DNA from: Bacillota bacterium
GTDB lineage: Bacteria; Bacillota; Clostridia; Lachnospirales; Lachnospiraceae
Assembly (NCBI GenBank): GCA_029226935.1
Contig: JAQXYZ010000061.1
Location: 1 to 48,316, forward strand
Reading direction: 5' to 3'
DNA length: 48,316 nucleotides
Positions 1 to 48,316 of the stretch are shown one piece after another. A program made the position numbers and the translations under genes. A model generated the notes under the pieces. It saw only the letters and a list, made by a program, of their open reading frames with translations. It had not been told where the DNA came from and did no database searches. The first letter of the stretch is position 1; each line of letters begins with the position of its first letter.

Positions 1-12
1 TTACATTCTTTT

Positions 13-246
13 TTAATTTCCAATCTGACGTCCTTCATGGTTCATATGGTAGTGATCCCGGTAAATCAGCTCTGAAACCGGCACAAATGTATATCCTTCA
101 TTTTTTAATGTGGCAATAAGTGTGTCCAGCGCCTGGGCTGTAAACTTTGCTCCATTATGGCATAAAATGATACTTCCATTTCCAAGATGCTTGTTCTGTG
201 TTACCGTCTTAATAATGGAATCCACACCGTAATCCTTCCAGTCCAA
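13..246 (-). CDS. Polysaccharide deacetylase, C-terminal segment (third piece of split gene)
   Basis: This is the last 75 or so residues of a CE4 (NodB-homology) polysaccharide deacetylase. It carries the family's final motif, seen here as ILCHNG, whose His belongs to the active site. Translated alone it would begin at a TTG with no ribosome site, so it is unlikely to be an independent gene. Its first residues (LDWKDYGVDS) continue the DVDSLD that ends the middle segment at 3508, and the two are separated by element A. Rejoining at the direct repeats restores DVDSLDWKDYG in frame, a strongly conserved stretch of PdaA/PdaB-like proteins. Without excision of element A this segment is probably silent. 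The family assignment is confident; the sporulation role is inferred from the promoter at 7607-7636. Confidence 0.88.
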   Translation of the reverse strand: MDWKDYGVDSIIKTVTQNKHLGNGSIILCHNGAKFTAQALDTLIATLKNEGYTFVPVSELIYRDHYHMNHEGRQIGN

Positions 247-272
247 AGAATCACATCTATATATTAAAGTAA
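241..272. other. Attachment site of element A, end next to the C-terminal segment
   Basis: The direct-repeat copy GTCCAAAGAATC (241-252) is followed by the element arm ending in AAGTAA (267-272). The outer base of AAGTAA is 20.5 bp from the centre of TC (251-252). The matching arm TTACTT (3491-3496) lies 20.5 bp from the same dinucleotide in the other copy. This symmetry favours TC (GA on the other strand) as the 2-bp crossover. Confidence 0.65.
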
Positions 273-314
273 ATACTTTTTGTTTTATCGAATTATTTCG
301 GCGTTTTAATCAAT

Positions 315-345
315 AAAAAAGAAAACTGGGACTATTCCCCAGTTT
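315..345 (-). terminator. Rho-independent terminator after the RHH gene of element A
   Basis: The stem AAACTGGG (323-330) pairs with CCCAGTTT (338-345), followed on the minus strand by a run of six T. It ends the transcript of the small gene at 332-516 and overlaps that gene's last codons. Confidence 0.7.
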
Positions 346-516
346 CTTCATCGTCAATATTCTGAATTGCATATTCACAGCATTTTACTACCAGTTGTTT
401 AACGATATATTCTTACTTGTAGCAATGGTGTTTAGTTCTTCTAATAATTCTATTGGAAAGCGTAGGGTTCTATTTGAATACTCTTGCTTTTTTATGTGAA
501 ATTTATCAACAGCCAT
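332..516 (-). pseudogene. Ribbon-helix-helix (Arc/CopG-like) DNA-binding protein, frameshifted
   Basis: From the ATG at 514-516 (AAAGGG ribosome site about 9 nt upstream) the protein begins MAVDKFHIKK and continues through an RHH-like core (RTLRFPIELLEELN, then IATSKNISLN). The frame then hits TAG at 388. The same region in the other frame reads on as LVVKCCEYAIQNIDDE to a TAG at 332-334. Restoring one base in the AAC AAC stretch near 394 joins the two as SLNKLVVKCCEYA, the usual ending of such small proteins. The apparent lesion is therefore a single-base deletion. It is divergent from the secreted-protein gene at 708 and was probably its repressor; the palindrome at 595-613 is a candidate operator. 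A sequencing error cannot be excluded. Confidence 0.6.
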
Positions 517-594
517 AAAAACACGCCCTTTTCCATTTTCAAATATATATATCATTATAGTTGTAAATAACATACAAATATATACATCATTACA

Positions 595-613
595 ATACGC
601 AATCTATGCGTAT
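595..613. promoter_or_regulatory. Palindromic operator candidate between the RHH gene and the secreted-protein gene
   Basis: ATACGCA (595-601) and TGCGTAT (607-613) are perfect 7-bp inverted arms around 5 bases. They sit just upstream of the -35 box at 618. RHH repressors bind short symmetric sites like this, and the only regulator in the element is the divergent RHH gene. The link is inferred from position. Confidence 0.4.
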
Positions 614-617
614 AGTA

Positions 618-646
618 TTTACTCAATAAACTATCTATGCTACAAT
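618..646 (+). promoter_or_regulatory. Sigma-A-type promoter of the element A secreted protein
   Basis: TTTACT (618-623), a 17-nt spacer and TACAAT (641-646). It lies 61 bases before the start codon and directly after the palindrome at 595-613. Confidence 0.55.
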
Positions 647-707
647 ACAACTGCATCTAATCTAATCAAAACACAGCACATATTTAATAAGTAGGAGGAT
701 TTTACTA

Positions 708-1760
708 ATGAAAATCAAGCAAAAAAAGATAATCTGTAGTTTATTAACTGCAGTAATGTGTTTAGGTCTGTTTTTCACAACAGGTCTTGAAGCAAAAGCA
801 GCAGATCAAGTTGCTATCAGCATTGAATATTTATATGTAAAAGATGATGGTAGTAATGCATTTGTTACTGAGATGGCAAGCGTTGATAAAGGTACAACTT
901 GGAATACTTTTCTGGAAGTAGCTGATTATAAGCCAGAAAATGTTATTGGGGCTTCACCAAGTGTAAAGCGTGTTGGTATACAAAGATGCTTTTATGAACC
1001 AGATAATATTTCATATTTCGTAGAAGAAATAAAAAACTTTAATCAGTATACTGATTATGCTCTTTTAGAATACTATTTATATCCAGATGAGTATAAAGAA
1101 GCAGATTTGGCATTTGAATATTATGAAGGTGATGAAATAAAAGATGCTGGAAAAGGATGGACTTTACTTATTCCAAGTTCATATGCTGATGGAAGTGAAG
1201 AAGCTTTTGAATATATTCGTAGTAATTTCACTATATATGATTATTTACGTGACATATCCAACATTTCAGGAGTGGAATTAACAATATCTGATAGTAATGG
1301 AATATACGTTCTTACATTCAAGGCACCAGCAAAAAGTACGAATAAAACAGAAAATAGTGAAAAAACAGAGGAAGTAGTACAAAGACAAGAACCAGAACAA
1401 GTACAGGAAGTAGTAGTTACGGAACCAACTTCTGAAACAATAGCTGATCCTTCAAAGGCTGTAACTTATGTGCAGGCAATTAATTCACTTTTAATGAATA
1501 TAAATCAAGTAGAAAATAGTATTAAAGCAGAAAAAGTTACCGCTGATACTCCAGCAAAAGTAAATCTTGGAAATTACAACTCTCTTTCAGCTAATACAAT
1601 GACTAAATTGGAAAACGCAAATGTTGACATTATTCTTACATACCAATATAAAGGAAAAACATATACAGTAAAAATTCCTAAAGGATATAAATTTGATAAC
1701 AATATACCTTGGTATGGGCCACTCTATATGTATCAACTGTTCGGACAAAATGTTCAATAA
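708..1760 (+). CDS. Secreted protein of unknown function, cargo of element A
   Basis: 350 aa with a strong GTAGGAGGA ribosome site. Residues 1-32 form a signal peptide: basic KIKQKK, a hydrophobic core, then a likely AKA-A cleavage site. No lipobox or LPXTG anchor is visible, so release from the cell is likely. Residues 33-205 form an acidic, aromatic-rich domain I do not recognise. Residues 210-250 are a low-complexity linker rich in E, Q, T and V. The C-terminal 70 residues (LTYQYKGKTYTVKIPKG, then WYGPLYMYQLFG) resemble a module I have seen at the ends of clostridial secreted proteins, but no catalytic motif is evident. It has its own promoter and terminator, so it can be expressed while integrated. 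Codon use is AT-rich like the rest of element A. Function is unknown; surface interaction or signalling is only a guess. Confidence 0.8.
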   Translation: MKIKQKKIICSLLTAVMCLGLFFTTGLEAKAADQVAISIEYLYVKDDGSNAFVTEMASVDKGTTWNTFLEVADYKPENVIGASPSVKRVGIQRCFYEPDNISYFVEEIKNFNQYTDYALLEYYLYPDEYKEADLAFEYYEGDEIKDAGKGWTLLIPSSYADGSEEAFEYIRSNFTIYDYLRDISNISGVELTISDSNGIYVLTFKAPAKSTNKTENSEKTEEVVQRQEPEQVQEVVVTEPTSETIADPSKAVTYVQAINSLLMNINQVENSIKAEKVTADTPAKVNLGNYNSLSANTMTKLENANVDIILTYQYKGKTYTVKIPKGYKFDNNIPWYGPLYMYQLFGQNVQ

Positions 1761-1770
1761 ATAATACTGG

Positions 1771-1808
1771 AAAGGGGGAAACACTCAAGCGGTGTCCCCC
1801 TTTCTTTT
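1771..1808 (+). terminator. Terminator after the secreted-protein gene
   Basis: AAAGGGGG (1771-1778) pairs with CCCCCTTT (1796-1803), reinforced by ACAC/GTGT, and is followed by a T-rich tail. It separates this gene from the convergent recombinase. Confidence 0.8.
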
Positions 1809-1822
1809 GCTCTTTTTCTTTC

Positions 1823-3349
1823 TTAAATATTCCAAACAATCTCAAAATTATTGATATCGCTAGTTAAAATAATTTTTTCAATCAACAGTTTTACAACTTC
1901 TTTCTTCTGGTCTGGGCGTAAATCTCCATAAACAAGATGATGCTTAAATTCATTCGCTATATTTACATTATTAGAGAAATAAACTTTTGTCATACTTGCA
2001 GACGTTTTATTCATTTGGTGCTTCAATTCTAATTGGTTTAATTGCGTCTGCTTTTTTTCAATCGCAGACGCAAGAGCCTCAGCGGTTAAGTCACTATGTA
2101 AAGATAATTCAATTAATTTATCAATATCTGCTTTAATTTCATTAATCTGCTTTTCGATTTCAGCATTTTCAAATTCTTTTTTATGTCTCAAATTCTCCAT
2201 ATCGTCTAACTGCTTCTGTATTTCTTCACAGATAATCTTTTGCAAATCATTAAAATTGATTTTATTATATTTCTCTTTGCATAGGTGCAGGCTACGATTA
2301 CCATAGCAATCAAGATAGGGACGTCCGTTTGTGCTTTTACTATATGACTTGATAGCATAACCACAACAACTACATTTCAATTTTCCGCTTAATTCTTCCA
2401 ATATGCCGCCTGCATTTGCTCTGGCAAACTGTTCATTCATTGCCAGATGCTTCTGCACATTAATATAACTTACACTGGGAATGAAGCCCGCAAAATTGGT
2501 AAGGTAAATACTTTGTTCTTTCATAGTAGTATATTTTCTAATATTGGAATTGCCGACTTTTTTACCAATGACATGGGCAGATGTCGTTCCGTTCCACGCT
2601 TCCTCATCATTTAAAAAATTGATTTTTCTAGTTTTGAAATAAGCATATAGTGTTTTATCCGCTTTTACATAAATCGGGTTTTGCAGTATCTTAGAAACAG
2701 TTACACTGTCAAATACATCACGTTTATGCGGTTTATAGCCATTTTCATTCAGCCAACGTGCAACCTCGCCGAGAGTGCAGGTATCGGCACCATAATACAG
2801 CGCAAAAGCACTCATGACAGCTTCAATTTCTTCTTCAATCGGTATGAGTGTCGGCTTGCCTTGTTCAGTTCTTCCATTTTTAAAGCCATAAGGAGCAGGT
2901 CCGCCCGCCCAACTTCCAGTTTGTGCGGTTCTGTAATAATAGTTATCTTTTACACGCTTTTGAATGTTCTCCCGTTCCATCTGTGCAAATACCGCCAAAA
3001 TTCCCATCATAGCACGCCCCATGGCGTTTGATGTATCAAAAGCCTCTGACACACTGACAAATTCACATTTATGCTCATTCATAATTTCATATAATTTATA
3101 AAAGTCTGTAATGTTTCGGCTGATCCTGTCTAATTTATATACAACTACCTTTTCAATTTTATCGGCTACAACGTCCTCCAACAATCTTTGGAGTTCTGGG
3201 CGTTCGGTATTCTTTCCGCTATATCCCTTATCTCGATAAATAACTGCATTTTTATCAATGCCCTGGCATAGTTCAATTTGTCCTCCTATACTCAGGCTTT
3301 CCTTTTTGTCTACTGACTGCCTTGCGTAAATTGCTGTTTGTCTTGTCAT
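1823..3349 (-). CDS. Large serine recombinase of element A
   Basis: 508 aa, full length for a large serine integrase. The N-terminal resolvase domain (1-150) begins with YARQS, whose Ser12 is the likely nucleophile, and has the conserved YKLDRISRN and FDTSNAMGRAMMGILAVFAQMER stretches. A recombinase domain follows (about 155-270), then a zinc ribbon with paired cysteines (CSCCG, then Cys residues in LDCYG and HLCKE), then a coiled coil (about 385-450). I chose the ATG at 3347-3349 because GGAGG sits 9 nt upstream; a TTG two codons earlier is too close to it. It should catalyse attP x attB integration and, with a directionality factor, excision. It is the only recombinase in element A. Its 5' end lies close to the attachment site, so host-gene transcripts could read into it. 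Confidence 0.92.
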   Translation of the reverse strand: MTRQTAIYARQSVDKKESLSIGGQIELCQGIDKNAVIYRDKGYSGKNTERPELQRLLEDVVADKIEKVVVYKLDRISRNITDFYKLYEIMNEHKCEFVSVSEAFDTSNAMGRAMMGILAVFAQMERENIQKRVKDNYYYRTAQTGSWAGGPAPYGFKNGRTEQGKPTLIPIEEEIEAVMSAFALYYGADTCTLGEVARWLNENGYKPHKRDVFDSVTVSKILQNPIYVKADKTLYAYFKTRKINFLNDEEAWNGTTSAHVIGKKVGNSNIRKYTTMKEQSIYLTNFAGFIPSVSYINVQKHLAMNEQFARANAGGILEELSGKLKCSCCGYAIKSYSKSTNGRPYLDCYGNRSLHLCKEKYNKINFNDLQKIICEEIQKQLDDMENLRHKKEFENAEIEKQINEIKADIDKLIELSLHSDLTAEALASAIEKKQTQLNQLELKHQMNKTSASMTKVYFSNNVNIANEFKHHLVYGDLRPDQKKEVVKLLIEKIILTSDINNFEIVWNI

Positions 3350-3443
3350 TTGCAATTTCCTCCCTATTCATAAACTCCAATAACTTCATATAGATAGCCA
3401 GTTTTTCATCTTGTGTTAAGTTCTTATATGTGTTTATAATCAC
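3273..3443 (-). CDS. Small ORF overlapping the recombinase start (element A)
   Basis: 56 codons from a GTG at 3441-3443 (AGGTG 5 nt upstream) to a TGA at 3273. It begins VIINTYKNLTQDEKLA and continues through an Ile/Leu-rich helix and a basic tail (SRQKGKPEYRRTN). Its 3' half overlaps the recombinase start in another frame, and the recombinase ribosome site lies inside it, so translation would be coupled. I do not recognise the family. A small ORF in the same place occurs in element B, which makes a regulatory or directionality role possible. The alternative is a chance open frame. Confidence 0.35.
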   Translation of the reverse strand: MIINTYKNLTQDEKLAIYMKLLEFMNREEIANDKTNSNLRKAVSRQKGKPEYRRTN

Positions 3444-3473
3444 TTATACACCTGTAAAATCTTTTTTACTCCA

Positions 3474-3502
3474 TATCTATGAAAAAATCATTACTTATAT
3501 GT
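3474..3502 (-). promoter_or_regulatory. Weak sigma-E-like promoter candidate for recombinase A
   Basis: On the minus strand, ACATATA (3496-3502), 14 nt and CATAGATA (3474-3481). It matches 5 of 7 and 5 of 8 positions of the Bacillus sigma-E consensus (KMATATT, N14-15, CATACAMT). Chance matches are likely in such AT-rich DNA. Confidence 0.2.
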
Positions 3503-3512
3503 CCAGCGAATC
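3491..3512. other. Attachment site of element A, end next to the middle segment
   Basis: The element arm starts with TTACTT (3491-3496), followed by the direct-repeat copy GTCCAGCGAATC (3501-3512). The host reading frame DVDSLD runs into this repeat and stops two codons later in element DNA (ATA TAA). See the partner site at 241-272. Confidence 0.65.
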
Positions 3513-3863
3513 CACATCCCATTGAATCGTATAATAACCGCAATCCTTCGCCACATTTACCACTGCATTGTCATAATCTCCATAGGGAGGTCTGAACAGG
3601 AACATCTCATAACCCGTCAGTGTCAGCACCTTTTCGTGAACCTTCATCAGCTCCTCCTTCTTTTCACTGTCAGAAAGCTGACTCATATTCTTGTGATTTT
3701 CGCTGTGATTGCCAAGGTCATGACCTGCTGCCAAAATTGCCTTCACATCATCAGGATATTTTTCTACCCACCCACCAGTCATAAAAAAGGTCACGCGTAC
3801 ATCCTGCTTCTTCAATATTTCCAGAATCTTTGCGGTATCCTCGTTCCCCCATGGTGGCGGCAA
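3495..3863 (-). CDS. Polysaccharide deacetylase, middle segment (second piece of split gene)
   Basis: The host portion is about 3508-3852 and contributes 117 residues of the CE4 catalytic core. It carries the metal-binding motif GNHSENH (H-S-x-x-H), the RPPYGDYD motif and the start of DVDSLDW. Standing alone it would begin at a TTG inside element B with codons MPPP and no ribosome site, and end at TAA two codons into element A. Both ends are therefore artefacts of integration. Its first genuine codons WGNEDTAKIL continue TFDAA of the N-terminal segment at 7305. The segment is flanked by two different elements, showing that they inserted independently at sites 339 bp apart in the intact gene. 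As it stands the product would be inactive, lacking both the catalytic Asp motif and the final His motif. Confidence 0.88.
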   Translation of the reverse strand: MPPPWGNEDTAKILEILKKQDVRVTFFMTGGWVEKYPDDVKAILAAGHDLGNHSENHKNMSQLSDSEKKEELMKVHEKVLTLTGYEMFLFRPPYGDYDNAVVNVAKDCGYYTIQWDVDSLDI

Positions 3864-3871
3864 CTTGCGGT
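3850..3871. other. Attachment site of element B, end next to the middle segment
   Basis: CATG (3850-3853) is followed by the arm GGCGG (3856-3860) and TTGCGGT (3865-3871). This is the mirror image of the arm at 7285-7300. The outer base lies 20.5 bp from the centre of CA (3850-3851). Confidence 0.8.
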
Positions 3872-3964
3872 ATGAACATTGATGATCTGCTCTTCCTTAG
3901 AGCTTACATTAGCGCCATTAATGACTACACTGTTATATTTATTGATTCTATTTCTATTTTTTAC

Positions 3965-3993
3965 TTGAAGCTATTCGCAAAATGGAGTACAAT
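3965..3993 (+). promoter_or_regulatory. Sigma-A-type promoter of the element B chemoreceptor
   Basis: TTGAAG (3965-3970), 17-nt spacer, TACAAT (3988-3993). An AAGGAG ribosome site follows at 4005-4010. It suggests vegetative expression while the element is integrated. Confidence 0.65.
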
Positions 3994-4021
3994 TTTCTCA
4001 TACTAAGGAGAGGGTGTTACT

Positions 4022-5422
4022 ATGTTATTAAAAAACAAAAAAACCGAAGGGCTTATTAACGCGCTTTCTGAATTACAGGATGCCAATTATAAGCTTTCCA
4101 GCCAGAAACTGGCTGAAATTTATGAACGTCTGGTAAGCGGAAGGGAACAGTTCGAGCAGATTTTGGAGCAGAATATTTCTGCTGTTATGCAGATCAGCTC
4201 ACTTGATTTGACCCTGCACCATTACACAGAAAGTTTGGATCAGATTTCCAAAAGTGTGGCAGATGCCACCAAGGCAATTCATGCTTCCTCTGCGGACACT
4301 TCCGGGGTAGCAGGTGCCGTTTCCGGTCAACATGAAGAGCTGACCAATACCATTATTACCGCATCTGAAGAATCCAGCAGTGTTTACAAGAAAATTGAAG
4401 AAGGACAGGAAGAACTGACCTATATCAAGAGCCTGTCTGACAGTACCATTGCTGCTTCCGAGGAAATGAAACGGGATATGGATCAGCTTGACCAAATCAT
4501 TAATGATATGAATGCAGTCATTGAGGGAATTAATTCCATTTCTTCCCAGACCAATATGCTTTCCCTGAATGCTTCCATTGAAGCCGCAAGGGCAGGCGAA
4601 GCCGGAAGAGGATTTGCTGTTGTTGCCGATGAAATTCGTAAGTTGGCAGACGAGACTCAGACACTGACCGGAACCATGGGAAATTTCGTTGAGGATGTCA
4701 AAAAAGCATCCCGAAAGAGCGTAGACAGTGTAGCTGGCACAATTGATGCTCTGGAGACAATGACCAATAAGATTAGTCATGTATGGGCGCTGAATGAGGA
4801 GAACCAAAAGCATGTTGCCAAAATTACTGACAATATCAGTTCTCTTGCCTCCGTCAGCGAAGAAATCAGCAGTTCCATGATTGAACTGGAAAATCAGGCA
4901 ACCGAAATTCAAGAAGAATGTAAAATTTTATCAGAAGACACAGAAAAGCTCCGTGAAATCGGAATATGTATCCGGGATTCTGTGGAACCTGTTGCCCAGA
5001 TTGAGAAAACCTTGGATGACAATGCCAAAATGATGGGTAAAATGTCTCAGGATGCCTTTTATTCGCTGGAGAAGAAAGAATTCTCAAAATATCTGGACAG
5101 AGCAATCAATGCTCATAAAATTTGGCTGGTCAATTTAAAAAATATTGTATCAAGCCGTACCATTATGCCATTACAGTTAGATGATGCCAAATGTGGTTTT
5201 GGACATTTCTATTATTCCATTACACCTAAGTACCCTGAAATTATCGATCTGTGGAACAACCTTGGTGCCAAGCATAAGAAATTCCATCACTATGGAGAAG
5301 AGGTTATTAAGGCTCTGTTTGCAGAGGATTACAGTGGTGCTGAACGTATTTGCAGTGAAGCAGAAGAATTCTCCAAAGAACTGCTTCATGATCTGGAAGA
5401 AATGAAGTCCAGAATTTCTTAA
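4022..5422 (+). CDS. Soluble methyl-accepting chemotaxis-type protein with C-terminal CZB domain
   Basis: 466 aa without signal peptide or membrane segment. Residues 1-90 are helical with no known sensor domain. Residues 90-310 form the MCP signalling coiled coil, whose hairpin tip is the hallmark SLNASIEAARAGEAGRGFAVVADEIRKLA split over about residues 180-208. Residues 345-460 match the chemoreceptor zinc-binding (CZB) module: HKIW, CGFGHFY and HKKFHH supply the 3-His/1-Cys zinc site. CZB receptors elsewhere respond to zinc or to oxidants such as hypochlorite through the cysteine. It should couple to CheA/CheW in the cytoplasm. It is odd cargo for a 3.4-kb element; it has its own promoter and terminator, so it is not simply co-expressed with the recombinase. 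Control of something other than motility is possible. Confidence 0.88.
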   Translation: MLLKNKKTEGLINALSELQDANYKLSSQKLAEIYERLVSGREQFEQILEQNISAVMQISSLDLTLHHYTESLDQISKSVADATKAIHASSADTSGVAGAVSGQHEELTNTIITASEESSSVYKKIEEGQEELTYIKSLSDSTIAASEEMKRDMDQLDQIINDMNAVIEGINSISSQTNMLSLNASIEAARAGEAGRGFAVVADEIRKLADETQTLTGTMGNFVEDVKKASRKSVDSVAGTIDALETMTNKISHVWALNEENQKHVAKITDNISSLASVSEEISSSMIELENQATEIQEECKILSEDTEKLREIGICIRDSVEPVAQIEKTLDDNAKMMGKMSQDAFYSLEKKEFSKYLDRAINAHKIWLVNLKNIVSSRTIMPLQLDDAKCGFGHFYYSITPKYPEIIDLWNNLGAKHKKFHHYGEEVIKALFAEDYSGAERICSEAEEFSKELLHDLEEMKSRIS

Positions 5423-5469
5423 GTACATAGTAATCGGCACATTCATAATTTTATAAGGAACAGAAAATC

Positions 5470-5505
5470 AAATCTCCAACCGCTTGTATGTGGTTGGAGA
5501 TTTTT
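5470..5505 (+). terminator. Terminator after the chemoreceptor gene
   Basis: AAATCTCCAACC (5470-5481) pairs with GGTTGGAGATTT (5492-5503), followed by T residues. It separates the chemoreceptor from the recombinase transcription unit. Confidence 0.85.
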
Positions 5506-5535
5506 GCATATCGGACAAGCTCTCCTTCATATGCT
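5506..5535 (+). promoter_or_regulatory. Sigma-E-like promoter candidate of the recombinase B operon
   Basis: GCATATC (5506-5512), 15-nt spacer and CATATGCT (5528-5535). It matches 6 of 7 and 6 of 8 positions of the Bacillus sigma-E consensus (KMATATT, N14-15, CATACAMT) at permitted spacing. It starts one base after the terminator hairpin tail and about 50 nt before the first start codon of the operon. The host deacetylase promoter has the same form and the same 15-nt spacer. Confidence 0.45.
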
Positions 5536-5584
5536 TTATACAAACAGGCCAATAATCCATTATTTGTCGTTAGGAGGCAAACCA

Positions 5585-5734
5585 TTGCAGGACGAGGAAC
5601 AACCAGCCGCTTCTTATACTATTGAGCGGACTTTTCTTGGCAAACTTACTGTGGAAGAATTCCTATGTCACATTATTTCTTCTCATATCAAGCCCCCTGA
5701 GAACAGCTATACCATGCAAGGAGACTTACAATGA
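5585..5734 (+). CDS. 49-aa protein encoded just before recombinase B
   Basis: The start is the TTG at 5585-5587 because a perfect AGGAGG lies 7 nt upstream; earlier in-frame starts at 5504 and 5531 have no ribosome site and overlap the promoter. The protein begins MQDEEQPAASYTIERTFLGK and has a helical second half (VEEFLCHIISSH). Small proteins with this TYxIERxFxGK pattern followed by an amphipathic helix are often seen before serine recombinases in Firmicutes elements; I know no proven function. Its stop overlaps the recombinase start as ATGA, so the two are translationally coupled. A role as directionality factor or recombinase partner is an inference from position. Confidence 0.7.
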   Translation: MQDEEQPAASYTIERTFLGKLTVEEFLCHIISSHIKPPENSYTMQGDLQ

Positions 5735-7294
5735 CCTCCCATTTTCTATACCAAGCAGCTGCATACATCCGTTTATCCAAAGAAGACGGCGATAAAACCG
5801 AAAGTGACAGTATTGCCAATCAAAAAAAACTGATTACAGATTATTTGAAAGTTCAGACCGACTGTACTCTTCATGATATCTATGTGGATGATGGTTTCTC
5901 TGGAACGACCTTTTCCCGCCCCGGCTTTGAGCGGATGATCGCAGACATTGAAACCGGAAAAATCAATTGTGTAGTTGTCAAGGATCTGTCCCGGTTTGGA
6001 AGAGATTATATTGAAACAGGGAAATATCTGGAACGTTATTTCCCTGACCACACTGTGCGCTTCATTGCCATCACAGATCACATTGACAGTGCCAAGTGTG
6101 CATATGACATGCTTTTACCTATTAAAAATATTTTTAACGAACAATATGCAAGAGATATTTCCTGTAAGATTCACGCTTCTATTACTGCCAAACAAAAATC
6201 CGGAGATTTTATCGGTGCATTTGCTTCCTACGGATACCGGAAATCTCCTGTCGATAAGAACAAACTGGTCATTGATCCCCCTGCCGCCGATGTCGTCAGA
6301 AAAATCTTTACTCTTTATCTTGAAGGCTGCGGAAAGGTTCGCATCGCAGCTATTCTGAATAATAAGGGCATTCCCTGTCCTTCAGAGTATAAAAAACTGA
6401 ATGGTGAACACTACCGCAATTCCAATCGATTGGAATCTACCTCCTACTGGACTTACTCCACCATTAATCGAATTCTTCATAATGAAATGTATCTGGGAAA
6501 TATGGTACAGGGAAAAAAGAGCCAGCAGATGCGAAAGAAAGCCAAAAGGAAAAAACAGAGCGACTGGATGATTGTGCCGGGAACCCATGAGGCAATTATT
6601 GACCAATCAACCTGGGAAAAGGTGCAGGACTTATTACACCGTAAAACCCGAAATCTTGATTTTAACTCTGAACAGAATATTTATGCCGGTTTTCTCAAAT
6701 GTGGTGACTGCGGAAGAGCTTTGGTAAAGAAAGGTACCAATTATTATTGCGGCACCTATGTACGTTCAGGCAGACAGTATTGCTCTCCTCATCGGATATC
6801 GCGTCAGGCACTGGAAAATATTCTATCACAAGATTTGCGGACCGTCATTCAAAGTATGGACAATCTGAAAGATATCGTTATTACACAAAAATCCACAAAT
6901 AGGGACACACCCGGTAAGTATAACTTAAAAAACGAAAGGGAAAAACTACAGGCAGAACTTGACAAGCTTCGCAAGATACAAAAAAAAAGTTTATGAAGAC
7001 TATCTCGAAAATATCATTTCCAAAGAGGAATGTATCACTTACAGACAAAACTACGCCCAAAAAGAAGAACTGCTGTCCAAACAGTTAATATGTTTAAACC
7101 AAAATACCGATACACAAACTATGGATATCCTTGAAATTCCATGGATTAAGCATCTTCTTGAGTTTGGAGAGGTAGAAAAATTAGATCGGGATATTATAGT
7201 GACCATGCTTCATGAGATTCGGGTGTATGAAAACCGTACCATCAGAATTACCTATAATTTTTCCGGCAGACAGGAAAATTTTTTACCGCAATAA
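5731..7294 (+). CDS. Large serine recombinase of element B, frame interrupted at an A9 tract
   Basis: The first frame gives 421 aa (5731-6996). It has a resolvase domain with YIRLS (likely nucleophile Ser16) and KDLSRFGRDYIETGKYLE; a recombinase domain (about 165-290); a zinc ribbon (CGDCG, then YYCG and QYC, about 325-355); and the start of a coiled coil. After nine A (6980-6988) it runs SL-stop. The next frame continues the coiled coil (KKVYEDYLENIISKEEC) and the typical C-terminal end to TAA at 7292-7294. With eight A the protein would be a normal 520 aa. The truncated form keeps all catalytic residues but loses most of the coiled coil needed for synapsis control in this family. Polymerase slippage on the A tract, phase variation, true mutation or a sequencing error would all explain it. 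Its stop codon lies within the attP arm. Confidence 0.85.
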
Positions 7295-7591
7295 ACCGCC
7301 GGCACATGCTGCATCAAAGGTAAGCGCAATTTTTTTCTCCGGTGTCTCCACGCAGTAAATCGGCAGTTCACGCCCATCAACGCTATTGCTTACTGTCACG
7401 CTTCCTCCTGCTGCCACCATCACACCGCGGAGCACTGCAAAAGCTGCCAGCACAAGTGCCCCATATTTAAGAAAGTTCACTGCATTTTTTCTCATGTATT
7501 CTTCTCTGCTCAGTATCTTTTCATCTTTTTTCTTTTTATTATTGCCGCCAATCAATTTTTTTATGTATTCCCACATATCCCAAACGCTCAC
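7283..7591 (-). CDS. Polysaccharide deacetylase, N-terminal segment (first piece of split gene)
   Basis: The host portion is 7305-7591 and gives 95 residues. These are a lysine-rich cytoplasmic start (about 1-37), one membrane-spanning helix (about 38-62), and the beginning of the CE4 domain with KKIALTFDAA, whose Asp is the catalytic base. The second Asp typical of TFDD is Ala here, as in several sporulation deacetylases. The frame then runs seven codons into element B and stops. The rebuilt gene is 287 aa, membrane-anchored, with the catalytic domain outside the membrane. In Bacillus, PdaA and PdaB modify spore cortex peptidoglycan, and pdaB is sigma-E controlled. The start could be the GTG at 7589-7591 or the ATG five codons later (about 24 nt from the predicted transcript start); neither has a strong ribosome site. 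Confidence 0.88.
   Translation of the reverse strand: MSVWDMWEYIKKLIGGNNKKKKDEKILSREEYMRKNAVNFLKYGALVLAAFAVLRGVMVAAGGSVTVSNSVDGRELPIYCVETPEKKIALTFDAACAGGLLR
7285..7308. other. Attachment site of element B, end next to the N-terminal segment
   Basis: ACCGCAA (7285-7291) and CCGCC (7296-7300) precede CATG (7305-7308). Host codons GAT GCA GCA TGx stop matching the deacetylase exactly here. It is the mirror of the site at 3850-3871. Confidence 0.8.
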
Positions 7592-7606
7592 TAAAATTGT
7601 TACTAC

Positions 7607-7636
7607 AGTTTATGACAGATATTTTTGTCCATATGA
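7607..7636 (-). promoter_or_regulatory. Sigma-E-like promoter of the split deacetylase gene
   Basis: On the minus strand, TCATATG (7630-7636), 15 nt and CATAAACT (7607-7614). It matches 6 of 7 and 7 of 8 positions of the Bacillus sigma-E consensus with allowed spacing. The predicted start of transcription is near 7600. It suggests expression in the mother cell during sporulation, as for pdaB of B. subtilis. Confidence 0.6.
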
Positions 7637-7658
7637 ATCCTGTTTACGGCAAACCCAT

Positions 7659-7679
7659 AAGGGGATGCATCATCCCCTT
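7659..7679 (-). terminator. Hairpin after the AEC permease gene
   Basis: AAGGGGATG (7659-7667) and CATCCCCTT (7671-7679) form a perfect 9-bp stem with a 3-base loop. The T-run is poor on either strand, so termination may be partial. It lies between the permease and the deacetylase promoter. Confidence 0.5.
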
Positions 7680-7693
7680 ACGTTCCAAGCGTC

Positions 7694-8614
7694 CTACATA
7701 ACCAGCATAGAGACCAAAGGCATCGTCGCCACCGACAGGATTGTGGTCAACGCTACCCCCTTTGAAGCCATCTCGTAATCACCGTCATACTGCTGTGCCA
7801 GCATGGCGGTCATGCTTCCTACCGGGGTTGCCAGCATGACCATACACACCCCACAGATGATTTCATTACTTACAAACTGTTTGATGAGTATCATACCGGC
7901 TATCGGTATGATTACCAGCTTAATAAGTGAAAACAGTAACAGTCGTCCATCCGTAAAAAGCTTCTTTATGTCAATCGTTGCCAGCGATGCACCGATTACC
8001 ATCATGCTAAGGGGTGCTGTTAAATTACTCAAATGTGTAATTGTGGTCTTCACAAGGGAAGGGACCTGTATTCCGGACAGATAAATTACAATCGTAAGAA
8101 TACATGCAATCACGCCCACATTAAATATCCTTCCCCAATTCAATTTATGCTTTTCTTCTTTGCCGTTCTCCTTCATAGACATGGCAGAAACTCCATAGGT
8201 ATAAATCAAAATATTATAGGGAATGGTAAAAAGCGCTGCATAAAGCAGGGCTCCATTCCCATATAATGCAGAAATGACCGGAAATCCCATAAACCCTATA
8301 TTGGAGAAAACCGTCATTGCCTTATAAGTTCCCCGACTCTTCTTATCTATCCGCAGTATTGCCGGCAAGAGTTCTGCCAAAACCAGAAGTGCACCGTACA
8401 TGGAAATCATGACCACGCTTGTAAGCACCAGTTCTTCTCCTCTGATTTTTTCTTCTCCCATACATCCGGTCAGAATCAATGCAGGATTGGCAATATTAAC
8501 TACAATCGCCGATATCTTTCTGCTCACTTCATCTGTAATAATCTGCTTTTTATAACAGAAAAAACCTATTCCCATCAACAGGAACAGCACTACCATTTGT
8601 TCCAACAGAAGCAT
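7694..8614 (-). CDS. AEC (auxin efflux carrier) family transporter
   Basis: 306 aa, almost entirely hydrophobic with about ten membrane segments in two similar halves. The first half has the family's typical NIANPALILTG (residues 39-49) and the second half a related run near TTITHLSNLTAPLSMMVIGASLA. Bacterial members export or exchange small organic acids such as malate; the substrate here cannot be read from sequence. The start is supported by AAAGGAGA 6 nt upstream. It is the third gene of a minus-strand series PAP2 phosphatase, YlmH-like, AEC, with 36 bases between the last two, so they may form an operon ending at the hairpin near 7670. Confidence 0.85.
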   Translation of the reverse strand: MLLLEQMVVLFLLMGIGFFCYKKQIITDEVSRKISAIVVNIANPALILTGCMGEEKIRGEELVLTSVVMISMYGALLVLAELLPAILRIDKKSRGTYKAMTVFSNIGFMGFPVISALYGNGALLYAALFTIPYNILIYTYGVSAMSMKENGKEEKHKLNWGRIFNVGVIACILTIVIYLSGIQVPSLVKTTITHLSNLTAPLSMMVIGASLATIDIKKLFTDGRLLLFSLIKLVIIPIAGMILIKQFVSNEIICGVCMVMLATPVGSMTAMLAQQYDGDYEMASKGVALTTILSVATMPLVSMLVM

Positions 8615-8650
8615 TCTATTGTTCTCCTTTTGTTCTTCCTGATATTTTGA

Positions 8651-9412
8651 CTAGCGTTTGCCATAGCATAAAACAATGGCATTCATCTTCCCTTTTTTGC
8701 TGATGCCGTGTGAACCTGAATACATAAACTTTCCATAGCCCCGAACACTGATTACATCCTCTTGTTTCAGAAGCAGACTGTTGTTTTCGCACTGTCTGCC
8801 GTTGACAAACACCCTTTTCTGCCGGAAAAGCTCTACCGCATCATTTCTGGAAAGCTGATACACTCTTGCAATCATGCCATCCACCCTCTCTGATGACACC
8901 TGAACTTTTACTTCCTGCCAATCCTTTTCACCTGCTTTGGGTGTTTCCTGTGTCCTACAGCAAAGCATGGAAGTATGCTTTACTCTGCTCAAATTTTCTA
9001 TGATAAAATCTGCCATATTCTCCATGCAGAAAATATAACCTGTGTTTTCCTCTAAAAGAATATCCCCTAAAGTGCTTCGTTCAATTCCAAGATTCATCAG
9101 CGCACCTAAGAAATCCCTGTGAGTTAATTCTTCCGCAAATTTTGCCATCAGAGGCTTTACCTGAATGCAGGCAATGGGAAATTCCTCTTCATATCCCAGT
9201 TCCTGTATGCTTCCAAAGCGGATCATTACCCGCTCACAAAGTTCGCTTCCTCCCCATATGGTATAAGAGGCATAAGAAAGCTCCTGTTCCATTTCATAAA
9301 ACTCTGAAAGTTCCGCCATATTCAGGAAACCTGTAAATGTATACTGATTATTCTGATAGCTCTTTTGTGCCAATTCACGAAGCCGCTTTTTCGTCAGTTC
9401 CTGATTGTCCAT
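8651..9412 (-). CDS. YlmH-like S4-domain RNA-binding protein
   Basis: 253 aa from the ATG at 9412. A longer reading from 9472 would overlap the upstream gene by nearly 100 bases. The N-terminal and central parts match YlmH-family proteins: a ligand-like fold with IACIQVKP and HRDFLGALMNLGIERSTLGDI, the signature of the family (about 90-125). The C-terminal S4 RNA-binding domain (about 180-240) contains RVDGMIARVYQLSR and RVFVNGRQC. YlmH in Gram-positives is linked to cell division and to rescue of stalled ribosomes. Here it is not in the usual division cluster. Its start overlaps the end of the PAP2 gene by 38 bases, which implies translational coupling. Confidence 0.88.
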   Translation of the reverse strand: MDNQELTKKRLRELAQKSYQNNQYTFTGFLNMAELSEFYEMEQELSYASYTIWGGSELCERVMIRFGSIQELGYEEEFPIACIQVKPLMAKFAEELTHRDFLGALMNLGIERSTLGDILLEENTGYIFCMENMADFIIENLSRVKHTSMLCCRTQETPKAGEKDWQEVKVQVSSERVDGMIARVYQLSRNDAVELFRQKRVFVNGRQCENNSLLLKQEDVISVRGYGKFMYSGSHGISKKGKMNAIVLCYGKR

Positions 9413-9947
9413 TCTCTGCTTTTTTCCTTCCATGCATAAACCAATATACCAGCGAGCTTCCCACAAAGGCAACTAAAATCCCTCCAAGGACATCTCCCGG
9501 ATAGTGAACGCCTACATATAATCTTGAAAAAGCAATCAGGCTTGCCAGCACAATAGCCGGAACTCCATACTTTTTGGGCAGCATCCGATAATAAATGAAT
9601 GCACTTGCAAAAGATACGCAGGTATGTCCCGATGGAAAAGAAAATTCTGCAGGCTTCTTAATCAGGGGATAAATCTCGCTGTAAGTCACATACGGTCTCG
9701 GTCTTGCCACCAGATTTTTTATCATAACATTGGTAAATAAGCTGCATAATAAAATCGATGCCAGCGCTGTTATCCCGACTTTCCTTGTTTTCTTCGGAAT
9801 CAGCAGAACCAGCCCCAACATTATCCAGAACCATCCTGCGTTGCCAAGGAAGGTAATTCCCTTCCAAAACCAGTGAAATGCCTCAACCCGCAAATGCTCC
9901 TGAACAAAAATTAAAATTGCCGCATCTAAATTTTGTAGCCACTCCAT
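9375..9947 (-). CDS. PAP2-family membrane phosphatase
   Basis: 190 aa, with five or six membrane segments. The three phosphatase motifs are all present: KNLVARPRP (K-x6-R-P), PSGH at about residue 104-107, and SRLYVGVHYPGD (S-R-x5-H-x3-D). The central His of the second and third motifs form and cleave the phospho-histidine intermediate. Relatives dephosphorylate undecaprenyl pyrophosphate or lipid phosphates at the outer face of the membrane. The position of the substrate is inferred only from the family. The upstream AGAGGAAG supports the start. It is first in a likely three-gene unit and is divergent from the GH2 gene at 10068. Confidence 0.9.
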   Translation of the reverse strand: MEWLQNLDAAILIFVQEHLRVEAFHWFWKGITFLGNAGWFWIMLGLVLLIPKKTRKVGITALASILLCSLFTNVMIKNLVARPRPYVTYSEIYPLIKKPAEFSFPSGHTCVSFASAFIYYRMLPKKYGVPAIVLASLIAFSRLYVGVHYPGDVLGGILVAFVGSSLVYWFMHGRKKAENGQSGTDEKAAS

Positions 9948-10067
9948 AATAACGCTTCCTCTCTTGTAAATTCCAAGGAATTATTTTAACATAATTCTTC
10001 CTGTTTAAAAAGAAATATCTGTGATAAACTGAAAAAGTAAGGTAAATGCTTAAAGGAGATTACTGTT

Positions 10068-11876
10068 ATGAATTTTTCCGATGCCATGCAAAGTATCATC
10101 AAACCTCATGAAGATGACATACTTACCCCTCTTGCTACTGTTTGGGGGAGGAATCTGGATTCCTCCTGCATCCTGCCGGAGTATCCCCGTCCCCAGCTGG
10201 TAAGGAATTCATATATTAATTTAAATGGATACTGGGACTACGCTTTTACGCCTGATGCATCCTTCCCTAATCATTTCGATGGGAAAATTCTGGTCCCCTT
10301 TTCACCTGAAAGTGCTCTGTCCGGCGTGAACCGCCAGTTAAAGCCCGGTGAATGCCTTTGGTACCGTACCACACTGCCTGTTTCAAAGGACAGCTTCGAT
10401 GAACCGATGCGCCTTTTTTTACATTTTGGTGCAGTCGACTATCAGACTTTCGTCTATGTGAACGGTCATCAGGTCTGCTCCCATCTCGGCGGCTATCTTC
10501 CTTTTCATGCAGATATAACTGATTTTCTGAAAAAAGACGGGAACGAACTTATGATCATGGTCAGTGACCCTACCGACCAGGGTGCACAGGCAAGGGGAAA
10601 GCAGTCGCTTCATCGCGGCGGCATCTTTTATACTGCTCAAAGCGGCATCTGGCAGAGTGTATGGATGGAATGGGTGCCTGCCACTCACATCCGAAATCTG
10701 TGGTTTGAAACGGATTATGACAAGCGGATGGTAAGCGCACATCTATCAGTTTCCTCCAAGGAACAGCTCCCCCTGTCCTTATCTGTTTCTTTCGAAGATC
10801 AGGAAATTCTCAAGGCTTCCATTCCGGTTAACAACTGTGAAATGACATATACCTTCTCTATACCTGAAAACCATTTTCATAGCTGGAGTCCTGAAACACC
10901 CTGTTTATATCGGGTGAAACTTACACTTGGCTCTGATGATATAGAAAGCTATTTTGCCATGCGCCTTTACTCCATCGAGCAGTCACCTGACGGGAAATTT
11001 CCTGTCTTTTGTTTAAATCACAAACCTTACTTTTTGATGGGAGTGCTGGATCAGGGATACTGGTCTGACGGTCTTTACACTGCGCCTTCCGACGACGCGC
11101 TGATTTATGACATCACCACAATGAAATCTCTTGGCTTTAATATGATGCGCAAGCACATCAAGATAGAAAGCGCCAGATGGTACTATCACTGTGACAGGTT
11201 GGGGATGATTGTCTGTCAGGACATGATAAACGGAGGCGGCGAATACCATATGCCGATTATCAACTATCTTCCCACCCTCTTCCCTTCACTTTCAAAACAT
11301 GTAAAGGACTCCCATTATTACCTGTTCTCAAGAACAGATGTATCGGCACGGAAACAATGGGAGAGAGAATGTCTGGAAATGATAGAATACTTAAAGTTCT
11401 TCCCATCCATTGCAATCTGGGTTCCCTTTAACGAGGGATGGGGACAGTTTGATGCAGTAAGGATCACAGACAGGATAAAGAAAGCAGACCCTTCCCGCCT
11501 TGTAGATTCTGCCAGCGGCTGGTTTGACCAGCGCTGCGGCGACTTTATCAGCATCCATAACTATTTCCGTCCTCTGTCTGTTCCTGTTAAAAAATGGGGC
11601 AACCGGGCATTCTTCCTGTCCGAATACGGCGGCTTTGCCTGCCATATCAAAGGGCATTCCAGCATAGACCGCGTCTTTGGCTACAAACGCTATGATACCA
11701 CAGAGGAATTTGCCAATGCATACCGGGAATTAATAGAAAAGTCCCTTTTACCACTTCGGGCAAAGGGACTGAGCGGTGCCGTATTCACACAGCTATCCGA
11801 TGTCGAGGAGGAGGTCAACGGCATTCTGACCTATGACCGCAAGATCAATAAACTATTCGCCCATCATTCTCTGTAG
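10068..11876 (+). CDS. Glycoside hydrolase family 2 enzyme
   Basis: 602 aa, no signal peptide, so cytoplasmic. The order is the classical GH2 one. A sugar-binding jelly roll (about 40-205) has LNGYWDYAF and GGIFYTAQSGIWQSVW. An immunoglobulin-like domain follows (about 206-310), then a TIM barrel (about 315-602). The likely acid/base is Glu456 in PFNEGWG and the nucleophile Glu519 in LSEYGGF. FNMMRKHIK is the usual barrel motif. Substrate (beta-galactoside, glucuronide or mannoside) cannot be told; the protein is shorter than LacZ and lacks its C-terminal domains. AAAGGAG precedes the ATG. The gene is alone on the plus strand and overlaps the end of the convergent MATE gene by 24 bases. Confidence 0.9.
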   Translation: MNFSDAMQSIIKPHEDDILTPLATVWGRNLDSSCILPEYPRPQLVRNSYINLNGYWDYAFTPDASFPNHFDGKILVPFSPESALSGVNRQLKPGECLWYRTTLPVSKDSFDEPMRLFLHFGAVDYQTFVYVNGHQVCSHLGGYLPFHADITDFLKKDGNELMIMVSDPTDQGAQARGKQSLHRGGIFYTAQSGIWQSVWMEWVPATHIRNLWFETDYDKRMVSAHLSVSSKEQLPLSLSVSFEDQEILKASIPVNNCEMTYTFSIPENHFHSWSPETPCLYRVKLTLGSDDIESYFAMRLYSIEQSPDGKFPVFCLNHKPYFLMGVLDQGYWSDGLYTAPSDDALIYDITTMKSLGFNMMRKHIKIESARWYYHCDRLGMIVCQDMINGGGEYHMPIINYLPTLFPSLSKHVKDSHYYLFSRTDVSARKQWERECLEMIEYLKFFPSIAIWVPFNEGWGQFDAVRITDRIKKADPSRLVDSASGWFDQRCGDFISIHNYFRPLSVPVKKWGNRAFFLSEYGGFACHIKGHSSIDRVFGYKRYDTTEEFANAYRELIEKSLLPLRAKGLSGAVFTQLSDVEEEVNGILTYDRKINKLFAHHSL

Positions 11877-13205
11877 TTTTCGGCGCACGTGAATGTATGC
11901 CGGTATCAAAAAGGCATCTGCCAAAATCCATGCAAGAGGACTTGCAAAGCAGGCTCCCATAAAGCCAAACACAGGAACCAGTACCAAACCTGCCAGTGCT
12001 CTTGCAATCATTTCAAATACCCCTGCAAGAATGGCAAACGTACCAAAGCCCATTCCCTGAATCAGGAAGCGAATAATGTTTACCAGTGCCAGCGGAAAGA
12101 AAAACGCACTTACAATAATCAGGAACTGACTCGCATTGGCTTCCATTGCACTTTCCGCAGTATCAACAAATAAACCTGCCAGACTGCCTCCAAAGAAATA
12201 GAGGAAAATAAAAGCTGCGACAGAGTAAACCGCCCCTAAAAATACGCAGACTTTTAAGCCCTGATCCAAACGTTCCAGCTTCTTAGCACCCACATTTTGT
12301 CCACCGTAGGTTGCCATGGTAGAGCCGAGCGCGTCGAAAGGACAGCAGAAGAACATATTGACCTTACTTCCTGCTGTGACCGCCGCCACAATCAGTGAGC
12401 CCAGTGTATTTACCGAAGTCTGCAAAATCACACTTCCGATTGCAGTAATGGAATACTGCAGGCCCATGGGAACTCCCATCCCACAGAGTGTTTTCATTAG
12501 GGAAGTGTCTATCTTCCACTCTTCTCTGCTGACATGCAGAATTTCAAATTTCTTTATCATATAAATCAGACATAATACTCCCGAAATCAGCTGTGATGCC
12601 ACCGTGGCAACTGCTGCCCCGGCAACTCCCATTTGAAAAGTTACAATACAGAGCAGATCCAGTCCAATATTCATAAAGGAAGATAGTGTCAGGAATACAA
12701 GGGGCGTCTTGCTGTCTCCCATGGAGCGGATAATGCCTGACAGCATGTTATATAAGAAAGTCGCCGGTATCCCTATAAAAATAATCAGAATATAAATATA
12801 TGCATCTTCAAAAATATCCTCCGGCGTCTTCATCCAAACCAGAATACTTCTGCATAAAGATACAACAATTACCGTCAAAACAACTGAAAACATTATGGAC
12901 AGCCATGTGCAATTTGCCACGAATCGACGCATACCGGAATAATCCCGCGCCCCGAACTTATGTGCAATAGGAATAGCAAAGCCGCTGCACACACCCATAC
13001 AGAAGCCTATAATCATAAAGTTAATTGAACCAGTTGCTCCTACGCCAGCCAGTGCATTCATGCCCAAAAATCTACCAACAATCACTGTATCCACCACGCT
13101 GTAAAACTGTTGAAACAAAAATCCAAATAAAAGTGGGATTGAAAATCCCAAAATCAATCTCATGGGTGAACCCACTGTCATATCCTTTGTGGAATCTTTA
13201 GCCAT
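11853..13205 (-). CDS. MATE-family multidrug/Na+ antiporter
   Basis: 450 aa, twelve predicted membrane helices in two pseudo-repeats. The N-terminal half shows GSPMRLILGFSIPLLFGFLFQQFYSVVDTVIVGR spread over residues 12-45 and ALAGVGATGS, typical of the DinF/NorM-like branch. The protein exports cationic drugs or metabolites in exchange for Na+ or H+. AAAGGAGG lies 8 nt before the ATG. It has its own upstream region shared with the divergent carbamate kinase gene and is not in an operon. The last 24 bases overlap the GH2 coding end on the other strand, so no terminator fits between them. Confidence 0.92.
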   Translation of the reverse strand: MAKDSTKDMTVGSPMRLILGFSIPLLFGFLFQQFYSVVDTVIVGRFLGMNALAGVGATGSINFMIIGFCMGVCSGFAIPIAHKFGARDYSGMRRFVANCTWLSIMFSVVLTVIVVSLCRSILVWMKTPEDIFEDAYIYILIIFIGIPATFLYNMLSGIIRSMGDSKTPLVFLTLSSFMNIGLDLLCIVTFQMGVAGAAVATVASQLISGVLCLIYMIKKFEILHVSREEWKIDTSLMKTLCGMGVPMGLQYSITAIGSVILQTSVNTLGSLIVAAVTAGSKVNMFFCCPFDALGSTMATYGGQNVGAKKLERLDQGLKVCVFLGAVYSVAAFIFLYFFGGSLAGLFVDTAESAMEANASQFLIIVSAFFFPLALVNIIRFLIQGMGFGTFAILAGVFEMIARALAGLVLVPVFGFMGACFASPLAWILADAFLIPAYIHVRRKLQRMMGE

Positions 13206-13354
13206 TCTGCACTCCTCCTTTTTCTTATCTTCTTTTCCGACTACTCATAATATCACTGCATATTGCTCTTTTCAACATATAAATTTATTTTCTTTTGCAT
13301 TTTCCTTCCCAGGGCAGGTCCTTACTTTTTCCGCTAGAACTTTGATTACAATTC

Positions 13355-13383
13355 TGTACAAATTATCCTTGTTTTGCTATACT
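13355..13383 (+). promoter_or_regulatory. Sigma-A-type promoter of the carbamate kinase gene
   Basis: TGTACA (13355-13360), 17-nt spacer, TATACT (13378-13383), about 33 bases before the start codon. Confidence 0.5.
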
Positions 13384-13416
13384 GTTTTTTAGAAAGATAA
13401 AGGAAGGTTTCAGATT

Positions 13417-14352
13417 ATGAGTAAGAAAAAAGCAGTCGTTTCACTTGGACATAATGCACTTGGATATACTACAATGGAGCAATGGGACGCAGTTAAGGTA
13501 ACTGCCAAAGCACTTGCTGATTTAGTAGAAGCAGACTACCAGCTGACCATTACCCACAGCAATGGTCCCCAGATCAGCATGATCCATAAAGCCATGACAG
13601 AGCTACGCCGTCTCTATATAGACTATACGCCCGCTCCCATGTGTGTATGCAGTGCGATGAGTCAGGGTTATGTAGGATATGATATTCAGAATTCATTAAA
13701 GGCAGAGCTTTTAAGCCGCGGCATCAGCAAAACTGTATCAACTATCCTGACGCAGGTAACAGTTGATCCCTACGATGAAGCTTTTTATGAGCCCACCAAG
13801 TTAATCGGGCGTTACATGTCCTCAGAAGATGCTGAAATTGAAATAAAAAAGGGAAATTATGTACAGGAAGAGCCGGGGAAAGGCTTCCGCCGTATCATTG
13901 CCGCACCCAAGCCCATTGATATTGTAGAAATTGAAGCTATCCGCACTCTGGCAGATGCCGGACAGATTGTAATCGCCTGTGGCGGCGGCGGTATCCCTGT
14001 AATTGAACAGAAGCATGCCTTAAGAGGTGCTTCCGCAGTCATCGAAAAAGATGCCATTGCCGGAAAGCTGGCTGCTGACTTAAATGCTGATCAGCTCATT
14101 ATCCTCACCTCCGTTCCAAATGTATATATCAATTTCGGGCAGGAGAATCAAAAGAGCGTTTCTTCACTTACTGTAGATGAAGCACAGAAGATGATTTCCA
14201 ATGGTGAATTTGGCGAAGGAACCATGCTTCCTAAGATTGAAGCTGCAATTTCTTATCTCACAGCTAACAAGAACGGAAGTGTTCTGATTACCTCATTAGA
14301 TTCCGTTTCCGATGCTCTGAAAGGAAAAGCGGGCACTGTAATTACTGCATAA
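13417..14352 (+). CDS. arcC: Carbamate kinase-like amino acid kinase
   Basis: 311 aa, the usual length. Family marks include LTQVTVDPYDEAFYEPTK, IACGGGGIPV, MLPKIEAAI and ITSLDSVSDAL. Carbamate kinase makes ATP and ammonium carbonate species from carbamoyl phosphate and ADP, the last step of arginine or purine/ureide fermentation. Two phosphate-loop motifs differ from textbook enzymes: SLGHNALG in place of ALGGNAL, and HSNGPQ in place of HGNGPQ. The fold is clear but specificity may be altered. It stands alone, with its own promoter and terminator and no arginine deiminase or ornithine carbamoyltransferase nearby, so the pathway is not shown by context. AAGGAAGG supports the start. Confidence 0.85.
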   Translation: MSKKKAVVSLGHNALGYTTMEQWDAVKVTAKALADLVEADYQLTITHSNGPQISMIHKAMTELRRLYIDYTPAPMCVCSAMSQGYVGYDIQNSLKAELLSRGISKTVSTILTQVTVDPYDEAFYEPTKLIGRYMSSEDAEIEIKKGNYVQEEPGKGFRRIIAAPKPIDIVEIEAIRTLADAGQIVIACGGGGIPVIEQKHALRGASAVIEKDAIAGKLAADLNADQLIILTSVPNVYINFGQENQKSVSSLTVDEAQKMISNGEFGEGTMLPKIEAAISYLTANKNGSVLITSLDSVSDALKGKAGTVITA

Positions 14353-14355
14353 GCC

Positions 14356-14394
14356 AAGAGGCACGGGATGCAATTCCTGTGCCTCTTTCTTTCT
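14356..14394 (+). terminator. Terminator after the carbamate kinase gene
   Basis: AAGAGGCACGGGA (14356-14368) pairs with TTCCTGTGCCTCTT (14374-14387) with one mismatch, followed by a T-rich tail. It may also serve the convergent gene ending at 14394. Confidence 0.8.
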
Positions 14395-14936
14395 CATATC
14401 TTTGTATTAATATCTGCCAATGTATGGCTTAAAAATTTCAATAGCTGCTGTGCGTATTCTGAATCCTTTCCTACAATTTCCTGAAATTGTTCCTTGGTAA
14501 GCTTCTGTATCTGCAAATACCGTTTATCTTTCCTGATTTTCTCCAGATAAGCCAGCTTGTTGCAATCCACTGCCACCATGCTCCTTTCCACCCTTCCAAG
14601 CAAAGTGCGTAAAAGATTGAATGCAACATCTGTATCTGCCTTAATGATATTTAGGAAATTGGATTTATCAATCTCAAGTACCAGTGTTTCATCACATTCT
14701 GCCACAACAGAAGCATTCCTCGGCTTGTTTTCCAAAAGGGACATTTCTCCAAAAATAACACCGGGTGACAATAATGCTGCTTCCTTCTGGATATCCTCAA
14801 AAGAATGCAATATAATTTTTACATTTCCCTGCAACAGCAGAAATGCTGTACTTCCTGTTTCATTTTCTGTACAGATAAACTCACCCTCCTGATACTTCCT
14901 TACCCTTCCGCATGTCTTTAACAATTCCAGATTCAT
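14394..14936 (-). CDS. Cyclic nucleotide-binding domain protein without HTH
   Basis: 180 aa from the ATG at 14936, chosen because AAAGGAG lies 7 nt upstream (an ATG two codons earlier is too close). Residues 5-115 form a cNMP-binding beta barrel, with the phosphate-binding cassette seen as GVIFGEMSLLENKPRNASVVA. A long helix follows. The C-terminal 50 residues are charged and helical and lack a recognisable CRP/FNR winged helix. It may therefore be a ligand-responsive partner rather than a transcription factor. It is convergent with the carbamate kinase gene and only about 40 bases from the aldolase gene upstream, so the two could be co-transcribed. Confidence 0.75.
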   Translation of the reverse strand: MNLELLKTCGRVRKYQEGEFICTENETGSTAFLLLQGNVKIILHSFEDIQKEAALLSPGVIFGEMSLLENKPRNASVVAECDETLVLEIDKSNFLNIIKADTDVAFNLLRTLLGRVERSMVAVDCNKLAYLEKIRKDKRYLQIQKLTKEQFQEIVGKDSEYAQQLLKFLSHTLADINTKI

Positions 14937-14980
14937 CCGCATTCTCCTTTGTTCATCTATTATCTGTGGAAAACCTCAAT

Positions 14981-15661
14981 TTATTTCTCAGGATGAGTTG
15001 CCGGATGTCTGCCCGGCATATCTGACTTTCTCCTGATTTCATAAATATCTTCCACTTGTTCCCGGGTCAGTTCCTTTGCTTCTCCCAAAGCTTTGACCTG
15101 ATACAGAATTCTGGCATAAAATTCTACTGATTCCATCCTGTGATATGCACTAAGTAATGAATCCCCATAGGTTAATGCTCCATGGTTTGCCAAAAGCATC
15201 GCATCATAATAAGGCAGATACTCCGCAACTGCGTCAGGTACTTCCTGCGTAGAAGGAGTGCCATATCCCGCTACCGGCACTCTGCCAAGGGTAAGAACTG
15301 CTTCTGACAACACCGGCTTTTCCAGAGAGATGCCACAGGCAGCAAAGGTTGTGGCATAAGGTGGATGGGCATGCACTACTGCTTTTACATCAGGACGCTC
15401 CCTGTAAACCCTCATGTGCATTTTCATCTCCGAGGAAGGGCGAAAATTTCCGTTTGATTCAAGTATCTTCCCATTTCCATCTATTTTACAGATGCAATCA
15501 GGTGTCATAAATCCCTTGCTCACACCTGTAGGTGTACACAAAAATTCATTTTCATTCAGCTTTACAGAAAAATTGCCATCATTGGCCGCTACCATGCCTC
15601 TGTCATAAACTCTCCTGCCAATTTCGCACATTTCCTGCTTGATTTCATATTCACTCTGCAT
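14981..15661 (-). CDS. Class II aldolase/adducin family protein (fuculose-phosphate aldolase-like)
   Basis: 226 aa, typical for the L-fuculose-1-phosphate / L-ribulose-5-phosphate family. Visible marks are MVAANDGNFSVKL near the N-terminus, TPTGVSKG for phosphate binding, SSEMKMH with the catalytic Glu, the zinc ligands HAHPP, and the later NHGAL His. The family splits phosphorylated sugars into dihydroxyacetone phosphate and an aldehyde, or epimerises them. No sugar kinase or isomerase is nearby, so the substrate is unknown. It lies 17 bases after the ABC permease gene and could be the last part of that operon or of a unit with the cNMP-binding gene. Confidence 0.85.
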   Translation of the reverse strand: MQSEYEIKQEMCEIGRRVYDRGMVAANDGNFSVKLNENEFLCTPTGVSKGFMTPDCICKIDGNGKILESNGNFRPSSEMKMHMRVYRERPDVKAVVHAHPPYATTFAACGISLEKPVLSEAVLTLGRVPVAGYGTPSTQEVPDAVAEYLPYYDAMLLANHGALTYGDSLLSAYHRMESVEFYARILYQVKALGEAKELTREQVEDIYEIRRKSDMPGRHPATHPEK

Positions 15662-15678
15662 CCTAAGCCGCCCTTCGT

Positions 15679-16521
15679 TTATTCCAGTTCCAGCTGTCTT
15701 CTCAACATATAATCACACAGAATATATAAGCCCACTCCTACAATCAGATACACCGCCGTCATAATCCAGTAAATGGATGTATAAAATGAAAACGGTGATG
15801 TTTCAAAGGAAGACAAATATTCGGAATCAGTAACCATTTTTACCATAATCGGAATTGTCAAAACTACAGAAACAATTGAAATAACCGTATTGATGGCGAA
15901 GTAAGCGCCAACAGCTCCCAAAATTCTGTGTCCGCGCACCTTCTGCCCAATCGTGATAGAGCCGATCATTATAAGCGCCGAACTTACAGAACTAACCAGC
16001 GTCAAAGCAATCAGACTGACCATACAACTGCCAAAATCTCTCATAAAAGGCTCTTGCCAGATTGCTCTGTTTTCCGTATAAACTTTCAGAACATCCCTTG
16101 CAAAATCACTGTTCTTCGTGGACAGCGATAGAAAGACAATCAGTCCAAACAGCACTAAGCTGGCAATCACTGCAACACCCGCAATCAACATCCATGCACT
16201 TATGGTAATTACCTTGCAGTTCAAAATCTGGCGGGAGGCTACCGGTAAGGTGTGAGTCAGATACCCTTCATCCGTAAACAGGCTTTTATAACAGCGTGCT
16301 GCAAGATAAATGCTAATCCCGACGCTGGCTGCAATCATTGCGAAATAAAACAGCAGTACCAGCAGTATGCCGGAAATAGGCAGTCCAACCCAATCGCTCT
16401 CCCAGATAGGCAGTGCAAAGGTAAGACCCGCAATCACTGCCGTAATCATTAATATTCCTATAAGCAGCACCGGTATCTTCCATACGGTCTGCCACTCATG
16501 CTTCAATAGCTTTCCTAACAT
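15679..16521 (-). CDS. ABC transporter permease of a YtrA-type operon
   Basis: 280 aa with six membrane segments. It starts MLGKLLKHEWQTVWKI, the short basic-aromatic N-terminus typical of ABC-2-like permeases that act with YtrB/BcrA ATPases. A large loop lies around residues 125-155. No extracellular binding protein gene is present, so the transporter probably works as an exporter or on membrane lipid-bound molecules such as cell-wall antibiotics. GGGAGG lies 8 nt before the start and the first codons overlap the ATPase stop by 7 bases. Expression is therefore coupled to the GntR regulator and ATPase upstream. Confidence 0.8.
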   Translation of the reverse strand: MLGKLLKHEWQTVWKIPVLLIGILMITAVIAGLTFALPIWESDWVGLPISGILLVLLFYFAMIAASVGISIYLAARCYKSLFTDEGYLTHTLPVASRQILNCKVITISAWMLIAGVAVIASLVLFGLIVFLSLSTKNSDFARDVLKVYTENRAIWQEPFMRDFGSCMVSLIALTLVSSVSSALIMIGSITIGQKVRGHRILGAVGAYFAINTVISIVSVVLTIPIMVKMVTDSEYLSSFETSPFSFYTSIYWIMTAVYLIVGVGLYILCDYMLRRQLELE

Positions 16522-17216
16522 GCAAACACCTCCCTGAAATATGCATCCACTGACTTTCCTTTGTTCGCACGGATTTCCTCAACGGTTTCCTGCAGAAGAA
16601 CTCTTCCGTCACGAATAAAAATAACCTCATCCAAAATCTTTTCAATATCGGAGATCAGATGCGTTGAAATAATCACTGTCGCATTCTCATTATAGTTGGA
16701 GATAATTGTCTTTAAAATATAATCCCTTGCTGCCGGGTCCACTCCCGCTATAGGTTCATCTAAAATGTACAATTGTGCATCACGGCTCATGACCATAATC
16801 AGCTGAACCTTTTCTTTGGTTCCTTTTGAGAGAGTCTTTAATCTGGCGTCCTCACTGATATTTAAATTTGCCAGCATCTGCCTTGCTCTCTCCTTGCGAA
16901 AGTCCTGATAAAAGTCGGAAAAGAATTCAATCAGTTCCTTTACCTTCATGCTGTTTTGAAAATAGGTTCTCTCGGGAAGATAGGAAACAATACTTTTGGT
17001 TTCCGCTCCCGGCTTATTTCCGTCTACAGTCACTTCCCCTTCATTTGCTACCAATAACCCATTGATCAGCTTGATCAACGTTGTCTTACCACTGCCATTA
17101 GGCCCCAGAAGACCGATAATTTTCCCTCTGGGTATGGTCAGATTCAAGTGATCTAATGCTACTTTTTTCTTCTCATAAACCTTGGTAAGATTACGAATTT
17201 CTACCAACTCACTCAT
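16515..17216 (-). CDS. ABC transporter ATPase of a YtrA-type operon
   Basis: 233 aa. Walker A is GPNGSGKTT at about residues 37-45, Walker B is LYILDEPIAGVDP, the H-loop His is in ISTHL. The signature motif is degenerate: LSKGTKEKVQL rather than LSGGQ, as is usual in the YtrB/BcrA-like branch. The Q-loop region is VSYLPERTYF. The protein energises the permease encoded next. The start overlaps the regulator's last 8 bases, and AAAGGGGAG precedes it. Confidence 0.9.
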   Translation of the reverse strand: MSELVEIRNLTKVYEKKKVALDHLNLTIPRGKIIGLLGPNGSGKTTLIKLINGLLVANEGEVTVDGNKPGAETKSIVSYLPERTYFQNSMKVKELIEFFSDFYQDFRKERARQMLANLNISEDARLKTLSKGTKEKVQLIMVMSRDAQLYILDEPIAGVDPAARDYILKTIISNYNENATVIISTHLISDIEKILDEVIFIRDGRVLLQETVEEIRANKGKSVDAYFREVFAC

Positions 17217-17580
17217 TTTTCTCCCCTTTCTGCTCTTTCAGCAGTAACACAATTTCTTCTTTATCAAATCCAAGTTCCTTCATTCTATCCACAAATTCCC
17301 GCAAATAACTGCCGGCAAGCTGATTGCGTATTTCTCTGATCATCTCCTTATCTTCCGTGACAATTCTGCCGCTGGTTCTCTGTGCCATCACCAGTCTGCT
17401 CCTCTCCAGCTCCGTCAATGCTTTCTGCATTGTATTAGGATTGACCCCTGCCTCTGCTGCCAGTTCACGCACACTGGGGATCTTTTCCCCTGCCTTGTAC
17501 TGTCCGGTAATAATCCGAAGCTGAATCACTTCCAGAATCTGTGCATAAATAGGTCGGTCAGAACTTAAATTCCATGCCAT
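17209..17580 (-). CDS. GntR-family (YtrA subfamily) regulator
   Basis: 123 aa. A winged helix (about 10-78) contains YKAGEKIPSVRELAAEAGVNPNTMQKALTELERS, and the small C-terminal tail of about 45 residues marks the YtrA subfamily, which lacks a full effector domain. These repressors control an ABC transporter in the same operon, often induced by cell-envelope antibiotics. AAGGAAG precedes the ATG. The palindrome at 17603-17628, overlapping the operon -10 box, is a likely binding site. The ATPase and permease follow with overlapping codons. Confidence 0.9.
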   Translation of the reverse strand: MAWNLSSDRPIYAQILEVIQLRIITGQYKAGEKIPSVRELAAEAGVNPNTMQKALTELERSRLVMAQRTSGRIVTEDKEMIREIRNQLAGSYLREFVDRMKELGFDKEEIVLLLKEQKGEKNE

Positions 17581-17602
17581 ATGACTCTTCCTTTCTCTGT
17601 AT

Positions 17603-17651
17603 TATTGTACTACTCAATTAATACAATATACTCATTGAGACATTTTGTCAA
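17603..17651 (-). promoter_or_regulatory. Promoter and probable GntR operator of the ytr-like operon
   Basis: On the minus strand, TTGACA (17646-17651), 17 nt and TATTGT (17623-17628). TATTGTA (17603-17609) and TACAATA (17622-17628) are perfect 7-bp inverted arms separated by 12 bases and cover the -10 box. A repressor bound there would block polymerase. This fits autorepression by the GntR protein encoded next. Confidence 0.6.
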
Positions 17652-17671
17652 CTCCAAATTGCAATTTTCTT

Positions 17672-18118
17672 TTACTTCCCGTAACCAATTACAACAAGCA
17701 AAGCGCCAATCATAATACAAAAATCACCTATATTAAAAATTACATTTCTAAGTCCACAAGGAACATTAAAGCTCACATAATCTACCACATATTTCCGCAC
17801 AAGCCTGTCATAGGTATTGCTGTAAGCGCCGCCCAAAAGCAGTGTCAGCCCCCATTTCAGCAACCCTTTTCCCAGCTGTCCAAAGGTAAATACAAACAGA
17901 ACCGTTAAAACAGCCGTAAGTAATACAGACAAAACCATCACAGCCTTTTGCTTCTTCTGTCCGGCATTTAAAAAAGCCCCCTTGTTATGATGCTTTCTGA
18001 TAATCAGAAAGGGGCCGCACTTTTCCTCCGTGCTCCCCTCCGTCTTACTCTCCTCAACATAATTCTTTATCTTCCATTCCAGACCGAATATTCCAAGTAT
18101 CACTGCTAAATATTGCAT
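17672..18118 (-). CDS. lspA: Signal peptidase II (LspA)-like membrane protein
   Basis: 148 aa from the ATG at 18118, with AAAGGAAG upstream. Four membrane segments. The two catalytic aspartates of lipoprotein signal peptidase are recognisable in GGAYSNTYDRL and FNIGDF, and HHNKGAFLNA matches the conserved NxGAaF strand. The first conserved box differs: GLEWKIKNYVE replaces the usual LDQxTK. The first half has a long charged insertion before HHNKGAF. It is therefore a divergent paralogue rather than the standard housekeeping enzyme, possibly with a narrower substrate range. It is a single gene with no obvious partner. Confidence 0.75.
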   Translation of the reverse strand: MQYLAVILGIFGLEWKIKNYVEESKTEGSTEEKCGPFLIIRKHHNKGAFLNAGQKKQKAVMVLSVLLTAVLTVLFVFTFGQLGKGLLKWGLTLLLGGAYSNTYDRLVRKYVVDYVSFNVPCGLRNVIFNIGDFCIMIGALLVVIGYGK

Positions 18119-18217
18119 GTCTCTTCCTTTAACTTCCACCATTAATATTCTGCGTGCCAAACATTGTTACCACTTTATTTTCCTGGCCGGTACCTCATAA
18201 GAATTGTGATATATTTT

Positions 18218-18271
18218 TCACTTTGCCTGTTCAATTCTATATTGAGAAAGTGCGCTAACACCGCTATCCAT
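18218..18271 (-). pseudogene. Remnant of a HEPN (HepT-like) gene
   Basis: An ATG at 18269-18271 overlaps the stop of the nucleotidyltransferase frame. It gives MDSGVSALSQYRIEQAK then TGA. LSQYRIEQAK is the usual beginning of HEPN partners encoded directly after MNT nucleotidyltransferases. Only 17 codons remain; I see no continuation downstream. It is evidence for a deleted toxin half of a MntA/HepT pair. Confidence 0.5.
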
Positions 18272-18604
18272 AAAGTGCAGCTCCTTCCTTCTGTACATTT
18301 TGATAAAACGGCAAGAAGGTTAACCTCTCCTCAAAAGATGCCCTATCTCTCAGCAAAAGTGACACCTCTATATCATTTTCCAAACCAATCCGGCTTGCAA
18401 GTCTGCTTACCTGCTTTCTGTATTTTTTACTTCCTCCTGAGTACAGTCAAGCAGAATCATAATATCTATGTCCGATTCCGAGTCAAAATCTCCTCTAGCG
18501 TAGGAACCGTATAAAATGATTTTATAAATCTTTTCTTCCAATAATTCCACAGCAGCCTTTACCACACTTCTGGTAACGGTTTGCAATTCACTCTGCGAAC
18601 ACAT
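18264..18604 (-). pseudogene. MNT-type nucleotidyltransferase (MntA-like antitoxin), frameshifted
   Basis: The first frame (65 aa) has the minimal nucleotidyltransferase signature ILYGSYARGDFDSESDID, with the G-S-x10-D-x-D metal site. It stops after EEVKNTESR. From the A6 run near 18420 another frame continues as YRKQVSRLASRIGLENDIEV, then LPFYQNVQKEGAALYG, the family's normal C-terminus, to TAG at 18264. One extra A would restore a protein of about 113 aa. In active pairs this enzyme AMPylates and silences the HEPN ribonuclease. Here both genes are damaged, so the module is dead unless the frameshift is a read error. Confidence 0.7.
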
Positions 18605-18685
18605 GTCCTACACCTCCTTCAATTCTTTCTGCTTTTATTATAATCAGTATTTATAATTTATGCACTAACTTTTTCATTTTGAAGT

Positions 18686-20401
18686 CTACGCCCCTGCCAG
18701 CACATCAAAAGTTCCTGCAAGGTTCAGTCTGCCATAGCCCCACTCTCTGTTAGGATAATCAATTCCCGGGAAACGGTCTGCCCCCCGGATCAGATAGTTC
18801 TTCAATTCCCGGCTCTCCACACGAAGCTGGTTCTTCTCCACTACCGCCCACTGAAGGAAAAGCGCCGCCGCACCGGAAGCAATCGCCACCGCCATACTGG
18901 AACCCGTTCGTTTGCCAAGTATGGTATCAATATTGACCCCCGGGGCTGCAAAGTCCGGCTTAATCCGTCCCATTCTGGTGTAGCCTCTTCCCGAATCTGC
19001 CCAAAAACTGTCATTTGCATCATTATAAGTGGTAACTGAAATCACTGTTCTCGTGTTTGATGGCTCTGTCAGTGTTGTGTAAGGCGACGGACGAAGAAAG
19101 TAGGTATCACTCTGCAAAAACTCCGTCAGCGGAAGCCACATATGAAAAGTGCTTCCTGTGCTGTTTCCGCTGATTGTAACCTGAATCGTCCACACTCCCG
19201 GAGTGGGATTAATAAACCGGAAAAAGATCAGCTCCTCCCCTGAACCTTCCTCCACCAGAATATGGTCTACCTGAACAATGGTTTTCTCATAAATAAAAGT
19301 AAATTCCCGGCTGTTCTGCTCCCTGAAATCTACTCTGGGAGTTATTTCTCCGCCCGGTGTACGGATGGAAATGGCATGTTTGGCAGGGACACTCCCCCAA
19401 AGCTCCGCGGTAAACCCATTCTCGTTTCCACCCACCCTGATTTCCACATTATCTGTTGTTTCCTTAAGTCCCTCTGCAGAAGTTCCCACATAATGGTGGG
19501 CACTGTTCCCTTCATTTCCCCCGCACACCATCACTGCCCTGCTTCTTCTGGCTGCAATCTGATTTAAATAATCTGCCAGGATGGAATTTCCCTCGTGGTC
19601 TCCCATATTGGTTCCAAGCCCAAAACAGATGACCAAAGGTCTTACCAAAGAAATTGCATAGCTTTCCAGATACTTAAGCGCCACTAACAAATCACTCTCC
19701 GCATAAGCAGGGACATTCCCCGGCACCATATAAAAATCCCTTAAATTCTGCTTCGCCTGACGCAATTTTACCATCACAATATCTGCTTCCGGGGCAGCCC
19801 CCAAAAAGCCCAGACCGCTCCGAAGCGCACTTCCGGCCGCCACACTTGCAATGGCAGTTCCATGACCGATTTCATCATAGCTTGGAACAATCTCTCTGGG
19901 ATTCTCACTTTCAAGTGCCCTGTCAATCTCTCTCTTTGTATACTCTGTTCCATATAGAATTCCCTCTGGTGGTTCCCCGGTCTGAATCGTCTGATCCCAA
20001 ATGCCAAGAATACGGCTGCTGCCATCCTCATTTCGGAACACATCCTCATCATAGCGAATTCCTGTATCCAAAAATCCAATCACAACTCCTCTTCCTGTCA
20101 GCCCCAGCGCCCCTCTCTGCATCTGCGTAATCCCGCTGTGTATCAAATGTGTGGGATCAAATGTCTGAGGGAGCTGCATCAATCCATAAAGCTTAGGAAT
20201 CACCGGATAGGTAAACGTACTGATTCCAATTGGCGGAAGTTCCTCACGATTCACATAAACCACTCCGATTTCTCCACTTACCGGCTGATAGACAGCATCT
20301 GTTAAATATTCCTGTATTCCACCCGGCAGCACATAGTCTGAAATCAAATCATAATAATCGTTGGAAATAATTTTTTCACGATCTGTCATTTCCATACCCA
20401 T
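18686..20401 (-). CDS. Subtilisin-like (S8) serine protease, Csp-like
   Basis: 571 aa without signal peptide. The catalytic triad is visible: Asp in GFLDTGI, His in GHGTAIA, Ser in GSSMAVAIASG. An extra domain of about 130 residues (jelly-roll-like, about 330-460) lies between His and Ser. This insertion and the lack of export signal are typical of clostridial Csp proteases, which act in spore germination by cleaving pro-SleC, and of related cytoplasmic S8 proteins common in Lachnospiraceae. A short N-terminal stretch (1-90) may act as propeptide. Which role applies cannot be decided here; no sleC is in view. It sits after the ClpX-like gene but is separated by a terminator. Confidence 0.85.
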   Translation of the reverse strand: MGMEMTDREKIISNDYYDLISDYVLPGGIQEYLTDAVYQPVSGEIGVVYVNREELPPIGISTFTYPVIPKLYGLMQLPQTFDPTHLIHSGITQMQRGALGLTGRGVVIGFLDTGIRYDEDVFRNEDGSSRILGIWDQTIQTGEPPEGILYGTEYTKREIDRALESENPREIVPSYDEIGHGTAIASVAAGSALRSGLGFLGAAPEADIVMVKLRQAKQNLRDFYMVPGNVPAYAESDLLVALKYLESYAISLVRPLVICFGLGTNMGDHEGNSILADYLNQIAARRSRAVMVCGGNEGNSAHHYVGTSAEGLKETTDNVEIRVGGNENGFTAELWGSVPAKHAISIRTPGGEITPRVDFREQNSREFTFIYEKTIVQVDHILVEEGSGEELIFFRFINPTPGVWTIQVTISGNSTGSTFHMWLPLTEFLQSDTYFLRPSPYTTLTEPSNTRTVISVTTYNDANDSFWADSGRGYTRMGRIKPDFAAPGVNIDTILGKRTGSSMAVAIASGAAALFLQWAVVEKNQLRVESRELKNYLIRGADRFPGIDYPNREWGYGRLNLAGTFDVLAGA

Positions 20402-20439
20402 TTTCTGTTTTTTTCATTATATGTTTTTTCTGCCTGAAA

Positions 20440-20470
20440 TTACACAAACGGGCATCCCTTGGGATGCCCG
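20440..20470 (-). terminator. Terminator after the ClpX-like gene
   Basis: CGGGCATCCC (20449-20458) and GGGATGCCCG (20461-20470) form a perfect 10-bp stem with a 2-base loop, followed on the minus strand by TTTGTGT. Confidence 0.75.
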
Positions 20471-20491
20471 CTTATAATCTATTCTATGAAA

Positions 20492-22027
20492 TTAAATGTT
20501 CTTATCCTCAATTACCTTAAGATGATCCGGATTCTCTCCGCTGATGCTTCGAATATCAATGATAGGACCTCCGGTTCCCTCAATATAATCTCTTGTAATG
20601 GTCACACGTCCTATGTTATCATCCTTTGGAATTTCATACATAATATCCAGCATAAATTCCTCAATGATTGCCCGAAGCGCCCTTGCACCGGTATCCTTCT
20701 TCATGGCCTTTTCGGCGATTGCCTCCAGTGCACCATCGTCAAACTCCAGCTTTACCTCATCCAGTTCAAGCAGCTTCTGGTATTGCTTTAAAATTGCATT
20801 CTTGGGTTCTTTTAAAATCTTTACCATCATCGGCTTATCAAGGGCTTCCAGCGTATAAATAACTGGAAGACGACCCAAAAATTCAGGAATCATACCGAAT
20901 TTCTTCAGATCCTCCACAGTAACCTGACTTAAAATATTCTTTTCTTTATCAAACTTATCCTTCAGTTCTGCATTAAAGCCGATGGATGTCTGTTTCTTCA
21001 AACGCTGCTTAATGATTTCCTCCAGATCCGGGAAAGCGCCGCCACAGATAAAGAGAATATTTCTGGTATTGATGGTGGTAAGCGGAACCATGGCATTCTT
21101 GCTGTTCGCTCCCACCGGAACCTCCACATCCGCACCCTCTAACAGCCGCAGCATCCCCTGCTGTACGCTTTCTCCGCTGACATCCCTGCTGGTAGTATTT
21201 TTTTTCTTAGCGATCTTGTCAATTTCATCTATGAAAACAATACCCCGCTCTGCTTTTTCCACATCATTGTCGGCAGCTGCAAGTAACTTGGAAATGACAC
21301 TTTCAATGTCATCGCCGATATAACCTGCCTCTGTCAGTGAGGTAGCATCCGCAATGGCAAGGGGAACATCCAGAAGTCTCGCCAATGTCTTAACCAGATA
21401 AGTCTTGCCACAGCCTGTAGGCCCAATCATCAGCATATTGGACTTTTCAATTTCAATGTCATCCATGGTATCTGTTGCAACCCTCTTGTAATGGTTATAA
21501 ACCGCTACCGAAATAACCTTCTTGGCATGTTCCTGTCCGATTACATAGTCATCCAGCTGCGCCTTTATCCTGTGTGGAGGAGGAATATTCTTAATATCCA
21601 GTACAGGTTCCTCCCCTGTTTTCGGCTTTTTCTTTTTGATCTTCTGCTTATTGGGAATTCCCCCCTCTCCCTGCAGATCAGCAATGTTCACAAAACGGAT
21701 ATTGGGATACCCCTTTCCGTTTAAGTTCTTATTCAGGTCATCCATAAATGCAGGATTGTTCAACATTCCCTGATAGTCAAACTGGCTGACAGTATCCATG
21801 GTTTTATGCATACAATCATTGCAGACAGAAATGTTGTTGGGAAGCTTGAACATCTTCCCCGCTTTGCTCTCCGGGCGTCGGCAGATAAAGCAGACATCCT
21901 CATACTCACTTTCCGTCTGATTGCTTTCCGACCCCTTCTGCTCATCCTTTCCATCATCTGATGATGTATCTATATTCTCCAGTTCCCCACCGGGCTGGTC
22001 TTTCTCTCTTTCATCAAAATCTGACAT
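20492..22027 (-). CDS. clpX: ClpX-like AAA+ unfoldase
   Basis: 511 aa from the ATG at 22027 (AAAGGAGG upstream). The acidic N-terminal 40 residues are an extra. A four-Cys zinc finger follows (CFIC and CNDC, about 44-70). The AAA+ core has Walker A GPTGCGKT, the pore loop GYIG, Walker B IVFIDEIDKIA and sensor 2 GARALR. The ClpP-docking IGF loop is present (QTSIGFNAEL). Sequence details differ from the housekeeping ClpX (GYIGDD for GYVGED), and there is no clpP beside it. It therefore looks like a second, divergent ClpX. It is the last gene of a probable operon with an FKBP lipoprotein and an NlpC/P60 hydrolase, so it may serve envelope or sporulation turnover. The acidic extension may select substrates. 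Confidence 0.88.
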   Translation of the reverse strand: MSDFDEREKDQPGGELENIDTSSDDGKDEQKGSESNQTESEYEDVCFICRRPESKAGKMFKLPNNISVCNDCMHKTMDTVSQFDYQGMLNNPAFMDDLNKNLNGKGYPNIRFVNIADLQGEGGIPNKQKIKKKKPKTGEEPVLDIKNIPPPHRIKAQLDDYVIGQEHAKKVISVAVYNHYKRVATDTMDDIEIEKSNMLMIGPTGCGKTYLVKTLARLLDVPLAIADATSLTEAGYIGDDIESVISKLLAAADNDVEKAERGIVFIDEIDKIAKKKNTTSRDVSGESVQQGMLRLLEGADVEVPVGANSKNAMVPLTTINTRNILFICGGAFPDLEEIIKQRLKKQTSIGFNAELKDKFDKEKNILSQVTVEDLKKFGMIPEFLGRLPVIYTLEALDKPMMVKILKEPKNAILKQYQKLLELDEVKLEFDDGALEAIAEKAMKKDTGARALRAIIEEFMLDIMYEIPKDDNIGRVTITRDYIEGTGGPIIDIRSISGENPDHLKVIEDKNI

Positions 22028-22058
22028 CTCTTTTCCTCCTTTAAACTGGTTTCTGTTT

Positions 22059-23336
22059 TTATACAATTCTTCTTACTGATAAGATTTCTTTATAGGTGGC
22101 ATGCGTAATCTTGATTCCGGTTTTCTGAGTGCTGGCATGAACAATCTGTCCATTTCCAATATAAATGCCAACATGCCCCGCATAACATACCACATCTCCC
22201 GGCTGGGCATTTTCATAAGAAACTCCTGTTCCTGCACTCCTTAGGGAATAAGAAGTTCTGGGCACATTGTATCCAAAATCCTTATAAACTCTGTAGACAA
22301 ATCCTGAACAGTCTGCCCCATCTGTCAGACTGGTACCACCCGGCACATAAGGATTGCCAATGAACTGACACGCGTAGTTCGCAATCTGCTGTCCCTTGCT
22401 TCCCGTGCCTGCATAACTGGCGGCAGAAGCATAATTTCCCTTAGGAGCACTTGATGAACTGCCCGATGAAGAGCTGCTTTGATTTTGCAATGCCTGCTCC
22501 TGCGCTCTTCTCGCGGCTTCCTCTGCCTGTTTTGCTGCATCAATTTCAGACTGCTTCTTAGCAGCAGCGGCTTCCAACCGCTTAATCTCATCATTTTGTT
22601 TCTTAATATTTGCTTTATATACAGCTGCTTCCTGCTTTGCCTTGGCAAGCTGCACCTCATAGTTATCATAAGCCTTTTGCTTTTCATCCAGCATGGTTTC
22701 CAGGCTTTCCTGCTCCTCCAGTAACTCATGCCGCTGGGCTTCCAGCTCATCCATTTCCTCTTCCAGCTGTTCCTTCAGTGTTTCTACTGCCTCCCTTGCT
22801 GCCTGATATTCCAGAAGCAGTTTTCTGTCATATTCATAAAGCTTCTCTATATATTCTGCCTTATTGACCATATCACCGAAGTTCTGACTCTCCATGAGAA
22901 GCTGCAGGTAAGTGGTATCCCCCTTTTCGTACATGAACTTGATTCGAAGCTTCATTGCTTCGTATTGCTCCCTCTCTGTTGCCTGTGCTTCTTCCAGTTC
23001 CCTGGTGGTCTCCTTTATCTGCTCTTCCTTATCCTCAATGTCATCCTGAATCAACTCCACACTGGCAATGGTTTCCACCAAAGCAGCATCTATTTCCTCC
23101 ATCTCCTCTGCAACTTCATCCACATCAGACTGGATAGCGCTGACCTTCCCCGAAGCATTGTCATATTTTTCCTGCTCCTGCCTGCGTTTCTCATCCGCTT
23201 CTTTTTTCTGTTCTTCCAGCTGTTTCTTCTGATCTTCCAAATCCGAAATAGTGGTAGCACGCACCGGTTCTACCACTAAAATCATTACCATACATGAAAT
23301 TAAAATCGCCAAAAATTTCCTTCTCTTCTTAAGCAT
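22059..23336 (-). CDS. Secreted NlpC/P60 peptidoglycan hydrolase with N-terminal coiled coil
   Basis: 425 aa from the ATG at 23336 (AGGTG upstream); a longer frame from 23390 would overlap the preceding gene. A signal peptide covers about residues 1-28 (KKRRKFLAILIS..., ending VRA-TT). A long, Glu/Lys-rich coiled coil follows (about 30-270), similar to the PcsB/CwlO regulatory part. A Ser-rich linker leads to the NlpC/P60 domain (about 305-425), with Cys in ADCSGFV, His in GHVGIYIG and the third His in IVHAS. The enzyme should cut stem peptides (D-Glu to diamino acid). In CwlO/PcsB the coiled coil is held by FtsEX; no ftsEX is nearby. Confidence 0.92.
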   Translation of the reverse strand: MLKKRRKFLAILISCMVMILVVEPVRATTISDLEDQKKQLEEQKKEADEKRRQEQEKYDNASGKVSAIQSDVDEVAEEMEEIDAALVETIASVELIQDDIEDKEEQIKETTRELEEAQATEREQYEAMKLRIKFMYEKGDTTYLQLLMESQNFGDMVNKAEYIEKLYEYDRKLLLEYQAAREAVETLKEQLEEEMDELEAQRHELLEEQESLETMLDEKQKAYDNYEVQLAKAKQEAAVYKANIKKQNDEIKRLEAAAAKKQSEIDAAKQAEEAARRAQEQALQNQSSSSSGSSSSAPKGNYASAASYAGTGSKGQQIANYACQFIGNPYVPGGTSLTDGADCSGFVYRVYKDFGYNVPRTSYSLRSAGTGVSYENAQPGDVVCYAGHVGIYIGNGQIVHASTQKTGIKITHATYKEILSVRRIV

Positions 23337-23373
23337 TTTGATTTCACACCTGTACTTCTTAAGCCTGTCTGAA

Positions 23374-24492
23374 TTATTCCGTCTTTGCACTGACCGCTAC
23401 TGTATTTTCTGCAAGAAAATCTGACACCTTCTCCATCAGAAGATATTCTCTGTAAGCCTCCTGATCAATTGTCGCCTTATATTCTTCCTCACTGGCATAT
23501 CCATATCCCGCATAGTTTGCAGTTTCTTCAGAAATACCTGCTGCCAGTTCCTCATCCGTAACCTCAATTCCCTCTTCATCAGCAATTGCTGCCATCATAA
23601 TATAACGCTGCGCCATGATGCGTGCCTGTTCAAGCAGCACATCCTGATAAGCATCTGCACTTCCTCCGTAAACATTGGCAACATAAGTTCCGATATCCAC
23701 GCCATAGGCACTTGCATATGCTGAGATGTTGGCTGTCAAAGTTTCATTCATTCGATTTAACATTCCCTCAGGAACATCACTAAAAGCTGCATTTTCTTCC
23801 AAAGTCATGATTGCAGCGTTCAGCTTGTCACTTTCAAAGCTCTCTTTTGTCTGCTCTGTCAGAATATCCCGCAGATAATTTCTGTATTCCTCTACATTGC
23901 TGCATTCCTCAATGCCAAGCCCTGCAACATACTCATCCGTAAGTTCAGGTTTTTCCAGTACACTGATGCTGTTTACAGTCACTGTAAAGACCACATCCTT
24001 GCCTGCCAGATCCGGATTTGTGTAGGGATCAGGGAAGGTCAGGGGAATGTCCTTCGTCTCCCCAATTTTCATTCCTACAACCCCATCTTCAAAACCGTCA
24101 ATAAAGCTTCCTGAACCTATTTCCAGATCATATCCCTGAGCGGTTCCTCCCTCAAACGCAACTCCATCCAGCTTTCCTTCATAGTCAATGTTTGCCACGT
24201 CTCCTACCTCTACGGCACGGTCTGTTACCGGTGTGGATGCAGCATCCTGTGCAAGAAGAAAATCAATATAACCTTGAAGGTACTCATCGGTTACCTCCAT
24301 CTGCTCCACCTGGACTTCTACACCTTTATAGTCCCCCAGTGTTACATAATCCTTCGCCTTAAACTCCGAAAGATACTTAATTTCTCCGCTTTTTTCTGCC
24401 TCCTGGCTTTCTTTGCTCCCACATGCCGCCAGAGAGCCTGCCATTGCAAGGCCTAATATAACTGCCAAAATTTTCTTTTTCATAAATTTCAT
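23374..24492 (-). CDS. Trigger factor-like FKBP peptidyl-prolyl isomerase lipoprotein
   Basis: 372 aa. The signal sequence ends with the lipobox SLAAC (Cys at about residue 24), so the protein is lipid-anchored outside the membrane. An FKBP domain (about 85-165) has DVANIDYEGKLDGVAFEGG and FIDGFEDGVVGMKIGE. A helical C-terminal part (about 170-370) resembles the trigger factor chaperone arm. The ribosome-binding N-terminal domain of trigger factor is absent. Likely role: folding of exported proteins at the cell surface. AAAGGAG precedes the ATG. It leads the probable operon with the NlpC/P60 and ClpX-like genes, 37 bases upstream of the former. Confidence 0.9.
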   Translation of the reverse strand: MKFMKKKILAVILGLAMAGSLAACGSKESQEAEKSGEIKYLSEFKAKDYVTLGDYKGVEVQVEQMEVTDEYLQGYIDFLLAQDAASTPVTDRAVEVGDVANIDYEGKLDGVAFEGGTAQGYDLEIGSGSFIDGFEDGVVGMKIGETKDIPLTFPDPYTNPDLAGKDVVFTVTVNSISVLEKPELTDEYVAGLGIEECSNVEEYRNYLRDILTEQTKESFESDKLNAAIMTLEENAAFSDVPEGMLNRMNETLTANISAYASAYGVDIGTYVANVYGGSADAYQDVLLEQARIMAQRYIMMAAIADEEGIEVTDEELAAGISEETANYAGYGYASEEEYKATIDQEAYREYLLMEKVSDFLAENTVAVSAKTE

Positions 24493-24718
24493 TTAGTCTC
24501 CTTTAATTTTCTGCCCAAAGGGGCCTTTCTTTTTATATCATAAAACACATTTCTGTGAAAGTGTTTCAAATGCTTTTTAATGATTATTTCATAATTATAT
24601 ACCAATCCCGTTTTCAATTCAATGAAACCCCTTGCCTATTTTCTCCAAAAATGCTAAAATGAGTCTTGCATCGCCGTCAGTTTTTATTAAATTTCTGCAG
24701 ACGGCAGGGAGGTTAAAG

Positions 24719-25195
24719 GTGAGCAAATTAGCAATCGTTTTATTAATCATACTGGCAGTTCTGATTGTTGCCGTGATTGTACTGTATTTCGTGGGTAAGA
24801 GAGCACAGAAAAAGCAGGAAGAGCAGCAGGCACAAATCGATGCCATGAAACAGACCGTTTCCATGCTGATTATAGATAAGAAACGTATGAAAATCAAAGA
24901 ATCCGGACTGCCGCAGGCAGTACTTGACCAGACTCCCAAGCTGATGAGGGGAACCAAGCTTCCCATTGTCAAAGCCAAGGTCGGTCCCCAGATTATGTCC
25001 CTTGTATGTGATGAAAAGATTTTTGACTCTGTTCCTGTCAAAAAAGAAGTTAAGGCAGTAGTCAGCGGTATCTATATCACAGATGTGAAGGGTCTCCACG
25101 GCAAGCAACAGACAGCGCCTGCTAAGAAAAAGGGCTTTTTCAAGCGCACTCTTGAAAAAGCACAGGAAAAGGCCGGTGCCAAGCCCGTTAAATAA
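24719..25195 (+). CDS. Small membrane-anchored protein of unknown function
   Basis: 158 aa from the GTG at 24719, chosen for GGGAGG 6 nt upstream; the open frame extends 29 codons further up without a ribosome site. Residues 3-25 form one membrane helix (LAIVLLIILAVLIVAVIVLYF), followed by a short coiled coil (KKQEEQQAQIDAM) and a cytoplasmic domain of about 75 residues with alternating strands, such as KLPIVKAKVGPQIMSLVCDE. The C-terminal 30 residues are strongly basic. I recognise no named domain. It is transcribed alone, divergent from the FKBP lipoprotein gene, and ends at a clear terminator. Confidence 0.8.
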   Translation: MSKLAIVLLIILAVLIVAVIVLYFVGKRAQKKQEEQQAQIDAMKQTVSMLIIDKKRMKIKESGLPQAVLDQTPKLMRGTKLPIVKAKVGPQIMSLVCDEKIFDSVPVKKEVKAVVSGIYITDVKGLHGKQQTAPAKKKGFFKRTLEKAQEKAGAKPVK

Positions 25196-25223
25196 TAACG
25201 AACCCCATTAAGATTTCAACAAG

Positions 25224-25254
25224 AAAGGATGTTCCTCCACGGAGCATCCTTTTT
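25224..25254 (+). terminator. Terminator after the small membrane protein gene
   Basis: AAAGGATG (25224-25231) pairs with CATCCTTT (25245-25252), ending in T5. It may act on both strands, since the DUF1934 gene ends at 25261. Confidence 0.8.
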
Positions 25255-25260
25255 CACTGT

Positions 25261-25701
25261 CTAAAATTCAATTCCCTCTTCTCTTGGGCGCAGTTCCATC
25301 TGCATTCTGCAATCTGCCAGATGCTGATAATTGGCTTCCAGCGAATACTCCACCTCCACACGGATATGATTTTCACTCTCTTCCACAAGAATCGATGCCG
25401 TGTCAATTCCAATCAGAACATTTCCGTAGGGAGTCGTATAACTGGTTATGTACTTGCGATTTTCTTCAAAAATCATCTGGACATTAATCAGTCCTTTTTT
25501 GGTAACCTCAAAGTATTTATCATTAAACTTGATCCTGTTTTTTGTCTTTTCCGAAAACCCCTCCATCATCTCCTCATAGAGTACATAATGGCTGCCGTTT
25601 TTCCGATAATAGTCTGCCGTTGTGATTGTTTCAAGTTCCTGCACTTCCTCCGTACTTTCTGCCTGCAGACCTTTCAGGGACAAAAATACTTCTTTTGTCA
25701 T
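25261..25701 (-). CDS. DUF1934 family protein (YwiB-like)
   Basis: 146 aa, soluble, forming a predicted lipocalin-like beta barrel. The family pattern is visible: an early SLKG, a central YVLYEE and NRIKFNDKYFEVTKKG, then FEENRKYITSYTTPYGNVLIGIDT and the closing EVEYSLE. The function is unknown in all members I know. In this window it directly follows murI (8 bases), so it belongs to the glutamate racemase transcription unit. GAGGAG precedes the ATG. Confidence 0.82.
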   Translation of the reverse strand: MTKEVFLSLKGLQAESTEEVQELETITTADYYRKNGSHYVLYEEMMEGFSEKTKNRIKFNDKYFEVTKKGLINVQMIFEENRKYITSYTTPYGNVLIGIDTASILVEESENHIRVEVEYSLEANYQHLADCRMQMELRPREEGIEF

Positions 25702-25709
25702 ATTCTTTT

Positions 25710-26531
25710 TTAATACTCCTCTATATTAATAATTTTGGCGGACAAAATTCCGTATTTAATGATGGAATTCGCAAAACGTTTGAACTTCTCTGCACCGTCA
25801 CTGACATAAAAACGATACTTATTATCCCCAAGCTTTGGTTCTTCCTCATTTAAAAGATCTGCCTTGCCTAGCAGTTCCTTTAGTTCCCGTGCTGTCTCAT
25901 AGGCGGGATTCACCAGACGTACTCCCTCTCCCATTATCTTTCCCACAGTAGATCTCAGCAGCGGATAATGGGTGCACCCCAAAATCAACGTATCGATCCC
26001 AATATCAATCAGCTCTGTCAGGTAACGCTTCGCAATCTCATCTGTAACCGGGTCCTGCAAAAGTCCCTCCTCCACAAGAGGAACGAACAGTGGACAGGCT
26101 TTCCCTACTACATTTGCATCGGGCTTAATTTCCCTTATGTATCTGGAATAAATATGACTGTTTACCGTCCCTTCCGTGGCAATCACACCGATTTTGCCGT
26201 TTGCTGTAGTCTGTGCAGCTACTCTGGCACCCGGCTTGACTACTCCGATCATGGGAAGCTCTGTCTCCTTCTCTATCTCGTCCAAAGCATAGGCGCTGGC
26301 TGTATTACATGCAACCACAATCGCCTTAACCTCCTGTGTCTGCAAAAAACGCACAATCTGTCTCGAATAACGGGTCACTGTCTCCTTAGATTTGCTTCCA
26401 TATGGCACACGGGCAGTATCTCCAAAATAGACAATCTTTTCATTTGGAATCTGGCGCATGATCTCCCTGACCACCGTCAGTCCCCCTACCCCCGAATCAA
26501 AAACCCCAATGGGTGCATTTTTATTTCTCAT
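25710..26531 (-). CDS. murI: Glutamate racemase
   Basis: 273 aa, standard length. It converts L- to D-glutamate for peptidoglycan. The two catalytic cysteines are in VACNTAS and GCTHYPL. The N-terminal Asp/Ser pair lies in GVFDSGVGGL, and YFGDTARVPYG is the conserved substrate loop. AAAGGA lies before the start. The gene follows a small hypothetical gene by 15 bases and is followed at 8 bases by the DUF1934 gene. Confidence 0.96.
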   Translation of the reverse strand: MRNKNAPIGVFDSGVGGLTVVREIMRQIPNEKIVYFGDTARVPYGSKSKETVTRYSRQIVRFLQTQEVKAIVVACNTASAYALDEIEKETELPMIGVVKPGARVAAQTTANGKIGVIATEGTVNSHIYSRYIREIKPDANVVGKACPLFVPLVEEGLLQDPVTDEIAKRYLTELIDIGIDTLILGCTHYPLLRSTVGKIMGEGVRLVNPAYETARELKELLGKADLLNEEEPKLGDNKYRFYVSDGAEKFKRFANSIIKYGILSAKIINIEEY

Positions 26532-26546
26532 TTTCTGATTCCTTTT

Positions 26547-26816
26547 CTATTTTTCGTTTTCTTTTACCTGATATACATATTCTGCAAATCGGCTTTTTAT
26601 ACGCAGCCCGCCAATTCGGACTCCCTGCAGTACGCCATCTGTTTCCTCGCCCTGCGCCTGACTGTCCTTCTGATCTGTCTGTTCTTCGTCAATTTCCATC
26701 TCCTTATCGCAGCTCTCCTCGTAGGCTTCCTGCGTAAGGCAAAGATCCGGGTACACAAATCCCCACCAGCCTAAAGTTCCAATGAATATCACAGCAGTTT
26801 CATATAATCTTTTCAT
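26547..26816 (-). CDS. Small membrane-anchored hypothetical protein
   Basis: 89 aa if translation starts at the ATG at 26816 (MKRLYETAVIFIGTLGWWG); a longer start at 26891 adds 25 polar residues. The first 20 residues form a membrane helix or uncleaved signal. The remainder is strongly acidic and polar (DKEMEIDEEQTDQKDS) with a basic end. No domain is recognised. Its stop lies 15 bases before murI, so they are likely co-transcribed. The choice of start is uncertain because neither site has a close ribosome sequence. Confidence 0.55.
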   Translation of the reverse strand: MKRLYETAVIFIGTLGWWGFVYPDLCLTQEAYEESCDKEMEIDEEQTDQKDSQAQGEETDGVLQGVRIGGLRIKSRFAEYVYQVKENEK

Positions 26817-26930
26817 ACAATCACTCTTACCTTCCTGCGATACACCTTGGCGCTGTTCCATTATCCTGTTCACAGCTGCCACCTGATTCATATATTTCCG
26901 AACCTGTTCGCTGATAAGAGTATTGCCTGT

Positions 26931-27629
26931 TTACAGACGCTTATTCAGCCTGCCCTCATTTTCAAGCCGGATCTGCTTGATAACCGCCTTTTCCTGATTG
27001 TCAATATGAATGCGGGCTGCCCTGGCTGCCCGTTCCTTATTCCGCTCCACAATACTTTCATAGATTTCTTTATGTTCCGCTATCAATGTATCATGCCGGC
27101 TTTCCTCCTTAATATAGACAAAGCGGTAGCGATACATCTGCTCTGACAGATTATTGACCAGCTGCTGAAGCCGCTGATTCCCTGTTGCCTCCACAATAAT
27201 ATCATGAAGCGCCACATCTGCCCGTGCAATTACCGAAGCATCCTTTCCTTTCGCTGCCTTCTCAAACTCTTTACAGGCTTCCCACAGGCGCCTTGTGTCC
27301 TCCTCACTGATTCTGTCACAGGCAAGCTCCACACTTAAGGCATCCAGTGCACGTCTTACTTCCAGCACATCCTTTAAGCTCTTCTCCGTAATTCGTGCCA
27401 CCTCTGCACCACGCCTGGGAATCATCACTACAAGCCCTTCCAGTTCCAGCTTCCGCATTGCCTCCCGGATTGGTGTTCTGCTGACCCCCAGCCGATTTGC
27501 AAGATGTACCTCCATCAGCCTCTCCCCCGGTTTTAACTGTCCTGTTAAAATTGCCTTGCGAAGGGTATTAAAAACCACATCCCGAAGAGGCAGAAACTCA
27601 TCAATATCCACCTGAAATTGGTTATCCAT
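26931..27629 (-). CDS. GntR-family regulator with FCD ligand domain
   Basis: 232 aa from the ATG at 27629 (GGAGG upstream). The N-terminal winged helix (about 12-78) has LKPGERLMEVHLANRLGVSRTPIREAMRKLELEGLV, the FadR-type signature. The all-helical FCD domain (about 85-220) has the metal/carboxylate ligand residues Asp in ARADVALHDIIVEATGN and later His in IAEHKEI and AARIHID. Such regulators respond to organic acids. The target is unknown. It follows ispE at 16 bases, an uncommon pairing. A TGTATACA palindrome lies in the ispE upstream region at 28617-28624 and may be a site for it. Confidence 0.9.
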   Translation of the reverse strand: MDNQFQVDIDEFLPLRDVVFNTLRKAILTGQLKPGERLMEVHLANRLGVSRTPIREAMRKLELEGLVVMIPRRGAEVARITEKSLKDVLEVRRALDALSVELACDRISEEDTRRLWEACKEFEKAAKGKDASVIARADVALHDIIVEATGNQRLQQLVNNLSEQMYRYRFVYIKEESRHDTLIAEHKEIYESIVERNKERAARAARIHIDNQEKAVIKQIRLENEGRLNKRL

Positions 27630-27645
27630 TCTGCTTCCTCCTTCC

Positions 27646-28539
27646 TTAACCTTCCTGCACCTCTGTCTTATTACCATTCTTCACAAACTCTGTCACAAAA
27701 ATCTGCCCTGCAAGCCCCTGCTCTCTGATTGCTTCACAACATTTTTCGGCAGCTTTCTTTTCTTTATAGATTCCAAATACAGTCGGTCCGCTTCCACTCA
27801 TCAGGGCATTCTCTGCGCCACCACTTAACATCTCCTTCTTGATTCTGTCAATAATCGGATATTCTTTCACGGTAACCGTTTCAAGCACATTCCCCATTCT
27901 GTCCGTAATCCCTTTCAGATTACCCTCATTGAGCGCTTTTACCATCCCATCAATGTCAGGATGGTCTGTAAGTGTATCCGCATGAAGATTTTCATACACA
28001 AACTTTGTAGAGACATTGATATCCGGCTTGGCAATCAAAAGATGTGCATCGGGTGGATCACTAAGGGGCGTAAGGATTTCCCCAATTCCCTCTGACAATG
28101 CCGTACCTCCCATGATACAATAGGGCACATCAGCCCCTATCTTTACCCCCATTTCCTTCATATCCTGAAGACTCATCCCAAGTCCAAACAGCTCATTTAA
28201 TCCGTGAAATACTGCAGCTGCATCAGTGCTTCCGCCCGCCATTCCCGCTGCAATGGGTATATTTTTGTTCAATGTGATTTCTACACCACTCTTAATGCCA
28301 TACGCATCCATAATCAGCTGCGCTGCTTTATAAATCAGGTTATTCTGATCACAGGGAAGCTCCGCATGATCCAGAGAAATCCTAATTCCTTCCCAGTCAG
28401 CTCTTTGAAAAGTCAATCTATCGTAGATTCCTACTGACTGCATAATCATCTTTACTTCGTGATATCCATCAGGACGCCTTCTGATTACATCCAGCCCCAA
28501 ATTAATCTTAGCATATGCTTTTCGTGTAATGCGATCCAT
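27646..28539 (-). CDS. ispE: 4-diphosphocytidyl-2-C-methyl-D-erythritol kinase
   Basis: About 297 aa. It phosphorylates CDP-methylerythritol in the non-mevalonate isoprenoid pathway. N-terminal KAYAKINLGLDVIRRRPDGYH and the GHMP ATP-binding loop PIAAGMAGGSTDAA are clear, and MSGSGPTVFGIY is the third conserved motif. I favour the ATG at 28539, which has GGGGGA 7-8 nt upstream; an ATG at 28554 is also possible. Transcription would come from the AT-rich region shared with the divergent gene at 28778. The GntR/FCD regulator gene follows directly. Confidence 0.95.
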   Translation of the reverse strand: MDRITRKAYAKINLGLDVIRRRPDGYHEVKMIMQSVGIYDRLTFQRADWEGIRISLDHAELPCDQNNLIYKAAQLIMDAYGIKSGVEITLNKNIPIAAGMAGGSTDAAAVFHGLNELFGLGMSLQDMKEMGVKIGADVPYCIMGGTALSEGIGEILTPLSDPPDAHLLIAKPDINVSTKFVYENLHADTLTDHPDIDGMVKALNEGNLKGITDRMGNVLETVTVKEYPIIDRIKKEMLSGGAENALMSGSGPTVFGIYKEKKAAEKCCEAIREQGLAGQIFVTEFVKNGNKTEVQEG

Positions 28540-28616
28540 TTCATGATCCCCCATATCATTTAAAATCCTTTTGTAATGATCTCATGATACAATCTGATAA
28601 TTTATTCTTTTATTGT

Positions 28617-28624
28617 TGTATACA
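28617..28624. promoter_or_regulatory. TGTATACA palindrome between ispE and the DUF5610-like gene
   Basis: A perfect 8-bp palindrome in an AT-rich 238-bp divergent intergenic region, followed by related TGTA/TACA half-sites up to 28657. FadR-type GntR proteins often bind TxGTxnnACxA-like sites. The link to the regulator at 26931-27629 is inferred from proximity only. Confidence 0.25.
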
Positions 28625-28726
28625 TTATACATAGATTGTATTTATTATAGTACAATATGTAATATTACGTCAATTCTTATATTCCATCACCTTCCATAAA
28701 AAGTGACCCTTTTACCTCTAATTTAT

Positions 28727-28755
28727 TTTCAAAATATGCCGATATTTATTATACA
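28727..28755 (+). promoter_or_regulatory. Possible sigma-A-type promoter of the gene at 28778
   Basis: TTTCAA (28727-28732), 17-nt spacer, TATACA (28750-28755), only 23 bases before the start codon, with AAGGAGG in between. Confidence 0.35.
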
Positions 28756-28777
28756 AAAAACCAAGGAGGGTAAATTT

Positions 28778-29395
28778 ATGAGCGTAAACGGAGTTACAGG
28801 TGTAAGTGATGCGTACAGCGCCTATGCTGCACAGTCAAAGAACACCGAAGTCAAAACAGAAGCTTCCAAAGGAACCGGTAGTGCCTCTGCGGCGGAATCT
28901 GCCGGTGCTGTTTATGAGCCTTCGGAAGAAGCCAAAACCGCTTCTGCAAAGAAATATAAGCCCGACACCAATCTGGTTGCCAAGCTGAAAGCCGATGCAG
29001 AGGCAAGAACTGCTCAGCTTCAAAGTCTTGTGGAAAAAATGCTGACCAAACAGGGACAGACTTATGCGTCAGCTAATGACATTTGGAGCGTCTTATCAAG
29101 CGGCAACTTTACCGTTGACCCTGCTACCAAAGCGCAGGCGCAGGCTGACATCGCAGAAGATGGATATTGGGGCGTTTCTCAGACATCCCAGCGTATTTTG
29201 GATTTTGCCACAGCCCTGACCGGAGGCGATCCTGATAAGATTGAAGAAATGCGTTCTGCATTTCAGAAGGGCTATAAACAGGCTGAAAAGACCTGGGGCG
29301 GCGAACTTCCTGAAATTTCTCAGAAAACCTACGATGCCGTTATGGCCGGCTTTGACCAGCTCGCAAAGGATGCAGGTCTCACCGTAGAAGGATAA
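28778..29395 (+). CDS. DUF5610-like protein of unknown function
   Basis: 205 aa from the ATG at 28778 (AAGGAGGG 8 nt upstream); upstream open frame has no ribosome site. The first 70 residues are low-complexity, rich in Ala, Ser, Thr and Lys (SVNGVTGVSDAYSAYAAQ) and resemble the disordered start of flagellar-associated or secreted proteins, although no signal peptide is present. The C-terminal half (GYWGVSQTSQRILDFATALTG, then KGYKQAEKTWGGELPEISQKTYDAVMAGFD) resembles the DUF5610 domain, which has no proven function. It is a single gene with its own promoter and a strong terminator. The abundance of Ala/Lys codons and strong ribosome site suggest high expression. Confidence 0.75.
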   Translation: MSVNGVTGVSDAYSAYAAQSKNTEVKTEASKGTGSASAAESAGAVYEPSEEAKTASAKKYKPDTNLVAKLKADAEARTAQLQSLVEKMLTKQGQTYASANDIWSVLSSGNFTVDPATKAQAQADIAEDGYWGVSQTSQRILDFATALTGGDPDKIEEMRSAFQKGYKQAEKTWGGELPEISQKTYDAVMAGFDQLAKDAGLTVEG

Positions 29396-29426
29396 AACCT
29401 TTGTCTGAATTAAATTTTAACCTGTA

Positions 29427-29469
29427 AAAGGCTCAAGACCGAGCAGCTGCGCCGGTTTTGAGCCTTTCC
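29427..29469. terminator. Bidirectional terminator between the DUF5610-like and SPOCS genes
   Basis: AAAGGCTCAA (29427-29436) pairs with TTGAGCCTTT (29458-29467), extended by ACCG/CGGT. Both strands have flanking T/A runs, and two convergent genes end here. Confidence 0.8.
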
Positions 29470-29482
29470 CAATTTATTTGAC

Positions 29483-31051
29483 TTATCCGTTATTCTTTAC
29501 AATCAGAATTTTATCTCCCGCTTTTACATCGTCATTGACAAGATCGTTGGTCTGCCTGATGACGGATACCGGCACATAATAACGTTTTCCAATATCCCAC
29601 AGGCTCTCTCCTTCCCTGACCATATAGACTGCGATTCCCGGAAGTGACGCCATCTTTTCCATGTCAGGCTCCGATACAATCACTTGCTCCACAATCTTTT
29701 CCTGCCATTTCTGATAAACATTCGCCCTGAAGTAAAGAACACATTTTACGTCCACTTCCCCATTATCAATAATCGCTGCCGTCACCTGATCCACGGATGT
29801 CTGCACCGGATAAATGCAATTCTTATCCACACCATCCGCTTCCAGCACATAATGGAAAGGAAGGGTTCCCCTGATTACTCCATACCGGTCTTCTTCACTG
29901 CCGGACTCATAAAAAATCTGTATATTCACTATGCCTGTCAGTTCAATTCCACCCTCCACCGGCTCCTGACCTGCAAGCTGTAAATCCGTGGCAGTATGAA
30001 GGATCTTGTGCAGTACTGTTTTTTCATCTTCACATTTAAAATGGTCAGACAGCTTGGTTTTTCCACTGCTTCTTGCAAGCAGCCTCCTGAACTCTGCATC
30101 CTTTTCCACTACAGACACTTCATTTACCACTCCATATACATCAGAAAGGATGTCAATGGTTTCCTCCTCATAAATACAAATATCCAGATCCAGACAATGT
30201 TCAAAGGTAATCACTCTCTCTTCCCCGTCAAAGTCCGGTCGAACCTCCACCTCACGGTTTTCGGAGTGAAAGCTGATTTCCGGTATCATGCCTTCCTGCG
30301 CCCCCGGACAATCCAGACTTCCTGCAAAGGGCAATGCTGATTCGTAATGGCAGATTTCCATCTCATCTCCTTCCCCGCGATACACGAAAAAGGTTCTAAG
30401 TTCACCCTGTACTGCGATTTTGTCCTCAAGTACCTTAAATTCTACCGCCTCAGGCACAATCTCCGCCCAGATCATTTCAAAAATATTAGGAAAGCTTCCC
30501 GGAATTTCCACTTCCTCCTTGACTCTGAAAACATCCTTCTTTTTAATTGCCATGGAAGCAATGTCCAACGTCTTTTTTCTGAATTCTACCGGTTCCTGAC
30601 TGTAAAGATCCACTGCGGTTTCCTCATCACAGATTTCCTCACAGGAAAGCAAAAGTGTTACTATCGACTGTACACTGAGCTTTCTGGAATTGATCATCCC
30701 GATGCTGAGGTCCTCCAGCTCCCAGTTCACATTTACATTATCGCCGCCTCTTACCCCTTCCATGAAAATCATCTCATCAAAGGGAATGGATCCTTCCATT
30801 CCTGCCACATCACTTCTTCCTGATGCTCCTTTTTCCGTCAGGTAAAGTGCCCGGAAATTCAGGTGTCCTTTCACTCCCACATGGTCATCCGTTACCCTTA
30901 CTTCATCAATTACCACGGTTCCTCTATCCATGATCAGCCGCGCTGCATCCGGTCTGGAATCAGAAATGATCACGTCGTCCTCCAGAATTATCTGAGTCCT
31001 GGCCTTACATTTCATACAATCCATATGTATATTCCGTTTTATCAGCTCCAC
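29483..31051 (-). CDS. SPOCS/DUF3794 and LysM spore morphogenesis protein (SipL-like)
   Basis: 522 aa, soluble. At least two SPOCS (DUF3794) units are visible, each with an (A/V)xVxGxL-type strand: the first about 30-130, the later ones near 290-420 (KLSDHFKCEDEKTV, then GGIELTGIVNIQIFYES). The C-terminal LysM (about 470-518) has VYMVREGESLWDIGKRY and KAGDKILIV. This architecture is that of C. difficile SipL, which binds SpoIVA and links coat assembly to the forespore surface. It marks the organism as a spore former. The start is GTG at 31049-31051 with AGGGAGGT 6-7 nt upstream. A sigma-E-like promoter and a long hairpin covering the ribosome site lie between it and pyrD. Confidence 0.88.
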   Translation of the reverse strand: MELIKRNIHMDCMKCKARTQIILEDDVIISDSRPDAARLIMDRGTVVIDEVRVTDDHVGVKGHLNFRALYLTEKGASGRSDVAGMEGSIPFDEMIFMEGVRGGDNVNVNWELEDLSIGMINSRKLSVQSIVTLLLSCEEICDEETAVDLYSQEPVEFRKKTLDIASMAIKKKDVFRVKEEVEIPGSFPNIFEMIWAEIVPEAVEFKVLEDKIAVQGELRTFFVYRGEGDEMEICHYESALPFAGSLDCPGAQEGMIPEISFHSENREVEVRPDFDGEERVITFEHCLDLDICIYEEETIDILSDVYGVVNEVSVVEKDAEFRRLLARSSGKTKLSDHFKCEDEKTVLHKILHTATDLQLAGQEPVEGGIELTGIVNIQIFYESGSEEDRYGVIRGTLPFHYVLEADGVDKNCIYPVQTSVDQVTAAIIDNGEVDVKCVLYFRANVYQKWQEKIVEQVIVSEPDMEKMASLPGIAVYMVREGESLWDIGKRYYVPVSVIRQTNDLVNDDVKAGDKILIVKNNG

Positions 31052-31057
31052 AAAAAT

Positions 31058-31114
31058 ACCTCCCTAAATCATACCTGCTGTTCCGCTTACAGTATATGTA
31101 TGATTTAAGGAGGT
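31058..31114 (-). promoter_or_regulatory. Long hairpin that would sequester the SPOCS gene ribosome site in read-through RNA
   Basis: The 17-base arms at 31058-31074 and 31098-31114 are inverted repeats with one mismatch. On the minus strand the upstream arm begins ACCTCCTTAAATC and the downstream arm ends TTTAGGGAGGT, which contains the Shine-Dalgarno sequence. RNA reading through from pyrD would hide the site. RNA started at the promoter candidate at 31095-31123 would lack the blocking arm. Confidence 0.6.
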
Positions 31115-31123
31115 AAAGTATAC
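31095..31123 (-). promoter_or_regulatory. Sigma-E-like promoter candidate of the SPOCS gene
   Basis: On the minus strand, GTATACT (31117-31123), 14 nt and CATACATA (31095-31102). It matches 5 of 7 and 6 of 8 positions of the sigma-E consensus. sipL is a sigma-E gene in C. difficile, which supports it. Confidence 0.4.
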
Positions 31124-31135
31124 CTGTCTGCTGTT

Positions 31136-32041
31136 TTATTCCTGCACACCGCCGATCAGCTCATGAATATCCTCAACACCATATTTTCTCATATATGCTT
31201 CAATCCCCTCTGCTACTTCCACAGTAGTATAAGGATTGACAAAATTCATGGCGCCCACTGCTACAGCGCTGGCACCTGCCAAAAGGAATTCAATCGCATC
31301 CTCTGCGTTGCTGATGCCACCCATACCGATTACCGGAATTTTCACTGCATGGGCAGCCTGATATACCATCCGCACTGCCACCGGCTTAATCGCAGGGCCG
31401 GAAAGTCCGCCTGTCCTATTTGCCAGTGCAAAGCGGCGGCGGTGGATATCTATCTTCATACCTGTAATCGTATTGATCAGTGAAATTGCATCCGCCCCTG
31501 CTGCCTCTGCCGCCTTTGCCATCTCAGTAATATCGGTTACATTAGGGCTGAGCTTCATGATTACCGGTTGCTTTGCCTTTGCTTTAATTCTGGAAGTAAT
31601 ATCATAAAGACAATCCGACTTCTGTCCAAAAGCAATCGCACCCTCCTTTACGTTGGGACAGGACACATTGATTTCCAGCATATCCACTTCCGTATCACCC
31701 AGACGCTCTACCACCTCAAGATAATCCTCCACACTCTTCCCGCAGACATTGACAATGATTTTGGTGTCAAACTGCTTCAAAAAGGGAATGTCCCTCTCTA
31801 TAAACACATCAATTCCCGGATTCTGCAGACCGATAGCATTGAGCATACCGCCATAGGTTTCCGCCACTCTTGGAACCGGATTGCCCGGCCAGGGTACATT
31901 GGCAACTCCCTTGGTCACTACTGCTCCCAGCTTGTTTAAGTCTACAAAGTCACTGTACTCCATGCCGGAACCAAAAGTCCCCGACGCAGTCATAACAGGA
32001 TTTTTAAATTCTACTCCTGCAATTGTCACTTTGGTATTCAT
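31136..32041 (-). CDS. pyrD: Dihydroorotate dehydrogenase B, catalytic subunit
   Basis: 301 aa. It oxidises dihydroorotate to orotate with FMN, passing electrons to the PyrK subunit and NAD. NPVMTASGTFGSGMEY, the active-site Cys in NVSCPNVKEG (family 1B), SLINTITGMKIDIH and GMGGISNAEDAIEFLLAGA for FMN phosphate are visible. Start and pyrK stop overlap as TGATG. It is the last gene of pyrC-pyrK-pyrD; the next gene downstream has its own promoter. Confidence 0.96.
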   Translation of the reverse strand: MNTKVTIAGVEFKNPVMTASGTFGSGMEYSDFVDLNKLGAVVTKGVANVPWPGNPVPRVAETYGGMLNAIGLQNPGIDVFIERDIPFLKQFDTKIIVNVCGKSVEDYLEVVERLGDTEVDMLEINVSCPNVKEGAIAFGQKSDCLYDITSRIKAKAKQPVIMKLSPNVTDITEMAKAAEAAGADAISLINTITGMKIDIHRRRFALANRTGGLSGPAIKPVAVRMVYQAAHAVKIPVIGMGGISNAEDAIEFLLAGASAVAVGAMNFVNPYTTVEVAEGIEAYMRKYGVEDIHELIGGVQE

Positions 32042-32829
32042 CAGATTTCCACCTCCCTTGCATCAAATACAGGCCCATCCGTACAAATTCTTGCATTGTT
32101 CACATGAGAATGATGATCCTTGTGGGTAGTCTTACATACACAGCCAAGACATGCCCCCACACCGCATGCCATCCGCTCCTCCAGAGAAATATACGCTGTG
32201 ATTCCCTTTTCCTGTGCATATGCCTTGATTGCACGCAGCATGGGCATAGGTCCACATGCCATAATCACATCTGCTTCTATTTGCAGCTCATTCATGACGG
32301 TAAGCACATTTCCTTTCGTTCCCACACTTCCGTCCTCTGTTGCCACCAAAACTCTGCCATACTTCTCCAGATCTTCCTTCAAAAAAAGTTGATTGTCCCT
32401 ATATCCCGTAATAATTGTAGCTTCCTTCCCCGCTGCCGAAAGTTCCTTGGCAAGCTGCAGCATAGGCGGAATCCCTATGCCGCCTCCCATGAGAACCACC
32501 TTTTTTCCTTCTCCTTCTTCTATCGGAAAGCCGTTTCCAAGAACTCCTAAAAGTTCTGCCTCCTGCCCCTCTTTCCATGTGGAAAACTCCGCAGTTCCAT
32601 CCCCCGCAATCCGATATACAATGCGAAGAGAAGACTGCTCCCTGTCTACCTCACAAATGCTGATTGGTCTGGGCAGCAGATGGGCACCATCCAAAGGATA
32701 AACACCGATGAACTGCCCTGCATGTGCATCCTTTGAAAGCTCCGTGGAAAGCCACATATCATAAATGTCCGGTGCAATCATTTTCTGTGAAAGCACCTTT
32801 GCTTTTACTTTTTTCTTTTTACTCATCAT
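32041..32829 (-). CDS. pyrK: Dihydroorotate dehydrogenase B, electron transfer subunit
   Basis: 262 aa from the ATG at 32829 (AAAGGAGAG upstream); a further upstream start at 32859 lacks a ribosome site. It has a flavin-binding barrel with LLPRPISI, an NAD-binding part with MGGGIGIPPMLQLAKEL, and the 2Fe-2S cysteines in CGVGACLGCVC plus a later Cys in ARICTDGPVF. The subunit passes electrons from PyrD to NAD. Its start overlaps the pyrC end by 11 bases. Confidence 0.95.
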   Translation of the reverse strand: MMSKKKKVKAKVLSQKMIAPDIYDMWLSTELSKDAHAGQFIGVYPLDGAHLLPRPISICEVDREQSSLRIVYRIAGDGTAEFSTWKEGQEAELLGVLGNGFPIEEGEGKKVVLMGGGIGIPPMLQLAKELSAAGKEATIITGYRDNQLFLKEDLEKYGRVLVATEDGSVGTKGNVLTVMNELQIEADVIMACGPMPMLRAIKAYAQEKGITAYISLEERMACGVGACLGCVCKTTHKDHHSHVNNARICTDGPVFDAREVEI

Positions 32830-34162
32830 TTTCTCTCCTTTGGTATACAATTTCCCCATCGCAGATGGTGTAATAAATCACTCCGGGAAGCTCTTCTCCA
32901 AGGAACGGAGAGTTGGAGGATTTAGATGCAAAGGAAGTAACCTTCCATGTCTCTTCAGGATGAAAGATCACAAGATTGGCACAAGCCCCTTCCTTGATTT
33001 CTCCTCCTTCTATCCCATACAGCCTGCAGGGCATAGTGCTCATACGCTGTATCAGCTGTGGCCAGCTCAGATACCCCTTATTTATCAGTTCCCTGATACC
33101 AAGAGATAATGCTGTCTCCAGACCGATAATACCGCTTGGCGCTTCCGTAATGGGCTTTGCCTTTTCCTCACTGCTGTGAGGCGCATGATCCGTTGCAATC
33201 AGGTCAATGGTTCCGTCCCTGAGACCTTCAATGATAGCAAGCCGGTCTGTCTCTTCCCTAAGCGGGGGATTCATCTTCGCCAGCGTGCCCTTCGCAATCA
33301 CAGCATCCTCTGTCAGGGTAAAATGATGTGGCGTTGCTTCGCCATGCACTTTTGTTCCTTGTGCCTTGTACTTTCGCAGCAATTCCACCACCTCTGCGGT
33401 ACTGATATGCTGAATGACCACCTCAGCCCCGGTCTGCCTTGCCAGTTCCAGATCCCGTTTTACCAGGCTGATTTCCGCCTCTCTGGGCGAACCTTCAATC
33501 TGGTAAAAGGCGGCTGCTTTGCCCGCATTCACACCGTTATTTGAAATAAGCTGTGGATTCTCCTCATGAAAGCTGATTGGTTTGCCCAATGCCTTCGCCC
33601 TCATCATAGCTTCCTTTACCAGCTCCGCATCCATCAGAGGAATACCGTCATCCGTAAATCCGGCAGCTCCTGCCTCGGACAACTCTTCCATAGGAGTCAG
33701 TGCCTTACCCGCCATTCCCATTGTTACGTTGACACAGGACGCAATATGGATTCCCGTTTCTTTTCCTCTGTCCAGCACATATCTTAGCGTTTCTGTGTTG
33801 TCCACAGGCGGCCTGGTATTTGCCATTAACACAATTTCCGTAAATCCGCCTCTCTCAGCCGCTTTAGCCCCGGTAAAAATATCTTCCTTATAGGTAAATC
33901 CGGGATCCCTGAAATGCACATGGGTATCTGCAAGCCCCGGAGCAATCAGAAGACCTGTTCCGTCAATAACCTGCATTTCCTCCGAATAGCAAGCGCTCTC
34001 CTCCACTGCTTCTGTCTGCTTTCTGTCATCTATTGAAAGCGACGTTTTTCCCAGATCAATAATTTTAGAAATCTTTCCTTCTTTTATCTCTAAATCTGCC
34101 TGATAAAGAGTCTCCCGAACAGGGTCGATAATCGTTCCGTTCCTGATCAAAAGCATGTCCAC
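32819..34162 (-). CDS. pyrC: Dihydroorotase
   Basis: 447 aa, class I type. It closes carbamoyl aspartate to dihydroorotate. Zinc ligands in DTHVHFRDPGFTYKEDI (H-x-H), later His in VIQHIST and GEATPHHFTL, and the Asp in ATDHAPHSSEEK are all visible. It leads the pyrC-pyrK-pyrD unit. pyrB, pyrE and pyrF are not in the window. The insertion of acidic residues around position 45-60 (QTEAVEESACYSEE) is not typical and looks like a loop extension. The leader from the promoter at 34195 is only about 30 nt, leaving no space for a PyrR attenuator. Confidence 0.95.
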   Translation of the reverse strand: MDMLLIRNGTIIDPVRETLYQADLEIKEGKISKIIDLGKTSLSIDDRKQTEAVEESACYSEEMQVIDGTGLLIAPGLADTHVHFRDPGFTYKEDIFTGAKAAERGGFTEIVLMANTRPPVDNTETLRYVLDRGKETGIHIASCVNVTMGMAGKALTPMEELSEAGAAGFTDDGIPLMDAELVKEAMMRAKALGKPISFHEENPQLISNNGVNAGKAAAFYQIEGSPREAEISLVKRDLELARQTGAEVVIQHISTAEVVELLRKYKAQGTKVHGEATPHHFTLTEDAVIAKGTLAKMNPPLREETDRLAIIEGLRDGTIDLIATDHAPHSSEEKAKPITEAPSGIIGLETALSLGIRELINKGYLSWPQLIQRMSTMPCRLYGIEGGEIKEGACANLVIFHPEETWKVTSFASKSSNSPFLGEELPGVIYYTICDGEIVYQRRENDE

Positions 34163-34194
34163 TTTCTCCTGTTCATAAATTTTCCTTTTGCATC

Positions 34195-34223
34195 ATTATA
34201 CCCGATTTTTCATTTGCTGCCTA
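34195..34223 (-). promoter_or_regulatory. Promoter of the pyrCKD unit
   Basis: On the minus strand, TAGGCA (34218-34223), 17 nt and TATAAT (34195-34200). The -10 is perfect and the -35 is poor. Confidence 0.5.
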
Positions 34224-34283
34224 TATAATTCTTAAAATCTAAAACAGAATGTGTAACACTTTCGTTTGATGGAATATTACGCA

Positions 34284-34319
34284 AAATGAGAGGCAGATAA
34301 AACATTCTGCCTCCCATTT
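34284..34319 (-). terminator. Terminator after the PrcB-like gene
   Basis: AAATGAGAGGCAGA (34284-34297) pairs with TCTGCCTCCCATTT (34306-34319) with one mismatch. On the minus strand it is followed by a short T-rich stretch. Confidence 0.65.
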
Positions 34320-34336
34320 GACTTTTTATTTCTATT

Positions 34337-34780
34337 TCAGTTAAACACTACCGGTTTATCCACAAACTCTGTTTTAATTACCACATACGGATAAGATGGC
34401 ATTTTTTGAACTGTTGCCTGATCCCCCGGTTCCGGTCCCACTAAGGTTGTATCTGCATAAATTGCATTTTCCGTCAGATAAAGTGCATTGACTGTAATGC
34501 TATATCCGCCGCTGATCTGCTGGCCATAACCTACACAGATATAGAGAAATCCGTTGTCCTGATAAGTGAGCTTAAATGCGTTTTGTTTCTTTTCTTCAAT
34601 AACCTCCTTAAGCTCCTGCGGAATATTATCCTCTGCAAGTACCGTAAATTCCAAATCCTTTATTTTTTCCATCGGATCCTTCTGCCGGGCACACCCCGCC
34701 AGCAGCACCGCTGCCATTACCAGCATCCCAATTCCATATTTCATAAGACATCTGCATTTATCCTTCATCTGTCCACCCAT
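34337..34780 (-). CDS. PrcB-like lipoprotein
   Basis: 147 aa. The signal ends with a lipobox LLAGC (Cys at about residue 30), so the protein is a membrane-anchored lipoprotein outside the cell. The mature part matches the PrcB C-terminal domain: YICVGYGQQISGGYSITVNAL, then VGPEPGDQATVQ and the closing YPYVVIKTE. PrcB in Treponema forms a complex with a subtilisin-like protease (PrtP); elsewhere its role is unknown. The neighbouring upstream gene encodes an HtrA protease, 62 bases away, which may be meaningful. A start at the fifth codon is possible. Confidence 0.82.
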   Translation of the reverse strand: MGGQMKDKCRCLMKYGIGMLVMAAVLLAGCARQKDPMEKIKDLEFTVLAEDNIPQELKEVIEEKKQNAFKLTYQDNGFLYICVGYGQQISGGYSITVNALYLTENAIYADTTLVGPEPGDQATVQKMPSYPYVVIKTEFVDKPVVFN

Positions 34781-34842
34781 AAATCATCATTCTTTTTAAT
34801 AATAATTTATGAGCCTCCTATGGAAAGAATACCATCAAAATC

Positions 34843-36264
34843 TTACGGTGTAACACTCTGGCTTCCAAGTGTTACCTGCACCGTCTTTGACTGATATCCC
34901 ACAGGGCTTCCCTGCATAATTGTCAGTTCCACCGTGGTTCCTACCGCATAATAGCTTAGTTCCTCTTTCAGTTCTGCCATAGAAGTTACCTTCTCGCCAT
35001 TTAGTGCGGTAATAATATCACCTCTTACGAGCCCTGCCTGATCTGCACCGGTTCCTTCAATTACCTTTGAAACATATACTCCCTTAGGTGCATCATAGAT
35101 CTGTGCGTACTCATCTACCACATCGACTCCGGTAATCCCCAGATAGCCCTGATTATTTTCACCGACCTTCAGCCTTGTCTGTTTGTTCATCAACTCTTCA
35201 ATAATCGGTTTCGCATCAGAAATGGGAATTGCATATCCGATTCCCTCTACCGCAGAGCCACCAATCTTATTCGAGTTAATTCCAATGACTTCACCCCTCA
35301 TATTTAAGAGCGCACCGCCGGAATTTCCGGGATTAATTGCTGCATCTGTCTGGATAAAGGTATTCACCTCTGTAGCATCCATCTGTGATGTGTTCTGAGT
35401 GGAAGATACTGCAATCGGTCTGTCCAAAGCACTGACTACTCCGGTAGTAACCGACTGCCCGTAACCCAATGCATTGCCGATTGCAATTACAGGCTCCCCT
35501 ACCGTCAAATCATCAGAACTTCCCAATTCCGCTATCTTAATCTGGTTCATGGTGTCTGCATCAATATCGCCAAGCTGAACGGCAATCACTGCCAGATCCT
35601 TATCTTCATCTGTTCCCTTTGTCTGTGCCTGCACCTGCTTCCCATCCACAAACTGAACCGTCAATTCTTCAGCAGAAGCAACCACATGGTAATTGGTAAC
35701 CAACAGAAGCTCTGTATCATTCTGACCTACAATAATTCCTGAACCGGAGCCACCTGCCTCCTGACTGTATTCCTGTCCGAAGAAAGTCATTTTCTCAATA
35801 TACCTGTTGTTAACGGAAACAACCGCCGGCATGACCTCCTTTACTACATCGGAAACATCTGTAACGGTAGTCAGCACCGTCCGGCTTTCTGCTTCCTCCG
35901 TGCTGTCTTCCACAGCCTCTTCACTCTCTGTATCTGTAGCAGGCAGGACAGCCGTCTCCTTTACCTTGGCATTGCTGTCATCGGTCTGTACAATCCCGAA
36001 GCTGGTTCTCAAAAGATCTGTTGCAAGGCTTACCGCCTGAAATCCCAGTCCTGCAAAAATGCCAAAGCATAATCCGCAGCATATTCCTATGGCAATCTTC
36101 CTGCCAAAATCAGAACCGCTCTTCTTTTTCTTGGGATTCTTTTCCGTGTTACCGGACTGATGATAATCACTGCCATTTACACCACTGAAACTTCCGCTGC
36201 TTCCATATTGATAAGTATTGGCAGAAGTGTTGTTATAATTGTTTGGATAATTATTTTCATACAT
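34843..36264 (-). CDS. htrA: HtrA/DegP-type membrane-anchored serine protease
   Basis: 473 aa from the ATG at 36264 (GAGG 8 nt upstream). The Asn/Tyr/Ser-rich cytoplasmic start (1-55) is followed by one membrane helix (about 60-83), an acidic linker, the trypsin-like domain with His in VTNYHVV, Asp in DEDKDLAVIA and Ser in NPGNSGGAL, then a PDZ domain (about 365-465) with GLVRGDIITALNGEKV. It degrades misfolded proteins at the outer membrane face under envelope stress. The upstream region contains a TGACA-N6-TGTCA palindrome that may bind a regulator. Confidence 0.93.
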   Translation of the reverse strand: MYENNYPNNYNNTSANTYQYGSSGSFSGVNGSDYHQSGNTEKNPKKKKSGSDFGRKIAIGICCGLCFGIFAGLGFQAVSLATDLLRTSFGIVQTDDSNAKVKETAVLPATDTESEEAVEDSTEEAESRTVLTTVTDVSDVVKEVMPAVVSVNNRYIEKMTFFGQEYSQEAGGSGSGIIVGQNDTELLLVTNYHVVASAEELTVQFVDGKQVQAQTKGTDEDKDLAVIAVQLGDIDADTMNQIKIAELGSSDDLTVGEPVIAIGNALGYGQSVTTGVVSALDRPIAVSSTQNTSQMDATEVNTFIQTDAAINPGNSGGALLNMRGEVIGINSNKIGGSAVEGIGYAIPISDAKPIIEELMNKQTRLKVGENNQGYLGITGVDVVDEYAQIYDAPKGVYVSKVIEGTGADQAGLVRGDIITALNGEKVTSMAELKEELSYYAVGTTVELTIMQGSPVGYQSKTVQVTLGSQSVTP

Positions 36265-36327
36265 AACAATTACCTCTTTTCCTTTCTGTTTATGCACCCA
36301 GTATATCCGGTAATTGTGTTCAATTTG

Positions 36328-36343
36328 TGACAGAAATTTGTCA
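36328..36343. promoter_or_regulatory. TGACA-N6-TGTCA palindrome upstream of htrA
   Basis: Perfect 5-bp inverted arms within the 89-bp region between htrA and the preceding glycosyltransferase gene. It may be an operator of a two-component or repressor system; no candidate regulator is adjacent. Confidence 0.3.
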
Positions 36344-36353
36344 TTTTTGTTAT

Positions 36354-37325
36354 TTAATGCCAGTAATATTTATTCATGGAAAAAGCTTTTACCAATTTTC
36401 GAGGCATATAACAATATCGCTTTCCCAGAAAATAACCCAGATACTTCCATCCGCTCTGCCAAAACAGCTTCACGATCAGCCATGGTTTTCCTATGCTGCA
36501 CAGATATTTACAGGTTTTCTTTACCAGTCTGATTCCTTCTGATTCTGTAGATAATCCCGAAAAAACCTGCGGATATTCCGCATGGGAGACACCAAGATCA
36601 AAATTCCTGTGAAACTGCTCCAGCCCACTGTAATTATGAGAATGCACTACCTTTGCCTGCGCCGCATACACAATCTGATTCCCGCTGTCAATAACCTTTC
36701 TGGCATAAATCATATCTTCATTAAAAATTGTATGATTGGTAAAGCCCTCCAGTTCATCAAAAAGCGATCTTCGGTAAGCAGCACACACATTAGAAGCAAA
36801 AAAAGTCTTAATCCCCATACTGTCTAAATCCTCAGCCGATTTGATCCGGGACGCCTCAGGATAATTAAAGGAGCGGGTATAACTTTCAATTACACCGCAC
36901 CCTTCTGCCGGAAGCTGTCTGGCATAGGTCACACCCACCTTTTCTGTTTCAAAAGGTGCCAGAAGATTCTCTATCAGCTTTTCATCGTAAGGGACCGCAT
37001 CATCCGTCATCAGGACAAAATATGGTGCCTCCGACAATGATACACCGTAATTTCTTGTTTTTCCATGATCAAACTCTTCCCTTGTAATATGCTTTACCGT
37101 CAAATTGGGATATTGCTTTATAAAATCATAGTCCTTAGCCAGCTGGTCAAAATATTTCTGTTCTGTGTTGATCAGAATAATCCTTCCCACCGGGCAGCTT
37201 TGATGCTTCAGCTGATCTAAAAGCCTGATTAATTTTTCGGTAGGTTTATAAACCGGTATGATTACATCTGCTTCTGATTTCATTTTCCTGATTTCCATCT
37301 TCTCTCTGAAACTAATCCATGTCAC
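36354..37325 (-). CDS. Glycosyltransferase family 2 (rhamnosyltransferase-like)
   Basis: Up to 323 aa; the conserved part begins at SEADVIIPVYKP, so the ATG at 37283 may be the true start. The GT-A fold shows VIIPVYKP, HGKTRNYG, the metal motif TDDAVPYDE and the later FNEDMIYARKV. The HGKTRNxG segment is typical of rhamnosyltransferases that extend wall or capsular polysaccharides. The C-terminal 60 residues are basic and amphipathic. It follows a strong terminator, so it is probably a separate unit from the LCP gene. It likely contributes to the surface polysaccharide made by the genes up to 48316. Confidence 0.85.
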   Translation of the reverse strand: MTWISFREKMEIRKMKSEADVIIPVYKPTEKLIRLLDQLKHQSCPVGRIILINTEQKYFDQLAKDYDFIKQYPNLTVKHITREEFDHGKTRNYGVSLSEAPYFVLMTDDAVPYDEKLIENLLAPFETEKVGVTYARQLPAEGCGVIESYTRSFNYPEASRIKSAEDLDSMGIKTFFASNVCAAYRRSLFDELEGFTNHTIFNEDMIYARKVIDSGNQIVYAAQAKVVHSHNYSGLEQFHRNFDLGVSHAEYPQVFSGLSTESEGIRLVKKTCKYLCSIGKPWLIVKLFWQSGWKYLGYFLGKRYCYMPRKLVKAFSMNKYYWH

Positions 37326-37339
37326 TGCATTTTTTCTTT

Positions 37340-37370
37340 AAAAAAGGACCAGCTGTTACGTTGGTCCTTT
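37340..37370 (-). terminator. Terminator after the LCP gene
   Basis: AAAGGACCA (37343-37351) and TGGTCCTTT (37362-37370) form a perfect stem followed on the minus strand by T6. Confidence 0.85.
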
Positions 37371-37385
37371 TCATTATCTCTATCT

Positions 37386-38531
37386 TTATTTGATATAACC
37401 GCTTGTATCTGACTGTACCTTATTACTGTATTCAAGTACCGCATCCGAAGGTGTATAAGCTTCATCCTCAAACAGGAAGCCATGCAGCCACTTAACATTT
37501 TCTGAAAGGGATACAGGTACAACGCAGCTTCCCTTTGAACCAATTGTTCCTGTTGCTCTCATGCTTTCCTCAGGGAAACCGGCCTGTCCGGTAATCTCAT
37601 ACTTACTAATTTCTCCCAAAAGCTCCAAAATTTCGGAGATATCCAGTGACGTATAAATCTCGTCCTTATCAAAGATCGCATTTGCAACTTGATTTAATGT
37701 TGCGGGAGAAGCCTTCTTCGCCTGATCAGCAACAGCCATCAGTACCTCTCTCTGACGCTCAGCACGCTTAAAGTCATCTCCTGCCGTATAACGGATACGA
37801 CAGTATGCAGTTGCCTGAAGTCCGTCTAACAGCTGATATCCGGTGCTTGTTACGGGTGTATAGCTTCTCTTCAAATCCTCCGCCATACAGATCTGATAAT
37901 TGTTCAGGTGCTTTAACTCTGCCTCATCCACATCAATCATAACACCACCCAATGCATCAATGGTATCACTTAATCCGGCAAAACCAACCGTAACAAAGTC
38001 GGTAATGTTCATGTCAAGGTTCATATTCAGCATATTGATTGCCTGCATGGGACCGCCCTTTGCATATGCTGCATTACATTTATTGTAACTGTCATTTCCG
38101 AGATTCAAATAAGTATCACGATAAACGCTGACCAGCTTGCAGGAACCGGTATCCAAATTAATGGATGCAATCATAATGGTATCACTTCTTGTATTCTTGG
38201 TAAGTGCACCGGTTGTTGAGTCCACTCCGAACAACGCAATATTACGGTACCCTTTCATGGTGGTTTCTTCCTTCTGCTCCACCTCCGGGTTAATAACGAT
38301 GTCTTCCTCCGGCAGATCTACCTTTCCTACCTTTTCTACCTTAAGTACTCCATAAAGCACTACTACCATGAGGAGCAGAACAAAAATCTCCACAATAAAA
38401 AGGATAATTTTGGTGCGTTTCTTCTTGGACTTCTGTGCAGAAGCCGGTACCTTCTTTTTTTTCTTCACTGCAGCAGGCTCTTCATTCCTTACCGGTCTTT
38501 TTTTAACAGGTTTCTTTGATGTTGTTGTCAT
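37386..38531 (-). CDS. LytR-CpsA-Psr (LCP) family wall-polymer ligase
   Basis: 381 aa from the ATG at 38531 (GGGAGAG upstream). A very basic N-terminus (KKRPVRNEEPAAVKKKKK) precedes one membrane helix (about 40-62). The LCP domain (about 95-300) shows RSDTIMIASI, YRDTYLNL and RIRYTAGDDFKRAERQREVL, the Arg/Asp residues of the pyrophosphate site. These enzymes transfer undecaprenyl-linked glycopolymers to peptidoglycan. Its neighbours make such a polymer, so it is the likely attachment enzyme. It ends at a strong terminator. Confidence 0.93.
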   Translation of the reverse strand: MTTTSKKPVKKRPVRNEEPAAVKKKKKVPASAQKSKKKRTKIILFIVEIFVLLLMVVVLYGVLKVEKVGKVDLPEEDIVINPEVEQKEETTMKGYRNIALFGVDSTTGALTKNTRSDTIMIASINLDTGSCKLVSVYRDTYLNLGNDSYNKCNAAYAKGGPMQAINMLNMNLDMNITDFVTVGFAGLSDTIDALGGVMIDVDEAELKHLNNYQICMAEDLKRSYTPVTSTGYQLLDGLQATAYCRIRYTAGDDFKRAERQREVLMAVADQAKKASPATLNQVANAIFDKDEIYTSLDISEILELLGEISKYEITGQAGFPEESMRATGTIGSKGSCVVPVSLSENVKWLHGFLFEDEAYTPSDAVLEYSNKVQSDTSGYIK

Positions 38532-38702
38532 TCTATCAATCTCTCCCTTATACTCATGTTTCACGTTTCATTTGGGCCTTATCATCCGTGATCTCTCACA
38601 AGACACTATTTTCTCACAAAACCCTCTGTTAGGCAAGCCCCTGACCATTTTTTTAATTTATCTTTAAGATTTGTAGATTTCCTTTATTATATGCATTTCA
38701 CT

Positions 38703-40112
38703 TTAGTAAGCATTTTTATTTATGAAGCCTTTAAAAATTGTAAGAAACATGATTTTAAAATCCATCGACATCGTCCAGTTTTCGATATAGAACAAGTCAT
38801 ACTCTATTCGCTTGCGGATGGAGGTGTCACCCCTGTAGCCATTCACCTGAGCCCACCCTGTAAGTCCCGGTCTTACCTGATGCTTAATCATGTAACGGGG
38901 GATTTCTTCCTTAAACTTCTCCACAAACTGCGGTCGTTCCGGTCTCGGACCCACTAAAGACATTTCCCCAACAAGTATATTGAACAGCTGCGGAAGCTCG
39001 TCAAGACTTGTCCGACGTAAGAATTTGCCGACTTTCGTAACTCGGGGATCATCCTTTACCGTCCATGCCTTCTGTTCCACGGAAGGCTTCTGCATTTCCA
39101 TGGTTCTGAATTTATACATTTTAAACAGTTTATTGTGTAGCCCGACTCTTTCCTGTTTAAAGATTACAGGTCCACGGCTTGTAAGACGCACTGCCAAAGC
39201 CGCCGCCAGCATAATCGGCGACGAAACGATAATGCCGCACAGAGAACCAACGATGTCCACAGCACGCTTGGCAACCCAGTTTAAAGTATTCGTCAGCGGC
39301 ACATAGCGAATGTTGATTACCGGCAGTCCCATAAGATCCTCTGTATAGGGATGGCTTGGAACCAGCGAATTATAATCGGGAATAAACTTGGTATGGACAC
39401 CTGATTTCTCACACAAATCCACAATATATTCGAGGTGGTCATAATCCTTCAAAGCCAGCGTAATCGCAATCTCATCCAGCTTATTTTCAGGCAGAATGTA
39501 TTTGATATTTTCTATTCTGCCCACCACTTTTACCCCTTTATAAACCGTACCGCTGGGAATACGGTCATCTAAAATACCTCTGATCACATATCCCCATTGA
39601 GGATTGGCATTAATCCTGGTAATATATTCCTCCGCTGCCCTTGAGTATCCAATGAGCAGAATATATTTCAGATTATAACCCTTTTTCCTGAAATAGAGCA
39701 GCAAATTCCTGATCATAGTACGGCAGATGGTAGTAAATGTCACATTAAAGACATAAAAAATCCCCATCATGGTACGGGAAAAATGCTGCTGCTTAATCAT
39801 ATACAAAAATACGATAAAAATGACAATTCCAACTGTATTGGATTTCAGGATAGCAGCAATCTCATATTTTCGTCTGGTTGCACGCTTAGGCGCATACATA
39901 TTAAATGCGTAGTACAACAAAAGAAATTCGGGCACAAGAAAATAGAGGAAACTAAAATAGGTCCCCATGTCAAGTGCACCCGCTCCGGGTTCCGTATCGG
40001 CAAATACGGTACAAAACTTTATATACCATGCAAGCAGGTAGGAAATCACCACCACAATGGCATCCACCAGCAAGTGCAATCTATTAAAATGCTTTTGATT
40101 GTCCTTTATCAT
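38703..40112 (-). CDS. Polyprenyl-phosphate sugar-1-phosphate transferase (initiating enzyme)
   Basis: 469 aa, WbaP/CpsE type. Four or five N-terminal membrane helices (about 10-125) are followed by a Rossmann-like cytoplasmic domain (about 130-260), a fifth re-entrant helix (VGSLCGIIVSSPIMLAAAL) and the catalytic domain with KQERVGLHNKLFKMYKFRTM, DELPQLFNILVGEMSLVGPRP and RPGLTGWAQVNGYRG. It loads the first sugar phosphate on undecaprenyl phosphate to start surface polysaccharide synthesis. It fits with the LCP ligase downstream and the GT2 enzymes upstream. Confidence 0.94.
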   Translation of the reverse strand: MIKDNQKHFNRLHLLVDAIVVVISYLLAWYIKFCTVFADTEPGAGALDMGTYFSFLYFLVPEFLLLYYAFNMYAPKRATRRKYEIAAILKSNTVGIVIFIVFLYMIKQQHFSRTMMGIFYVFNVTFTTICRTMIRNLLLYFRKKGYNLKYILLIGYSRAAEEYITRINANPQWGYVIRGILDDRIPSGTVYKGVKVVGRIENIKYILPENKLDEIAITLALKDYDHLEYIVDLCEKSGVHTKFIPDYNSLVPSHPYTEDLMGLPVINIRYVPLTNTLNWVAKRAVDIVGSLCGIIVSSPIMLAAALAVRLTSRGPVIFKQERVGLHNKLFKMYKFRTMEMQKPSVEQKAWTVKDDPRVTKVGKFLRRTSLDELPQLFNILVGEMSLVGPRPERPQFVEKFKEEIPRYMIKHQVRPGLTGWAQVNGYRGDTSIRKRIEYDLFYIENWTMSMDFKIMFLTIFKGFINKNAY

Positions 40113-40188
40113 ATCCAGCTACCTTCTTGCAGATATTTTACAATAATATTACAAAAAGCACAACACTAATTCAACAGTTCTCCCGCTC

Positions 40189-41151
40189 TCACATAAGCCT
40201 TCTTCCCACATTTATCCATAACTGCACTTGAATCCACAAGTAATTTTTCAGATTTTTCATACGAAAATGAACCTTGTGCTCACGACCCTCTTTTGAGCAG
40301 GATAAACCAATTCCCTTGCACACACCTTTGAGATAGACACCGCCCATTCCCTTTGCAGTAAAAAACAGGAGCTTAATCAAATATCCGACCATCAGAAAAG
40401 GCAGATTAATCAGAAGCTGAACAAGCGGCATATTTTTGTAGATCAGATAAATGCTGTTCCTTGATGATAAATCTACTTTAAACGCATTATGGCGTGAGCC
40501 GCTGACACCGCTTCCGGCATGATAAACCACAGCATCCGGCACATATCTATTATCATATCCATAAATATTCGCCCGATACCCAATATCCATGTCCTCAAGA
40601 TATGCAAAATGATTTTCATCAAAATAGCCAATCTTTTCAAACACACTCCGCCTGTAAAGAGCCGCTCCGGCACAGGAAGAAAAAATACGTCCGGGCTCTG
40701 AATATCGTTCCACCGGCTGATCCTTTCCCCGGGAATATGCCCATCCCAGGGCGCAATAAAAATCTCCTGCCCCGTCCAGCTGTTTGGGATGATAAAGACT
40801 GATCATCTTTGCAGCCGCTGAAAAAGCCTGCGGTATCTCATCCAAAGTCGCCTCAAGCCTTGCAATCATTTCCTTATCTGCCACAGTATCATTATTAAGA
40901 AGCAGCACATATTCCGTGCCGGCTGCCCTAATCCCTGCATTTACCGCCTTACAAAATCCGTAATTCTCCTCAAAAGCAATCACATGCGTCTGCGGAAACC
41001 GCTCTTTTACCAGTTCAAGACTTCCATCCCCGGAACCATTGTCCACCACCAAAACCTCTGGGACTACCGTTCCGCGGTAAATGGAGTTCAGACACTCCTC
41101 TATATATTGAATTCCATTGTAATTTGGTATCACCACTGTGGTTTTTGGCAT
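40189..41151 (-). CDS. Glycosyltransferase family 2
   Basis: 320 aa. The GT-A fold has TTVVIPNYNGIQYIEECLNS, VDNGSGDGS, NNDTVADKEM and LEDMDIGYRANIYGY. It resembles rhamnosyltransferases of the WbbL/RfbF type. The C-terminal 80 residues carry a hydrophobic segment (LLINLPFLMVGYLIKLLFFTAKG) that should attach the enzyme to the membrane. It lies 20 bases from the preceding GT2 gene, forming an operon. It presumably adds one sugar to the lipid-linked polymer; which sugar is not known. Confidence 0.9.
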   Translation of the reverse strand: MPKTTVVIPNYNGIQYIEECLNSIYRGTVVPEVLVVDNGSGDGSLELVKERFPQTHVIAFEENYGFCKAVNAGIRAAGTEYVLLLNNDTVADKEMIARLEATLDEIPQAFSAAAKMISLYHPKQLDGAGDFYCALGWAYSRGKDQPVERYSEPGRIFSSCAGAALYRRSVFEKIGYFDENHFAYLEDMDIGYRANIYGYDNRYVPDAVVYHAGSGVSGSRHNAFKVDLSSRNSIYLIYKNMPLVQLLINLPFLMVGYLIKLLFFTAKGMGGVYLKGVCKGIGLSCSKEGREHKVHFRMKNLKNYLWIQVQLWINVGRRLM

Positions 41152-41171
41152 TAATTAAATCCTCTTTTAAC

Positions 41172-42554
41172 TCAATTTATCTTTTCTATCATACAAGGAT
41201 CCCAGACAATTCGGTATCCTAAAGCTCTGATTTTTTCACAAAATCTTCTGCTCAGTTCCAGGTAATCCACCCCTTCATTCAGGCAATCCCTCCAGTCAAA
41301 TCTGCCTGTTATGGGATGCTTCAAATATGGAAGGCCTATCATTTCCTCCAATACAGCTTCTGCTTCACCTGAGACCTTCATACAGCGGACATCCACCATT
41401 TCTGCCTCCTGCTGCAATGATGCCCTGTGCATGTAGCCACTGTATTCCTTATGCAGTCCCTGATAAAGCGCCTCACCCGATGGGGTATATATTCCACCCG
41501 TTATTTTATTATGCCTGTCAATAATCTTTCCTCCCACCACAACGGTATCCGGTCGGTTTGACAAAAGATCCGGCTGATAATCCACCCTGTAAAAGCCCAG
41601 ATGTCTCAAATGGGACACACTGCCCTTCCACCCTCTTGCACGCAAAAAATCTTCCACTGCACGTTTGCCGGCATCATAAGCATACTGCTTGCTTGCAGGA
41701 TTTTCTGCCGTAGACTGTTCATGACATCTCCAGTGATACAGTACCTTATCAACATGGGCGATGGGGAGCTCCAACTTCTTCGTCCTTAGCCGATCCTTCC
41801 CCAGCATTGTATTAACTGACCGCAGCAGAATATCATAATCCTGAGCCCCGTCACAGATACTGCGAAATCCCAGTTCCTGCATCAGCTGACGTTTCATTAC
41901 CATGAAATGACAGACATAATTATTGGACAAAATTAAATCAAGATTAAATTTCGGTTTGTGATTTACCTCATAGTATTCAGACTGGGTTTCATTACATTTG
42001 TCCTCATCCGAATATAACAGTTGTAATTGAATATCCCGCTTTTCGTAGTCATCAATACAACATGCCATCTCATAAAGTGCATCCGGTGTCAGAATATCAT
42101 CATGATCAAGAAGTCCCGCATAGTCCCCCGTGGCATACATTAAACCCTGATTTGTATTGGCAGAAATTCCGGCGTTAACCTTTAACCGTCTGTAAATAAT
42201 CCGCTTATCCGAATAACTTTTTACCACTTTCTCCACTGCATCTGTGGTGGAAGCATCTGCCAAAATCAATTCAAAATTTCCGTAGGTCTGTCCGAGTACC
42301 GAATCAATCATGGCTCTTAAATATTCTTCCTTCGTTTCAAAGGTCGGAACCAGCACACTGAATTTGGTATGAAACCGCTTTCCATCTTCTGCCTGTCCCC
42401 TTAGTTCCAGATCATTTAATGGTTCATAGGTATAGTGATCGGCAGCCTCTGTCTGCACCCGTTCCCTCATGGCATAGTATGCCTGCCTGATTCCGTTTTT
42501 TTTCAAGTACCGCACAGTCTTTTTTAAATTGCTGATTTTGATGATTTTACCCAT
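41172..42554 (-). CDS. Glycosyltransferase family 2
   Basis: 460 aa. A helical N-terminus (1-60) precedes the GT2 domain (about 63-290), with FSVLVPTFETKEEYLRAMIDSV, LADASTTDA and the metal motif LLDHDDILTPDALYEM. LYSDEDK and FNLDLILSNNYVCHF match the first domain of the large two-domain proteins encoded at 44437 and 46469. Residues 300-460 resemble the beginning of a second domain but lack its NDD motif, so this gene may derive from a two-domain ancestor. It is linked by 20 bases to the next GT2 gene. Confidence 0.88.
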   Translation of the reverse strand: MGKIIKISNLKKTVRYLKKNGIRQAYYAMRERVQTEAADHYTYEPLNDLELRGQAEDGKRFHTKFSVLVPTFETKEEYLRAMIDSVLGQTYGNFELILADASTTDAVEKVVKSYSDKRIIYRRLKVNAGISANTNQGLMYATGDYAGLLDHDDILTPDALYEMACCIDDYEKRDIQLQLLYSDEDKCNETQSEYYEVNHKPKFNLDLILSNNYVCHFMVMKRQLMQELGFRSICDGAQDYDILLRSVNTMLGKDRLRTKKLELPIAHVDKVLYHWRCHEQSTAENPASKQYAYDAGKRAVEDFLRARGWKGSVSHLRHLGFYRVDYQPDLLSNRPDTVVVGGKIIDRHNKITGGIYTPSGEALYQGLHKEYSGYMHRASLQQEAEMVDVRCMKVSGEAEAVLEEMIGLPYLKHPITGRFDWRDCLNEGVDYLELSRRFCEKIRALGYRIVWDPCMIEKIN

Positions 42555-42580
42555 GATTTCTTCCCTTGAAATAACCTAAG

Positions 42581-42606
42581 AATCGCCCCGTATAAGCGGG
42601 GCGATT
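42581..42606. terminator. Hairpin between the phosphoglucomutase and GT2 genes
   Basis: AATCGCCCCG (42581-42590) and CGGGGCGATT (42597-42606) form a perfect 10-bp stem with a 6-base loop. It has no T-run on the minus strand, so it may be a weak terminator or an RNA-stability element. Confidence 0.55.
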
Positions 42607-42642
42607 CGCTTCATAAACAAAAATTCTAAATCACTAAAAAAT

Positions 42643-44364
42643 TTAGATATAAGCCTTCAGTGCTTCTGTCAGCTTTTCCAGCTTATCCTGTGCATCCTCG
42701 ATGCTGCTTCCCTTAACACCCATGTAGAATTTAATTTTGGGTTCTGTACCTGAAGGACGGGCACAGCACCAGGAATCATTGGTCAGATCAAAGTAAAGCA
42801 CATTTGATTTCGGCAATCCCGTAGGCTTTTCCTCTCCGGTAGCCAAATCTCTGGTAATACCCTTGTCGTAATCTCTGAACTCTTTTACTGTAAGTTCACC
42901 GAAATTCTTGGGAGGGTTGCTTCTCAATTTATCCATCATTTCCGCAATCTGTCTGGAGCCATCAATTCCTTTTAGGGTAATTGCATACTGTGTTTCCTTA
43001 AAATATCCATACTTTTCATAAAGCTTCAGCATCTGATCCCATACCGTGATACCGTTCTTCTTGCACCATGCAGCCACTTCACACAGGCACATTACTGCAA
43101 CGATAGCGTCCTTATCCCTTGCATGAGTACCTGCAAGGCATCCATAGCTTTCTTCCAGACCAAATACATAGTTATTAGATCCGGTCTGCTCAAAGAATTT
43201 GATCTGCTCACCAATATACTTAAAGCCCGTCAGCACTTCAATGAACTTCACGTTATATTCCTTTGCGATTGCTGCTGCCATATTAGTGGTAACAATGGTA
43301 GATACCATTGCCGGATTTTCAGGCATCCTGCCTGTCGCAGTTCTTTCTCTTAAAATATATTCCGCAATCAGCATACCGGACATATTTCCCGTGAAAGGAA
43401 TGTACTCGCCGGATTTGCTGTCCAGAGCATAAATACCAAGTCGGTCTGCATCCGGATCAGTTGCCAGTACGATATCTGCATTCTTTTCTTTTGCAAGTTT
43501 CAGTGCCAGAGTAAATGCCTTGGGATCTTCCGGATTCGGATAATCCAAAGTAGTAAAATTGGGATCAGGCATTTCCTGTTCAGGCACTACATAGACATGC
43601 TTAAAGCCCAGCTCAGAAAGAATTCTTCTTGCCGGTACATTACCGGTTCCGTTGAAGGGTGAATATACAATTTTAATATCATCTGCAACTTCCTTGATGA
43701 TTTCAGGATGAATAATCTGCTTTTTCAGTTCTTCCATGTAGGCATCATCGATTTCCTTACCAATCACCTGATAAAGTCCTTCTGCCACGGCAGCATCCTT
43801 GTCCATGGTCTTTACCTGATGATAGTCAGTAACCTTCTTTACCTCTTCAATGATCTCCTTATCCTTGGGAGCAGTTACCTGTGCACCGTCTTCCCAGTAA
43901 GCCTTATATCCGTTATATTCCGGTGGATTGTGGCTTGCAGTAATCACGATACCGGAAATACAGTGAAGTTTACGCAGTGCAAAGGATAATTCCGGTGTAG
44001 GGCGAAGGGCATCAAATACATAAGCCTTGATTCCGTTTGCTGCCAGGCAAAGCGCTGCCACATCAGCAAATTCAGGTGACATTCTTCTGGAATCATAGGC
44101 AATGGCAACCCCTCTGTCCTTGCCTCCCTGACTGATAATATAGTTTGCAAGTCCCTGAGTTGCTTTTCTCACCGTGTATATGTTCATACGATTGGTTCCG
44201 GCGCCAATCACACCTCTAAGTCCGCCTGTACCGAATTCCAGTTCCTTATAGAAGCGGTCTTCAATCTCCTTCTCATCTCCTGCAATTGCACGAAGCTCTT
44301 CCTTGGTAGCATCATCAAAGTAAGCATCTTCCAACCAGAAATTATACTGTTCCTTGTAGCTCAT
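42643..44364 (-). CDS. pgcA: Alpha-phosphoglucomutase/phosphomannomutase
   Basis: 573 aa, the length of Gram-positive PgcA. It interconverts glucose-6-phosphate and glucose-1-phosphate, the source of UDP-glucose for lipids and polysaccharides. The phosphoserine is in ITASHNPPEYNGYK, the metal loop is TDPDADRLG, the sugar-binding loop is GLEESYG, and the phosphate-binding end is RPSGTEPKIKFY. AGGAGG precedes the ATG. It is embedded in the glycosyltransferase cluster and likely supplies precursor for it. Confidence 0.95.
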   Translation of the reverse strand: MSYKEQYNFWLEDAYFDDATKEELRAIAGDEKEIEDRFYKELEFGTGGLRGVIGAGTNRMNIYTVRKATQGLANYIISQGGKDRGVAIAYDSRRMSPEFADVAALCLAANGIKAYVFDALRPTPELSFALRKLHCISGIVITASHNPPEYNGYKAYWEDGAQVTAPKDKEIIEEVKKVTDYHQVKTMDKDAAVAEGLYQVIGKEIDDAYMEELKKQIIHPEIIKEVADDIKIVYSPFNGTGNVPARRILSELGFKHVYVVPEQEMPDPNFTTLDYPNPEDPKAFTLALKLAKEKNADIVLATDPDADRLGIYALDSKSGEYIPFTGNMSGMLIAEYILRERTATGRMPENPAMVSTIVTTNMAAAIAKEYNVKFIEVLTGFKYIGEQIKFFEQTGSNNYVFGLEESYGCLAGTHARDKDAIVAVMCLCEVAAWCKKNGITVWDQMLKLYEKYGYFKETQYAITLKGIDGSRQIAEMMDKLRSNPPKNFGELTVKEFRDYDKGITRDLATGEEKPTGLPKSNVLYFDLTNDSWCCARPSGTEPKIKFYMGVKGSSIEDAQDKLEKLTEALKAYI

Positions 44365-44436
44365 AATCGTTCCTCCTGTAAATTTAATTCCCTATACGGA
44401 TTTTCATTACACATCTCTTATTTTACCATAGTCTTT

Positions 44437-46416
44437 CTATATTTTCAAAGCAAAGTCGCTTCGATCTAATGAAAAATTGGGATTGTAGTAAGGATCGCCC
44501 GCCTCAAGCACTTCTTTCCACTTACTTCTGAACTGTTCAGACTCCTTATTATAGCGCTGTGCCTTCTCGCCATTATCGTCCAACCCTCTTGAAACAGATT
44601 CAAAATGATACAGCTCTGCGAAAGGTGTAAATACATTCAAATATCCCTTTTTACGAAGCTTCAGGCAAAAATCCACATCATTCAATGAAATGGCAAAGCC
44701 TTCATCAAGTCCCCCCACCTCATCAAATAACCTTTTATTTACCAGCAGGCATGCACCGGTCACTGCCGAGACATCCTGCGCATAGCAGAGCCGCCCCATG
44801 TATCCTAAGTTTTCCCTGTGCTGCTTATAATGGCTGTGCCCTGCCGTTCTGTGCGCTCCCAATCCCAAAACCACTCCGGCATGCTGGATCGTCTTATCCG
44901 CATAATACAACTTTGCTCCTACTGCACCCACATCCTCTCTCTGTGCATACATCAACAGCTCTTCCATCCAGTTCACGGTAATGACCTGAGTGTCATTGTT
45001 AAGAAGCAGAACATATTCCCCACTTGCACAGGAAACGCCAAGATTGTTCACTGCCGAATAATTAAAGGCTCCCTCGTAGGTAATGACCTTAATCTTTTCT
45101 TTCTCGGAAAGCTCCTGATAATAGTCAAAGGTTTCCTTTTCCGTGCTGTTGTTTTCCACTACAATAATCTCAAAATTTTCATAGGTGGATTTTCCCAGAA
45201 TGGAGGTAATGCACCTTTTTAAATCTGACACATGATCTTTATTCGCAATAATAATAGAAATCATGGGGCTGCCTATAATCTGGTACCGTATTTTAAAAAT
45301 GGTCTCAAAAGCTCTTGTGGATGTAATCTGGAAATGCTCAAAGCCATGGCGTTTTAAGTGATCTGCCACCGCGCCTTTTGCTGCCTCAATGGCATAAGGC
45401 TTCGCTCCGATATCTGCCGCCACACTGCCCGGGTGGCTTCGCCAGTAATAAAGAAGCTTTGGCACATGCACCACATTCTTTGCCCGGTCAGTAAGACGAA
45501 GAATCATGTCATGATCCTGACTTCCATCAAACTTAGACCGAAACAGCTCCGTCCCATCCAGCAGTTCTCTTGCAAACACGCTGAAATGGCAAATATAATT
45601 GTTGGCACGGAGATTATCAATGGCATAATCCGGCTTAAAATGCATGGTCAGCATATGATTAATATTTCCACTCTTAAAAGTCGTTTCATCGCAGTATATG
45701 TAATCTGCCTGTTTTTCGTTGATGACCTCCACATATTCGTACACGGCGCTTGGGTGGAGCACATCATCGTGGTCAAAAAGCCCGATAAATTCCCCTGTCG
45801 CCATCGTGAGACATTGATTGGTATTGCCCGAAATCCCTTCATTCTTATGAAGCTTTCTGTAAAGAATTCTCCGACCTGCCTCGCCCCTGTCCTGATACTC
45901 CTTCACAATTCCTGCCACATAAGCATGCTCCTCATCAGAGCCATCTGCCAGGCACAATTCCCAATTTTCATAGGTCTGACCGGTAACAGACTCAATCATT
46001 TCACGCAGGAATTCCTCCGGTGTATTATAGAGAGGAACTAAAATGCTGATTTTCGGCATTCTGGGAAAAACAGTTTCCCGCTGTCTTTTCGCCTCCGCCT
46101 CATCGGGAAAACTCCTGGTGCCATAGTTCTCCATTGCCTGCCGCTCAATTTTCTTGTACTTCAGCTTTGCCAGCACCCCTCTTAAATTTCCGCAGTTTCT
46201 CAGTCTGTCCCTCTGGCGAATAACAAAATGCATTGCTTTGCGAAGAGGCGCAGACATTTTCCAAAGCGGATTACTCTTGATACGATTCAGTTTAAAGTTA
46301 AGCTCGTCACATCTCGCCTCAAGATCTGCAACACGTCCTGCCAGATCCGCATTGCGCAGATGCTCCTGCTCATAAGCCTTTTGGTAATCTGTCTCCTGCT
46401 CCAAATTCTGTTCCAT
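44437..46416 (-). CDS. Large two-domain GT2 glycosyltransferase with N-terminal coiled coil
   Basis: 659 aa. Residues 1-50 form a coiled coil (RVADLEARCDELNFKLNRI), then a basic linker. The first GT2 domain (about 105-330) has ISILVPLYNTPEEFLREMI, LFDHDDVLHP and FKPDYAIDNLRANNYICHF. The second GT2 domain (about 375-640) has ISIIIANKDHVSDLKRCITSIL, LLLNNDTQVI, SLNDVDFCLKLRKKGY and YHFESVSRG. Similar proteins build rhamnose-rich or teichuronic polymers, with each domain adding a different sugar. The coiled coil may drive complex formation. It is 52 bases from the next GT2 gene upstream. Confidence 0.9.
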   Translation of the reverse strand: MEQNLEQETDYQKAYEQEHLRNADLAGRVADLEARCDELNFKLNRIKSNPLWKMSAPLRKAMHFVIRQRDRLRNCGNLRGVLAKLKYKKIERQAMENYGTRSFPDEAEAKRQRETVFPRMPKISILVPLYNTPEEFLREMIESVTGQTYENWELCLADGSDEEHAYVAGIVKEYQDRGEAGRRILYRKLHKNEGISGNTNQCLTMATGEFIGLFDHDDVLHPSAVYEYVEVINEKQADYIYCDETTFKSGNINHMLTMHFKPDYAIDNLRANNYICHFSVFARELLDGTELFRSKFDGSQDHDMILRLTDRAKNVVHVPKLLYYWRSHPGSVAADIGAKPYAIEAAKGAVADHLKRHGFEHFQITSTRAFETIFKIRYQIIGSPMISIIIANKDHVSDLKRCITSILGKSTYENFEIIVVENNSTEKETFDYYQELSEKEKIKVITYEGAFNYSAVNNLGVSCASGEYVLLLNNDTQVITVNWMEELLMYAQREDVGAVGAKLYYADKTIQHAGVVLGLGAHRTAGHSHYKQHRENLGYMGRLCYAQDVSAVTGACLLVNKRLFDEVGGLDEGFAISLNDVDFCLKLRKKGYLNVFTPFAELYHFESVSRGLDDNGEKAQRYNKESEQFRSKWKEVLEAGDPYYNPNFSLDRSDFALKI

Positions 46417-46468
46417 GCCGCTTTCCTTTCTTCATATGATAAATAATCTTCCTGCTTTTCTTTTCTAT

Positions 46469-48316
46469 TCATTCAATTTCCAGCACCCAGCTGCTCCAGT
46501 TTATCAATTTCTGTCTGGAACATCGGTCTTCAGCCAGCATTCCAAACTGATATACTCCTGAAGGGAGCTCATCCCTCCGCATTTTTGCCGCAAATCCAGT
46601 TAAATCTACATTTAACTGATCTTTCAGGTTGTTTTTAATATCCTTCCTGTACCGACTTTCCAGCTGGATTGCCCAAACCTGCTTATTTTCGCGGTTTCTT
46701 AAAAGTAATTTCTTATTATAACAAGCGTTATCAGCGCCAATTACAAAAGAGTATCCCTGAAAATAATACCCCATATCCTCCGGTTTTACCTTAATTTTTC
46801 CTTTTTCAGGCGCTACGCCGTACTGCCACTTGTAAATGTCCATGGCACATTCCATCCCAACTACCAGACACTGGTCATCCTTTGCCTTCTCTATTTTAGA
46901 AGTGCAAAGAACCGCCTTAGACCAAGGCATATCCAGCGTTACCTGATAATGGTATGCAGGCGAATACTCTGACTCCAGCATATCCGTAGTTAAATACGGG
47001 TGATAAAAGGGATCTTTTCCGTAGAGCTCCTGATGGTGCTCATACAGTACGTCCTTTTCCCTAAGAAGACGGAGCTGCTTTTCTTCCGACTCTCCATCCT
47101 TTCCACGGCTCAACGATTCATGATGATAAAATACCACATCACATCTTTCTATATTATAGTAGCCTTTTTCATAGATGGTATAGCACAAATCTACATCATT
47201 AAAAGCAACTGCCAGTTTTTCGCAGAAGCCTCCTGCCTGTTCAAAGACCTCTCTTCTTACCATCAGACAGGCGCCGGTTACTGCCAGCATATCATGAACT
47301 CCTCTGTTCATTCCATAATAATGCACACTTCCATCATCCAAAAATTGCAGCTTATGTGCAGGTCCCACTCGCAGATTGGTAATTCCCGCATGCTGAATTG
47401 TCTCAGAATCAGGATAGAGCAGCTTTGCACCAACTGCTCCGGCATAAGGGAGGAGTGCCTTTTCCACCATCAGCTCCATCCAATCCGGCTGGATAATCTC
47501 CATATCATCATTTAAAAATAATAACAGTTCACCCTTCGCCTTTCCCGCTCCCAGATTACACATCCTTGAAAAATTGAAGGTCATAGGCTGATACAGATAG
47601 CTGCATCCCCGAAAATCAATCTCTTTTTCCCCATCCTTTTCCTTCAAATGCTGATTTAACCGCTCTGCCTTCTCTTCTATCAATCTTCTGTTCTCATCAT
47701 TGCTCCCGTTATCCACCAAAATCAATTCAAAAGGATGTGAGTATCTGGTTCGCTCCAGTAAGGAATCGACACAATGAAACAACACTCCGGGGTTATCCTT
47801 GGAGGGAATAATAATGGATAACAGACTTTCGGTGCCACTTGTTTCTTCATTATCCTCTTTCCACTGCCCGTCATTTCTTACGGCAAAGTCAGGCAGCCTG
47901 CAATCCTTGATCTGCTCATATCCATCCTTTTTGCTGTGATATAGTACCTGACGAATATGACACACCGGCATTTTGGAAGAATCATGCCCCTTAACAAAGG
48001 CGTTCTGCTGTTTCATCATTTCAAACAGCAGTAAATAGAGCATTTCAACCTGTCCAAAGTAAGCGCTTCTTCCTTCTGTATCCTGTTCCCGCTCCAGTCT
48101 TTCCAATAATCCTCTTTCTTTGCAGCGGAGGTATGCTTCTCTCAACACTCTGGTCCGGACAGTCACCAGTCCACCAAAATAAAAACAGGATAGAAATCTG
48201 TCCGGTGACCAGTCCGGCTTAAACCATGGATTTTCCCTGACATTTTCTTCCTGTATATCTTCATCTCCATAAATCAGGATTATACTTTCATTTTCAAGTA
48301 ATTTTTCGCAAATAAT
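46469..48316 (-). CDS. Large GT2 glycosyltransferase, N-terminus beyond the window
   Basis: The frame is open to the window edge. Codons upstream of the GTG at 48166 read IYGDEDIQ, FKPDWSPDRF and FYFGGLV, the end of a first GT2 domain, so the GTG is not the start. At least 615 residues are in view. A complete second GT2 domain (numbered from that GTG, about 115-385) has LLSIIIPSKDNPGVLFHCVDSL, LFLNDDMEII, FNDVDLCYTIYEKGY and YHHESLSRGKD. After it comes a 170-residue extension with beta-strand character (YQVTLDMPWS, then GVYQFGMLAEDR), perhaps a sugar-binding sandwich domain. It is the most upstream member of the cluster seen here. AAAGGAAAG before the following GT2 gene suggests coupled expression. 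Confidence 0.88.
   Translation of the reverse strand: MICEKLLENESIILIYGDEDIQEENVRENPWFKPDWSPDRFLSCFYFGGLVTVRTRVLREAYLRCKERGLLERLEREQDTEGRSAYFGQVEMLYLLLFEMMKQQNAFVKGHDSSKMPVCHIRQVLYHSKKDGYEQIKDCRLPDFAVRNDGQWKEDNEETSGTESLLSIIIPSKDNPGVLFHCVDSLLERTRYSHPFELILVDNGSNDENRRLIEEKAERLNQHLKEKDGEKEIDFRGCSYLYQPMTFNFSRMCNLGAGKAKGELLLFLNDDMEIIQPDWMELMVEKALLPYAGAVGAKLLYPDSETIQHAGITNLRVGPAHKLQFLDDGSVHYYGMNRGVHDMLAVTGACLMVRREVFEQAGGFCEKLAVAFNDVDLCYTIYEKGYYNIERCDVVFYHHESLSRGKDGESEEKQLRLLREKDVLYEHHQELYGKDPFYHPYLTTDMLESEYSPAYHYQVTLDMPWSKAVLCTSKIEKAKDDQCLVVGMECAMDIYKWQYGVAPEKGKIKVKPEDMGYYFQGYSFVIGADNACYNKKLLLRNRENKQVWAIQLESRYRKDIKNNLKDQLNVDLTGFAAKMRRDELPSGVYQFGMLAEDRCSRQKLINWSSWVLEIE

Follow-up and report, generated by a model that had tools for sequence, protein, structure and literature searches.

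A PdaB-like deacetylase gene of Parablautia split by two serine-recombinase elements

The split gene and its reading frame

At one end of the window (the whole 48,316-nt stretch of DNA that was analysed), three pieces of a PdaB-like deacetylase gene lie on the minus strand behind a candidate promoter, and the gaps between them are filled by two elements, A and B.

7606..7637, minus strand: σE-like promoter candidate of the deacetylase, -35 TTCATATG (7630-7637), -10 CATAAACTG (7606-7614)
7307..7591, minus strand: deacetylase 5' piece, PdaB-like, 95 codons, GTG start, ending in TFDAA
3852..7306: element A, 3455 bp, at site I (between TFDAA and WGNED), crossover core TG
3513..3851, minus strand: deacetylase middle piece, PdaB-like, 113 codons; PF01522 with E 5.9e-32 on 3510-3851
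253..3512: element B, 3260 bp, at site IV (between WDV and DSLDW), crossover core GA
13..252, minus strand: deacetylase 3' piece, PdaB-like, 79 codons plus stop

Joined, the pieces amount to 285 + 339 + 240 = 864 nt, or 287 codons plus stop, all in frame, exactly the length that an earlier note on this DNA had predicted for the removal of 3455 and 3260 bp. The 5' piece alone gave no Pfam or NCBIfam match; that the three pieces are one gene follows from uninterrupted orthologues in 14 of the 37 Parablautia genomes searched, a comparison that the earlier note had proposed as a check. Its reading of a single CE4 deacetylase interrupted by two distinct serine-recombinase elements is borne out by the pieces, the recombinase domains and these orthologues; it had the three pieces right, with ends that were off by 1 to 5 nt from the codon-based ends used here. 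The lengths of both elements are 2 mod 3, so both must leave to give the protein, as had been claimed.

The in-register repeats at the junctions are short (CATG at element A, GATTC at element B), and neither was among the largest 20 of the 45 repeat families listed for the window. Recurrence of the same crossover points in other species shows that they are not due to chance. Crossover is predicted at residue 94 (core TG) and at residue 207 (core GA), in the numbering of the 285-aa orthologue in G023, and predicted recombination at both att junctions of the window restores the reading frame on paper.

PdaB (TIGR02764) was the best NCBIfam family for each of three intact homologues, with 223.0, 225.8 and 225.9 bits. 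These scores lie below the equivalog cut-off of 237.4, so the name PdaB is approximate. SpoIVA scored above its cut-off in 36 of the 37 Parablautia genomes. The -10 motif CATANANTG was found 5' of all 33 deacetylase orthologues examined (a set without G011 and G032) against a chance expectation of 1.23, the motif having been picked after these upstream sequences had been inspected. By its sequence, the promoter is a candidate for the mother-cell type (σE-like). B. subtilis pdaB (spoVIE) is listed as part of the σE regulon among the mutants of a sporulation screen, in the portion of that paper available to us (PMC4703394).

Contents of the two elements

Both elements encode a protein that combines Resolvase, Recombinase and zinc-ribbon domains, the combination by which large serine recombinases were recognized. 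Element A contains the following features.

4022..5422, plus strand: cargo, a protein of 466 aa with MCP signalling and CZB domains
5508..5535, plus strand: σE-like candidate promoter for the recA operon; G012 has a strict match too, but the signal is weak when all elements are considered
5531..5734, plus strand: small ORF of 67 aa just upstream of recA, candidate directionality factor (a guess); similar ORF at the same place in G012
5731..6996, plus strand: recA, large serine recombinase of element A, 421 aa up to a frameshift; Pfam Resolvase, Recombinase, Zn_ribbon_recom
6980..6988, plus strand: run of nine A where the recA frame changes; the recombinases of five relatives are unbroken at this point
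6959..7294, plus strand: out-of-frame 3' part of recA, with 48-59% aa identity to the C-terminal part of five site I recombinases that are unbroken

Element A and the site I element of G012 are collinear (76.5% nt identity over 3330 nt), with 74% aa identity between the recombinases and 83% between the cargo proteins. The last approximately 111 codons of recA continue in another frame after the nine-A run. In pairwise dN/dS of this tail dS was saturated, and only dN (0.25) is readable. If the frameshift is real and not bypassed, element A could leave only with the help of another recombinase.

Element B contains the following features.

388..573, minus strand: small ORF of 61 aa; its HicB-like match is weak and below the cut-off (E 0.04)
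708..1760, plus strand: cargo, 350 aa, N-terminus signal-peptide-like by eye
1823..3355, minus strand: recB, large serine recombinase of element B, 510 aa; Pfam Resolvase, Recombinase, Zn_ribbon
3273..3443, minus strand: small ORF of 56 aa between middle piece and recB, candidate directionality factor (a guess); similar ORFs in G033 and G003

The recB product shares 93, 80 and 47% aa identity with the site IV recombinases of G033, G003 and G005, respectively, and its zinc ribbon scored 23.8 bits, just below the Pfam cut-off of 25.3. The earlier picture of two elements with working recombinases is too strong: a recombinase is present in both, of 510 aa in element B and frameshifted at 6980-6988 in element A. 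The element B cargo matched nothing in Pfam or NCBIfam, and the same was true of the two small ORFs considered as directionality factors (3273-3443 and 5531-5734). For the 56-aa ORF, pairwise ω ranged from 0.19 to 0.67 over 56 codons, so the case for a real protein is weak. None of the Pfam or NCBIfam matches obtained for the ORFs in elements A and B was a phage structural domain. No phage record matched the first 8 kb of the window, and no viral contig matched the deacetylase or recB. The viral-contig search returned one distant match, at 49% identity, to a site I recombinase.

Interruptions in related genomes

Across the 37 Parablautia genomes the deacetylase gene is interrupted in 21, uninterrupted in 14 and not found in two (G015 and G036); most of the genomes compared are apparently draft or metagenome assemblies. 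Insertions occur at five precise sites, each with its own family of large serine recombinases, and in three genomes the gene holds two elements. A serine recombinase is present at each of the 21 interrupted genes, and the site III elements of G008, G014 and G025 contain three recombinase genes each. Elements range from approximately 2 to approximately 45 kb (gaps of 84 and 92 kb were not resolved). Sites I, II and IV with their matching recombinases also occur in other Lachnospiraceae genera, in one case in a single-contig genome; a 1.47-kb insert at site I in G299 had no recombinase match and was not counted as agreeing with the recombinase family.

All 23 Parablautia junctions with both ends in hand have an in-register core, with the frame restored. 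The core was TG in 10 of 10 site I junctions with both flanks and GA in 4 of 4 at site IV. Of the 20 split genes whose pieces were all located, 7 are spread over more than one contig, and for these the union of the pieces was assumed. In G021 the two deacetylase parts are in opposite orientation.

The recombinases of G017 and G022 share 93% of their amino acids while their deacetylase genes are 75% identical in nucleotides. This mismatch indicates that some elements moved horizontally, so some insertions may be recent. A strict scan for σE-like promoters upstream of the recombinases gave 6 of 24 with 1.54 expected, too weak for such promoters to be kept as a rule.

Two candidates for an alternative state of the locus were rejected. 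The end of the window's contig overlaps contig C89 of the same genome by 141 nt, but only two contigs share the stretch, which does not show excision or a mixed population. In G031, the site III junction at the end of contig C103 lies in another copy of the gene, with 72.5% nt identity over 120 bases to the uninterrupted one, and so does not represent a second state of the latter.

Selection on the interrupted gene

In all 20 interrupted Parablautia genes whose pieces were all located, the frame is open from the first piece to the last (G018, whose 3' piece was not found, was left out of the joined set). Stops first flagged in G001, G005 and G020 fall outside the gene pieces as finally bounded. 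The earlier observation of host segments free of stops and frameshifts therefore extends to 20 of 20 genes. Open frames would also be expected if the pieces were made as separate polypeptides that assemble into an enzyme, a reading that we find scarcely credible. With 29 codons in G030 and 14 in G027, some middle pieces are too small to be plausible as proteins of their own, and the breaks lie in or beside conserved motifs of what we take to be one compact domain of the NodB fold, which counts against assembly from parts.

Purifying selection on the split gene is as strong as on uninterrupted copies. In a codon model of 34 genes and 256 codons (the second copy in G035 was excluded for its internal stop), ω was 0.043 on interrupted tips and 0.046 on intact tips, the comparison of dN/dS suggested earlier. 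Separate ω values for the two classes brought no gain (lnL -11427.97 vs -11427.85), and forcing ω = 1 on the interrupted tips lowered lnL by about 2078. The neutral fraction on interrupted tips was below about 1% overall, and fractions of 2-15% were rejected species by species. Over ten pairs, pairwise ω ranged from 0.020 to 0.077, the highest value being that of the split pair G003/G033.

The split itself appears to be old. Two sister pairs carry collinear site I elements, namely the window genome (G000) with G012 (deacetylase dS 1.70, ω 0.043) and G028 with G029 (dS 0.86, ω 0.042), so these genes were probably split throughout the divergence. For element A, collinearity with the G012 element suggests that the split predates that divergence.

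These data bear on whether the deacetylase is dispensable, a dead gene that merely serves as a landing site. The gene is missing from the matches in 2 of 37 genomes, the uninterrupted tandem second copy in G035 carries an internal stop, a paralogue of 73-79% identity exists in 12 of the 37 genomes, and the recombinase of element A is broken. Against this stand the absence of disabling mutations from all 20 interrupted genes, ω as low as in intact genes even where insertions are apparently long shared (0.042-0.043), and the fact that no such paralogue was seen in 16 of the 21 interrupted genomes. We consider a dead gene improbable and the reading disfavoured; the earlier preference for a live gene comes out as far more likely on open frames and ω.

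Comparison with known systems

SPβ is excised by a serine recombinase. Like skin and SPβ, the elements described here are mobile elements with a serine recombinase (frameshifted in element A), inside what is probably a sporulation gene. The available parts of two reports describe skin in sigK of B. subtilis and C. difficile and SPβ in spsM as elements in mother-cell sporulation genes that are restored by excision (PMC5025042, PMC4191935). Here, in contrast, the target is a PdaB-like deacetylase with two break points, the elements are 3.3-3.5 kb without a phage structural domain match, and excision is predicted. The gin element in gerE of B. cereus, as far as the accessible text goes, resembles our elements in its lack of phage genes and in its target, a sporulation gene (a probable one here), and has three serine recombinase genes like the site III elements; it occupies one position in a 225-bp gene, whereas the gene studied here is entered at five positions, with as many recombinase families (PMC5595907). 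In yin, which intervenes in the spore gene yabG of C. botulinum, the recombinase gene follows the 5' part and is read in the same direction, an arrangement like that of recB, but yin is a single prophage-like element reported, in the part of the paper at hand, as unique to one strain (PMC10747680).

A similar arrangement is that of the heterocyst genes of cyanobacteria (nifD, nifH, hupL), where the excerpted survey gives several elements in 10 of 87 genes, at several positions of one gene, with recombinases that mostly cluster by position (PMC4874684). The heterocyst, too, is a terminal cell type. The nifD gene of Rivularia PCC 7116 carries four elements, so the earlier statement that two elements in one gene had not been described was too broad (PMC4874684, same excerpt). 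Phylum, developmental programme and genes differ, and heterocyst elements use serine and tyrosine recombinases according to that excerpt, whereas a serine recombinase, the type covered by our search, is present at all 21 genes here.

Proposed mechanism and implications

We think it probable that this is a live PdaB-like sporulation gene carrying two elements whose predicted excision restores it, as in the case of skin and gin; the mother cell is the probable setting. Within the deacetylase gene, the predicted cut of each large serine recombinase falls on a short core of its own. The gene itself would most likely be switched on by σE in the mother cell. Since recB follows the middle piece at a short distance and has the same orientation, read-through from the deacetylase promoter could make its recombinase. 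The mother cell is terminal, and we propose that excision there would restore the enzyme while the germ line keeps the elements. Excision itself, its mother-cell timing, the read-through and the directionality factors are steps that we infer.

Excision could instead be unrelated to sporulation: the elements would leave and re-enter at a low rate during vegetative growth, as phase variation or as active mobility, and the excised subpopulation would be the one under selection. This would explain the purifying selection equally well, recombinases and elements have moved between species, and, in the portion of the report available, some of the C. botulinum population had yin excised at every time point (PMC10747680). 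We regard it as rather unlikely, given the σE-like motif conserved at the deacetylase in 33 of 33 orthologues, the σE listing of its B. subtilis namesake, and the apparent longevity of the split, which frequent germ-line excision would tend to erase.

A broader interpretation, to which we give about even chances, is that the gene serves a whole bacterial family as a shared docking platform. Prophage, conjugative-type and minimal elements would each have evolved a recombinase that targets one position, out of five or more, in a single spore-wall gene. Most of these positions would be at codons of conserved catalytic motifs that the host cannot easily change, and hosts would tolerate the elements since only a terminal cell needs the gene. 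If true, a double insertion would require two independent excisions per cell, an intron-like two-key lock at the level of DNA. The sporulation cases compared (skin, SPβ, gin and yin) are, in the parts of the sources available, single elements in single genes; in gut Lachnospiraceae one gene shows convergent targeting at five positions by five recombinase families, with repeated double insertions. The gene is a source of serine recombinase sets whose natural att sites lie in conserved coding DNA, and it is a caution that annotation may label working spore genes as broken. It also lends itself to tests of how mobile elements become established in terminally expressed genes, and it offers a parallel, in an unrelated terminal cell, to the multi-element nif genes of heterocyst-forming cyanobacteria.

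Anatomy of the interrupted gene

The window is one entire contig from a 2.59-Mb draft genome (G000). The earlier note had read three of its segments as parts of one CE4 deacetylase gene interrupted by two elements, and the joined pieces indeed give 864 nt, or 287 codons plus stop.

Features of the window
7591-7307, 3851-3513 and 252-13, minus strand: three coding pieces of the CE4 deacetylase
3852-7306: element A, 3455 bp
4022-5422: chemotaxis-type protein with MCP and CZB domains, element A
Within element A: 67-aa ORF
From 5731: large serine recombinase, element A
253-3512: element B, 3260 bp
Within element B: 61-aa ORF
Within element B: 350-aa protein with a signal-peptide-like start
1823-3355: large serine recombinase, element B
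Within element B: 56-aa ORF overlapping the start of recombinase 1823-3355

Both element lengths are 2 mod 3, as had been claimed. In the frame-restoring register the ends of element A have CATG in common and those of element B GATTC. The recombinase of element A has a frame change within a nine-A run (6980-6988), a position at which five relatives' recombinases are unbroken. The chemoreceptor-like protein of element A (4022-5422; zinc-binding CZB domain) is kept in the corresponding element of another Parablautia genome, G012.

Split genes across the genus

An uninterrupted 285-aa orthologue was used to search 37 Parablautia genomes. Some match was found in all 37; the deacetylase orthologue itself was split in 21 and uninterrupted in 14, and was not found with this query in two (G015 and G036). 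Uninterrupted homologues, which the earlier note had proposed to look for in relatives, are thus present in 14 of the 37 genomes. The break points fall at five sites, of which I, III, IV and V are located within or beside what we take to be conserved catalytic motifs of the NodB fold.

Break points in the deacetylase gene and in-register cores
Site I, TFDAA/WGNED: 11 genomes (including G018 with the 5' flank only); core TG, 10/10 junctions
Site II, GWV/ESYPDD: 3 genomes; core TGGGT, 3/3 junctions
Site III, AAG/HDLGNH: 4 genomes; core GCAGG, 4/4 junctions
Site IV, WDV/DSLDW: 4 genomes; core GA, 4/4 junctions
Site V, CHNGA/KYTAQ: 2 genomes; broken core CAA.GG.GC, 2/2 junctions

Three genomes carry two elements in the gene: that of the window (I and IV), G030 (I and II) and G027 (II and III), with middle pieces of 29 codons in G030 and 14 codons in G027. 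In seven of the 20 fully located genes (G001, G003, G017, G019, G027, G030 and G033) the union of the pieces is assumed, since they lie on different contigs.

Several other arrangements were seen. In G021 (Bacterium 1xD8-48; L073 1513-2088 and 4117-4410) the two gene parts face opposite ways, by inversion or misassembly. A second, different deacetylase copy is also interrupted in G018 (L082 683-1108), at RPPY, a sixth site, and in G031 (L101 2034-2159), at site III. G035 has tandem copies (L095 2107-2961 and 4151-5005) with starts approximately 2 kb apart, the second containing one internal stop codon. Loose 3' fragments found in several genomes beyond the full or split copies (L098 5092-5223, L099 2857-3045, L076 10574-10696, L090 12062-13512 and L084 1772-4242) resemble scars left by past insertions or replacements; that of G007 (L098) begins at the site V boundary.

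Selection on the split gene

All pieces were open and all boundaries in frame in the 20 genomes with every piece located. The dN/dS comparison suggested earlier was made with a codon model fitted to 34 genes (20 of them split, with pieces joined, and 14 intact) over 256 codons, and gave omega values of 0.043 for split tips, 0.046 for intact tips and 0.066 for internal branches. A single tip omega describes the data no worse than two (lnL -11427.97 versus -11427.85), and forcing omega to 1 on the split tips gave lnL -13506.1. These substitution patterns indicate that the split gene is under selection. Were the split copies instead dead genes, insertion would have to be very late in every lineage to fit these data: when a fraction f of split-tip length was taken as neutral, the best f was 0, at a cost of 2.9 log units for f = 0.01 and 8.6 for f = 0.02, and species by species the first rejected f lay between 0.02 and 0.15.

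Element A aligns collinearly with the G012 element for 3330 nt at 76.5% identity; both carry the same cargo (83% aa), and the deacetylase genes that host them share 79% DNA identity. G028 and G029 have 12-kb elements that are likewise collinear over much of their length. If these elements were inherited, both pairs of genes would have been split throughout their divergence, with omega 0.043 over dS 1.70 for G000/G012 and 0.042 over dS 0.86 for G028/G029. Against general inheritance, elements also move, since some recombinases resemble each other much more closely than do the deacetylase genes of their hosts (G017/G022, 93% aa and 75% nt; G000/G033, 93% aa and 77% nt).

Recombinases and element contents

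Recombinase identity within a site was 44-93% (I), 84-88% (II), 45-93% (IV) and 80% (V); at site III, three genomes have elements with a tandem array of three recombinases, and each of these is conserved between genomes at 61-85%. Among the comparisons made, recombinases of different sites reached a maximum of 39%. Judged by these identities, the recombinases form a separate family for each site. An in-register core was present at every one of the 23 junctions for which both ends were available.

The gene content of the larger gaps differs from one to another. At site V, G020 has a 42.5-kb element that is a prophage, given its terminase, portal, minor head, tape measure, polymerase and helicase matches (seven ORFs scanned); at site III, the 45-kb element in G008 carries a TraG-type ATPase and the 84-kb gap of G006 contains carbohydrate genes. 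Ruminococcus phage RG-TP1 (L207, about 4390-4440), a temperate phage induced from Mediterraneibacter gnavus, encodes an integrase that shares 48% identity with the site V recombinase; behind it comes an inverted repeat around GCCCCATT, a sequence also present at deacetylase site V. RG-TP1 may integrate there.

Other genera

A search of 397 genomes of the same family gave matches at E 1e-40 or better in 160, two of them Parablautia. Sixteen truncated-looking loci, chosen among the matches listed, were searched again; both gene parts were found in 14 (eight at site I, one at II, four at IV and one near V) and one part in two. Ten site-labelled recombinase queries gave a match in nine of 12 loci examined out of these 16, the best query naming the right site in all nine (35-76% identity), and none in G299, G388 and G235. 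The site I insert of G299 (L188 2133-3601; 1.47 kb, one 425-aa ORF, no recombinase match) is possibly a non-autonomous element needing a recombinase in trans. In G418 the parts lie 92 kb apart at site I; this 5.43-Mb genome is a single contig, which makes contig joining errors an unlikely explanation.

Link to sporulation and proposed mechanism

Three intact homologues had the sporulation protein PdaB as best NCBIfam match, at 223-226 bits; because the cut-off is 237.4, we call the protein PdaB-like. The motif CATANANTG, picked after viewing these related sequences, occurs upstream of all 33 deacetylase genes examined (1.23 expected); in 24 it is accompanied by an ATA -35 at constant spacing close to the start, a combination we take to be the form of σE/σK promoters. 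In many relatives, such as G001 (L091, upstream of 1797), an inverted repeat GTCATAAA...TTTATGAC directly before the start codon extends into the -10 element; in the window's copy the second arm is missing. Two mother-cell genes do not show interruption of the deacetylase kind: SpoIVA exceeded its cut-off, with no break, in 36 of the 37 Parablautia genomes, and the best SigK-family match, always under the family cut-off, was unbroken in the 34 genomes where listed. In B. subtilis, pdaB is assigned to the σE regulon in a table of sporulation-screen mutants, with a value of 5 that we assume to be percent sporulation (PMC4703394); in C. difficile, σE controls three polysaccharide deacetylases (PMC3789822).

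σE probably turns the deacetylase gene on in the mother cell. In all four site IV genomes the recombinase follows the leading part of the gene and shares its strand, so that it and the small ORF could be driven by the deacetylase promoter. A σE-like site precedes the site I recombinase operon in G000 and G012; the scan over all elements was weak. From this anatomy, and from the analogous skin, gin and yin elements known inside sporulation genes, we infer that excision would put the reading frame back together. The elements would persist in the spore's genome, because it is the mother cell that dies.

Relation to known systems

Two minimal elements in one gene had been put forward as, to the knowledge of the earlier note, undescribed. 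A literature search of partial coverage found no paper describing a sporulation gene that carries two elements, or interruption of this deacetylase gene. As a general claim it is too broad: several elements occur in 10 of 87 interrupted genes of heterocyst-forming cyanobacteria, with four in nifD of Rivularia PCC 7116 and with recombinases clustering mostly by position (PMC4874684). Like the deacetylase, then, these cyanobacterial genes can hold several elements, and the kind of system is already known. As far as we have seen, what is new is the gene, the host group, the number of sites and the evidence of selection.
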